31,848 nucleotides of DNA from a virus. Positions 1-31,848 of this stretch are shown piece after piece; positions within the stretch are counted from its first letter, which is position 1, and each line of letters opens with the position of its first letter. The position numbers and the translations under genes are program-made. Below the pieces are notes generated by a model. That model was not told the origin of the DNA. It saw only the letters and a list, made by a program, of their open reading frames with translations, and did not search any database. The stretch covers positions 1-31,848 of the IMG/VR virus record IMGVR_UViG_3300047319_001248; one strand, written 5' to 3'.

Positions 1-576
1 TACTGTTAAATTCCCAACAGCTGAGGTTACGGCAAACGTGGTATTGGCCGTGACGCAAACAAGTGCAATGGAGTCCCATAGATTTGTTGAGGTCATTGAT
101 CCCGCCGAAGTCGTTGCTGTATTTCCAAGATGACATATTTGACCGGTGTTCATTTGTAATATCCACCCAGCAGCACCTTTACCTTGTACGGCAAATACAG
201 AACCCTCAGCTGCCGTTGCAGGAATGGTCACTGTTGTTTGCCCAGCATTTGATATGATGTATCCTTGGTTAACAGCAGCAGCTTGCGTTGTTCCTGATAC
301 ATCATTCCAAGTTAGAGAACCGACGCCAGTAGAGGCAATAGATATAGAACCAGAGCCTGAAGTAATCGTTATACCGGTTCCTTGGGTTAAAGTAGCACCC
401 GATGGATCACCTGCGGTGGTGCCTATAAGTATCTGGCCGGCTGTTAAAACAATAGGTGTTACGGCACTTGCGCCCTCACCTATTAAAACACCGTGAGCTG
501 TGGGTGATGCAACTCCTAGTCCTCCTTGTGTGGCGCTGAGAGGAAAGGGTGCATTTACTACATTATTTGTAGCCAT
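1..576 (-). CDS. Fibre-like virion protein, paralogue A (3' end cut by window edge)
   Basis: The reading frame starts at ATG 576-574 and stays open for 192 codons to base 1, so the stop lies outside. The last visible residues (AVGNLTV) align with the end of the neighbouring paralogue at 608-1258 (GVGNFTIV), so probably only one or two residues are missing. The N-terminal 80 residues are rich in Gly, Thr and Ser with short repeats (TQGGLGVASPTAHGVLIGEG), as in beta-helical or trimeric phage fibres. The C-terminal ~100 residues begin at WNDVSGTTQ and contain AVNQGY, IPATAAEGS, GWILQMNTGQ and CVTANTTFAV, all echoed in the next gene. It is the last visible gene of the late operon, 31 nt after paralogue B. 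Likely an appendage or receptor-binding protein; the exact role is unknown. Confidence 0.8.
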   Translation of the reverse strand, partial: MATNNVVNAPFPLSATQGGLGVASPTAHGVLIGEGASAVTPIVLTAGQILIGTTAGDPSGATLTQGTGITITSGSGSISIASTGVGSLTWNDVSGTTQAAAVNQGYIISNAGQTTVTIPATAAEGSVFAVQGKGAAGWILQMNTGQICHLGNTATTSAGSMTSTNLWDSIALVCVTANTTFAVTSAVGNLTV

Positions 577-607
577 ATTGTATCATCCTTGATAAAAGTC
601 CATTTTT

Positions 608-1258
608 TTAAACTATTGTAAAGTTACCTACACCGCCAATCACGTTAAATGTTGTATTTGCTGTCACACAAAGCAATTTTACATAGTCCCACTGATTGCT
701 TGATGAAAGAGTGCCAGTAGTAACTGTTGTGGCTAAATTTCCTATATGAATAATTTGTCCTGTAGCATAGTTAATAGTCCAGCCACCCGCTGATTTTCCG
801 GAAATCTCAATAATTGACCCTTCCGCGGCCGTAGCAGGAAGTGTGTATGTAACAAGAGAGGCACCATTATTAGTCACATAACCCTGATTAACTGCAAGCG
901 CCTGAGTACCTGAAGCTACATCATTCCAGGTTACAATCTGGCCAACTGTCGCAAGTGTGCCAGAAGTGGGAAATGTGACAGCTGTATTACCGGTTATTGT
1001 TCCTGTAAAAGTGAAAGCACCGGACATGGCAAAATTGCCGCCAATAGTTATTGTGCTTGTGCCGTTATTAACACCGGTACCACCATGAGCAGGGTTAATG
1101 ATTGCGCTAGATAAGGCAAACTGCGAAGCAAAATTAGTAAAAGTCATCGCGGCATCATTGCCGGCTCCATAGGGCGATTGTCCGAAATACATTAGATCCG
1201 TTCCGGCATTTGATGTAATCGGGTTCGCAATAAATACTTGATCTATATTCATGCTCAT
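608..1258 (-). CDS. Fibre-like virion protein, paralogue B (216 aa)
   Basis: The start ATG overlaps the upstream stop as ATGA (1255-1258), which suggests translational coupling. The first ~110 residues contain the phage-fibre style stretches AHGGTGVNNGTSTITIGG and FTGTITGNTAVTFPTSGTLA, typical of intertwined beta-helical shafts. The C-terminal ~100 residues (WNDVASGTQ, AVNQGY, LPATAAEGSIIEISGKSAGG, CVTANTTFNV) are homologous to the same part of the gene at 1-576, so the two arose by duplication with divergent N-termini. No catalytic motif is visible. Probably a tail or head fibre subunit made late; which appendage it builds cannot be told. Confidence 0.8.
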   Translation of the reverse strand: MSMNIDQVFIANPITSNAGTDLMYFGQSPYGAGNDAAMTFTNFASQFALSSAIINPAHGGTGVNNGTSTITIGGNFAMSGAFTFTGTITGNTAVTFPTSGTLATVGQIVTWNDVASGTQALAVNQGYVTNNGASLVTYTLPATAAEGSIIEISGKSAGGWTINYATGQIIHIGNLATTVTTGTLSSSNQWDYVKLLCVTANTTFNVIGGVGNFTIV

Positions 1259-1446
1259 AATAGTGTCAAATCCTGTCCGTTAAGTAACATAAAGTGGGTT
1301 CCATCCAACAATAGAAAATACCCCTCTTCAGGTGGCGGCGTTGGGTCAAATTCTGGTTGTATAACTTGTCCTGAAACGTTATCGGTGGCAATTCGCATCC
1401 ATTTGAATCTAAACCCATGTGAGTACGAATCAATTGGTAGACTCAT
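1255..1446 (-). CDS. Small hypothetical late protein (63 aa)
   Basis: I chose ATG 1446-1444, which overlaps the upstream stop codon by four bases (ATGA) and has GAGG about nine bases before it; a TTG further upstream would add eight residues but gives a longer overlap. The protein begins MSLPIDSYSHGFRFKWMRI and ends in a hydrophobic LLLDGTHFMLLNGQDLTLL segment. It sits in a four-gene chain (1-1805) whose members overlap or nearly abut, so it is probably made with the fibre proteins, perhaps as an assembly or connector factor. I do not recognise the family. Confidence 0.65.
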   Translation of the reverse strand: MSLPIDSYSHGFRFKWMRIATDNVSGQVIQPEFDPTPPPEEGYFLLLDGTHFMLLNGQDLTLL

Positions 1447-1805
1447 TGCGCAAGCCTCGATATAGCCCAAAGTTCAATGCCAACGTTTGCCGTGGTATTG
1501 GCTGTAATCATGCTGATGGTTGAACCTGCAAGCACGGTGCGTTGTCCCGGATTTAATGAATCTGTTGATGGGGCAAGTGTATTTCCAGCTGGTAAGGTCG
1601 CCGTTGTTGTAAAGTCAACCCATACATTTGCCCCGGGCTCTATACTGAATGCCGCAATCCATACTTCATAATTGGAAGGAACAGTGATAGAGGTTGCATT
1701 ACCATTGGTTAATTCTGCCGTATATTTATTTGTTGAATCTTTTGGAGCATATGCATTATAGCCCTGCTCATCTCTTCCAAAGACCAATTCGGTGCTTGCT
1801 GTCAT
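1443..1805 (-). CDS. Hypothetical structural protein (120 aa)
   Basis: Starts at ATG 1805-1803 with AAGGAA about nine bases upstream. The sequence is rich in Thr, Ala, Ser and Asn and predicted all-beta by eye (SITVPSNYEVWIAAF, VWVDFTTTATLPAGNT, STISMITANTTANVGIELWA), the profile of a small virion beta-sandwich. It lies between the large fibre/collar protein (1883-3919) and the two fibre paralogues and overlaps the next gene by four bases. A decoration, fibre-tip or fibre-connector role fits the place, but no family is recognised. Confidence 0.7.
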   Translation of the reverse strand: MTASTELVFGRDEQGYNAYAPKDSTNKYTAELTNGNATSITVPSNYEVWIAAFSIEPGANVWVDFTTTATLPAGNTLAPSTDSLNPGQRTVLAGSTISMITANTTANVGIELWAISRLAQ

Positions 1806-1882
1806 TTAAATATTTCCTTATATTTAAAAAATCTTTTTATTTCGATACATTTCGACATCATGTCTATAGCATCGACCTAAAT

Positions 1883-3919
1883 CTAAAGCTTAATGAACAT
1901 ATTATAAAATGCACCGGGCTGTGAAACATTAAATGGAATACTGCTTCCGCTAGTATCAGTTATTGCATTTGCAGCGCCAGTCATTCCATCGCTTTGAGCT
2001 GCAGGAAAACTAACCCCAGGAACACTATATGTTGTAAAAGTATGAGTATGTCCAGCTAGCTCAGGTATCAATTGAGTATGAGCATATTCTCCAGTTATCA
2101 TGCCGCTTAAGGAAAGAATTATGGTTTGAGTTCCAGTTCCAGCGCTTGAAAATGCAATCAAATTGGTAGAACTTCCGCCTGTTGAAAATGCTCCACTTGA
2201 AGACATTGAGTTAGCGAAAGATGTAGTTACATAAAATTGCGTATTTGAAATCATTGTAGAAACATAATAAATTGTATTTATACTGAGATTTCCTGGAAGA
2301 CCACCACCACTATTCGTCACATAAAATGGCATCCCATTATAGACATTCATGGGATTAGCTGCCGTTATAAGGAGTTTAGCTCCAGTACCACTTGAAGCCG
2401 CAAATGTTGTTTTATTTGGGCTTAGTAATGCTGCAAAAGGAACATTACCTAGCATTACCCTTCCTAGCATCGATGTTAATGAAATAGCTTTATTTGCATT
2501 CCAATCGGAGATTGCACTGGTACCATAATTGGTGGGGGCTCCAGCGCTTGTGAAAATTGTAACAATTGGATTTGAATTAGCGCCTGTATCAAATAATTTA
2601 AATGAGTTCCAAATTAAATTAAACAATGGCCATGCATCAATGCTTGCTCGCGTTGATCCATTTGATAATGAGTTTCCTATAAGACCATTATTCATTGGAA
2701 CCCATCCAAAATAATAAAAACTATTTAGACTTGTTCTTACGTCGCCTGTTCTTGGGCTATTAATAATAGCGTCTACTTGATCGTAGGTTTGAAAATCATT
2801 TACAGGAACTAGTTCATTTTCAGTTAAATAGATGCTTGGTTTTGTGAAATTAATGCTGCAACCTGCCGAAGCATTTAATGGCATTTGCACCTGTAGATAA
2901 AGGCCATCATCAGCGCCATTCCCCAGAATTAGCCCAGAAGTTGATGGAAATATGCCACTTGCTGTGTAGGTGGTCCAAGTATTATTCAAAGTAATTGTTT
3001 TTAATGCAGGCCCTACGGCAACAGGCGTTCCCCCTGTTCCTGTATCTTGTAGGATATATATGCTAATAACATTGCCGCCGCCCGTTATAATACCGGATGA
3101 AGGGTCATTTTGCGCCTGAATGGATAAGCTAAATGATACATTTGCTAAAGTGTTTACATGTAATGATATTGGAAATTGATAGCATTTTTGAGTTTCACCA
3201 GAACCACCGGGCGATTGAGTTTGATGATTAATATAATACTCAGGAACAATGTTTCCATTAATTGGCTGTGAAGTGGATAGAGGAAAAGGGGTAAATGTTA
3301 CCTTATCTGTCGCAGTTAAATTGTTTTTAATAAACTGTATGTCAGGCATTCTAAAGCCATCGTGTTGGCTTGGGGCTACAATTGTACTATATGCAGGGCC
3401 ACTAGCTGGAACTGACATGTTATTTGAAACGCCATAAGTAAATATTGTATATGGCGTAATAGTTGTAGTATTTGGAGCGATATTTCTCCAAAATCCACTG
3501 TTAATCACAAGATTATTAAAGGTAGTAGTGCCGCTGTTGCTCCCGCCTCCAGAGCCTTCAAATGGGAAATTAGCCCGGGTGATTTGATTGGTTTGTGCAT
3601 GATTTACTATGGTGATGTAATAAGGGTCTGGTGTATTTTCATCCGTTTCTGACCATGGATAGAAAAATGGGATAGTATCAACGCCGTTAATATCACATAT
3701 GGTTCCTGCAGCACTTAATGTTAGCGGATTAGGTAGTGTAATGTAGGTATAATTTCCAGGTGTTCCAGACTGATAATACCAATTTTTTAGAGTCGTTCTA
3801 CTGTTGTCATGATAACAAGTGACAGTTCCTGCAGACATAGGCGTACCGTCTTTATCTACAAAACTATCTTGTAGAATTGCTGCTGCTACTAACTTATTTA
3901 CATTCCCTGTAAATGGCAT
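1883..3919 (-). CDS. Large tail fibre/spike protein with collar-like C-terminus (678 aa)
   Basis: Starts at ATG 3919-3917 behind AAAGGA. The N-terminal ~110 residues (MPFTGNVNKLVAAAILQDSF, FVDKDGTPMSAGTVTCYHDN) resemble the virion-binding head domains seen at the start of podovirus fibres. The middle ~450 residues are Thr/Ser/Asn/Gly-rich and beta-type. The C-terminus has AELAGHTHTF-like spacing (PELAGHTHTFTTYSVPG) and ends NVSQPGAFYNMFIKL, matching the general form of phage tail-collar or microcystin-dependent-protein ends, where an HTH-containing loop and a final aromatic-N-x-x-IKL strand recur. It follows the ejection genes, the place where P22 carries its tailspike. The receptor-binding role is inferred; no endoglycosidase motif was recognised. 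Confidence 0.8.
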   Translation of the reverse strand: MPFTGNVNKLVAAAILQDSFVDKDGTPMSAGTVTCYHDNSRTTLKNWYYQSGTPGNYTYITLPNPLTLSAAGTICDINGVDTIPFFYPWSETDENTPDPYYITIVNHAQTNQITRANFPFEGSGGGSNSGTTTFNNLVINSGFWRNIAPNTTTITPYTIFTYGVSNNMSVPASGPAYSTIVAPSQHDGFRMPDIQFIKNNLTATDKVTFTPFPLSTSQPINGNIVPEYYINHQTQSPGGSGETQKCYQFPISLHVNTLANVSFSLSIQAQNDPSSGIITGGGNVISIYILQDTGTGGTPVAVGPALKTITLNNTWTTYTASGIFPSTSGLILGNGADDGLYLQVQMPLNASAGCSINFTKPSIYLTENELVPVNDFQTYDQVDAIINSPRTGDVRTSLNSFYYFGWVPMNNGLIGNSLSNGSTRASIDAWPLFNLIWNSFKLFDTGANSNPIVTIFTSAGAPTNYGTSAISDWNANKAISLTSMLGRVMLGNVPFAALLSPNKTTFAASSGTGAKLLITAANPMNVYNGMPFYVTNSGGGLPGNLSINTIYYVSTMISNTQFYVTTSFANSMSSSGAFSTGGSSTNLIAFSSAGTGTQTIILSLSGMITGEYAHTQLIPELAGHTHTFTTYSVPGVSFPAAQSDGMTGAANAITDTSGSSIPFNVSQPGAFYNMFIKL

Positions 3920-4027
3920 GATAATCCTTTATCATTTAATTTATCTATTTTACATCTTGTATTAAAGACTTTCCAAATTAATTTAATAATGAACCATTAT
4001 TTCAGCCAGATTTGGATAAAAATTACG

Positions 4028-4096
4028 TTAATCGTCCGAAACCATAGTAATTATAACGGCTATAAAAACAATAAACATAAAGCCACTAGGAAGCAT
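4028..4096 (-). CDS. Possible 22-residue single-pass membrane peptide
   Basis: In the 237-base gap between the ejection gene and the fibre gene there is a short frame from ATG 4096 with AAGG about 12 bases upstream. It encodes MLPSGFMFIVFIAVIITMV followed by SDD and a stop: one hydrophobic segment with an acidic tail. Small membrane peptides occur in phage late operons, but at this length chance is a real alternative. Apart from this frame the gap 3,920-4,156 is AT-rich and shows nothing else I can support. Confidence 0.3.
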   Translation of the reverse strand: MLPSGFMFIVFIAVIITMVSDD

Positions 4097-4156
4097 TGTA
4101 TTTTACCTTAATATAAAAATGCTCATATTATCAACAAATGAATAGTAAATAAACAC

Positions 4157-5413
4157 TTATTTTAATCCGAGCATCTTACTAATAGTATAAGGCAAAAATC
4201 CTGCGGCCACAGTGCTGGCTCCTAATGCCGCTCCTTGAGCCAATTTGTTCTTTTTCAATTTATTATATTTTTCACGCCGCAATAATTCAGGATGTTTATT
4301 CCCTGATTGAGCCAAAAATTCTTCTTCTTGAAGTAATTTATCTGCAAATTCTTTTGGTCTCAATGTCTGGACTGCCCTCTTGTTTTTGCCAAGTAATGCA
4401 TTAATTGCCTGGCTATCTAAATATGGAGCGGCTTCTTTGGCGTAATCAACTCGACTTTGTTGATAGGCTTGTCCATGTTCTTTCGCACCTGATTTCTCAA
4501 AGCTTTCTGATATCTTTTTTAAAATCCTATTTTTTAGCTTTAACGCCTCGTCATACACATCAGCCTCAAGACTTCCTTCTTTAGATCGGGAATATTTATT
4601 TACAATTTTATTTAAATCACTTTGTGCTTTGTGAGCATTAGTTAAAGTTGGATTGTCATTAAACTTCTCAAGCCCATAAGCAAGCTTTCCTTCCCCAGCC
4701 TTTTTTAAAAGGTCAATTTTTCCTCTTTCGGCTTTTAAGAAATCATTAGCCCCAGCTTCTTCACCAGCTTGAAGATGACCTGTAAATCTTTCATTAAAAT
4801 GTTGCCCCAATCGAGAAACTTCATTGCTTATTTGTTTTGCTATATCTTTTGAACTCATACTTTTTGCAAAATTAATAGCAGAAGGTATGGCATGACCTAG
4901 AGTTCCTAAAGCGCCTCCAAGTTTAGCGCCAAGCATTCTATTTTCTTCATTGCCAAGCGCCCCTTCCACGGCTCCTCCTGCGGATCCAGCTAGAAGTCTT
5001 CCTATAAGAGGAAGACTTTGTCCGCCTTTCAAGGCCTGATATCCTTTATTTGCTAACTGTGCCGATTTCATCCCTGCGCCACCGGGTAGTGCAAACCCAG
5101 CCGTAAATTGTCCAAGATTTTGACCTATATTCTCGCCCAATGATCCAGGGTGCTCATTAATTAAATGAGGATGTGGCACATGTGGAATTTGATGACCAGA
5201 CAAATATTCGGCTATCGATATTGGTGCATTAATGGCTGAGGCTCCTAAATCACCAGCAGCTTGACCCATGCCATGTAATGCACCGCCTGCATAATTTAAA
5301 TAACCCTTTCCAAGAGATTTAAAAAATCCAGGCTCTTCTTGTTTAGATGCAGCATTATTAGATGAAACAATTTTCTCAAGCTCTTCATCTGAATATTTTG
5401 AAAAATCAGTCAT
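4157..5413 (-). CDS. DNA ejection protein, gp16-like by position (418 aa)
   Basis: Starts at ATG 5413; its ribosome site AGAGGAT lies in the last codons of the upstream gene, one base before this start. The N-terminus is acidic (TDFSKYSDEELEKIVSS), followed by long Gly/Ala-rich stretches (residues ~30-180: GALHGMGQAAGDLGASAINA, LLAGSAGGAVEGALG, LGGALGTLGHA) that could enter membranes, then a highly charged helical region (~200-390) and a final hydrophobic GAALGASTVAAGFLPY segment. This layout, and the place as third gene after gp7- and gp20-like proteins, match P22 gp16, which is ejected into the host and helps DNA cross the envelope. P22 gp16 is longer (609 aa). Assignment rests on order and composition rather than a motif. 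Confidence 0.65.
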   Translation of the reverse strand: MTDFSKYSDEELEKIVSSNNAASKQEEPGFFKSLGKGYLNYAGGALHGMGQAAGDLGASAINAPISIAEYLSGHQIPHVPHPHLINEHPGSLGENIGQNLGQFTAGFALPGGAGMKSAQLANKGYQALKGGQSLPLIGRLLAGSAGGAVEGALGNEENRMLGAKLGGALGTLGHAIPSAINFAKSMSSKDIAKQISNEVSRLGQHFNERFTGHLQAGEEAGANDFLKAERGKIDLLKKAGEGKLAYGLEKFNDNPTLTNAHKAQSDLNKIVNKYSRSKEGSLEADVYDEALKLKNRILKKISESFEKSGAKEHGQAYQQSRVDYAKEAAPYLDSQAINALLGKNKRAVQTLRPKEFADKLLQEEEFLAQSGNKHPELLRREKYNKLKKNKLAQGAALGASTVAAGFLPYTISKMLGLK

Positions 5414-5414
5414 T

Positions 5415-6662
5415 TTATCCTCTTGAAGCCTTTCTTCGTTCTAGTTCTGCTTTCGCCTCTTCAATTGTAATTGTTGGGGATGAGGCAGGATGCAATATTG
5501 TATGGACTTCTTTTTTAATGGATTCTGGATCAATTTCTTTATTAACTGCTATTCTTGCTTTCAAGGCTGACATATTAAAATCACGCATTAAATCGGCCTC
5601 TAATTCTGCACGCTTAGTCATCATAGTTGTAAGATAAGTTAAAGCTTCGGATTTACCTTTCATGACGCTTAAGCTATCTCCAACGCCAGGTTTTGTTTCA
5701 TTGAGTAAAGCTTGTTCTCCAATCCTAAACTGACCCTTGAAGTCACCTGCAGCATCAGCAATGATTTTTCCCATATTAGTCTTTACTCGACCAATCATTT
5801 CTTGTTGCTCTTTAGTTCCAAATTTTTCAAACCAACCTATTTCATGTTTTCCTAATATAGGATTTTGCCTTAATGCTTCGAATTCTTTACTTCCTAAATC
5901 TTTATTTAATTCACCAAATGTATCTAATTTTTGATATCCTGCTAATGCTTTGTCTTCCAGAGCTGAAATTTTCTTAGCATCTTCTACAGCAAGTTGTTTG
6001 CCTCGCGCGCTTAATCCAGAAACACCAGTATCTATGTTCCCAAAAGGAGTAACTGCCATAAATTTACCATTGGCATTAACTATTTGAGGATGTCCGAGAC
6101 CCAATAGCTGCATAGCTGATGCTATTTGAGGGTAATTTAAACCTGAACTTGGAGCAGATTGATTGGATTGGTCGCCCTGTTGTGCAAACGGAGATTGACC
6201 TTGTTGCAATTGTTGATTTTGTTCAGGCGCTCGCGGCATACCTTGACCTTGAAACATTTGCATTGGATTTTGTTGTCCATTTGACTGATTTTGACCACCT
6301 CCAAGTAATTGCTGCAACATCTGATTCTTTAATGTCTTAGATTGGGATTCGGAAATTAGGGCCTTCATTTTATCTGGCAACCACTGATTTTCTATATGAG
6401 CGCCTTTTGTTTGCTCACCTAATAAACCTGTTCTAGCTCCCGCTTCTCCAGTCTGAGCGCTCCGAAGACCTATTTCAGATTCCATATTAGGCCCATAATA
6501 TTGATTAAACAATTTAGACTTTTGAAGCGCTTGTTCTAAATTAGGGCGCAGGAACTGAGATTGAGTTCCTTGATTATAGCCTTCCAATACCTTGCCAATA
6601 ATATCAGGAAATGATAATTTCTGAGGCTGGATGGCTGCATAATTAAATAATGGGAATGTCAT
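5415..6662 (-). CDS. DNA ejection protein, gp20-like (415 aa)
   Basis: I place the start at ATG 6662-6660, which shares a base with the stop of the preceding gene (TAATG); an upstream in-frame start would give 15 more residues but a 46-base overlap. Residues ~110-175 are a low-complexity Gln/Asn/Pro/Gly stretch (LLGGGQNQSNGQQNPMQMFQ, PEQNQQLQQGQ). The C-terminal half is helical and charged and ends EEAKAELERRKASRG. P22 gp20 (471 aa) is likewise a helical, Gln-rich protein that leaves the virion with the DNA. The neighbours (gp7-like before, gp16-like after) support this. No enzymatic motif is seen. Confidence 0.65.
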   Translation of the reverse strand: MTFPLFNYAAIQPQKLSFPDIIGKVLEGYNQGTQSQFLRPNLEQALQKSKLFNQYYGPNMESEIGLRSAQTGEAGARTGLLGEQTKGAHIENQWLPDKMKALISESQSKTLKNQMLQQLLGGGQNQSNGQQNPMQMFQGQGMPRAPEQNQQLQQGQSPFAQQGDQSNQSAPSSGLNYPQIASAMQLLGLGHPQIVNANGKFMAVTPFGNIDTGVSGLSARGKQLAVEDAKKISALEDKALAGYQKLDTFGELNKDLGSKEFEALRQNPILGKHEIGWFEKFGTKEQQEMIGRVKTNMGKIIADAAGDFKGQFRIGEQALLNETKPGVGDSLSVMKGKSEALTYLTTMMTKRAELEADLMRDFNMSALKARIAVNKEIDPESIKKEVHTILHPASSPTITIEEAKAELERRKASRG

Positions 6663-7297
6663 TAATATCCCCTTCCATTTCCTGAAATATCGCCAAACAT
6701 ATGCCATGGATTAAAGCTTGCAAATGCTCCTAAGCCCTTACCAACAGAACCTAATGTATCCAAGAAATTAAACTTGTTTTGATTTTGTTGTTGTTGACCG
6801 TTGAAGGCTAAGTTTCCTTGTTGCTGTAGGACATGGGAAATCTGATCCATCAAACTTTGACCAGCTTGCTGACCCATTCCAGCCATGCCTTGCTGACCCG
6901 TTAAACCGGCTCCATACATTCCCATGGCATTTTGCATGTAGTTATTGTAATCCTGGTTAGCAAGCCCTGTAGCGTTTTGCTGAGCTTGAAATTCATGCTG
7001 CGGAGTTCCTGTCATGCCACCCGCTGCAGCTGCATTATTACCAGAGGCCAGTGCTTGTTCCAGGGCAAATTTAAAACCAGGAGACTGATGATAGGATTCA
7101 CCAATCTTATTAGCCATACCACCTGGGTTGCTCAGAAGCTTTGAATATTGATCTTGCAAATTTGGTAGGGCACCTGTGCCAGCTTGAAAATAGGGCTGCA
7201 TATACTGGCTTGATTGGCCTGGTATTTGATTAACATAGGGCATTGCTGCATCGGCCGGATTTTTACCGCCGCTAAATAATTCACTTAACCAACTCAT
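6662..7297 (-). CDS. DNA ejection protein, gp7-like (211 aa)
   Basis: Starts at ATG 7297 behind AAGGATG. The N-terminus MSWLSELFSGGKNPADAAMP followed by a Tyr/Gln/Pro segment (YVNQIPGQSSQYMQPYFQAG), then helical Ala/Gly/Gln-rich sequence (GNNAAAAGGMTGTPQHEFQA, GMAGMGQQAGQS) and a poly-Gln patch, is typical of the smallest podovirus ejection protein; P22 gp7 is 229 aa. It abuts the gp20-like gene with a one-base overlap, so the two are probably made in a fixed ratio. P22 gp7 is cleaved near its N-terminus; whether this one is processed cannot be seen. Confidence 0.7.
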   Translation of the reverse strand: MSWLSELFSGGKNPADAAMPYVNQIPGQSSQYMQPYFQAGTGALPNLQDQYSKLLSNPGGMANKIGESYHQSPGFKFALEQALASGNNAAAAGGMTGTPQHEFQAQQNATGLANQDYNNYMQNAMGMYGAGLTGQQGMAGMGQQAGQSLMDQISHVLQQQGNLAFNGQQQQNQNKFNFLDTLGSVGKGLGAFASFNPWHMFGDISGNGRGY

Positions 7298-7311
7298 GAT
7301 TCATCCTTAAA

Positions 7312-7686
7312 TCATACGTACATAAAAGTTCGCCACATCGCCGTAACAATATTGGGTGGTGTGGCTCCATCATACGTTATTACAAACTGCTTAGAAACCC
7401 TATTATCTGTGTCAAAAACAGCCTGACCGCTTATATCTTGCAAATTATCTGGCAAAGGCACACCAATAAATGACGTATATCTGGATTGTATTAACGCAAT
7501 ATCAGCAGCACTCAAGTTCGGGAACAAAATGCCCTCATTTGAAAAATTCCTTTGTAACGCTTGAAACAATGAGGCAAACCCTAGGCTCCATAAAAACGAG
7601 AAGTTCCCATCGGAAGTGACTGCAGGTATTTCCCTGGGTAAATCAGGAAATAAGGATTGTGGATTATTTGGAGTAGAGCCCATCAT
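7312..7686 (-). CDS. Hypothetical virion protein in the gp14 position (124 aa)
   Basis: Starts at one of two adjacent ATGs (7686 or 7683); the first overlaps the gp10-like stop as ATGA. The protein contains NNPQSLFPDLPREIPAVTSD, a central helix (LGFASLFQALQRNFSNEG), and NLSAADIALIQSRYTSF, ending FVITYDGATPPNIVTAMWRT plus four residues. In P22 the gene between the tail-hub genes and gp7 is gp14 (135 aa), which assists the ejection proteins; length and position fit. I cannot see sequence evidence for homology, so this is a positional analogy. Confidence 0.65.
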   Translation of the reverse strand: MMGSTPNNPQSLFPDLPREIPAVTSDGNFSFLWSLGFASLFQALQRNFSNEGILFPNLSAADIALIQSRYTSFIGVPLPDNLQDISGQAVFDTDNRVSKQFVITYDGATPPNIVTAMWRTFMYV

Positions 7687-9374
7687 ATTCTCACATTTAC
7701 TTCGCCATCAGTGGCAACAAAACGCCCCATTCCCCAGAATTTAAACTGGGCCACAAAATCATTTGCAATACCGCACTGCCACCACATAAGCCGATTTTTA
7801 CGGTGTCCAATTGGCGGCAAGTAATAAGCCCATTCATTTCCAAATGAGGCCCCTCCATCGTCTGATATGGACAAATCAACGTGAGGTAAGGATAGATTAC
7901 TTGTGCCTGTATTAGCCTCTTGCTGGGCAATTAATACAGCACTTGTTCCATCAGCATTCTGCTGAGATACCAACATAACCCCATCTTGAGTTATCAAATC
8001 TTGTGCGTCTTGGGTTATAAGTCCTAATAATCCACCCTGAGTAATCAAAGGGTGACCGTCTTGGGTTATTAAGATAATCTCGCCCAGAGATTGCTGTTGA
8101 TAATCGGTTTCACCAGATTCAATCGTGAACCCAACATCATTTATAATCATGTAATCTTGGCCAGGCGTTCTCACATTCGCGCACGACCTAATCCTTGGAA
8201 TTTCATGTGTTTCTAGTTGGCCGCTGCTGTTTGTATCTTGATAGGTAGTAAATACCGTATCAAACGAAAACAAATTGCCATTGTTTTTTGATATGAAATA
8301 ATATTGATTATTCGTGTAGGCTACCTCAGAGGCAATAAAATAATTGAGGTTTTGATCGCATGCGTGATAAAACTTATCAGCCCCGAAATCATAAAAAAGG
8401 GATAGATTATCGCTATAGAAATTAATATGATAAAAAAGATGGCCATCTTGGCGATAAAGAAATCCTTGCGAATCTTCCGGTTTTTGCAAAAGCGAAAAAA
8501 CATAATCAATACCATCAGTAGTAATTTTTTTAGGCATGCCACCATTTGAATACATAATAATCGGGCCTGACTTCTCATTCTGAGCAAGCCATACAACAAT
8601 TTCATCCATGTAAGCTACAGTTGCAGGCTGGACACAACCATAGTCAATATTAAATTGATTGTTACGCTGATATGGAAACAGTTGTGCACCAGTATCAAAC
8701 CAAGCCTCTGTGACAATAGATCCCATTACAAAAATCATATTTCCTTTAGAAGGAAAGCGAACAACTGCCTGCACGTTATCAGGTTTGGTTTGCAAGGCAC
8801 CTACATGGAATTGGTCATTGGGCCAGGATGTTCCATCGTTGCTAGCAGATAAGCGCCAATTATTAGTTCCAGTTGAAGGCATTATAAAATAGGTGTCATG
8901 GAACGTTAAATAACCGGGCGTAAAGTCTAAAGGCACAGTTTTAAATGGTGGAGACACTGTTGGATCATAAATATAAAATGCTTTGCTATCTGATATCCCA
9001 ATCTGTGGTTTATTGTTTTCAGCTATATAAACAACGCCTGTGTTGGTTTGTAAAACTCCTATAAATATTACTTGAAATGAGGATACTTTTTGTTGCCTCT
9101 GATTATAAAATATCTCCACCAAAAAAACATTGGCACCAATAACAACCACTAATTTACCAAATTTCGAGCTAGTAAAAATCGCCCTTCCTTCCAATCCATT
9201 TCTAAATTCATTTGATTTTATGCCAACTTCATAGCCCGCATAAGGCACCATGAATTTATCACTTATGAACATATTGTATGTTTTTTCAATGCTTATTTTT
9301 GGATAGCGGCCGAAAATAGAACTTCCAACTACGTTCAATGGGAACTGCTTAAAGTTCTGGCCACGTGTAATCAT
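7683..9374 (-). CDS. P22 gp10-like packaged-DNA stabilisation / tail hub protein (563 aa)
   Basis: Starts at ATG 9374 with AGGA seven bases upstream. The N-terminal pattern (SIEKTYNMFIS..., VPYAGYEVGIKSNEFRNGLE, GRAIFTSSKFGKLVVVIGAN) and the C-terminal strand set (SISDDGGASFGNEW..., PPIGHRKNRLMWWQCG, KFWGMGRF) are those of the phage stabilisation family that includes P22 gp10, which forms the hub of the short tail and seals DNA in the head. It is about 90 residues longer than P22 gp10; much of that is an insertion at residues ~433-487 made of LITQDG-type repeats. It lies downstream of the gp4-like gene, as in P22. Confidence 0.85.
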   Translation of the reverse strand: MITRGQNFKQFPLNVVGSSIFGRYPKISIEKTYNMFISDKFMVPYAGYEVGIKSNEFRNGLEGRAIFTSSKFGKLVVVIGANVFLVEIFYNQRQQKVSSFQVIFIGVLQTNTGVVYIAENNKPQIGISDSKAFYIYDPTVSPPFKTVPLDFTPGYLTFHDTYFIMPSTGTNNWRLSASNDGTSWPNDQFHVGALQTKPDNVQAVVRFPSKGNMIFVMGSIVTEAWFDTGAQLFPYQRNNQFNIDYGCVQPATVAYMDEIVVWLAQNEKSGPIIMYSNGGMPKKITTDGIDYVFSLLQKPEDSQGFLYRQDGHLFYHINFYSDNLSLFYDFGADKFYHACDQNLNYFIASEVAYTNNQYYFISKNNGNLFSFDTVFTTYQDTNSSGQLETHEIPRIRSCANVRTPGQDYMIINDVGFTIESGETDYQQQSLGEIILITQDGHPLITQGGLLGLITQDAQDLITQDGVMLVSQQNADGTSAVLIAQQEANTGTSNLSLPHVDLSISDDGGASFGNEWAYYLPPIGHRKNRLMWWQCGIANDFVAQFKFWGMGRFVATDGEVNVRI

Positions 9375-9376
9375 TA

Positions 9377-9571
9377 CTATCCTAAAATACCAAATCCCTT
9401 GGTAACGACGCCTAAAATCGTGCTATTAAGGCTGAATATGATGCCTGTTAGCCAGCGCAATGACTTTTTGATGTCCTTTATATCGTCTTGTATATGGACT
9501 GTACTCGCTTCAACTCTTGCGAGCCTTGATTCAAGCAATATTTGCTTATCTAAAATGGCTTGTTTTTCCAT
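9377..9571 (-). CDS. XhlA-like coiled-coil plus membrane-anchor protein (64 aa)
   Basis: I use ATG 9571-9569, which overlaps the gp4-like stop by one base (TGATG); an upstream GTG at 9610 is possible but overlaps far more. Residues 1-42 form an amphipathic charged helix (MEKQAILDKQILLESRLARV, HIQDDIKDIKKSLRWL) and residues 43-64 a hydrophobic segment (TGIIFSLNSTILGVVTKGFG). This coiled-coil-then-membrane layout is that of XhlA-type proteins, some of which act with holins in lysis. Its place between two tail genes is unusual for lysis, so a virion or membrane-docking role is equally possible. A similar protein is encoded at 21,783-22,013. Confidence 0.6.
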   Translation of the reverse strand: MEKQAILDKQILLESRLARVEASTVHIQDDIKDIKKSLRWLTGIIFSLNSTILGVVTKGFGILG

Positions 9572-10353
9572 CACGGCCTCCACCCGTGCCCTATGTTGAC
9601 GTCCCCCCACGAGTAACCCGGATTTCTATCCGCATATAAAATGGATAACTTCTTCCCGCTCAAATCCGGAGGATCCATGTACATTAATTTTCTAGCCATG
9701 GATTGATAAATCTTTTCTGACTCAGGATTGAATATAATTCCATATTCACTACACATATAGCGCGCAAGACTGTACCGTAAATATTCAATATAGGATGTGT
9801 CATAACCCTGAATGCCATTATTAATAAACGTATAAGGCGTGTAATTTGGGACGCTATATTGATTAACGAATGTTGAAGTTACATCTTGTAAGTCTGTTTG
9901 TAAGTCCACATCGACCAAGAAAATCTTGACCTTCATTTTTATGGGATAAGTTGTATCTGGAATAAAGTACATTCCAAAAGTTCCGCCTCCTACGCCGCGC
10001 TCATAATTCCATGAGAAAGGTAGAGTATAGATATTATCAACCCGTGATGAACCAAAATAATTACTTCTACTCGTACCAACCATTGGGTAACGAACAACAC
10101 CAATATTAAAAGTAGAGGTTTCAATAGCCGCTACATTAGGCAAAAAATAGAATTCCTGCTGAGGCACCGCATTAAAAGTGATGTATTGCCAATAGGGAAT
10201 TAAATCGGTTTCAATTTGTTTGAAATTTAATAAATCATTAAGCATCTGCAGGCCATCATAAATCTGATCGCCTGTAGGAACTTGTAAGTTTCTAGCAACA
10301 ATTCCTGATAGAAACCAGGAGCGCGTAATTAATTGCTGTGCTGTTTGGCCCAT
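9571..10353 (-). CDS. gp4-like tail accessory / head-completion protein (260 aa)
   Basis: Starts at ATG 10353 behind AAGGGG. Its N-terminus (TAQQLITRSWFLSGIVARNL, TGDQIYDGLQMLNDLLNFKQ) has the look of podovirus adaptor proteins that begin with a helical bundle counting sample modules along the neck: a sequence of the form ...ALxLIxxALxxLGV... GxxxxGLxxLNxLL is common there. The remainder is beta-rich with a C-terminal helical YLRYSLARYMCSEYG segment. It sits between coat and gp10-like genes, where P22 has gp4 (166 aa), the first tail protein to join the portal. The extra length is unexplained. Moderately sure of the adaptor role. Confidence 0.7.
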   Translation of the reverse strand: MGQTAQQLITRSWFLSGIVARNLQVPTGDQIYDGLQMLNDLLNFKQIETDLIPYWQYITFNAVPQQEFYFLPNVAAIETSTFNIGVVRYPMVGTSRSNYFGSSRVDNIYTLPFSWNYERGVGGGTFGMYFIPDTTYPIKMKVKIFLVDVDLQTDLQDVTSTFVNQYSVPNYTPYTFINNGIQGYDTSYIEYLRYSLARYMCSEYGIIFNPESEKIYQSMARKLMYMDPPDLSGKKLSILYADRNPGYSWGDVNIGHGWRP

Positions 10354-10374
10354 AATTACCGCCCCTTAATTAGA

Positions 10375-11244
10375 CTATACTAGTGCAGGATATGCGCTGT
10401 TTGAAACGCCTGCCCATTCAACTACAGCTACAGTTACCGCATCCGAACCGGAAGTGACTTTGTAATCAATTTCAGGTTTAGATGAACCAACACCGGCTAT
10501 AACTTGGATGTATTGCGTTTGAGCAAAACCCGCGACCAATCCTGTAATAGTAGGTAGTCCACCTGTAGCACTAGAACCTGTTGGCCTAAATTGCACGGTG
10601 TCACCGACAGCTGCAGGCGTGAACGTTACCAAAAATGTCACGATTATATTTTGTAGCGTGGTAGTAGGAATTGCGCTATTAGTAGTCAAGTCAATTGCTG
10701 TAAAGCTTGTAGCAGTACCACCAGTAAGAACGGCCACTCCAGGAGAATTGAAATACGTTAAAAGTCCTGAGGAGATGTTCTGGGGTTTAACTGTTGCATA
10801 AACGAAGTGACTAGAACCATCCGTAGCCCAAAAACCAATTAGTCGATAAGAGTCATAACCAGAAGGTAATAAAGGCGCTGTATTACTTGTTAAACTAAGA
10901 ACAGCTGCAGTATTTTTATAATTGCGTGAATCACCAATTAAATAAACAGCGTATTGGGTGCTCGCGGCAATTGTACCTGTATCTAATCCATTGGCACCGT
11001 TAACAGCAGAGTTAATGAATAAGCCGGCTTGGTAGCCATCAAATACGACGGCTGGATTGTCAATCCCAAAATAATTTTGGAGCCCAACAACCATATCGAT
11101 ACTATTGGTAGAATCACGCGCAGCTCCTGGCGACACTGCTATAACAGTGGCACCAGTTGGAGTAGCTGCAGACAGTTGCAAGCCCTGTATATATAAACGA
11201 GGCAATGCGTATATTGTTTCATTTTGAATTTGTGGTGTAGTCAT
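10375..11244 (-). CDS. Hypothetical structural protein, possible head decoration or fibre (289 aa)
   Basis: Starts at ATG 11244 with GAGGGC nine bases upstream and ends 22 bases before the gp4-like gene. The protein is beta-rich, with few charges and many Thr, Ala, Ser and Gly (SAATPTGATVIAVSPGAARD, TGTIAASTQYAVYLIGDSRN, SSHFVYATVKPQNISSG), ending in VTVAVVEWAGVSNSAYPALV. The motif series resembles phage proteins that decorate the head or form slender fibres. It has no counterpart in P22, where coat is followed directly by gp4, so it is an addition to the basic module. Function not established. Confidence 0.7.
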   Translation of the reverse strand: MTTPQIQNETIYALPRLYIQGLQLSAATPTGATVIAVSPGAARDSTNSIDMVVGLQNYFGIDNPAVVFDGYQAGLFINSAVNGANGLDTGTIAASTQYAVYLIGDSRNYKNTAAVLSLTSNTAPLLPSGYDSYRLIGFWATDGSSHFVYATVKPQNISSGLLTYFNSPGVAVLTGGTATSFTAIDLTTNSAIPTTTLQNIIVTFLVTFTPAAVGDTVQFRPTGSSATGGLPTITGLVAGFAQTQYIQVIAGVGSSKPEIDYKVTSGSDAVTVAVVEWAGVSNSAYPALV

Positions 11245-11292
11245 TTTTATGCCCTCATAAATTAGTTCTGGCAGCCTTTAAGCTGCCACCAA

Positions 11293-12609
11293 TTAACCTT
11301 GTGATAATGGAATGACATAACGCATGGAGTACTCAGGCACAATTACTGAACCGTGCGTTTCGTCATAAATCATACCTGTTTGGTTTTGACCGAATAAAGA
11401 ACCGTATGTCAGTCGTAATGATGCGCCGGTATCATCATCGTATTCATTAGCTGTCGGGTACGGACTTTGTTCTGGTAATTGAGGCATCGCTAAATAAGCC
11501 GCATCACCGCCTAAAATACCACCGCAACGGTGAGATGGAAGGCCAAGTATTTGCATACCTGCAGCAATTGGATTATTTAGATTTTGATTTTGACCGCCAG
11601 CCCAATTAAGTGCAGGTGTAATATTAATCGTCACGACGCCACCTGAATTAGCAGCAGCATTGGCGGTCGCTCTAAATTGAACCGGATTAGCAGATGGGAA
11701 GTGGCCAATAAACGTTAAGTAACGCATGTTTGGTTGACCAGTAACGCCGTCTTGGAAGCTAAATAAATCCCCCGCAAGAACTGCTGAAGTATCACTAGCA
11801 GTAGCGCCACTTACAGTTATTTGAGTTACATTTTGACCTGTTGGGTCATTAGTAGAAACAACAGTTAGAGTGGATTGGTTAATGCCTGTGTTACCGGAAA
11901 CGTGAATAGGCATTAAGTTTGACTGATAGTAGCTTACTAATGGCGTACCAAAGTCCCCTACTTCCCAGCTCATTGCTATTTCATCGTTTCGATGTGGCAC
12001 GAATTGGTTTAAACCATTACCAACAACGGCAGGAACTACAGTATCAGGCAAGTAAACCTTAATTCCTTCTGCTACAGAACCATAATTCTTGAAGAACATA
12101 ATGGCTTGCGCTAATTGCTGATAAGAACTAATTGCAGTTGTACCATTACCATAATATCTGTATGGGCCTGAGAAACTATTAGTTGTTCCATCTAATTGAG
12201 ATACAACGCCTGATGCCCAGTTTAATGCGATGTTTCCTTCAACAAGAGCTGCAAGTTCTGCAATGGCAGACTTACCAAAGACTCTCATGTAGTCTTCTTC
12301 GCCTTTCTCTAAGTTAAATATACGTTGTTGTGAGGTGACAGCAAACGATGTGTTATTCGCTTGGTCACAAGGTAAAGATTGCACTCTTTGAACAGCAGGC
12401 TGAAATGCTGCAACAAGGCCGGCTGTAGTTGTAAATCTAGGAGGCAAGTCAAAGGTTACTACTGAACCTAAGTTAGCTTGAATTTTATCAAAGTCTTTGA
12501 ATTTTGTGTTAAATGTTGAAATATGACAACATAGGTTTTGTAATAATGCCAAACCTGAGCGCTGATATGTTTGTACTTGTTGTAAAATATTAGTGGGGAA
12601 AACTGCCAT
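11293..12609 (-). CDS. Major capsid (coat) protein, P22 gp5-like (438 aa)
   Basis: Starts at ATG 12609 with AGGAG nine bases upstream. It begins MAVFPTNILQQVQTYQRSGL and has an N-terminal helix, a mixed alpha/beta core with FVPHRNDEIAMSWEVGDFGT, an inserted beta region (STLTVVSTNDPTGQNVTQIT) and a C-terminal domain ending VIVPEYSMRYVIPLSQG. The length is nearly that of P22 coat (430 aa), and it directly follows a scaffold gene, as coat genes do. Sequence identity with P22 coat is low by eye, so this would be a distant member of the HK97-fold coat group. The assignment is firm from context and size. Confidence 0.8.
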   Translation of the reverse strand: MAVFPTNILQQVQTYQRSGLALLQNLCCHISTFNTKFKDFDKIQANLGSVVTFDLPPRFTTTAGLVAAFQPAVQRVQSLPCDQANNTSFAVTSQQRIFNLEKGEEDYMRVFGKSAIAELAALVEGNIALNWASGVVSQLDGTTNSFSGPYRYYGNGTTAISSYQQLAQAIMFFKNYGSVAEGIKVYLPDTVVPAVVGNGLNQFVPHRNDEIAMSWEVGDFGTPLVSYYQSNLMPIHVSGNTGINQSTLTVVSTNDPTGQNVTQITVSGATASDTSAVLAGDLFSFQDGVTGQPNMRYLTFIGHFPSANPVQFRATANAAANSGGVVTINITPALNWAGGQNQNLNNPIAAGMQILGLPSHRCGGILGGDAAYLAMPQLPEQSPYPTANEYDDDTGASLRLTYGSLFGQNQTGMIYDETHGSVIVPEYSMRYVIPLSQG

Positions 12610-12659
12610 GTTAGTACTCCTAACTTTAGTCCTTTAAGTTAGGATTCGAATACCTGTCC

Positions 12660-13376
12660 TTATGCCCTATACTTTCGTTTTAAATCTGTCATAGACAAAG
12701 AACTACCCGAATCCGTTCCGGTGTTAGAAGGTCTTTGTTGTGACAATGGTGTATTGGAGTCTTTCATTTTCGAACCTTGTTCATTTGCCTTTATTGAGTC
12801 TGACAAACGCTTAATTTCGTAAATGGCATCCGATGAATTATGAGAACTTAATCCCTCAAGCCTATATAGCTTATCGCGATTTTTAGCCAGGTGATAGAGT
12901 ACATCCGCGCTATTATCAACGTGCTCGGCCAAAAGCTGAACAACATTGGGATAATATTGCATTGCAACGTTACCCGTTACATTCTCAAAGTCTTCGTATC
13001 TATCTTTCCCAGCAATAATCTTGTCTCGAAACATGCCTACAATACGATTAGCAGCATCCACATTCGCCCGCTCCTGTGCTTCTTGCTCCAGTTGGGTAAA
13101 GTGGGTTTTAATCCTATCATCGGTCACACGTTTAATGTCATCTTCTGACATATTCCTATGAGACACTTGTTCCTGAAATTGTTGTTGTGACGCACTAGCA
13201 GATTGAGCCTGTTGCTTTTTATAAGCCTCAACGGCACGTTCGGCCGCCTCACGCTTTGCACTGCCAACAATGTCATTTACCTGAGATTGTGAAATCATTT
13301 TCTCAGTAACAACAGGAACTGATTCAGCTTGGGTCTGATTTGATTCAGACGCATTATCCATAACACTATTATCCAT
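12660..13376 (-). CDS. Scaffold protein, gp8-like (238 aa)
   Basis: Starts at ATG 13376 behind AGAAGGA; a second in-frame ATG five codons on is less well spaced. The protein is highly charged and almost all helical, with Gln- and Glu-rich segments (YKKQQAQSASASQQQFQEQV, LEQEAQERANVDAANRIVG), a central YEDFENVTGNVAMQYYPNVV, and a short basic C-terminus (MTDLKRKYRA). In P22 the scaffold's basic C-terminal helix-turn-helix binds coat, and this end fits that role. It lies immediately before the coat gene. Scaffolds direct procapsid assembly and then exit. P22 gp8 is 303 aa, so this one is short. Confidence 0.85.
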   Translation of the reverse strand: MDNSVMDNASESNQTQAESVPVVTEKMISQSQVNDIVGSAKREAAERAVEAYKKQQAQSASASQQQFQEQVSHRNMSEDDIKRVTDDRIKTHFTQLEQEAQERANVDAANRIVGMFRDKIIAGKDRYEDFENVTGNVAMQYYPNVVQLLAEHVDNSADVLYHLAKNRDKLYRLEGLSSHNSSDAIYEIKRLSDSIKANEQGSKMKDSNTPLSQQRPSNTGTDSGSSLSMTDLKRKYRA

Positions 13377-13550
13377 AAATTCCTTCTAGCTATTGCCCCG
13401 CTACGGTTAGTCCTTGGCTTTTCGCACCAGTCTCGGATTATTACGCCATCACGCTTTTAAAACGCCCCAATTAACGCATGGGTCTCGATGAATTTGCCTT
13501 CCGTGGCACCATTTTTGAATTCACGCTCCAAGGTTATTTGTATTTATGAT
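13377..13550 (-). promoter_or_regulatory. Structured GC-richer leader upstream of scaffold gene
   Basis: This stretch is clearly richer in G+C than its surroundings and has no convincing gene. Read on the minus strand it contains GTGAATT pairing with AATTCAT around an inner TGCC/GGCA hairpin, a long-range CCTTGG/CCAAGG pair that could close the element, a TGGC/GCCA pair and a tiny CCG-TAG-CGG hairpin just before the AGAAGGA ribosome site. It could be a 5' leader that sets scaffold and coat expression, or an RNA with another role. No known family is recognised. Confidence 0.4.
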
Positions 13551-13668
13551 TTACAACAATGCTAGGTACAAAGCAGTATTAAACAATATTAATTTTTATT
13601 AATTGGTATTAAAGTTATTTAATTTGTTTTATTTTAAACTAATTCAATGTTAACGATTTGAGAATTTT
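13551..13668 (+). promoter_or_regulatory. AT-rich control region of the plus-strand two-gene cassette
   Basis: About 118 bases, nearly all A and T, between the leader of the scaffold gene and the plus-strand gene at 13,669. It holds two direct copies of GTATTAAA (near 13,577 and 13,605) separated by an imperfect inverted repeat (AATATTAATTTTTATTAATT), and AATGTTAAC close to the start codon. Several AT-rich -10-like words occur, so no single promoter can be picked. The repeats suggest an operator. Confidence 0.35.
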
Positions 13669-14190
13669 ATGAGTGAACCCTATTATGACTTTGACCGTTG
13701 CTCCCTTGATGAGTCTGATGATGACGCAATAAGTCTTGATGATTGGAAGCCATCAATTAAAAAGAAAGAAATAATTCAGTCCTCATGGCGCAAAGAGCAA
13801 ATAGGGAATAATTTCAATCAGCATCCAAAGAGAGATGATTTTAAAAAAATTAAAATGCATTTAAAAAGCAAGGTGGCCGATGCCGAAATCATGGATGTGT
13901 TCGGAATTACTTGTGAAACATTAATGGCCATTAAGCAAAACAGATATTCTCCAATTAATGGCATATCAATGGATAATTTAAGTAAAATTTATAAGGAATT
14001 TGATACAATAGAGTCTAATATCAATAAATTAAATCAGGCCATAAAATATTTAAGTAAGATATTATTTGTTGATGAGACCAGTTTAAAGGAATTTACGGAT
14101 TACTGTAATAATACAAAGACTAGAAAATTAAAAGAGATTGTCGATAGTGACGCTGATGAAGATATGGATGAATTCATGGATGATTTATGA
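13669..14190 (+). CDS. Hypothetical acidic-ended protein, possible regulator (173 aa)
   Basis: First gene of a plus-strand pair set inside the minus-strand late operon. Starts at ATG 13669 with weak GAG before it. The N-terminus is acidic (DRCSLDESDDDAISLDDW), then basic (KPSIKKKEIIQSSWRKEQIG), a possible helix-turn-helix at residues ~65-95 (SKVADAEIMDVFGITCETLM), a helical region and a very acidic tail (DSDADEDMDEFMDDL). The next gene overlaps its stop by ATGA. A DNA-binding or anti-host protein expressed on its own promoter in the lysogen would fit the moron-like setting; the function is unknown. Confidence 0.7.
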   Translation: MSEPYYDFDRCSLDESDDDAISLDDWKPSIKKKEIIQSSWRKEQIGNNFNQHPKRDDFKKIKMHLKSKVADAEIMDVFGITCETLMAIKQNRYSPINGISMDNLSKIYKEFDTIESNINKLNQAIKYLSKILFVDETSLKEFTDYCNNTKTRKLKEIVDSDADEDMDEFMDDL

Positions 14191-14390
14191 TTACAATTTG
14201 TGGCGAAACATACCTGGTAGAAAAAGAATTACCTTCTAAATATGGGCTATCTATCCATTGGTTTAGAAAAGCTAGATGTGAGGGGAAAAGTCCTACGTAC
14301 CATAAACTTAATGGAAAGGTCTATTACAAAGAAAATCAAGTAGATGATTGGTTTAAGGAACATTTAATCCCTATCCAATCGATGAAATAA
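14187..14390 (+). CDS. AlpA/excisionase-type small HTH protein (67 aa)
   Basis: Start ATG overlaps the preceding stop (ATGA), so it is probably translated by coupling. The sequence ELPSKYGLSIHWFRKARCEG followed by PTYHKLNGKVYYKENQVDDW has the pattern of the MerR-like HTH_17/AlpA group: a helix-turn-helix, then a beta wing with a conserved ...Y/W..xxVxxWL end. Such proteins regulate prophage genes or aid excision. The last visible element after it is a bidirectional hairpin at 14,390-14,420. Regulation of the cassette itself, or of another phage operon, is the likely role. Confidence 0.7.
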   Translation: MITICGETYLVEKELPSKYGLSIHWFRKARCEGKSPTYHKLNGKVYYKENQVDDWFKEHLIPIQSMK

Positions 14391-14420
14391 GGCAGGAAAA
14401 AAGGAAGTTAAAACCTGCCT
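14390..14420. terminator. Hairpin between convergent genes
   Basis: AGGCAGG (14390-14396) pairs with CCTGCCT (14414-14420), seven bases each, around a purine/A-rich loop. It lies between the end of the plus-strand pair and the end of the minus-strand fibre gene, so it could stop both transcripts. The flanks are AT-rich rather than a clean run of T, so strength is uncertain. Confidence 0.55.
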
Positions 14421-14433
14421 ATTTCATTACATC

Positions 14434-15462
14434 TTAAAACACAGTATACCCTATTAATATTGTTCCATTAAGAGACGTTGCCGCAGTATTATTAAAAATT
14501 GTAAGTGCAGCACTTCCCGCCCCTGGAACTACTGTAAAAGTAATATTTTGGACAGTATTAGTTCCACCTTGTATGGTCAATCCAATCACCGATGTTGCGG
14601 TAATCTTAGTATTAGTCCAAGTAATGTCATAGGTTGCACCACCCGCCGTAGTCAATGAAGAAGTTGTGATAACGCCTGCATTACCGCTTGCAGTAACAGC
14701 ATTCGTAGATTCTGCGCCATTCGCTTTGGCAAGAATTATTTGACCTGAACCACTAAATGTATTCGCCGCTGTAAGATTAGCAAACGAACCAGGAGCAGCA
14801 CCTGAATCAATCATCAAGCCACCTGTACCGGATGCTATGGGAAAATTGCCTGAAACAAGGGGTGTCGCTGTGGCGCCTACTAAAAATCTACCCACGGCAT
14901 TTGCAGGATCGGGAATACTTACAACGGATGCCTGACCCATGGCAACGTTACTGATCGTGGTATTTGTATTACCAGTGTTCGCAACAGCTGCAAGAATCAG
15001 CGATCCCTTTGACCCTGTTGCAGAAAAAGAGGCTAAAGTCCCTGCCGTTCCGCCCGCTGCAAGCCCTGCGGAAATATTGCCTGCATTAATCACATTTGCG
15101 GCAGCAGATGACATATTACCGGTTGTATTTGTGAAATGGTTAATAAAGTTTGCGGTAGTAGGAAGTGTTACAGAACCACCACTAGCACTGTTCCATTCTG
15201 TTAAGGTAATTTGTCCTGTCGCAGAACTAATAGATACTGTAAGAATCACAAATGTTCCGGATTGTGTTTGCTGATTAAAGCTATAAAGGGCCTGTATCAC
15301 ATCAGCATTAGACAAAGGGATGCCGGCCTGAATGGCTGCTGAGTTAAGGTATCCTGCAGTTGTTACAGCAGCTAAATTGTCGCCAAATATAGCAAACTTA
15401 AACTGTGGTAAATTTCCGTTCGTAACAGGAATTGGAACAGGAAATTGAATAATACTAGTCAT
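14434..15462 (-). CDS. Fibre-like virion protein with C-terminal beta-sandwich (342 aa)
   Basis: Starts at ATG 15462 behind AAAGGACT. Residues ~1-95 (PQFKFAIFGDNLAAVTTAGY, LSNADVIQALYSFNQQTQSG, FVILTVSISSATGQITLTEW) form a head domain; the middle is a Gly/Thr/Asn-rich shaft (HFTNTTGNMSSAAANVINAG, TGGLMIDSGAAPGSFANLTA); the C-terminal ~85 residues (ASGNAGVITTSSLTTAGGAT, FTVVPGAGSAALTIFNNTAA, NGTILIGYTVF) have the form of a beta-sandwich domain that recurs at the ends of phage appendage proteins. It lies between the tiny-gene cluster and the plus-strand cassette, upstream of scaffold, an unusual place for a fibre. Likely a head or tail appendage. Confidence 0.75.
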   Translation of the reverse strand: MTSIIQFPVPIPVTNGNLPQFKFAIFGDNLAAVTTAGYLNSAAIQAGIPLSNADVIQALYSFNQQTQSGTFVILTVSISSATGQITLTEWNSASGGSVTLPTTANFINHFTNTTGNMSSAAANVINAGNISAGLAAGGTAGTLASFSATGSKGSLILAAVANTGNTNTTISNVAMGQASVVSIPDPANAVGRFLVGATATPLVSGNFPIASGTGGLMIDSGAAPGSFANLTAANTFSGSGQIILAKANGAESTNAVTASGNAGVITTSSLTTAGGATYDITWTNTKITATSVIGLTIQGGTNTVQNITFTVVPGAGSAALTIFNNTAATSLNGTILIGYTVF

Positions 15463-15488
15463 TATAATAGTCCTTTAAAATAATGTTA

Positions 15489-15698
15489 TTATGCTTTTCT
15501 AGGAGTCAAAGAATCACCCCTACGACTCCAATGCGCTTTATCTCCATGACCCATTTTTCCATGGTGGCCTTCGCAATCTTTTGGATTATATTCGCTACGA
15601 CGTTGCTTAACCCTCTCAATACCTTGCTGATGGTTGTCTTTGACAATTCTATTATCTATCATTCCATGGCGCGGGCTGTACTCGTGAACTTTACTCAT
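15489..15698 (-). CDS. Small basic His-rich protein (69 aa)
   Basis: Starts at ATG 15698 behind AAGGATATT. Rich in Arg, Lys, His and Gly, with EGHHGKMGHGDKAHWSRRGD and a C-terminal SLTPRKA. Similar short basic proteins are common between portal and scaffold or coat in P22-like phages and are of unknown function; they may neutralise DNA in the head. No hydrophobic core or known motif is visible. Part of the nine-gene run 15,489-17,247. Confidence 0.65.
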   Translation of the reverse strand: MSKVHEYSPRHGMIDNRIVKDNHQQGIERVKQRRSEYNPKDCEGHHGKMGHGDKAHWSRRGDSLTPRKA

Positions 15699-15727
15699 TT
15701 TAATATCCTTATTATAATGGTTTAGTA

Positions 15728-15910
15728 TTAATGCTTTCTTAATTTGGACAACGTTTCTGCTAAAACAGCTCTTTTCCTTAGTTTTGGATTCTTACTATGT
15801 TCGGCCTTCTCCAATTTCTTTTCAGGGATTTTTTCGCCTTCTGGTACGTGTAGAGACTTATGAAGCGCTCCCTTTTTCATGTGCATTTTTTGTATGAATC
15901 TTTCAGCCAT
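15728..15910 (-). CDS. Small basic phage protein of the KGALH...NPKLRKRA type (60 aa)
   Basis: Starts at ATG 15910 with GGAG at good spacing. It reads MAERFIQKMHMKKGALHKSL, then VPEGEKIPEKKLEKAEHSKN and PKLRKRAVLAETLSKLRKH. The combination of KKGALHK.L.VPEGEKIP..KL..A and NPKLRKRA.LA.TL is a pattern I recognise from many small phage proteins encoded beside structural genes; the function of that family is not established. The strong positive charge suggests contact with packaged DNA. Confidence 0.75.
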   Translation of the reverse strand: MAERFIQKMHMKKGALHKSLHVPEGEKIPEKKLEKAEHSKNPKLRKRAVLAETLSKLRKH

Positions 15911-15912
15911 GA

Positions 15913-16101
15913 CTATTTCTCCTTCTTTACCGATGCATCAATCTTCGACTGATTAATCTCAGTGGATTTTTTTTCAATCCAATTGATTACCTCAAGGGCG
16001 GCATTTCCTAATTGTCTAAAAATAAAGCCAGATATCTCAGGGCTTGCAGCAATCAATTCTTTTTCTAGTTGAGGTAATATGATTGAGCTAAATAAACTCA
16101 T
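15913..16101 (-). CDS. Small hypothetical protein with amphipathic helix (62 aa)
   Basis: Starts at ATG 16101 behind GGGG, two bases before the next gene. The N-terminal half is hydrophobic to amphipathic (MSLFSSIILPQLEKELIAAS, SGFIFRQLGNAALEVINWIE) and the C-terminal 17 residues are Lys-rich (KKSTEINQSKIDASVKKEK). Could peripherally bind membrane or another virion protein. Not recognised. Confidence 0.6.
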   Translation of the reverse strand: MSLFSSIILPQLEKELIAASPEISGFIFRQLGNAALEVINWIEKKSTEINQSKIDASVKKEK

Positions 16102-16102
16102 T

Positions 16103-16348
16103 TTAATACCCCGTTTTAATTGGTTTTTTCATAACCTTTTTTAAGTTAGAAGTAGGCTTAACTTTCTTTACAGTCTCGCCCACAATTCTTGACTTAGTTT
16201 CTTTGCGTCTTGTCTTATTTGTATCTTTAGCCACAGGCTTAACGCTTTTTTCAACCGACTTAAACGCTTTTGACATGGATGCTTCCTCGCGGCGATTGTA
16301 AGGACTCTTATCTAATTTAGCATCCGCTTTCTTTGGTCTTTTATCCAT
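16103..16348 (-). CDS. Lys-rich basic protein (81 aa)
   Basis: Starts at ATG 16348 with a strong GGAGAGGAT nine bases before it; that ribosome site lies inside the overlapping 53-residue gene at 16,312-16,473. About one third of its residues are Lys or Arg (MDKRPKKADAKLDKSPYNRR, KSVEKSVKPVAKDTNKTRRK, SNLKKVMKKPIKTGY), spread along a probably disordered chain. DNA binding or charge neutralisation inside the head is plausible. No family recognised. Confidence 0.65.
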   Translation of the reverse strand: MDKRPKKADAKLDKSPYNRREEASMSKAFKSVEKSVKPVAKDTNKTRRKETKSRIVGETVKKVKPTSNLKKVMKKPIKTGY

Positions 16349-16473
16349 TTTTCTATCCTCTCCAATCGCACATCAAAAGCTTTTAGGGATTTAACAAATT
16401 CTACAATTACAACATCTATCCCCTCAGTAATATCAATGAGCTCTCGTTCTATTTCATCCAGGTTGTGGTTCAT
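16312..16473 (-). CDS. Small charged coiled-coil protein (53 aa)
   Basis: The start ATG (16473-16471) overlaps the stop of the 23-residue gene upstream as ATGA, and the frame runs to TAG 16314-16312, overlapping the next gene by 37 bases. The product, MNHNLDEIERELIDITEGID followed by VVIVEFVKSLKAFDVRLERI, is a heptad-like helix with alternating acidic and basic residues and a basic end (KWIKDQRKRMLN). Coupled starts on both sides support real translation. Function unknown; it may pair with another coiled coil. Confidence 0.5.
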   Translation of the reverse strand: MNHNLDEIERELIDITEGIDVVIVEFVKSLKAFDVRLERIEKWIKDQRKRMLN

Positions 16474-16541
16474 TTAAGACAAGCCTTTTTAACCATTTTC
16501 TTAACCAGCGCCTTATCTTGCCCCTCATCAGCATGACTCAC
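16470..16541 (-). CDS. Tiny basic peptide gene with GTG start (23 aa)
   Basis: GTG 16541-16539 overlaps the stop of the His-rich gene (GTGA), and its own stop overlaps the next ATG (ATGA). The product is MSHADEGQDKALVKKMVKKA then CLK. The form ADE.QDK.L.KKMVKK is like short pieces found in other small phage proteins near portal genes. Double stop/start overlap is the main evidence; the size makes chance a serious alternative. Confidence 0.4.
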   Translation of the reverse strand: MSHADEGQDKALVKKMVKKACLK

Positions 16542-16747
16542 TTTTTTTTAGCGTGATGATGCTTTTTCATCATAGACTCATGGTGCTTCAACTCTTTCAT
16601 GTGATGTTTATGCATTTCTTTATGATGATGATGTATCTCTTTATGAGCTTCATGATGTTTGTGTTCATGTTCTTTCTTATGATGCTCTTTCTTGTGGTGC
16701 TCTTTTTTATGTTCTTTATGCTCATGCTTTTCTTCATGGTGTTTCAT
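16538..16747 (-). CDS. Extreme His/Lys/Glu protein (69 aa)
   Basis: Starts at ATG 16747 behind GGAGC. I count 26 His, 20 Lys and 13 Glu among 69 residues (59 of 69). Sequence samples are MKHHEEKHEHKEHKKEHHKK, EIHHHHKEMHKHHMKELKHH and MMKKHHHAKKK. The repeat is helical in pattern and could bind metal ions such as Zn or Ni, or bind DNA in a pH-dependent way since His becomes charged below about pH 6. It lies between the portal and scaffold genes in a chain of basic small genes, so a packaged, DNA-associated protein is likely. The opposite strand is open through the repeat only as a by-product of His and Lys codons. Confidence 0.75.
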   Translation of the reverse strand: MKHHEEKHEHKEHKKEHHKKEHHKKEHEHKHHEAHKEIHHHHKEMHKHHMKELKHHESMMKKHHHAKKK

Positions 16748-16770
16748 TTGACGCTCCTTGTCGGGTTTAG

Positions 16771-16923
16771 TTATCTTTTCTTTTTCTTAGGTTTTTTCTT
16801 TTCTCCAGATTCGCTATAAGCAATAGCCACTGCTTGACGCTGAGGTTTACCAGCCGCTATTTCTGTTCTAATGTTCTCTTTGAAGCCTTTGCTTCCAGGC
16901 TTTGCACCTTTTTTAAGTGGCAT
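16771..16923 (-). CDS. Small phage protein of the GKPQ-QAVAIA type (50 aa)
   Basis: Starts at ATG 16923, which overlaps the stop of the upstream gene (TAATG), behind AAGAAGGAT. The protein MPLKKGAKPGSKGFKENIRT then EIAAGKPQRQAVAIAYSESG ends in a poly-basic EKKKPKKKKR tail. The core 'KENIRTEI.AGKP..QAVAIA' is a recurrent small phage and bacterial protein family of unknown function that I recognise. The tail gives a strong positive charge. It is one of the better-supported members of the tiny-gene run. Confidence 0.8.
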   Translation of the reverse strand: MPLKKGAKPGSKGFKENIRTEIAAGKPQRQAVAIAYSESGEKKKPKKKKR

Positions 16924-17096
16924 TATTTATCCTTCTTATCCCAAACCGTCTTATACAGTTGGCTTCTCTCCTGAGCGCTGGCACCATCTAAATGGCTTCT
17001 CACAGCTTGGTCTAGAGCCTTGTCAGTTAGCTTATAAGTCTTTTTTAGCTCTTTAAAAGTAGCTGAGTGCAAATCTTGCCACGTTACTTTATTCAT
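16923..17096 (-). CDS. Small helical hypothetical protein (57 aa)
   Basis: Starts at ATG 17096 with AAAGGA before it; its stop shares a base with the next start. The product is MNKVTWQDLHSATFKELKKT, then YKLTDKALDQAVRSHLDGAS, then AQERSQLYKTVWDKKDK: three short helices with balanced charge. It overlaps the previous gene by eight bases. Not recognised; virion or assembly role from context only. Confidence 0.65.
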   Translation of the reverse strand: MNKVTWQDLHSATFKELKKTYKLTDKALDQAVRSHLDGASAQERSQLYKTVWDKKDK

Positions 17097-17247
17097 AGTC
17101 CTTTGTATCCTCTAAAATATAATCTTTGTACACTTCCTCAAAAGGCGCGCCCAATATGTCTTCTACAAAATCTTTAAAAGTAATGCTTTCGGTTTTATCT
17201 TTAATTGGGTCTAGCCCGTCAATGTACAACCTGTCCGTGCTTCTCAT
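17089..17247 (-). CDS. Small acidic hypothetical protein (52 aa)
   Basis: I chose ATG 17247, which lies 29 bases inside the end of the portal gene, because AAGAAGAG precedes it at good distance; a TTG at 17230 is the alternative. Product MRSTDRLYIDGLDPIKDKTE, SITFKDFVEDILGAPFEEVY, KDYILEDTKDYE is acidic, in contrast to its basic neighbours. The first gene after the portal. Function unknown. Confidence 0.55.
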   Translation of the reverse strand: MRSTDRLYIDGLDPIKDKTESITFKDFVEDILGAPFEEVYKDYILEDTKDYE

Positions 17248-19318
17248 GGCTCTTCTTTATGTTATGATGCGTCTCTATAGCCTCTTTAGTATGGCGATGC
17301 TTCATGTCATGCCCTTTAAGTTCTAAGTCCACTTGTTTGGCGAACCGCTCCGTTAATGCTTTTACTAATTGCACATTCGATGATTCTTTTCCAAGATGTA
17401 AATCTGCTAGAATCTTTTTCTCATCTTGTTGTAATTTGGCCATATCTAGCTGGAAATCCATTTGGCTCTTTTGTTGCTGTTGTTGAATTTTTGCCATATC
17501 GATTTGAGTTTTCATGGCTTGCGGATTTTGTTGAGCTTGTTGTTGTGCTTGTTGTTTATCTTGTTGGTATTGTTGCACCCATTCTTTGGTTAAGGCCTTA
17601 AGTTCATCAATTCCTTTTCCATCCATGTTATCAAGAATGAAATTCAAACCTTTCTCAGCCATAAATTGCGCGAATAGCGGCGACATGCCCATCATCTCTT
17701 TTACCATCATGATTGTGCGGGATTTTTGAACCTGGAAGCTGGCGCCTGCCTTAACTACGACATTTAATACATTTGTATCAAATTCCATTGGCATGCCCTG
17801 CTTTTGGTTTATCTTCACATAATGACGCTTTCCTTCTTTATCTAATATTGGAATTGTTCTAGGAGTGGTCATATATTTTGGCATTAAGTTTACATAAATC
17901 TGTGCCAGACGCTGGAATCCTTGTAAACAACCCACAATAAATGGCATGGCCGTTGCATTGGATTGGCTAGCGCCCTCTACAATTGCAATACCTGATAGCT
18001 GATTATTATTAATCCCCAGAGAAGCGTCATAACTACCCAGTACATTCTGGATAAGCGAGTCGGACCCCGTAAAAGCCTGAGCAATTTCTGGTGGAGCTGG
18101 TATACGCTGAACTTCGCGTATAGGATTGTTAATAGGCATCTCTGGATTGGATTCATGTACCGAATTGAATACAAGTACAGATTCCTTTTGAACGTCCTTA
18201 TACGCATCCAAAAATTGCTCTTCTTTCGGAAGGGCTTCTTTTGCCACCATGAATTTATGCTGGACCGTATTCTCAATTTCATTTGCAAGCGAAATGCCCG
18301 CATAGTTCTTAAGGCGTTGCGCACCTTTTGCATGATAAACATAGGGTCTTGTTACCTGTCTAATGTTGCCATTTGTTGGCGTCTTTATCATTAAGGAATT
18401 GCCATCGATAAAGACGATTGGTAAATATGCAAAATCCGTTTCTTCATATTCTAATACTTGGTTTTCAATCAATCGATAACGTACGATTTTATCTATGAAT
18501 GTTTTTCTTGGCTTGCCGACTAGGGATGGGGGGACTGTGATGTCATTCCATCCATCAATCATTTTTCGATATTCGGTTTGAGTCATGACTTTACCGTCAC
18601 GCACTTGGACTATGGTTTCCTCTTTGCGTTTCTTTTCATAGAAATCAGCTACTACAACAACCTGGCTATTGTCATTTAGATATGACCAATTGAAGCCTGC
18701 AAAATCTCGTCTAAAACTTAAGGTATTGATTGGGGTTTCAGGATATTCATCTAGAAATTCGTCTTTACTCTTTGGGAAAAGCTCGAAACAAAACTGACCA
18801 TCCCCTTTATGGGCAAACCTGGCTAACTTATCAAATCCCGTTAATGTAGGCTCACATTTACTGAACCTAATTACTTGGTTCATGGACATTGGGTGTTCGT
18901 ATTCGGTGTAGGCTTTTACGGCAGAAAAGCCACCAGATAATAAATCCTTATATACCTCATAGCGAAGATGCTCATTATCGGCATCCATAAAAACATGCTT
19001 AAGGTGTTGCTCAACGACTTTTATAGTGATAGGATCAGCATTATCTTCATCGAAAGCACTAACCTCAATATCTGGTTCTTGCTTAGAGAATTCACCAAGA
19101 AGACGGCTAATATAAGCTTCTAGAACGTTGAATTCCAATTGAGGACGATTCATCGTCATAAGCAATGTAATTTCATCGTTTGTAAGGGATGAATCAAAAA
19201 CGAATTTTCTGTATTCTGTATAGCGATCGTAGTTATCACGGAAATAATCATGTGCATTGCGTACGGTTTTTTTAATGCGAGCGAGATTATCTTGATATCG
19301 TTTTGCTACATCCTTCAT
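17219..19318 (-). CDS. Portal protein, P22 gp1-like (699 aa)
   Basis: Starts at ATG 19318 with AAGGAG ten bases upstream. Length is close to P22 portal (725 aa). The N-terminal region (FRDNYDRYTEYRKFVFDSSL, RPQLEFNVLEAYISRLLGEF, EQHLKHVFMDADNEHLRYEV) and the mid-region (DGNSLMIKTPTNGNIRQVTR, YVYHAKGAQRLKNYAGISLA, NEIENTVQHKF) match the P22-type portal, a dodecamer through which DNA enters and leaves the head. The C-terminal ~130 residues are Gln-rich coiled coil (QYQQDKQQAQQQAQQNPQ, KIQQQQQKSQMDFQLDMAKL), as in the barrel helix of P22. It follows the large terminase gene by 60 bases. Confidence 0.9.
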   Translation of the reverse strand: MKDVAKRYQDNLARIKKTVRNAHDYFRDNYDRYTEYRKFVFDSSLTNDEITLLMTMNRPQLEFNVLEAYISRLLGEFSKQEPDIEVSAFDEDNADPITIKVVEQHLKHVFMDADNEHLRYEVYKDLLSGGFSAVKAYTEYEHPMSMNQVIRFSKCEPTLTGFDKLARFAHKGDGQFCFELFPKSKDEFLDEYPETPINTLSFRRDFAGFNWSYLNDNSQVVVVADFYEKKRKEETIVQVRDGKVMTQTEYRKMIDGWNDITVPPSLVGKPRKTFIDKIVRYRLIENQVLEYEETDFAYLPIVFIDGNSLMIKTPTNGNIRQVTRPYVYHAKGAQRLKNYAGISLANEIENTVQHKFMVAKEALPKEEQFLDAYKDVQKESVLVFNSVHESNPEMPINNPIREVQRIPAPPEIAQAFTGSDSLIQNVLGSYDASLGINNNQLSGIAIVEGASQSNATAMPFIVGCLQGFQRLAQIYVNLMPKYMTTPRTIPILDKEGKRHYVKINQKQGMPMEFDTNVLNVVVKAGASFQVQKSRTIMMVKEMMGMSPLFAQFMAEKGLNFILDNMDGKGIDELKALTKEWVQQYQQDKQQAQQQAQQNPQAMKTQIDMAKIQQQQQKSQMDFQLDMAKLQQDEKKILADLHLGKESSNVQLVKALTERFAKQVDLELKGHDMKHRHTKEAIETHHNIKKSHEKHGQVVH

Positions 19319-19378
19319 TATTGTAGCTCCTTGAAGAGAAATCCTTTCTCTTTTGCAGTCTTATTTTAACCCATTTTG

Positions 19379-20941
19379 CTATTTAACATAAGCACTTTTC
19401 CGCAATCGATTAATTTTATTCTGAGTACTCGTCATATTTTTGGCTATGTTATCATAGTTAGGAGCATTTACTTGCGCAGAAATTAGTGTCTTCTCTATCA
19501 ATGCCATGCGAATTGCATCCGCTGCTGTATCGGCAATATCATCCCATCTATGCGTTTCATTGGCTGTGATTTTGCTCATATGGTCAATACATAGCTTAAC
19601 GTGTCTGCCCATTGCTGGAAAAGATACGCGACGCTCGGCAATATAAGGCTGTACTTCCAAAAAACGTTTAGTTTTATTTCCCTGCTCCCTGGTGCGCGGA
19701 ATATCCGTTGTACGAATCGTCCTGATTTCATCTAATAAACTTAAAAGAGTCCCACCTGTGGATTTCTTCTCAATCGCAACCATTTGCGGTGGACGCTTAT
19801 AGCGCATGCATTGAGACCAGAACTCAAGAAACGTAGGTTTTAGGTCTTTAGGTTCAACGCGGCACTCTAAAGTATCAATCCAATGCAAACCATATTGTCC
19901 GGTTTTAACGCCATAAGATTCTATCTCATAAACGCCAAAGAAACTAAATACTGTTGCATCGTTATAGCTCTTGGCTGTTTCTGCCGTATCGCAAGTGATA
20001 AAGCTATACAAGATGATCGGCTCTTCGTCAAGCATGACAAACCAATCGGGCTTAAAGAGCGCACCTCCTGCAGGAATTGGGTCTTGTTGGTATTGTGATG
20101 CAAAAACGTAGGGGTCAGTCTCTTGTTTCTTCAGTAATTTAGCTAGAGGGTCAACTTCAGGATAAAGAGCATTACCCGCCTCATCTATGCTTTTTAAAAT
20201 GACTTGATGCCATTGATAACCGTCTTTACCTTCAATTAGATAGGCGCCTAAGTCGTCCTCATGGAGGCGTTGGCCAATGAAGATAAAAGGTACGTTTATG
20301 CCTCGGGCTCGCTGCTGGATTGTTTCTCTATAATTGTCGATAACAGACTGTCTAATTGTGTCAGAATGTACTTCATCAGGCTTGTGTGCGTCATCAATAA
20401 TGACTGCACCTGAGAACCTATCAAGTCCTGGTAAACCTGCATCTTGTCCTGTAATTGCTCCGCCTGAACCAAAAGCTGCGACAGCACCTCCCGCTGTTGT
20501 TTGGAAGTACTCACGGGCTTTAGAGTCATGCCTAATTCTTACATTGAATAGAAATTGATAATGGGATAGCTGCATTATCCGTTTGATTGTTTCCGTATGC
20601 TTTGCAGCTAGAACTTTTGAGTAGGAAATGTATAAAAACCGTGCGTCAGGGAAAGTTGCCATTGTCCATGCAACCCACATTGCAAGCATTGTTGATTTAC
20701 CTGAACCAGGAGACACGTTGATCAGTAGTTTGTGGTTTGGTATTTCTAGTCTACATGCGGAAGATAAGGCCCTGGCTATGATTATATGATGAGATTCACG
20801 CCCAACTGGGCTTGATATTATAAACGCACGACCGGTTAGAACTGGATAGAAGAATTTCGTGAACTCTAGAAAACTGGATCGAAGTTTTGAGGCGATTTCA
20901 TCTTTGTCTAGTTCGTTGTCATGACTGCTGCTTGTTTTCAT
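19379..20941 (-). CDS. Terminase large subunit (520 aa)
   Basis: Starts at ATG 20941, overlapping the recombinase gene by 23 bases. Walker A is NVSPGSGKST at residues ~75-84 and Walker B is AVIIDDAH at ~179-186, the packaging ATPase. The C-terminal nuclease half shows FITCDTAET (D ~318), VAIEKKSTGG (E ~391) and HRWDDIADTAADAI (D ~467-471), the acidic residues expected of an RNase H-like fold that cuts the concatemer. Length is that of P22 gp2 (499 aa). Acts with a small subunit and the portal; the usual small-subunit gene is not next to it, but a candidate lies at 25,964-26,347. Confidence 0.92.
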   Translation of the reverse strand: MKTSSSHDNELDKDEIASKLRSSFLEFTKFFYPVLTGRAFIISSPVGRESHHIIIARALSSACRLEIPNHKLLINVSPGSGKSTMLAMWVAWTMATFPDARFLYISYSKVLAAKHTETIKRIMQLSHYQFLFNVRIRHDSKAREYFQTTAGGAVAAFGSGGAITGQDAGLPGLDRFSGAVIIDDAHKPDEVHSDTIRQSVIDNYRETIQQRARGINVPFIFIGQRLHEDDLGAYLIEGKDGYQWHQVILKSIDEAGNALYPEVDPLAKLLKKQETDPYVFASQYQQDPIPAGGALFKPDWFVMLDEEPIILYSFITCDTAETAKSYNDATVFSFFGVYEIESYGVKTGQYGLHWIDTLECRVEPKDLKPTFLEFWSQCMRYKRPPQMVAIEKKSTGGTLLSLLDEIRTIRTTDIPRTREQGNKTKRFLEVQPYIAERRVSFPAMGRHVKLCIDHMSKITANETHRWDDIADTAADAIRMALIEKTLISAQVNAPNYDNIAKNMTSTQNKINRLRKSAYVK

Positions 20942-21506
20942 CTTTTAATTTAGTCAATCCTAGGGCTTTGTAAATAGTAATCCTTGAGAAGCCCATTACA
21001 ATGGAAATTCTACGAATTGACAAGCCCTCTTCTCTCATTTGCTTTGCTTTCTTTCTGATTTCATCGTTGATGGTTGGGGGTCTGCCAATGTGTTTGCCTG
21101 ATTTCTTAGCTAAATCAATTCCCTCTCTTTGCCTCGTGCGTATCATATTGCGCTCAAACTCAGCAAATGCACCCATCATTTGCAGCATCAGGGTTGACAT
21201 TGGGTCATGATTAGCGGTGAAGGTAAGATTCTCTTTCACAAACTTAACCGTAACACCCTTGGCTATTAAGGTATTTAGGATATCTTGCAATCCTCGTAAA
21301 TTTCGGGCAAGCCGGTCTATACTGTCAACAACTAAAGTATCGCCCGCGCGGACATAATCAATGCATGAGCTTAGATTTTCACGCTCTATCTTAACGCCAC
21401 TCACTATATCGATGAACTCCCTGTCCAATTCGATTCCTTGTAATTGTCTTGCTGTGTTCTGTCCCTGAGATGATACGCGTATGTAGCCTACAACTTGAGA
21501 TTTCAT
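20919..21506 (-). CDS. Serine recombinase, resolvase/invertase type (195 aa)
   Basis: Start ATG 21506, one base after the previous stop. The catalytic start VVGYIRVSSQGQN carries the nucleophile Ser (S12) and Arg (R10); VVDSIDRLARNLRGL carries the DRLAR arginines; FAEFERNMIRTRQREGI is the long E helix; and GRPPTINDEIRKKAKQMREE, RRISIVMGFSRITIYKALGL is the C-terminal helix-turn-helix. At 195 residues it is the small resolvase/invertase class, not the large integrase class. These enzymes invert or delete DNA between short crossover sites or resolve multimers. It sits directly before the terminase gene, where a small terminase would usually be. A palindrome at 22,124-22,139 is a candidate site. 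Confidence 0.92.
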   Translation of the reverse strand: MKSQVVGYIRVSSQGQNTARQLQGIELDREFIDIVSGVKIERENLSSCIDYVRAGDTLVVDSIDRLARNLRGLQDILNTLIAKGVTVKFVKENLTFTANHDPMSTLMLQMMGAFAEFERNMIRTRQREGIDLAKKSGKHIGRPPTINDEIRKKAKQMREEGLSIRRISIVMGFSRITIYKALGLTKLKDENKQQS

Positions 21507-21507
21507 T

Positions 21508-21780
21508 TTAAATCCAATCAGGCTTACGATTTAAAAATCCCACCGGGAATCTAGTTGATAAATCCATGAAAAATCCTGTAACTATGTGAGTATTCCAGGA
21601 AATTCTGTCATCAAAAAGATAATAATTTATTTCTAAGTCTGTGATTGAAAGATCCATTTTATAATTAATGTGCCATATTAAATCATCTAACGATTTAATT
21701 TCTACACATGTTTTCATGGAATCTTCAAGTAATCCTCGGTGAAAGCGAAATAGTAATATCTTATTCAAATCTATGTTCAT
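21508..21780 (-). CDS. Hypothetical protein (90 aa)
   Basis: I use ATG 21780, two bases after the upstream stop; a TTG four codons earlier is the alternative. The product MNIDLNKILLFRFHRGLLED, CVEIKSLDDLIWHINYKMDL, YYLFDDRISWNTHIVTGFFM, DLSTRFPVGFLNRKPDWI has alternating strands and helices and no low-complexity sequence, like many small soluble phage proteins. It is second in the candidate late operon, between the XhlA-like and recombinase genes. Not recognised. Confidence 0.65.
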   Translation of the reverse strand: MNIDLNKILLFRFHRGLLEDSMKTCVEIKSLDDLIWHINYKMDLSITDLEINYYLFDDRISWNTHIVTGFFMDLSTRFPVGFLNRKPDWI

Positions 21781-21782
21781 AG

Positions 21783-22013
21783 TTAAATCCAATGTACAGC
21801 TTTAGCTATAACGGTTAGTAACCCAACAAAACTAGATATTTGAAGACCCAGAAGCCAGAAAAATCTTGAGTCTATTTTATCGTCTATTTTGTCTATTTTT
21901 TTCTCAAAACGAATTAACGTTTCATTTATATGGCTTATAGACATCTCAAGTAAAGCCACTCTGGTATCAGTGCTATTTGGATAATCGGTTACATTATCTG
22001 TTTTTTTATTCAT
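21783..22013 (-). CDS. XhlA-like coiled-coil plus membrane-anchor protein (76 aa)
   Basis: Starts at ATG 22013 behind a strong GAGGAG, and ~20 bases after a TGTTATAAT extended -10. Residues 18-50 form a charged coiled coil (RVALLEMSISHINETLIRFE, KKIDKIDDKIDSRFF) and residues 52-76 a membrane segment (WLLGLQISSFVGLLTVIAKA). The layout matches XhlA-type haemolysin/holin helpers. It is the first gene of the candidate late operon. It shares architecture, not clear sequence, with the 64-residue protein at 9,377-9,571. A membrane role in lysis or in superinfection control would fit. Confidence 0.65.
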   Translation of the reverse strand: MNKKTDNVTDYPNSTDTRVALLEMSISHINETLIRFEKKIDKIDDKIDSRFFWLLGLQISSFVGLLTVIAKAVHWI

Positions 22014-22037
22014 TTACATCTCCTCTTTTGTAATCTA

Positions 22038-22046
22038 ATTATAACA
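22038..22046 (-). promoter_or_regulatory. Extended -10 promoter for the late operon
   Basis: On the minus strand the bases read TGTTATAAT, an extended -10 (TG-N-TATAAT). No good -35 is present, which is usual for extended -10 promoters or for promoters that need an activator. Transcription would begin near 22,031 and reach the GAGGAG of the first gene at about 22,020. Confidence 0.5.
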
Positions 22047-22123
22047 CGTTTATATGCAATGTATATTAAGTGCTTGATATTTTTTAAATACATACCATTT
22101 TGTTGGCGTCAACATAGTGTTTA

Positions 22124-22139
22124 TTAAGGTACACCTTAA
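22124..22139. repeat. Perfect palindrome TTAAGGT-AC-ACCTTAA
   Basis: Two seven-base arms flank a central AC. The central dinucleotide and AT-rich arms recall crossover sites of small serine recombinases, whose gene lies ~620 bases away; an operator or activator site for the late promoter ~80 bases downstream is the alternative. Next to it, TGTTG-GCGT-CAACA (22,101-22,114) is a second small inverted repeat, and GGGAGAGAA occurs twice in tandem at 22,151-22,169. Confidence 0.45.
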
Positions 22140-22191
22140 ATTACTATTTTGGGAGAGAACGGGAGAGAATGGACGTGTTATCGGGTAGGGT

Positions 22192-22340
22192 GACAATCGG
22201 CAGGAATTGCACCTGCTTTATGGTGCTCGTATCGTTCAAGAGCGCTTGTGGGCACCGACCGGCTCACCCCTCAGATTATTTCTAATCCCATCTTGTGACG
22301 CTTGGGGAATACGCGTTTCACTGTCAACGCCGCGATTGTC
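22192..22340 (-). ncRNA. Candidate structured RNA with tRNA-like acceptor/T-arm
   Basis: Between the early gene array and the late promoter. On the minus strand the 5' end (22340-22333, GACAATCG) pairs perfectly over eight bases with the 3' end (22199-22192, CGATTGTC). A 5-bp hairpin with seven-base loop (GCAGG-TGCAATT-CCTGC, 22216-22200) abuts the 3' strand with no gap, as a T-arm abuts an acceptor stem; the loop differs from the tRNA T-loop TTCRANY only at its second base. Further helices are GCGTT/AACGC (22330-22313), a GNRA hairpin GATTA-GAAA-TAATC (22287-22274), CCCC/GGGG around it, and GGTGC/GCACC (22256-22222). No normal anticodon arm can be drawn and the 3' end reads C-ACC. Role unknown; a terminator or attachment site is an alternative. 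Confidence 0.5.
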
Positions 22341-22344
22341 ATAA

Positions 22345-22506
22345 TTATTCTATGTCTTTTAGTTCTTCTGATTGTTGATCTCGAATTTCTGTAATTAATT
22401 CCTTTATTTTTTCTGCTGTTACTTTATATTTATTTTTTATCATAAATTCATAACATGCCTCGGTATAACTTAAAAGCTGCATCACCTGTTTTTCACTGAT
22501 TTTCAT
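22345..22506 (-). CDS. Small helical protein (53 aa)
   Basis: I use ATG 22506, which overlaps the upstream gene by 14 bases; an upstream start would overlap by ~95. The product MKISEKQVMQLLSYTEACYE, FMIKNKYKVTAEKIKELITE, IRDQQSEELKDIE is helical with an HTH-like central pattern. Last gene of the early array before the structured RNA. Not recognised. Confidence 0.6.
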   Translation of the reverse strand: MKISEKQVMQLLSYTEACYEFMIKNKYKVTAEKIKELITEIRDQQSEELKDIE

Positions 22507-22702
22507 CTTTAATTTCCTTATTGCAGTCTGGGCAAACTGTGATACCAAGTTTGGTATAACACTCTTTGTGCTCGCAATAGTTTTCAATCATGGATTGGAT
22601 TTTAAATAATAAATCTACATCCCTATCCCTATCTTTTTGTATCATTTCTTTCTGTAGATACCATCTTAGCCTTTCAAGCTCTTCTTTCGTGAAGTCATTC
22701 AT
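22493..22702 (-). CDS. MNDFTK-family protein 3 with Cys knuckle (69 aa)
   Basis: Start ATG 22702 shares a base with the preceding stop (TAATG). The N-terminus MNDFTKEELERLRWYLQKEM is homologous to two genes just upstream (MVNDFTKKELKKFL, MNDFTKDELLSLL). The C-terminus has ENYCEHKECYTKLG and VCPDCNKEIKDENQ: a CxxH...C...CxxC arrangement able to bind zinc. Third of three tandem paralogues. Function unknown. Confidence 0.65.
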   Translation of the reverse strand: MNDFTKEELERLRWYLQKEMIQKDRDRDVDLLFKIQSMIENYCEHKECYTKLGITVCPDCNKEIKDENQ

Positions 22703-22884
22703 TATTGTACGTGCCCACATTTTTCACAATGCCAAGCTTCTATTACTTTGGCGTCATAGTTATTAATTAGGAATTGAAGTTTGCTGACTAATTCAAATGA
22801 TTGCTCAATAGACAATTTCCTGGATTCACCTCTAATTAAACTCAAAAATTTCTTAAGCTCTTTTTTCGTGAAGTCATTCACCAT
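22702..22884 (-). CDS. MNDFTK-family protein 2 with CxxC end (60 aa)
   Basis: I choose ATG 22884 (MVNDFTKKELKKFLSLIRGE); GTG 22881, which overlaps the upstream stop as GTGA, would give the same start as the paralogues. A helical body (SFELVSKLQFLINNYDAKVI) is followed by WHCEKCGHVQ, a half zinc knuckle. Compared with its neighbours the C-terminal part is short, as if the knuckle were cut. Second of three tandem copies. Confidence 0.65.
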   Translation of the reverse strand: MVNDFTKKELKKFLSLIRGESRKLSIEQSFELVSKLQFLINNYDAKVIEAWHCEKCGHVQ

Positions 22885-23168
22885 AAAATCCTTTTGCATT
22901 TAGTGCATATCGGAACTGACGCGACTCCTGGATTGTATTTATAGGGAATATGTTCGCAATCATCTTTATTTTCTACCGAAGGATACATCTCTGAAAATTC
23001 CTCTTTTGTTATTGGTTTCATATAACAAAAACCATGACCATCAGGGGCTAAGATGCTCTGTAATTTAAATTTCAAATTATCTAAATCAGCACATGCACCG
23101 AAGTCAATTTCTGCTAGGCAAACACATTTTAGCAGAGATAGTAATTCATCCTTGGTGAAGTCATTCAT
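22878..23168 (-). CDS. MNDFTK-family protein 1 with C-terminal zinc knuckle (96 aa)
   Basis: Starts at ATG 23168. N-terminus MNDFTKDELLSLLKCVCLAE, a middle LDNLKFKLQSILAPDGHGFC, then an acidic linker and a CxHx..CxxC end (DDCEHIPYKYNPGVASVPIC, TKCKRILW). The DNA at the start (GTGAAGTCATTCA on the plus strand) is repeated at the starts of the two paralogues, so the copies arose by tandem duplication. Probably a small zinc-binding regulator; partner unknown. Confidence 0.65.
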   Translation of the reverse strand: MNDFTKDELLSLLKCVCLAEIDFGACADLDNLKFKLQSILAPDGHGFCYMKPITKEEFSEMYPSVENKDDCEHIPYKYNPGVASVPICTKCKRILW

Positions 23169-23220
23169 CTTTCAATTCACTATTATCATAAACTGTTTCT
23201 TCTTCTTTGAAGTAGTTCAT
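23161..23220 (-). CDS. Possible 19-residue linking ORF
   Basis: ATG 23220 overlaps the stop of the upstream gene (ATGA), and the TGA at 23163-23161 overlaps the next start region. The product would be MNYFKEEETVYDNSELKDE. Without it there would be a 48-base gap in an otherwise tightly overlapped array, so it may be translated to carry ribosomes across. Weakly supported. Confidence 0.25.
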   Translation of the reverse strand: MNYFKEEETVYDNSELKDE

Positions 23221-23450
23221 CCATTTCTTTCCATTTCTTTCCATTTAGCCTCTAGATACTTTCTCATACATGCTATCCCACAAAAATGCATAGGGGTTTC
23301 TATTTGTGGAAGAATATTCATATCGGTAACAGCGCCACTACGAGATGGAATTCTTTCAGATTTAATGGTAATTCGATAATCTATAGAGTTATAGCTTCTA
23401 TACAAATCGGTGTCACAATTATCGCAGCGACATGATATTATTGTGGTCAT
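23217..23450 (-). CDS. Zinc-ribbon-like protein, DYRI family copy 2 (77 aa)
   Basis: Start ATG 23450 overlaps the preceding stop (TGATG). MTTIISCRCDNCDTDLYRSY, NSIDYRITIKSERIPSRSGA and PMHFCGIACMRKYLEAKWKE give a four-Cys set (CxCxxC ... CxxxC) that could hold one zinc. It is homologous to the gene at 24,672-24,926, with conserved CDxCxxDLxxSxNxIDYRI...ERI and HFC...CMR..EpKWK. Small FCSxxCM-type knuckles are common in phage early genes. Function unknown. Confidence 0.7.
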   Translation of the reverse strand: MTTIISCRCDNCDTDLYRSYNSIDYRITIKSERIPSRSGAVTDMNILPQIETPMHFCGIACMRKYLEAKWKEMERNG

Positions 23451-23629
23451 CAATAAAACTCTCCACGCAATTCCCTAGAAAACAAGAGGACAATAATTGC
23501 CACCGCTATACAATGTATTACATGTTGAAAATAAGATTTAAAATCCTGATTGAATAAAATATCTAGGCATAATAAAAGGCTTAAAATGATTATGAAGCCT
23601 CCACTTACGCATTTATTTCTTCTGTTCAT
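23450..23629 (-). CDS. Small two-pass membrane protein (59 aa)
   Basis: ATG 23629 overlaps the preceding stop (ATGA) and its TGA overlaps the next start (TGATG). The product MNRRNKCVSGGFIIILSLLL, CLDILFNQDFKSYFQHVIHC, IAVAIIVLLFSRELRGEFY has a basic N-terminus and two hydrophobic segments (~11-26 and ~38-50) with a short loop. The only clear membrane protein in the early array; could act in superinfection exclusion, holin-type control or host membrane effects. Confidence 0.6.
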   Translation of the reverse strand: MNRRNKCVSGGFIIILSLLLCLDILFNQDFKSYFQHVIHCIAVAIIVLLFSRELRGEFY

Positions 23630-23799
23630 CTATAAAACTCTCCGCAGTGCTTGCATTCTTTAGGGCAGCTACATTCTGCCTTACAACTAACATCAGTAGG
23701 CTCGTGAATACATGATTCCAAGGTTAATAAGTCTACCGCATGGTCTATTAATGACTGCGCTTCTTTTAAATGAGCATATGCTATCTCTGTTGCGTTCAT
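23626..23799 (-). CDS. Small Cys-rich C-terminal protein (57 aa)
   Basis: ATG 23799 abuts the stop of the upstream gene directly. N-terminal helix MNATEIAYAHLKEAQSLIDH AVDLL is followed by six Cys in the last 28 residues (ESCIHEP, DVSCKAECSCPKECKHCGEF, YR), probably a zinc site. The end ECKHCGEFYR resembles KCKKCGVLYR at the end of the gene before it, so the two share a swapped C-terminus. Function unknown. Confidence 0.6.
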   Translation of the reverse strand: MNATEIAYAHLKEAQSLIDHAVDLLTLESCIHEPTDVSCKAECSCPKECKHCGEFYR

Positions 23800-24369
23800 C
23801 TATAAAATCATCCTGTAAAGAACTCCGCATTTTTTGCATTTCCATTCACAAGGACCATGTAATCCTTCGGGTAATTTTAATTCGCCATCGCTTTCATGCT
23901 GGCATTCATTTAACAAGTACGCAGTTTTACTTATTATGCCTACTGACTGTAATGACTTCCAATATTCAATCTGAGCTTCGATTAAAGCGTCACTGGATGG
24001 GTAAAGCTGAGATTCAAGCCACCATTCAAGTGTTTGTCCCTTCTGATATACATATTCATTAGTTTGCACTTCTCTGTCGCCAATTTTAAAACATGAAACC
24101 TCATCATCTGTATTAATATGCCACACCTCTTGACCAACTTCATACTTAGGATTTGGCTTCTCTGACTGCGTTAATTCGGTTAGCTTGGCGATTAAGTCGT
24201 CTATAAGATAGGGCGACTCATTTTTTGAGGAGCTCGTATTCCAGTAAAATTTTAATTCTGGGGAAAACTTTTGGCATGAATATAGAATTTCTATTGAGCA
24301 AGAATAACCCATAAGACAATATTTCTCTGAGAGCTCATGAGCGGTCTTTAGCTTATCGTAGTCAATCAT
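23800..24369 (-). CDS. Hypothetical early phage protein with C-terminal zinc knuckle (189 aa)
   Basis: Start ATG 24369 overlaps the preceding stop (ATGA). N-terminus MIDYDKLKTAHELSEKYCLM is shared with the small gene at 24,514-24,675 (MIDYDKLFYWLG). Middle segments YEVGQEVWHINTDDEVSCFK, QTLEWWLESQLYPSSDALIE and EYWKSLQ are of a type seen in phage accessory genes, where an SH3-like VGQEVW strand is followed by a short helix. The end CQHESD..., GPCEWKCKKCGVLYRMIL is a Cys/His knuckle. Largest gene of the array. Role unknown. Confidence 0.7.
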   Translation of the reverse strand: MIDYDKLKTAHELSEKYCLMGYSCSIEILYSCQKFSPELKFYWNTSSSKNESPYLIDDLIAKLTELTQSEKPNPKYEVGQEVWHINTDDEVSCFKIGDREVQTNEYVYQKGQTLEWWLESQLYPSSDALIEAQIEYWKSLQSVGIISKTAYLLNECQHESDGELKLPEGLHGPCEWKCKKCGVLYRMIL

Positions 24370-24521
24370 TTATTATTCCAAGGAGTTGGAAATAGCCACG
24401 CCATTATGTTATCTGCAATATATTCATTCTGTCTTTCAGATAAACCTAAATCCAATTTAACTTCATAAGTTTTTGGATCGTTTTCTTCGGTAGCTGGTTT
24501 CAATTCTTTCTCGTCAATCAT
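24366..24521 (-). CDS. Small acidic hypothetical protein (51 aa)
   Basis: ATG 24521 lies eight bases inside the preceding gene and its stop overlaps the next start (ATGA). MIDEKELKPATEENDPKTYE, VKLDLGLSERQNEYIADNIM, AWLFPTPWNNK is acidic at first and ends in an aromatic patch. The MID(E/Y)-K start echoes the MIDYDKL genes beside it. Not recognised. Confidence 0.55.
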   Translation of the reverse strand: MIDEKELKPATEENDPKTYEVKLDLGLSERQNEYIADNIMAWLFPTPWNNK

Positions 24522-24675
24522 TACTAATAACTTGTAGGAGTTTAATTTGAGAAATCAGCGCCTCGTAAGCTTTAATGGCTCCAAAGGCTCTATCATTTCC
24601 AGATGCTTCGTATAACATTTTCAAATCATCTAATTGACATCCAAGCCAATAAAAAAGCTTATCGTAGTCAATCAC
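24514..24675 (-). CDS. Small MIDYDKL-start protein (53 aa)
   Basis: GTG 24675 overlaps the preceding stop (GTGA). MIDYDKLFYWLGCQLDDLKM, LYEASGNDRAFGAIKAYEAL, ISQIKLLQVISND is helical. The first seven residues are identical to those of the 189-residue protein at 23,800-24,369, which marks a duplicated start region with a different body. Function unknown. Confidence 0.55.
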   Translation of the reverse strand: MIDYDKLFYWLGCQLDDLKMLYEASGNDRAFGAIKAYEALISQIKLLQVISND

Positions 24676-24926
24676 TCTTCACTCCTAGTCGCATAGTGTT
24701 TTCTAAGTTCTTCTCTTTTCCACTTAGGCTCAAAGTGCTCCCTCATGCATCCTAAAGAACAAAAGTGCAGACTATTCTCTATGGGCGGAGGTGCTTCATT
24801 AGCCCCAAGAACATTATATGAGCTGATTCTTTCTGCCTGTACAGCTATTCGATAATCTATGCGGTTCCGAGAAATTGATAAGTCTCTACCACAATAATCA
24901 CAAAGGCATTGCAATCTTATAGACAT
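24672..24926 (-). CDS. Zinc-ribbon-like protein, DYRI family copy 1 (84 aa)
   Basis: I use ATG 24926 because the protein then matches its paralogue at 23,217-23,450 end to end; the frame is also open upstream to an ATG at 25,034, but those 36 residues run through a hairpin-rich segment and have no counterpart. MSIRLQCLCDYCGRDLSISR, NRIDYRIAVQAERISSYNVL and LHFCSLGCMREHFEPKWKRE carry the Cys set CxCxxC...CxxxC. Likely a small zinc protein of early phage function; partner not known. Confidence 0.7.
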   Translation of the reverse strand: MSIRLQCLCDYCGRDLSISRNRIDYRIAVQAERISSYNVLGANEAPPPIENSLHFCSLGCMREHFEPKWKREELRKHYATRSEE

Positions 24927-25059
24927 ATTTAATCCTAAATTATTTAATGACGGGCTTTCACCGTCTCCGATCCCTTGTACTGCCGACCTTGCAGAGCACA
25001 ACATTATGGCAAGGTGCTGCGGCCTCTCAACCATTAACCATGGCTGATTGAGTTCTTTA
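24927..25059 (-). other. Hairpin-rich gap inside the early array
   Basis: 133 bases, richer in G+C than the flanks. On the minus strand a GACGG-TGAAAGC-CCGTC hairpin (5-bp stem, seven-base loop) is directly followed by ATTAA, which can pair with an upstream TTAAT, the same stem-on-hairpin order as in the candidate RNA at 22,192-22,340 but with a weak closing stem. ACCTTGC/GCAAGGT and AGCAC/GTGCT are two further, mutually exclusive pairs. The frame of the downstream gene is open through it, so coding use cannot be excluded. Confidence 0.35.
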
Positions 25060-25386
25060 TTAATCTTTACACCCGTGTTTTACCCACTCGACAGCTGTTT
25101 TATGGCCTTCTTCGGCCTCTGCCCAGGTTGAATATCTATCAATATAAAGCTCATTACCATAGTTGTCACCATGGAAGACCATAGTTTCAAATAATAAAGG
25201 AAGACCTTTATCAGAGAATCTATGGTCTATGCCGAGCCAGACGGTTGAAACCCTATAACCATCTACATCAATATCAGCTATATGTTTACTATCATTTTGA
25301 TACATATCGTTTCTTTGATCACCCCATTCTTGCAAAGTAGAAGGGCGCGTGGAATGGTCATCGTTTAGATAATAATATTCACTCAT
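25060..25386 (-). CDS. Phage protein of the DGYRVSTVWLG...GH..AVEWV family (108 aa)
   Basis: I use ATG 25386; a GTG four codons upstream overlaps the previous gene. Sequences MSEYYYLNDDHSTRPSTLQE, DIDVDGYRVSTVWLGIDHRF, LPLLFETMVFHGDN and YSTWAEAEEGHKTAVEWVKH are those of a family found in many phages and prophages, always of unknown function: a small beta-sheet protein with a conserved 'RVSTVWLGiDH', 'LFETMVF' and 'STWaEAeeGHk.AVewV'. A truncated copy of its C-terminus lies just upstream at 25,558-25,629. Soluble; no catalytic motif. Confidence 0.8.
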   Translation of the reverse strand: MSEYYYLNDDHSTRPSTLQEWGDQRNDMYQNDSKHIADIDVDGYRVSTVWLGIDHRFSDKGLPLLFETMVFHGDNYGNELYIDRYSTWAEAEEGHKTAVEWVKHGCKD

Positions 25387-25388
25387 CT

Positions 25389-25565
25389 TTAATTCCACCC
25401 TTCAAGTACTGATCGAATTGATTTACATCGACTACACCAAAATAATGTAGGGAATAGTTGAATGGGTTGGCCATTTAAGCCTTTAGCTATCTCATAACCA
25501 CTAAATTTGTGGCCTATAATATTTTTACAGATAAATTGTTTTAATCTTGATCTTGTATTACTCAT
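25389..25565 (-). CDS. Small hypothetical protein with CxxC (58 aa)
   Basis: ATG 25565 has AAGGAAG in front and overlaps the stop of the truncated gene copy by eight bases. MSNTRSRLKQFICKNIIGHK, FSGYEIAKGLNGQPIQLFPT, LFWCSRCKSIRSVLEGWN is basic at first and ends in a WCSRCKSI knuckle. A further example of the array's short proteins with a CxxC near the end. Not recognised. Confidence 0.6.
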   Translation of the reverse strand: MSNTRSRLKQFICKNIIGHKFSGYEIAKGLNGQPIQLFPTLFWCSRCKSIRSVLEGWN

Positions 25566-25629
25566 CTTCCTTGCGCCCATCTTTCACCCATTGCACAGCT
25601 TTCTTATGGCCTTCTACTGCTTCATATCT
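25558..25629 (-). pseudogene. Truncated C-terminal copy of the GH..AVEWV gene
   Basis: The last 23 codons before a TAA at 25560-25558 read RYEAVEGHKKAVQWVKDGRK then EDE, clearly homologous to the end of the gene at 25,060-25,386 (EAEEGHKTAVEWVKHGCKD). Upstream the frame stays open to ~25,743 but the sequence is unrelated and has no good start, so the gene has lost its first ~85 residues, replaced by a GC-richer non-coding block. Confidence 0.65.
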
Positions 25630-25742
25630 GATAACCTCAGATAGAGCGCAGGCCAAGCCTTTGCTCAACTCCTTCCGCCATTGGTGGATGAGATAAGTGC
25701 GCCACTTAAGATAAGAACCACAGCGCAGCCTTATCTCTTTTT
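25625..25742 (+). ncRNA. Candidate plus-strand small RNA
   Basis: A series of hairpins on the plus strand: TATCTGA-TAACC-TCAGATA (25625-25643), AGGC-CAA-GCCT (25650-25660), CCGCC-ATT-GGTGG (about 25676-25687) and a long terminal stem ending in TTTTT (25690-25742). The series, ending in a rho-independent terminator, is the layout of a small RNA gene, partly antisense to the truncated gene copy. No promoter is clear. It might instead be a remnant of a mobile or replication element. Confidence 0.4.
25690..25742 (+). terminator. Rho-independent terminator, plus strand
   Basis: GAGATAAG-TGCGC (25690-25702) pairs with GCGCA-GC-CTTATCTC (25723-25737), 13 pairs with a two-base bulge, followed by five T. 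The loop itself holds CTTA-AGA-TAAG. Good form for a plus-strand terminator; the minus strand has no T run after the stem. Confidence 0.65.
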
Positions 25743-25743
25743 G

Positions 25744-25963
25744 CTAGCGAACGACTGTGGCGCAAGCCGTTTGTTTGGCGAGGACGTTATGTTCAGCAAT
25801 TCCAGAGGATATTATCCCCATCAGCTGTGTTGCCATTACCGTCCTCATAAATCTGGGAATGTCGTAACAAACCCGAGTACTCCTTCTACGCCATGGTAGA
25901 TGAGCTAAAAGTAACCCGCACGATTTGAGCTTGAAATAGGGTTCAGAGGCTTGGCGGGCTTAT
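25744..25963. other. Non-coding rod-like inverted repeat block
   Basis: No gene is supported. GTTTGTT (25769-25775) pairs with AACAAAC (25866-25872), GAGGACG (25780-25786) with CGTCCTC (25840-25846), and GGAT-ATT-ATCC (25808-25818) forms an apical hairpin. The element ACTCCTTC..GCCAT..GGT.GATGAG occurs twice, at 25,668 and 25,879, 211 bases apart, each around its own hairpin. Could be an RNA, an origin or an insertion footprint. Confidence 0.4.
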
Positions 25964-26347
25964 TCAATAATCCTTCCTATTTTTGTTATCCATCTCTTGA
26001 TAACGTTTTTTGGTATCTTCATCAACTTCTGAATTAATTCCAAACCTATCATTTATTGAATCTCTCTCCCGCCACCTTGCTCTTGTTTTCAACCAAAACA
26101 TCATGGCCGTCAAATCGTCACCATCTGTAGCTCTTTTGAATAACTTAGCAGCTACTTTTGCATTAGCGCGTAAAACACTATTATCCAGTTCATCCCGATA
26201 GTATTTAGCTAAAGTGTCAACACAAATACCAATGTGTGCCGCTATCTCTTCTTGAGTATTACCAAAACTTGTCAGCGCCCCAACCTCTCCGCGTGTTTTT
26301 TCAGTTGGATGGTGTGGCGCTGATAAACCAGATTTAGGAGTCGCCAT
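25964..26347 (-). CDS. Small-terminase-like HTH protein (127 aa)
   Basis: Starts at ATG 26347 and overlaps the methyltransferase gene by 14 bases. The N-terminus (HPTEKTRGEVGALTSFGNTQ, EEIAAHIGICVDTLAKYYRD) is a helix-turn-helix, and LDNSVLRANAKVAAKLFKRA, DLTAMMFWLKTRARWRERDS follow as a helical pair. This order (EKTR..V..L...G....IA..IGI...TL.K.Y..EL......AN..VA..L...A.......A..FWLKTR..W.E) is a family I know from phages, usually encoded just before large terminases and often called small terminase or DNA-packaging. Here ~5 kb of other genes separates it from the large subunit. A packaging or gene-regulatory role is likely. Confidence 0.7.
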   Translation of the reverse strand: MATPKSGLSAPHHPTEKTRGEVGALTSFGNTQEEIAAHIGICVDTLAKYYRDELDNSVLRANAKVAAKLFKRATDGDDLTAMMFWLKTRARWRERDSINDRFGINSEVDEDTKKRYQEMDNKNRKDY

Positions 26348-27590
26348 TTTGTGTCTCTCTTACGGCCTTCTTGCCGCTATAGTTTTCATATCGTTTGATT
26401 ATAACATCGCAATACTTTGGGTCTAGTTCCATCATGAAGCATTTTCGTTTTAATTTCTCGCATGCGATTAGGGTTGAACCTGAGCCTCCGAACAGGTCTG
26501 TTATTACATCATCTTTGTTACTAGCGTGCCTAATGGCTCTTTCAACTAATTCAATGGGCTTTGCTGTTGCGTGATCGTCATTTTTCCCCATTACTCGCTG
26601 TATATGCCACACATCAGAATACTCTCGATCGCCTTGATGCGTATTTAATTTTGGCTTACCTTTTTTGCAAACATTTATTAACTCATAGGTATATTTATAA
26701 TCACTACCAAGACCATGAACTATTTTATCCCAAACAATAATATTAGAACGATGGAAGCCTGAAGATTTTATATGCGGAATTAACTCATGATTTCTACGCC
26801 AATCTAAACAAATATAAGCTATCGAGTTATCTTTCATTAACGACCAATAAGAAGATACAAATGACGACATAAAATCTTGCCATTCGTCATTTGTATATGA
26901 ATCATTAAACATATGGCTCAGCCAGGCTGAGCCTTTTTTATTTCCTTTCCATAACCCACCAGATCCCTTTTGAGATTCTGATGTCATGCCTGTATTGTAA
27001 GGAGGATCAGTAAACACCATATCAGCCTTAGCACCATTCATTAATCTTTCAACCGCATCAATCGACGTGCAATCACCACATATAAGCCTATGCTCACCAA
27101 GAAACCAAACATCACCAAGCTTTGTAATGGATTCTTCCGGCACCTCTGGGCATTCGTCCTCACCACAAAACACCTCCGGAAGCTCATCTGGGAATATCTC
27201 GCATAATTCCTCAAGTCCAAAACCTGTAAGCTCTATATCAAAATCGTGTTCCTTAAGAAAATCAAATTGTCCGCGCAAAATATCTAAATCCCAACCAGCG
27301 TCTAACGCAATCTTATTATCAGCAATAACTAGGGCAGATTTTTGTGCCTTTGAAAGACCTGGTATAACCACACAAGGTACTTCATTTAATCCGGCAACAT
27401 TTGCTGCGTCTAGTCGTCCATGGCCCGCAATAATGACATTATTTTCATCGATTAAAAGTGGATTTGTAAATCCGAATTCTTTAATGGATCGAACTATTTT
27501 TTCGATTTGATCGAAGGTATGGGTTCTCGAATTATCCTTGTATTTGATTAAGTCATGAACACAAATGCTTTTATAGTCCCGAAGACTCAT
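26334..27590 (-). CDS. ParB-like / DNA (adenine or cytosine-N4) methyltransferase fusion (418 aa)
   Basis: Starts at ATG 27590. Residues ~1-100 are a ParB/Srx-type domain with IIAGHGRLDAAN (55-66) as the nucleotide-binding or nuclease motif. After a linker (130-160) comes an amino-methyltransferase: TDPPYNT (194-200, motif IV) followed by the target region and then LFGGSGSTLIACE (366-378, motif I), the order of beta-class enzymes. It would transfer a methyl group from S-adenosylmethionine to A-N6 or C-N4 in DNA. No partner endonuclease is nearby, so it may mask phage DNA from host restriction or mark it for packaging or regulation. Such fusions are frequent in phages next to terminase genes. 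Confidence 0.9.
   Translation of the reverse strand: MSLRDYKSICVHDLIKYKDNSRTHTFDQIEKIVRSIKEFGFTNPLLIDENNVIIAGHGRLDAANVAGLNEVPCVVIPGLSKAQKSALVIADNKIALDAGWDLDILRGQFDFLKEHDFDIELTGFGLEELCEIFPDELPEVFCGEDECPEVPEESITKLGDVWFLGEHRLICGDCTSIDAVERLMNGAKADMVFTDPPYNTGMTSESQKGSGGLWKGNKKGSAWLSHMFNDSYTNDEWQDFMSSFVSSYWSLMKDNSIAYICLDWRRNHELIPHIKSSGFHRSNIIVWDKIVHGLGSDYKYTYELINVCKKGKPKLNTHQGDREYSDVWHIQRVMGKNDDHATAKPIELVERAIRHASNKDDVITDLFGGSGSTLIACEKLKRKCFMMELDPKYCDVIIKRYENYSGKKAVRETQNGDS
26915..26939 (+). terminator. Intragenic terminator-like hairpin on plus strand
   Basis: GGCTCAGCC-A-GGCTGAGCC, a nine-base perfect inverted repeat, is followed by six T on the plus strand. It lies inside the methyltransferase gene, opposite the coding strand, where it codes for KKGSAWLS. 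It could stop antisense transcription, or be fortuitous. Confidence 0.5.
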
Positions 27591-27592
27591 GG

Positions 27593-27835
27593 CTATGTTC
27601 TCACATAAGCTTCTTCGAATATCTGAGTTGCTTCTTTTCTACTCAAATTCGATTCTTTCATAATGTCGTTTATAGCATCCCGATAGTCTTTGCTTCTTCT
27701 GTCAATCTTATCCAATTCAGGTGCTTTTATAGAGTCATTGTTTCTTGTATTTTCACACAGTTCGCAATTAGTCATCATCATGCCATTGCCTAAATATTTT
27801 CCATTACCGTTACATCTTATACATAATTTTTCCAT
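27593..27835 (-). CDS. DnaJ-type zinc-knuckle small protein (80 aa)
   Basis: Starts at ATG 27835 behind AAAGGGA. MEKLCIRCNGNGKYLGNGMM and MTNCELCENTR give CxxCxGxG...CxxC, one zinc site of the DnaJ cysteine-rich type, followed by a charged helical region (KAPELDKIDRRSKDYRDAIN, ESNLSRKEATQIFEEAYVRT). Such single-knuckle proteins are common in phage replication and control regions. It is upstream of the methyltransferase by two bases and shares an intergenic promoter region with the plus-strand gene at 27,934. Function unknown. Confidence 0.7.
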   Translation of the reverse strand: MEKLCIRCNGNGKYLGNGMMMTNCELCENTRNNDSIKAPELDKIDRRSKDYRDAINDIMKESNLSRKEATQIFEEAYVRT

Positions 27836-27933
27836 AAAAATCCCTTTAAATACAGCTATTCGCTATAATAACACAGAGTTTACATGTATAATAATTACCT
27901 GAATAGGATTTCCATTTTACAGGAGTAAATTGC
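27836..27933. promoter_or_regulatory. Divergent promoter region
   Basis: 98 bases between divergently read genes. TATAAT on the plus strand at 27,887-27,892 lies ~42 bases before the plus-strand start, which has a good AGGAG; TATTAT/TTATAG words face the other way near 27,865. No clear -35 boxes on either strand, so exact starts are uncertain. Confidence 0.4.
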
Positions 27934-28128
27934 ATGAATCATGTTTCCTCACTACTGCCCTACTTGTGGCAAATAATCTCTAAAAATCGAAAACGGTCCA
28001 TTAATGTCACCACTAAAAACCAAGAGGTTACCATAAGCATTTTATGCGGTAAACGCTGGAAGCGTTTTGTAAATACTGATGAGTCCATATTGTTAAACAA
28101 CCTAAGAAAATCCTTTCGACTTGCATAA
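27934..28128 (+). CDS. Plus-strand hypothetical protein (64 aa)
   Basis: Starts at ATG 27934 with AGGAG at ideal spacing. MNHVSSLLPYLWQIISKNRK, RSINVTTKNQEVTISILCGK, RWKRFVNTDESILLNNLRKS FRLA is basic with a beta centre; no motif recognised. It is the only gene in the early region on this strand, has its own ribosome site and a terminator ~10 bases after its stop, so it looks like a separately controlled insert (moron). Confidence 0.6.
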   Translation: MNHVSSLLPYLWQIISKNRKRSINVTTKNQEVTISILCGKRWKRFVNTDESILLNNLRKSFRLA

Positions 28129-28138
28129 TAAAATCCGG

Positions 28139-28174
28139 CTTGCTCCTCTTAACCTAGGTTTACGAGCAAGTTTT
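28139..28174 (+). terminator. Rho-independent terminator after plus-strand gene
   Basis: CTTGCTC (28139-28145) pairs with GAGCAAG (28164-28170), followed by TTTT. The loop holds the palindrome AACCTAGGTT, which can extend the stem. Serves the 64-residue gene just upstream; the minus-strand gene at 28,211-28,372 ends 37 bases away on the other side. Confidence 0.65.
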
Positions 28175-28210
28175 CCTTTGTGTCACATAATCAGGCATGT
28201 CACAATCGCA

Positions 28211-28372
28211 TCAAAGCTCCACAGACGCTTCCAGTGAAGAGATCTTCAAATCCCCTGTCATCATATTAACCTTGTCTTGATCGTCAAGCAGTCGCGTTGC
28301 AATGAGTTTTGGTGATACGCCATACTTGAATCCTATCTTGCTTAGGAGTTTTTTACATTCATCAGTAGTCAT
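28211..28372 (-). CDS. Small phage protein of the SKLIATRLLD family (53 aa)
   Basis: ATG 28372 lies 11 bases inside the upstream gene. MTTDECKKLLSKIGFKYGVS, PKLIATRLLDDQDKVNMMTG, DLKISSLEASVEL resembles a phage family with the pattern kIg.kYGVSPKLIatRLLddeDK.Dml.GdLp...L...ve. In relatives the protein often continues (…W…MPDY…); the following codons here (TGA, then in another frame a similar reading) suggest the C-terminus has been cut. Function unknown. Confidence 0.65.
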   Translation of the reverse strand: MTTDECKKLLSKIGFKYGVSPKLIATRLLDDQDKVNMMTGDLKISSLEASVEL

Positions 28373-28592
28373 TAAACTTCTCACTTATAATTTCTTTTAT
28401 GTGTTTAGGTCTTCCGGCTTTTTTAAAATCTTTCTCTTTTTGCAGTAAAACCCAATTCATGTATGTGTGTTTAAATCTTGATGTTTCAGCGAATGAATTT
28501 ACTTCCACAATCGCATCCTTAACATTCGCATGGCTACTTCTTAAAATTTCATCTATTAAAAATTTCTTGAAGAGATTCGTAGTGTAGGGCAT
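28362..28592 (-). CDS. Phage early protein of the SRF-HT...WV-L family (76 aa)
   Basis: Starts at ATG 28592 behind GGGAG, three bases after the replication gene. MPYTTNLFKKFLIDEILRSS, VKDAIVEVNSFAETSRFKHT, YMNWVLLQKEKDFKKAGRPK is helical; the SRFKHTYMNWVLLQKE segment resembles a set of short phage proteins beside replication genes. Together with the next gene it forms a small downstream pair. Function unknown. Confidence 0.65.
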   Translation of the reverse strand: MPYTTNLFKKFLIDEILRSSHANVKDAIVEVNSFAETSRFKHTYMNWVLLQKEKDFKKAGRPKHIKEIISEKFNDY

Positions 28593-28595
28593 AGG

Positions 28596-29783
28596 TTAAG
28601 CTCCCAATACATTTCGAATCTCCCTTAGGCCTGCAATTGTAGCCATGGACGGTGCTTGCTTTATTGTCCTCCTATAAGCAACTGCATCGGTTTGTTTTTG
28701 GATTTGAAATTGGCGCTCTTTCTCAGCCCTTTCTTGGGATGCTTTTTCTTGCAATGCTAGGCGCTCATTGGCCTTGTCTAACTCCTGTTGTTTTTTAGCG
28801 ATTGTCTCCTCGTGGACATTGATTATTTCACCAAGCCATTCCCCATTACGAAGGTAGCGAGCAGGGCTTTTGATATATTGCTTATTTTCCCATCCGCTAT
28901 GCTTAGCTTTGCGAAGCTCTATGTCTTTTAAAATAATTTCAAGTAGCTCATCATCATTTTTTACTATGGAAAGGAATGTTTTGTAAGCATCCCATGGATC
29001 TACTTTTTTGGGATGAGCGTTATAAAACTTCATAAATCTGGCGTCTTTTTGGAAGTCTTTTAATTTATTTTGTTTGGCATGGGTGGTTTTTTGTATGATT
29101 TCGGCCGTGGTGTGATCTTGATATTTACTATCTGCTTTATTATTAGTCTTGTATTCACAATAATCAGACTTAGTGTAATTATTAGCCTTTTCAACAAGTT
29201 GAACGGGAATGTTTGTGGTCAGTTGCTGGGTACTCAGATAATCAGACTTTTCTTTTTCTTCTTTTGGCTCATCAAATTCAGTATAGGACATAATCGACGA
29301 TTTGTTAAAATCGGGTATATGTTTTAATATTTTATTTCTTTTTATTTTACTTCTATTTATGTCCGCCACTTTTGTCGGGGGGGTCCCGTCATTTCTGTCG
29401 GGGGGTTCCGTCATTTCTGTCGGGGGGTTAAACTTATCGTTTTTGTAAGTTAATTGTTCTTTTATTGGAGCGCTCATCCATTCATGATCATAAAATTCAA
29501 AATGGTTAACGCCGCCTGCTTGGGGATGAAATGTGCCAATTAATTCTAAATCGCGTAATTCTTTTAAATATCTCTCTATATTTCTTACGCTGGTTCCAAG
29601 CTCTTCCGCTAATTGAGGTGCTGAACGATAAACTTCGCCTGTTTCATCGCACCATTGAGCCAACCTGCCATAAAGCATTTTTGCGTGATTTGAAATAAGA
29701 GAAGTTGAGACCTGGCTTAACCAGCAAGGAATATATAAAGCCGGGGCGTGTGCTTTGGGGTTATGACGCTGTTTTCTTATCAT
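28596..29783 (-). CDS. Replication initiator-like winged-helix protein (395 aa)
   Basis: Starts at ATG 29783 behind GGGGG. Residues ~20-95 form a winged helix (LISNHAKMLYGRLAQWCDET, YRSAPQLAEELGTSVRNIER, YLKELRDLELIGTFHPQAG), as in phage and plasmid initiators. Residues ~115-150 hold the Pro-rich repeat encoded by the 22-bp DNA repeats. The C-terminal part (ARFMKFYNAHPKKVDPWDAY, IKSPARYLRNGEWLGEI) has the 'PKK.....A...F....KSPARYL..GEW' form common in phage replication proteins that load helicase, and ends in a coiled coil. It follows its own promoter and an iteron-like array. Confidence 0.85.
   Translation of the reverse strand: MIRKQRHNPKAHAPALYIPCWLSQVSTSLISNHAKMLYGRLAQWCDETGEVYRSAPQLAEELGTSVRNIERYLKELRDLELIGTFHPQAGGVNHFEFYDHEWMSAPIKEQLTYKNDKFNPPTEMTEPPDRNDGTPPTKVADINRSKIKRNKILKHIPDFNKSSIMSYTEFDEPKEEKEKSDYLSTQQLTTNIPVQLVEKANNYTKSDYCEYKTNNKADSKYQDHTTAEIIQKTTHAKQNKLKDFQKDARFMKFYNAHPKKVDPWDAYKTFLSIVKNDDELLEIILKDIELRKAKHSGWENKQYIKSPARYLRNGEWLGEIINVHEETIAKKQQELDKANERLALQEKASQERAEKERQFQIQKQTDAVAYRRTIKQAPSMATIAGLREIRNVLGA
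29363..29429. repeat. Three 22-bp direct repeats inside the initiator gene
   Basis: Two perfect copies of a unit beginning CCGTCATTTCTGTCGGGGGG (29386-29407, 29408-29429) follow a diverged 23-base copy (29363-29385). Each has a run of six or seven G. As 22 is not a multiple of three, copies are read in different frames (PPTEMT, PPDRND, PPTKVA). Possible origin iterons within the initiator gene, as in lambda O, or a slippage-prone tract. Confidence 0.7.
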
Positions 29784-29832
29784 TTCAAGCCCCCTTTTGA
29801 ACTACTGGGCTTGCATGGGTTGTTTTCTAGGA

Positions 29833-29868
29833 AAAGTAAAGTTATATTTACTTTGTATTGTGTAACAA
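29833..29868 (-). promoter_or_regulatory. Initiator-gene promoter overlapped by an operator
   Basis: On the minus strand TTGTTA (29868-29863), 16 bases, then TATAAC (29846-29841) form a promoter ~50 bases before the start codon. The -10 is the spacer of a perfect inverted repeat AAAGTAAA-6-TTTACTTT (29833-29854), so a protein bound there would block transcription. Autoregulation by the initiator or control by the Cro-like protein is likely. Confidence 0.5.
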
Positions 29869-29907
29869 CGTTTGTAACGAATAGATGTTGCATGATATAA
29901 TTGTCCT

Positions 29908-29985
29908 CGTTCTCATAGGTTTGATTAGTCGTTCTCATAGGTTCGATTGGTTATTTGATTAGTCGTTCTCATAGGTTCGATTGGT
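29908..29985. repeat. Iteron-like 22-bp direct repeat array
   Basis: Core CGTTCTCATAGGTT plus YGATTRGT occurs at 29908-29929, 29930-29951 and 29964-29985, with a half copy (TTTGATTAGT) at 29954-29963. Spacing of 22 bases places copies on one DNA face. Lies just upstream of the initiator promoter, as iterons do in plasmid origins. Confidence 0.7.
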
Positions 29986-30063
29986 TAATTGTTGATGGTG
30001 ATTTATTAGCCTCATGTGTAAATGCCCTTGAAACGTGGATGATGCCTGTCATGTATTTGAATC

Positions 30064-30328
30064 ATGGCACATCCTAAAAACAAAGCCGAAAACATAAACC
30101 AAAGACTTGTTCTTATGGTGGAAATAGCGAAGAATGATAACTTTGGTCGGGGACCATTCAGCGCGGGAAAATGTTTTGTTAAATAGAGGGGCAAGGATGC
30201 CTCTAATCTCTAAACAACTCAACGTTGTGATTCTACAAAAAAATCATCTAAATCAATATACCCTCGCAAGATTTATCAATCAATATTTACGGTGGAAATA
30301 TTACCAAGATTTATTTGATTATTTCTAA
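30064..30328 (+). other. Possible frameshifted plus-strand gene
   Basis: ATG 30064 opens a 40-residue frame (MAHPKNKAENINQRLVLMVE...) to TAG 30186; in another frame an ORF from 30,134 runs to 30,328 (RGARMPLISKQLNVVILQKN, HLNQYTLARFINQYLRW). The join could be a decayed gene or two tiny genes; no good ribosome site precedes the first. The rest of 29,986-30,063 shows nothing clear. Confidence 0.2.
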
Positions 30329-30370
30329 TGTTAACATTTAGTATTGATTCTAAATATTACCAATTAGTAT

Positions 30371-30390
30371 TAACATAATATATTATGTTA
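30371..30390. repeat. Perfect 20-bp palindrome over the Cro-like stop codon
   Basis: TAACATAATATATTATGTTA is fully self-complementary and overlaps the stop of the Cro-like gene. A second palindrome, AATGTTAACATT, lies ~35 bases further at 30,328-30,339. All A/T pairs except two C/G, so a weak terminator; an operator or other protein site is more likely. Confidence 0.5.
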
Positions 30391-30622
30391 TCGCATTTGA
30401 ATGAGAGGAAGGACGTGGTCTTCCATAGGGTTTTCTAATAGGCTCGCCATGTGATTTATTGGCCTTAAACCTGCCGTGGGATTGGTATTCAATGAATACC
30501 TGGGACTTAAAAGGAATATATCCCTGTTTTCGCCACAATTGGTATGTTGTTGTTCCTAAATCCAAACTTCTAGCTAATGTAGTCCAGCTGCCATAATGCG
30601 TATAAATTTCATCTAAAGTCAT
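30383..30622 (-). CDS. Cro-like repressor (79 aa)
   Basis: Starts at ATG 30622 behind AAAGGATG, with TATAAT ~35 bases before it. MTLDEIYTHYGSWTTLARSL, DLGTTTYQLWRKQGYIPFKS, QVFIEYQSHGRFKANKSHGE is the Cro/YdaS-type helix-turn-helix: ...FGS...LA..LG....T.Q.WRK.G.IP...Q..IE..T.G.f. is a well-known form in lambdoid Cro proteins. The C-terminus is basic and Pro-rich (PIRKPYGRPRPSSHSNAIT). First gene of the leftward early operon and divergent from an HTH/coiled-coil gene, so it is the early-side switch protein. Confidence 0.8.
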   Translation of the reverse strand: MTLDEIYTHYGSWTTLARSLDLGTTTYQLWRKQGYIPFKSQVFIEYQSHGRFKANKSHGEPIRKPYGRPRPSSHSNAIT

Positions 30623-30655
30623 TTTACATCCTTTCTTATTTTTGTTTATTTATTT

Positions 30656-30661
30656 ATTATA
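30656..30661 (-). promoter_or_regulatory. -10 box of the leftward early promoter
   Basis: TATAAT on the minus strand, ~35 bases upstream of the Cro-like start; the transcript would begin near 30,649. The -35 region is poor (CTTAAT-like). Confidence 0.45.
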
Positions 30662-30723
30662 TATTGTTAATATTTTGATTAAGCCGCCATGATTATATCA
30701 AAACAATTAGATTAATCTACGGA

Positions 30724-30750
30724 GAAATAAAAAAATAGTTATTTTATTTC
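30724..30750. promoter_or_regulatory. Operator-like inverted repeat in the switch region
   Basis: GAAATAAAA (30724-30732) and TTTTATTTC (30742-30750) are perfect nine-base arms with a nine-base spacer. It lies midway between the divergent Cro-like and HTH genes, where repressor operators are expected. Confidence 0.45.
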
Positions 30751-30827
30751 TAATTCATCTTTCCTGGTTCGTATTTAAATTATACAAACACCTAATGGAA
30801 TTATGATAAATAAAATAATTCTAACTT

Positions 30828-30871
30828 TTCTAGAGAATAAAACGTCTAGAAGTCTATAGAAACAGCTAGAA
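30828..30871. promoter_or_regulatory. CTAGA repeat cluster before the rightward gene
   Basis: CTAGA words start at 30830, 30846 and 30866, with a variant CTATAGA at 30854. The last runs into the AAGGAGAGG ribosome site of the gene at 30,882. Likely a repeated operator for autoregulation of that gene. Confidence 0.45.
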
Positions 30872-30881
30872 AGGAGAGGCA

Positions 30882-31316
30882 ATGTTTGTTGGTAAAAATT
30901 GGTTAACTTGCAAAGAGGCGGCGACCATCCTAGGATATGGCACAAGACAGATGTTAAATATAATAAAGAAAGGAAAAATAAGCGCAGAAAGGGACGAGTC
31001 AGGGCAATATTTTATAGATAAATCAGAGTTCTATAGGGTCTATCCCGATGGTAAAAGACGCCAAAGTGAGGCTGGAAGCACTAAGAATTCTGCCGAGGAA
31101 ATTCCAAAGAAACTGCTAGAAGAACGTATTAAGCATCTAGAAGAGATGATATTAGAAAAAAATAAGGTGATCGAGCTGGTAAAAGAACAGTTGTATAACT
31201 TTACCCAAGAAAAATCAAAGATGCTGGAAGCAATCAATGGCCATACGCGCCTGCTAGAACATCATGAGAATAAGAAATCATCCGGTTGGTGGCCGTTTAA
31301 AGGCAAACACCCTTAA
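30882..31316 (+). CDS. HTH (MerR/excisionase-like) coiled-coil regulator (144 aa)
   Basis: Starts at ATG 30882 with a strong AAGGAGAGG six bases before it. Residues 1-55 are an HTH_17-type domain (WLTCKEAATILGYGTRQMLN, IIKKGKISAERDESGQYFID, KSEFYRVYP). Residues ~70-125 form a coiled coil (SAEEIPKKLLEERIKHLEEM, ILEKNKVIELVKEQLYNFTQ). The C-terminus is SSGWWPFKGKHP. Proteins with this HTH-coil-WW/WxRLF layout are known from plasmids and phage-plasmids as regulators or replication/maintenance proteins. It faces away from the Cro-like gene, in the place of cI, so it may be the lysogenic repressor or a maintenance factor. Confidence 0.75.
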   Translation: MFVGKNWLTCKEAATILGYGTRQMLNIIKKGKISAERDESGQYFIDKSEFYRVYPDGKRRQSEAGSTKNSAEEIPKKLLEERIKHLEEMILEKNKVIELVKEQLYNFTQEKSKMLEAINGHTRLLEHHENKKSSGWWPFKGKHP

Positions 31317-31482
31317 ATTTATCTTCAGGATTCCTAAGTTTATAATCAATCGATTCAATAATCTGTGATGCTAGTTCATTCAATGCGTCCCGCGTCATTT
31401 CTTTGCCTAAATGTCCGGCAAGATTGGTTCGCAACAAAGATACTAATGATTCGTCCTCAATCAATGGCCTTACCTGTTCCAT
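31297..31482 (-). CDS. Small helical protein, convergent (61 aa)
   Basis: Starts at ATG 31482 with AAGGA ten bases upstream; its 3' end overlaps the convergent regulator gene by 20 bases. MEQVRPLIEDESLVSLLRTN, LAGHLGKEMTRDALNELASQ, IIESIDYKLRNPEDKFKGVC L is helical and acidic at first. The overlap of convergent ends means the two transcripts would be antisense at their tails. Not recognised. Confidence 0.6.
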   Translation of the reverse strand: MEQVRPLIEDESLVSLLRTNLAGHLGKEMTRDALNELASQIIESIDYKLRNPEDKFKGVCL

Positions 31483-31595
31483 GGCATAAATCCTTAAAAA
31501 TGAAGTGATATTGTTTTAGCATAAATTGGAATACAGGGCCAGCTTTATGTAAGGAGCTTATGTATAGAGGTATTGAATAAATAAATCAATAAATG

Positions 31596-31683
31596 ACAAA
31601 GGCCCACAAAGGGGCCTAAACATGGCATCAACAAGGATTGTCATCTCCCTTCGTTGAGCCAGCTACACTGGGCGGGCCTTTGT
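31596..31683. ncRNA. Candidate structured RNA with two alternative folds
   Basis: ACAAAGGCCC (31596-31605) pairs over ten bases with GGGCCTTTGT (31674-31683). Inside are TCAAC-AAGG/CCTT-C-GTTGA (31628-31657, one bulge) and CCAG-CTACA-CTGG (31659-31671), giving a three-way junction. The first strand can instead form AGGCCC-ACAAAG-GGGCCT (31600-31617), excluding the long stem, so a switch is possible. Either strand could be the RNA: on the minus strand it lies between two genes; on the plus strand a GTAAGGAG and a five-codon ORF precede it. The rest of 31,483-31,726 shows nothing clear. Confidence 0.45.
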
Positions 31684-31726
31684 GTAGTCTCGAATGCCGG
31701 ATGCTAAGCAGAGCGGGAACACTTAA

Positions 31727-31848
31727 TTAATCAGGTTTATAAGGAAGATCTTTAAATAACCACATAACTATTAACTTAGCTAGAAGATATATTTCAGCAA
31801 AAATACCACCGAATAAACTTATAAATAGCCATTGTAGATTTTGTATTG
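31727..31848 (-). CDS. Membrane protein, C-terminal end only (partial)
   Basis: The frame enters from the right edge and ends at TAA 31729-31727. The visible 39 residues, IQNLQWLFISLFGGIFAEIY, LLAKLIVMWLFKDLPYKPD, are strongly hydrophobic with a short charged tail, so this is the last one or two membrane segments of a protein. In this position, beyond the switch region, phages often carry superinfection exclusion or other lysogenic genes. The 5' part lies outside the window. Confidence 0.5.
   Translation of the reverse strand, partial: IQNLQWLFISLFGGIFAEIYLLAKLIVMWLFKDLPYKPD

Follow-up and report, generated by a model that had tools for sequence, protein, structure and literature searches.

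A tRNA-like frame around a variable structured core in an undescribed family of phage RNAs

The tRNA-like structures of plant viruses, for example that of TYMV, combine mimicry of the D-loop/T-loop elbow with pseudoknots (PMC4810234). At the tRNA-mimic ends of long non-coding RNAs the tRNA fold recruits RNase P for end maturation, and the elbow of tRNA is recognized by RNase P as well as by RNase Z (PMC4810234). Engineered tRNA scaffolds use the tRNA fold for expressing foreign RNA (PMC3753655). GOLLD RNAs comprise a conserved 3' region and a less conserved 5' region, sometimes with tRNAs in the linker (PMC12286853).

The DNA analysed here, in the following denoted as the window, comprises positions 1-31,848 of the IMG/VR record IMGVR_UViG_3300047319_001248; L-numbers denote the other records compared. 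The window contains a block of 149 nt (22192-22340, minus strand) that is located between the stop of an upstream ORF (22345-22587) and the start of a downstream ORF (21783-22013), both on the minus strand. The RNA reads from 22340 to 22192 and hence in the direction of its flanking genes. In agreement with the original prediction, the block is non-coding, as judged by its context, and a promoter-like site lies downstream: the -10/-35-like site TATACA-16-TATAAT with a TG (22065-22038, minus strand) resembles a sequence in L003, where the RNA is absent. A perfect 9-nt inverted repeat (ATAACACGT/ACGTGTTAT, 22041-22049 and 22173-22181) surrounds the region between the RNA and this next promoter. 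A search of the block against Rfam (E-values up to 5) returned no match, consistent with the predicted tRNA-like hybrid that matches no known family, and blastn against GenBank phages and PLSDB plasmids returned none either. A literature search, with subscription papers and unposted work outside its scope, found no paper describing the family. The element belongs to an undescribed RNA family, a tRNA mimic, and this assignment is well supported even without the counter-defence role considered below. With z-scores of only about -1.3 (minus strand) to -1.75 (plus strand), the folding energy of the single sequence is unimpressive and not informative; the element is recognized by about 55 distinct homologues, their covariation and the structure of its subtype.

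The constant frame of the RNA consists of an 8-bp acceptor stem, a 2-nt linker, a D-arm-like hairpin of 5 bp and a T-arm-like hairpin abutting the acceptor. In the window, the 5' strand of the acceptor (GACAATCG, 22333-22340, minus strand) pairs over all 8 bp with the 3' strand (CGATTGTC, 22199-22192, minus strand). Two nucleotides past the former, as in tRNA, follows the D-arm-like hairpin GCGTT-GACAGTGA-AACGC (22313-22330, minus strand), and the T-arm-like hairpin GCAGG-TGCAATT-CCTGC (22216-22200, minus strand) adjoins the latter with zero gap. The paired ends and the abutting 5-bp/7-nt hairpin had both been predicted and are indeed present, with covariation among the homologues as the decisive evidence. 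The geometry is that of a tRNA, including the linker and the zero gap, but the acceptor has 8 instead of 7 bp. Search models for tRNA do not respond: neither the tRNA covariance model (RF00005) nor ARAGORN calls a cloverleaf in the window, and both copies in L169 are left uncalled, whereas the tRNA lying between them is called.

Homologues were collected by scanning IMG/VR with exact and degenerate patterns and from terminase relatives, with a structural filter, and nearly all of the distinct copies obtained reside in uncultured phage contigs, whose terminases differ. The pattern GACAATCGN{4,9}GACAGTGA and its version for genome contigs gave mostly chance matches. Among the genome contigs passing the structural scan the sole real copy, and the only one outside phage contigs, is found in L127. 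This contig is part of a Planctomycetota MAG; it carries a gene for a phage-type recombinase as well and might derive from a misbinned phage. Most records carry one copy of the frame, some carry two or three. Imperfect members were retained, namely L026 (no 5' acceptor strand), L208 (acceptor partly broken), L035 (one mismatch) and L200 (T-loop of 8 nt); L166, L168, L170, L176 and L198 were rejected by eye as chance matches to the T-arm, and L189, a canonical-looking tRNA followed by the 3' half of the frame, was dropped. The nearest terminases are approximately 30-40% identical to those of cultured phages of many hosts, and identification of the host by terminase failed. Terminase searches with two of the carriers (the window and L182) retrieve two different sets of cultured phages, from which it appears that the RNA moves from phage to phage.

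Within 42 distinct frame sequences, 99.2% of the pair cells hold standard pairs, and 15 of the 18 frame pairs show two-sided changes (5 of 5 in the D-arm-like and 4 of 5 in the T-arm-like hairpin). The covariation score of the frame is 0.463; shuffles score 0.156 and slid partners 0.034-0.083. Because pairing is kept, changes are two-sided and the slid controls collapse, the frame is under structural selection; substitutions in related phages thus preserve the pairs, as the proposed check had asked, and we regard the reality of frame and family as virtually certain. Compensated variants of the acceptor in relatives include GGCAATCG, GGAATTAG, GAGACGCT, GTTAGCAG, GGTAATCG and GGAAGTCG, and complete acceptors are swapped in compensated form (GGAATTAG/CTAATTCC, GAGACGCT/AGCGTCTC and GTTAGCAG/CTGCTAAC). 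The T-loop reads TGCAAYT in all aligned copies but one, and TTCAATT occurs in one copy; its position 55 is a G in nearly all copies, unlike in normal tRNAs. The D-loop GACAGTGA is nearly invariant, with AAAGGAA, GAAGGAA, GTGAGA or GTTTTAG in a few copies, and L194 and L186 harbor an additional, apparently covarying hairpin within it.

The sequences bordering the frame are likewise constrained. The linker is CG in 49 of 56 copies. The 5' leader (ATTAT in the window, 22341-22345, minus strand) has the family consensus TTTAT, with T at -1 in 49, A at -2 in 51, T at -3 in 41 and T at -4 in 42 of 56 copies. Of 56 copies, 41 have an A immediately behind the 8-bp stem, and at the next position 28 have C and 26 have A; ACC follows the stem in 12 and an encoded CCA in 8 of 55 copies. 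In the window the 3' strand is followed by a discriminator-like ACC (22191-22189). Bacterial tRNA-Sec has an 8+5 arm, and the A followed by C or A, ACC or CCA fits such an arm followed by a discriminator. The predicted pairing of the 5' G with the discriminator, as in tRNA-His, is consequently not the favoured parse.

The ends of the RNA are conserved around cores that differ in length (46-162 nt) and sequence and are mostly unalignable between subtypes. An anticodon arm (5 bp/7 nt) is absent and the middle is a domain of pseudoknots and hairpins, the exception being L063, whose core is a degenerate tRNA (36 bits to the Rfam tRNA model over 119 nt). In the window, the first domain of the core (22267-22307, minus strand) is closed by a CCCC/GGGG helix, inside which lie a helix of 3 bp and, at 22287-22274, a hairpin with a GNRA loop (GAAA). 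Two-sided changes occur in 4 of 5 pairs of the GNRA stem, and in the outer helix L182 has one compensated pair. The second domain (22265-22222, minus strand) is an H-type pseudoknot with stems GAGC/GCTC (22265-22262 with 22243-22240) and GGTGC/GCACC (22256-22252 with 22226-22222); both stems show two-sided changes, with all cells paired in 4 phages. The original prediction described the remainder as four other helices that do not form a tRNA: its GNRA hairpin stands, the D-arm was missed, and the core contains an H-type pseudoknot. Across the subtype comprising the window, L181, L182 and L045, the 39-pair structure is formed in 100% of the cells, with 12 two-sided pairs, compared to 36-45% for slid versions (4 phages). 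A second subtype (L169a, L196, L197) has a different H-type pseudoknot with 4 two-sided pairs in stem 2 and one mismatch in stem 1, in L169a. By a simple and crude enumeration, H-type pseudoknots are stronger overall than those of shuffles (mean -16.3 versus -13.2), with at most 1 in 20 shuffles as good in 14 of 46 cores; by the same enumeration, the cores of L028, L042, L127 and L188 have no convincing H-type pseudoknot.

We note that core elements can occur without the frame and relatives without the RNA. The hairpin CTCTGGAATGGGTCG..AAGATGCC..ACTGAAACG of the L188 and L179 cores recurs in L184 on the other strand, where no frame surrounds it and its closing stem has changed, with compensation, from GTTAG/CTAAC to GATATC/GATATC. 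In L002, with a terminase of 93% identity, the upstream gene is present and ends in IENQQSEELKVIE, but no RNA follows it. Of 12 additional records scanned for the T-arm pattern, mostly terminase relatives, 11 lack it. The free hairpin of L184, the tRNA core of L063, the absence from L002 and the absence of the pattern in 11 of 12 records point to an exchangeable, accessory RNA. The structured module CTCTGGAATGGGTCGMAAGATGCCARACTGAAACG is found both free-standing (L184, 5100-5330, plus strand) and within the tRNA-like frame (L188, L179).

The genomic neighbors of the RNA are tRNAs and units that end like tRNAs. Phage tRNA genes directly adjoin copies in L010, L014, L028, L063, L169 and L195, and other copies come after different structured units that end in an encoded NCCA, separated by GTTTAT. 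A CCA is located exactly 6 nt upstream of the element in 11 of 55 copies (0.5 expected), and units with an acceptor, NCCA and a TTTAT-type leader occur 23 times on the sense strand and not once on the antisense strand. The CCA spacing constitutes the best indirect evidence for handling by tRNA-maturation enzymes. The CCA-ended units of the arrays include GGCCGACGATAC...AAAATAGGCCACCA, GGGATGGAG...CATCCCACCA, GGGGAGAG...CTCTTCCCCTCCA and GAGTGGG...CCCCTCACCA, among others. The first of these is a separate RNA family with at least 16 units of 60-110 nt, a variable middle and compensated closing pairs (GGGC/GCCC in L195, GCCC/GGGC in L045), carried by L045, L181, L185, L187, L192, L194, L195, L196, L202 and others. 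The window itself contains a second structured unit of 71 nt (25776-25846, minus strand), which reads GAGGACG...CGTCCTCGCCA directly after TTTAT and has a 7-bp acceptor (GAGGACG/CGTCCTC) followed by GCCA; it is without an Rfam match and is resembled by a related 64-nt unit in L045.

Further recurrent sequences were observed in these phages. A CCA-ended family GGGATGGAG...TCATCCCACCA is present in L025 (approximately 7475-7598; with a T-arm-like CGGG-TGAAATT-CCCG), L038 (near 463) and L196 (approximately 3010-3130). The motif CTCATCYACC..GGNGGAAGGAGT(TGAGC), which has an apparently covarying hairpin, occurs in the window (25668-25697 and 25880-25905, minus strand) and in L006, L042 and L013, and in several phages lies near tRNA-framed or CCA-ended RNAs. 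The non-coding motif GGCAGTAATA...GGGTGAAAGCCC occurs in L010 (2599-2760), L014 (4320-4450), L016 and L171, in several cases near the terminase.

The constant frame, the largely exchangeable core and the arrays of tRNAs and CCA-ended units become visible only with homologues, and the original prediction was to that extent incomplete. The arrays favor processing by tRNA enzymes, and a pure decoy function of the frame is disfavored by the core, which is structured and variable. Our preferred, still tentative explanation is a phage non-coding RNA with a tRNA-mimic frame that is processed by host tRNA enzymes and presents an exchangeable structured cargo, possibly for counter-defence. The RNA would be transcribed together with neighboring genes or tRNAs. 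Judging from geometry, spacing and neighbors, RNase P would cut at the boundary between TTTAT and G, and the 3' end would be trimmed to A or CCA by RNase Z, exonucleases or the CCA enzyme. The tRNAs of the arrays are released by those enzymes, and presumably so are the CCA-ended RNAs. By means of the frame, host enzymes would excise a single stable RNA from a longer phage transcript and shield it, with the core presented as the cargo: a GNRA hairpin plus an H-type pseudoknot in the window, a varied or exchanged one in other phages. The cargo might then bind and neutralize host factors in trans, plausibly defence toxins that are controlled by RNA. The different parts of this explanation are not equally firm. 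Handling by tRNA enzymes, to which leader, spacing and CCA context point indirectly, is probable, although recognition by elbow-binding enzymes is not certain because position 55 of the T-loop is G, and the fact that only 8 of 55 copies encode CCA weakens the cargo model. That the active part is the cargo rather than the frame is slightly favored.

A clue to counter-defence is provided by a separate locus of the window. An abiF RNA (RF03085, Rfam match at 25958-25914, minus strand) occurs in 2 of 45 records, the window and L010 (1604-1656), and the gene for the Abi_2 protein in none of the 45, the window included; the abiF RNA of the window is possibly a phage-borne RNA antitoxin. RCd22, an abiF RNA, binds the AbiF toxin and neutralizes it in trans (PMC12373285), and phage PhiTE escapes ToxIN through an antitoxin-mimic RNA (PMC3475682). 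Given an abiF RNA without Abi_2 and these precedents, counter-defence by RNA is plausible for structured phage RNAs. For the tRNA-framed family they offer a hint, and such a role appears rather doubtful: no core matches a known antitoxin RNA in Rfam, and the abiF RNA is a separate locus present in only 2 of 45 records. An extended version, in which tRNA-mimic frames in tRNA-style arrays form a modular arsenal released by RNase P and RNase Z, each cargo disarming another defence, would be somewhat more speculative and is weakened by the single copy of the family in most phages.

The frame might itself be the function, sequestering host proteins that bind tRNA (defence nucleases that cleave tRNA, EF-Tu, modification enzymes or the CCA enzyme) as a decoy or inhibitor, with the core as an insulating spacer that need only fold compactly and may drift. 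Conservation of the loops GACAGTGA and TGCAAYT by far exceeds that of the core, also where the stems are completely changed, and the G at position 55 would block pseudouridylation there, which might suit an inhibitor. Yet the cores covary within a subtype and are not drifting spacers, other CCA-ended units in the same arrays have quite different frames, and without an anticodon arm anticodon nucleases are not obvious targets, so that we consider a decoy unlikely. A mark acting in cis, whose tRNA-like fold attracts RNase P and RNase Z for cleavage of polycistronic phage mRNAs between genes and leaves the excised RNA as a by-product, would suit the TTTAT leader, the array spacing and the position of the copies between co-directional genes, many of them 8-50 nt ahead of the next start. 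It leaves unexplained the structured, covarying cores and the rows of several different units, and the relative L002 manages without the RNA after the same upstream gene; this reading is quite improbable.

Less probable again is an RNA that regulates host or phage mRNAs through base pairing with its variable core: cores do vary between phages and stable ends would suit an sRNA, but comparable cores keep a structure and not an unpaired stretch. A molecule linked to translation, aminoacylated and entering the ribosome like tRNA or tmRNA, would account for the geometry of acceptor, D-arm and T-arm, for the A and the partial CCA, and for pseudoknots as in tmRNA. The missing anticodon arm, the lack of a conserved tag frame and of any tRNA or tmRNA call, and the exchangeable acceptor sequence (GAGACGCT, GTTAGCAG), which argues against a single synthetase, make it very improbable. 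Ranked lowest, and hardly credible, is a DNA element such as a folded recombination or insertion site, to which inverted-repeat ends, presence and absence between relatives and an exchanged middle would correspond; against it stand the linker of 2 nt, the T-loop of 7 nt and the zero gap, exactly as in tRNA, and an orientation matching that of the tRNAs and CCA units, and no target duplication was noticed.

If the preferred reading of a processed frame with cargo is correct, the family represents a new format for phage RNA weapons and adds several undescribed RNA families; the frame consensus together with the spacing of CCA and GTTTAT would then serve as a simple handle for mining such RNAs in phage genomes.

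With respect to known systems, GOLLD and ROOL are likewise structured, phage-encoded RNAs near tRNA islands, but they are several hundred nt long with other folds, in contrast to the small tRNA-elbow frame described here, and their Rfam models do not match. Phage pseudo-ToxI and abiF antitoxin RNAs are structured and toxin-neutralizing, with phage mimicry known (PMC3475682), but have no tRNA frame; the core matches neither family, and abiF and type III antitoxin RNAs have no Rfam match within the element. Plant viral tRNA-like structures share the elbow mimicry and the pseudoknots, but are located at the 3' ends of RNA genomes and have a pseudoknotted acceptor, whereas the present family belongs to DNA phages and has a plain helical one. 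The 8-bp acceptor is shared with tRNA-Sec and with the 8+4 or 9+3 allo-tRNAs, unlike the missing anticodon arm, the G55 of the T-loop and the core in place of anticodon and variable arms. As in tmRNA (RF00023 and relatives), a tRNA-like acceptor and T-arm close a long non-tRNA interior with pseudoknots; the phage RNA differs by its length of approximately 100-215 nt, a D-arm-like hairpin with a fixed loop, no tag reading frame and an interior unconserved between phages, in line with the absence of a tmRNA model match, of conserved cores and of a common tag. Unlike the tRNA-mimic ends of long non-coding RNAs and the engineered scaffolds, it is a natural phage family in which frame and cargo evolve separately. 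If the host processes the frame as proposed, the family would be a natural phage counterpart of such scaffolds, in which a constant tRNA frame carries interchangeable RNA cargo.
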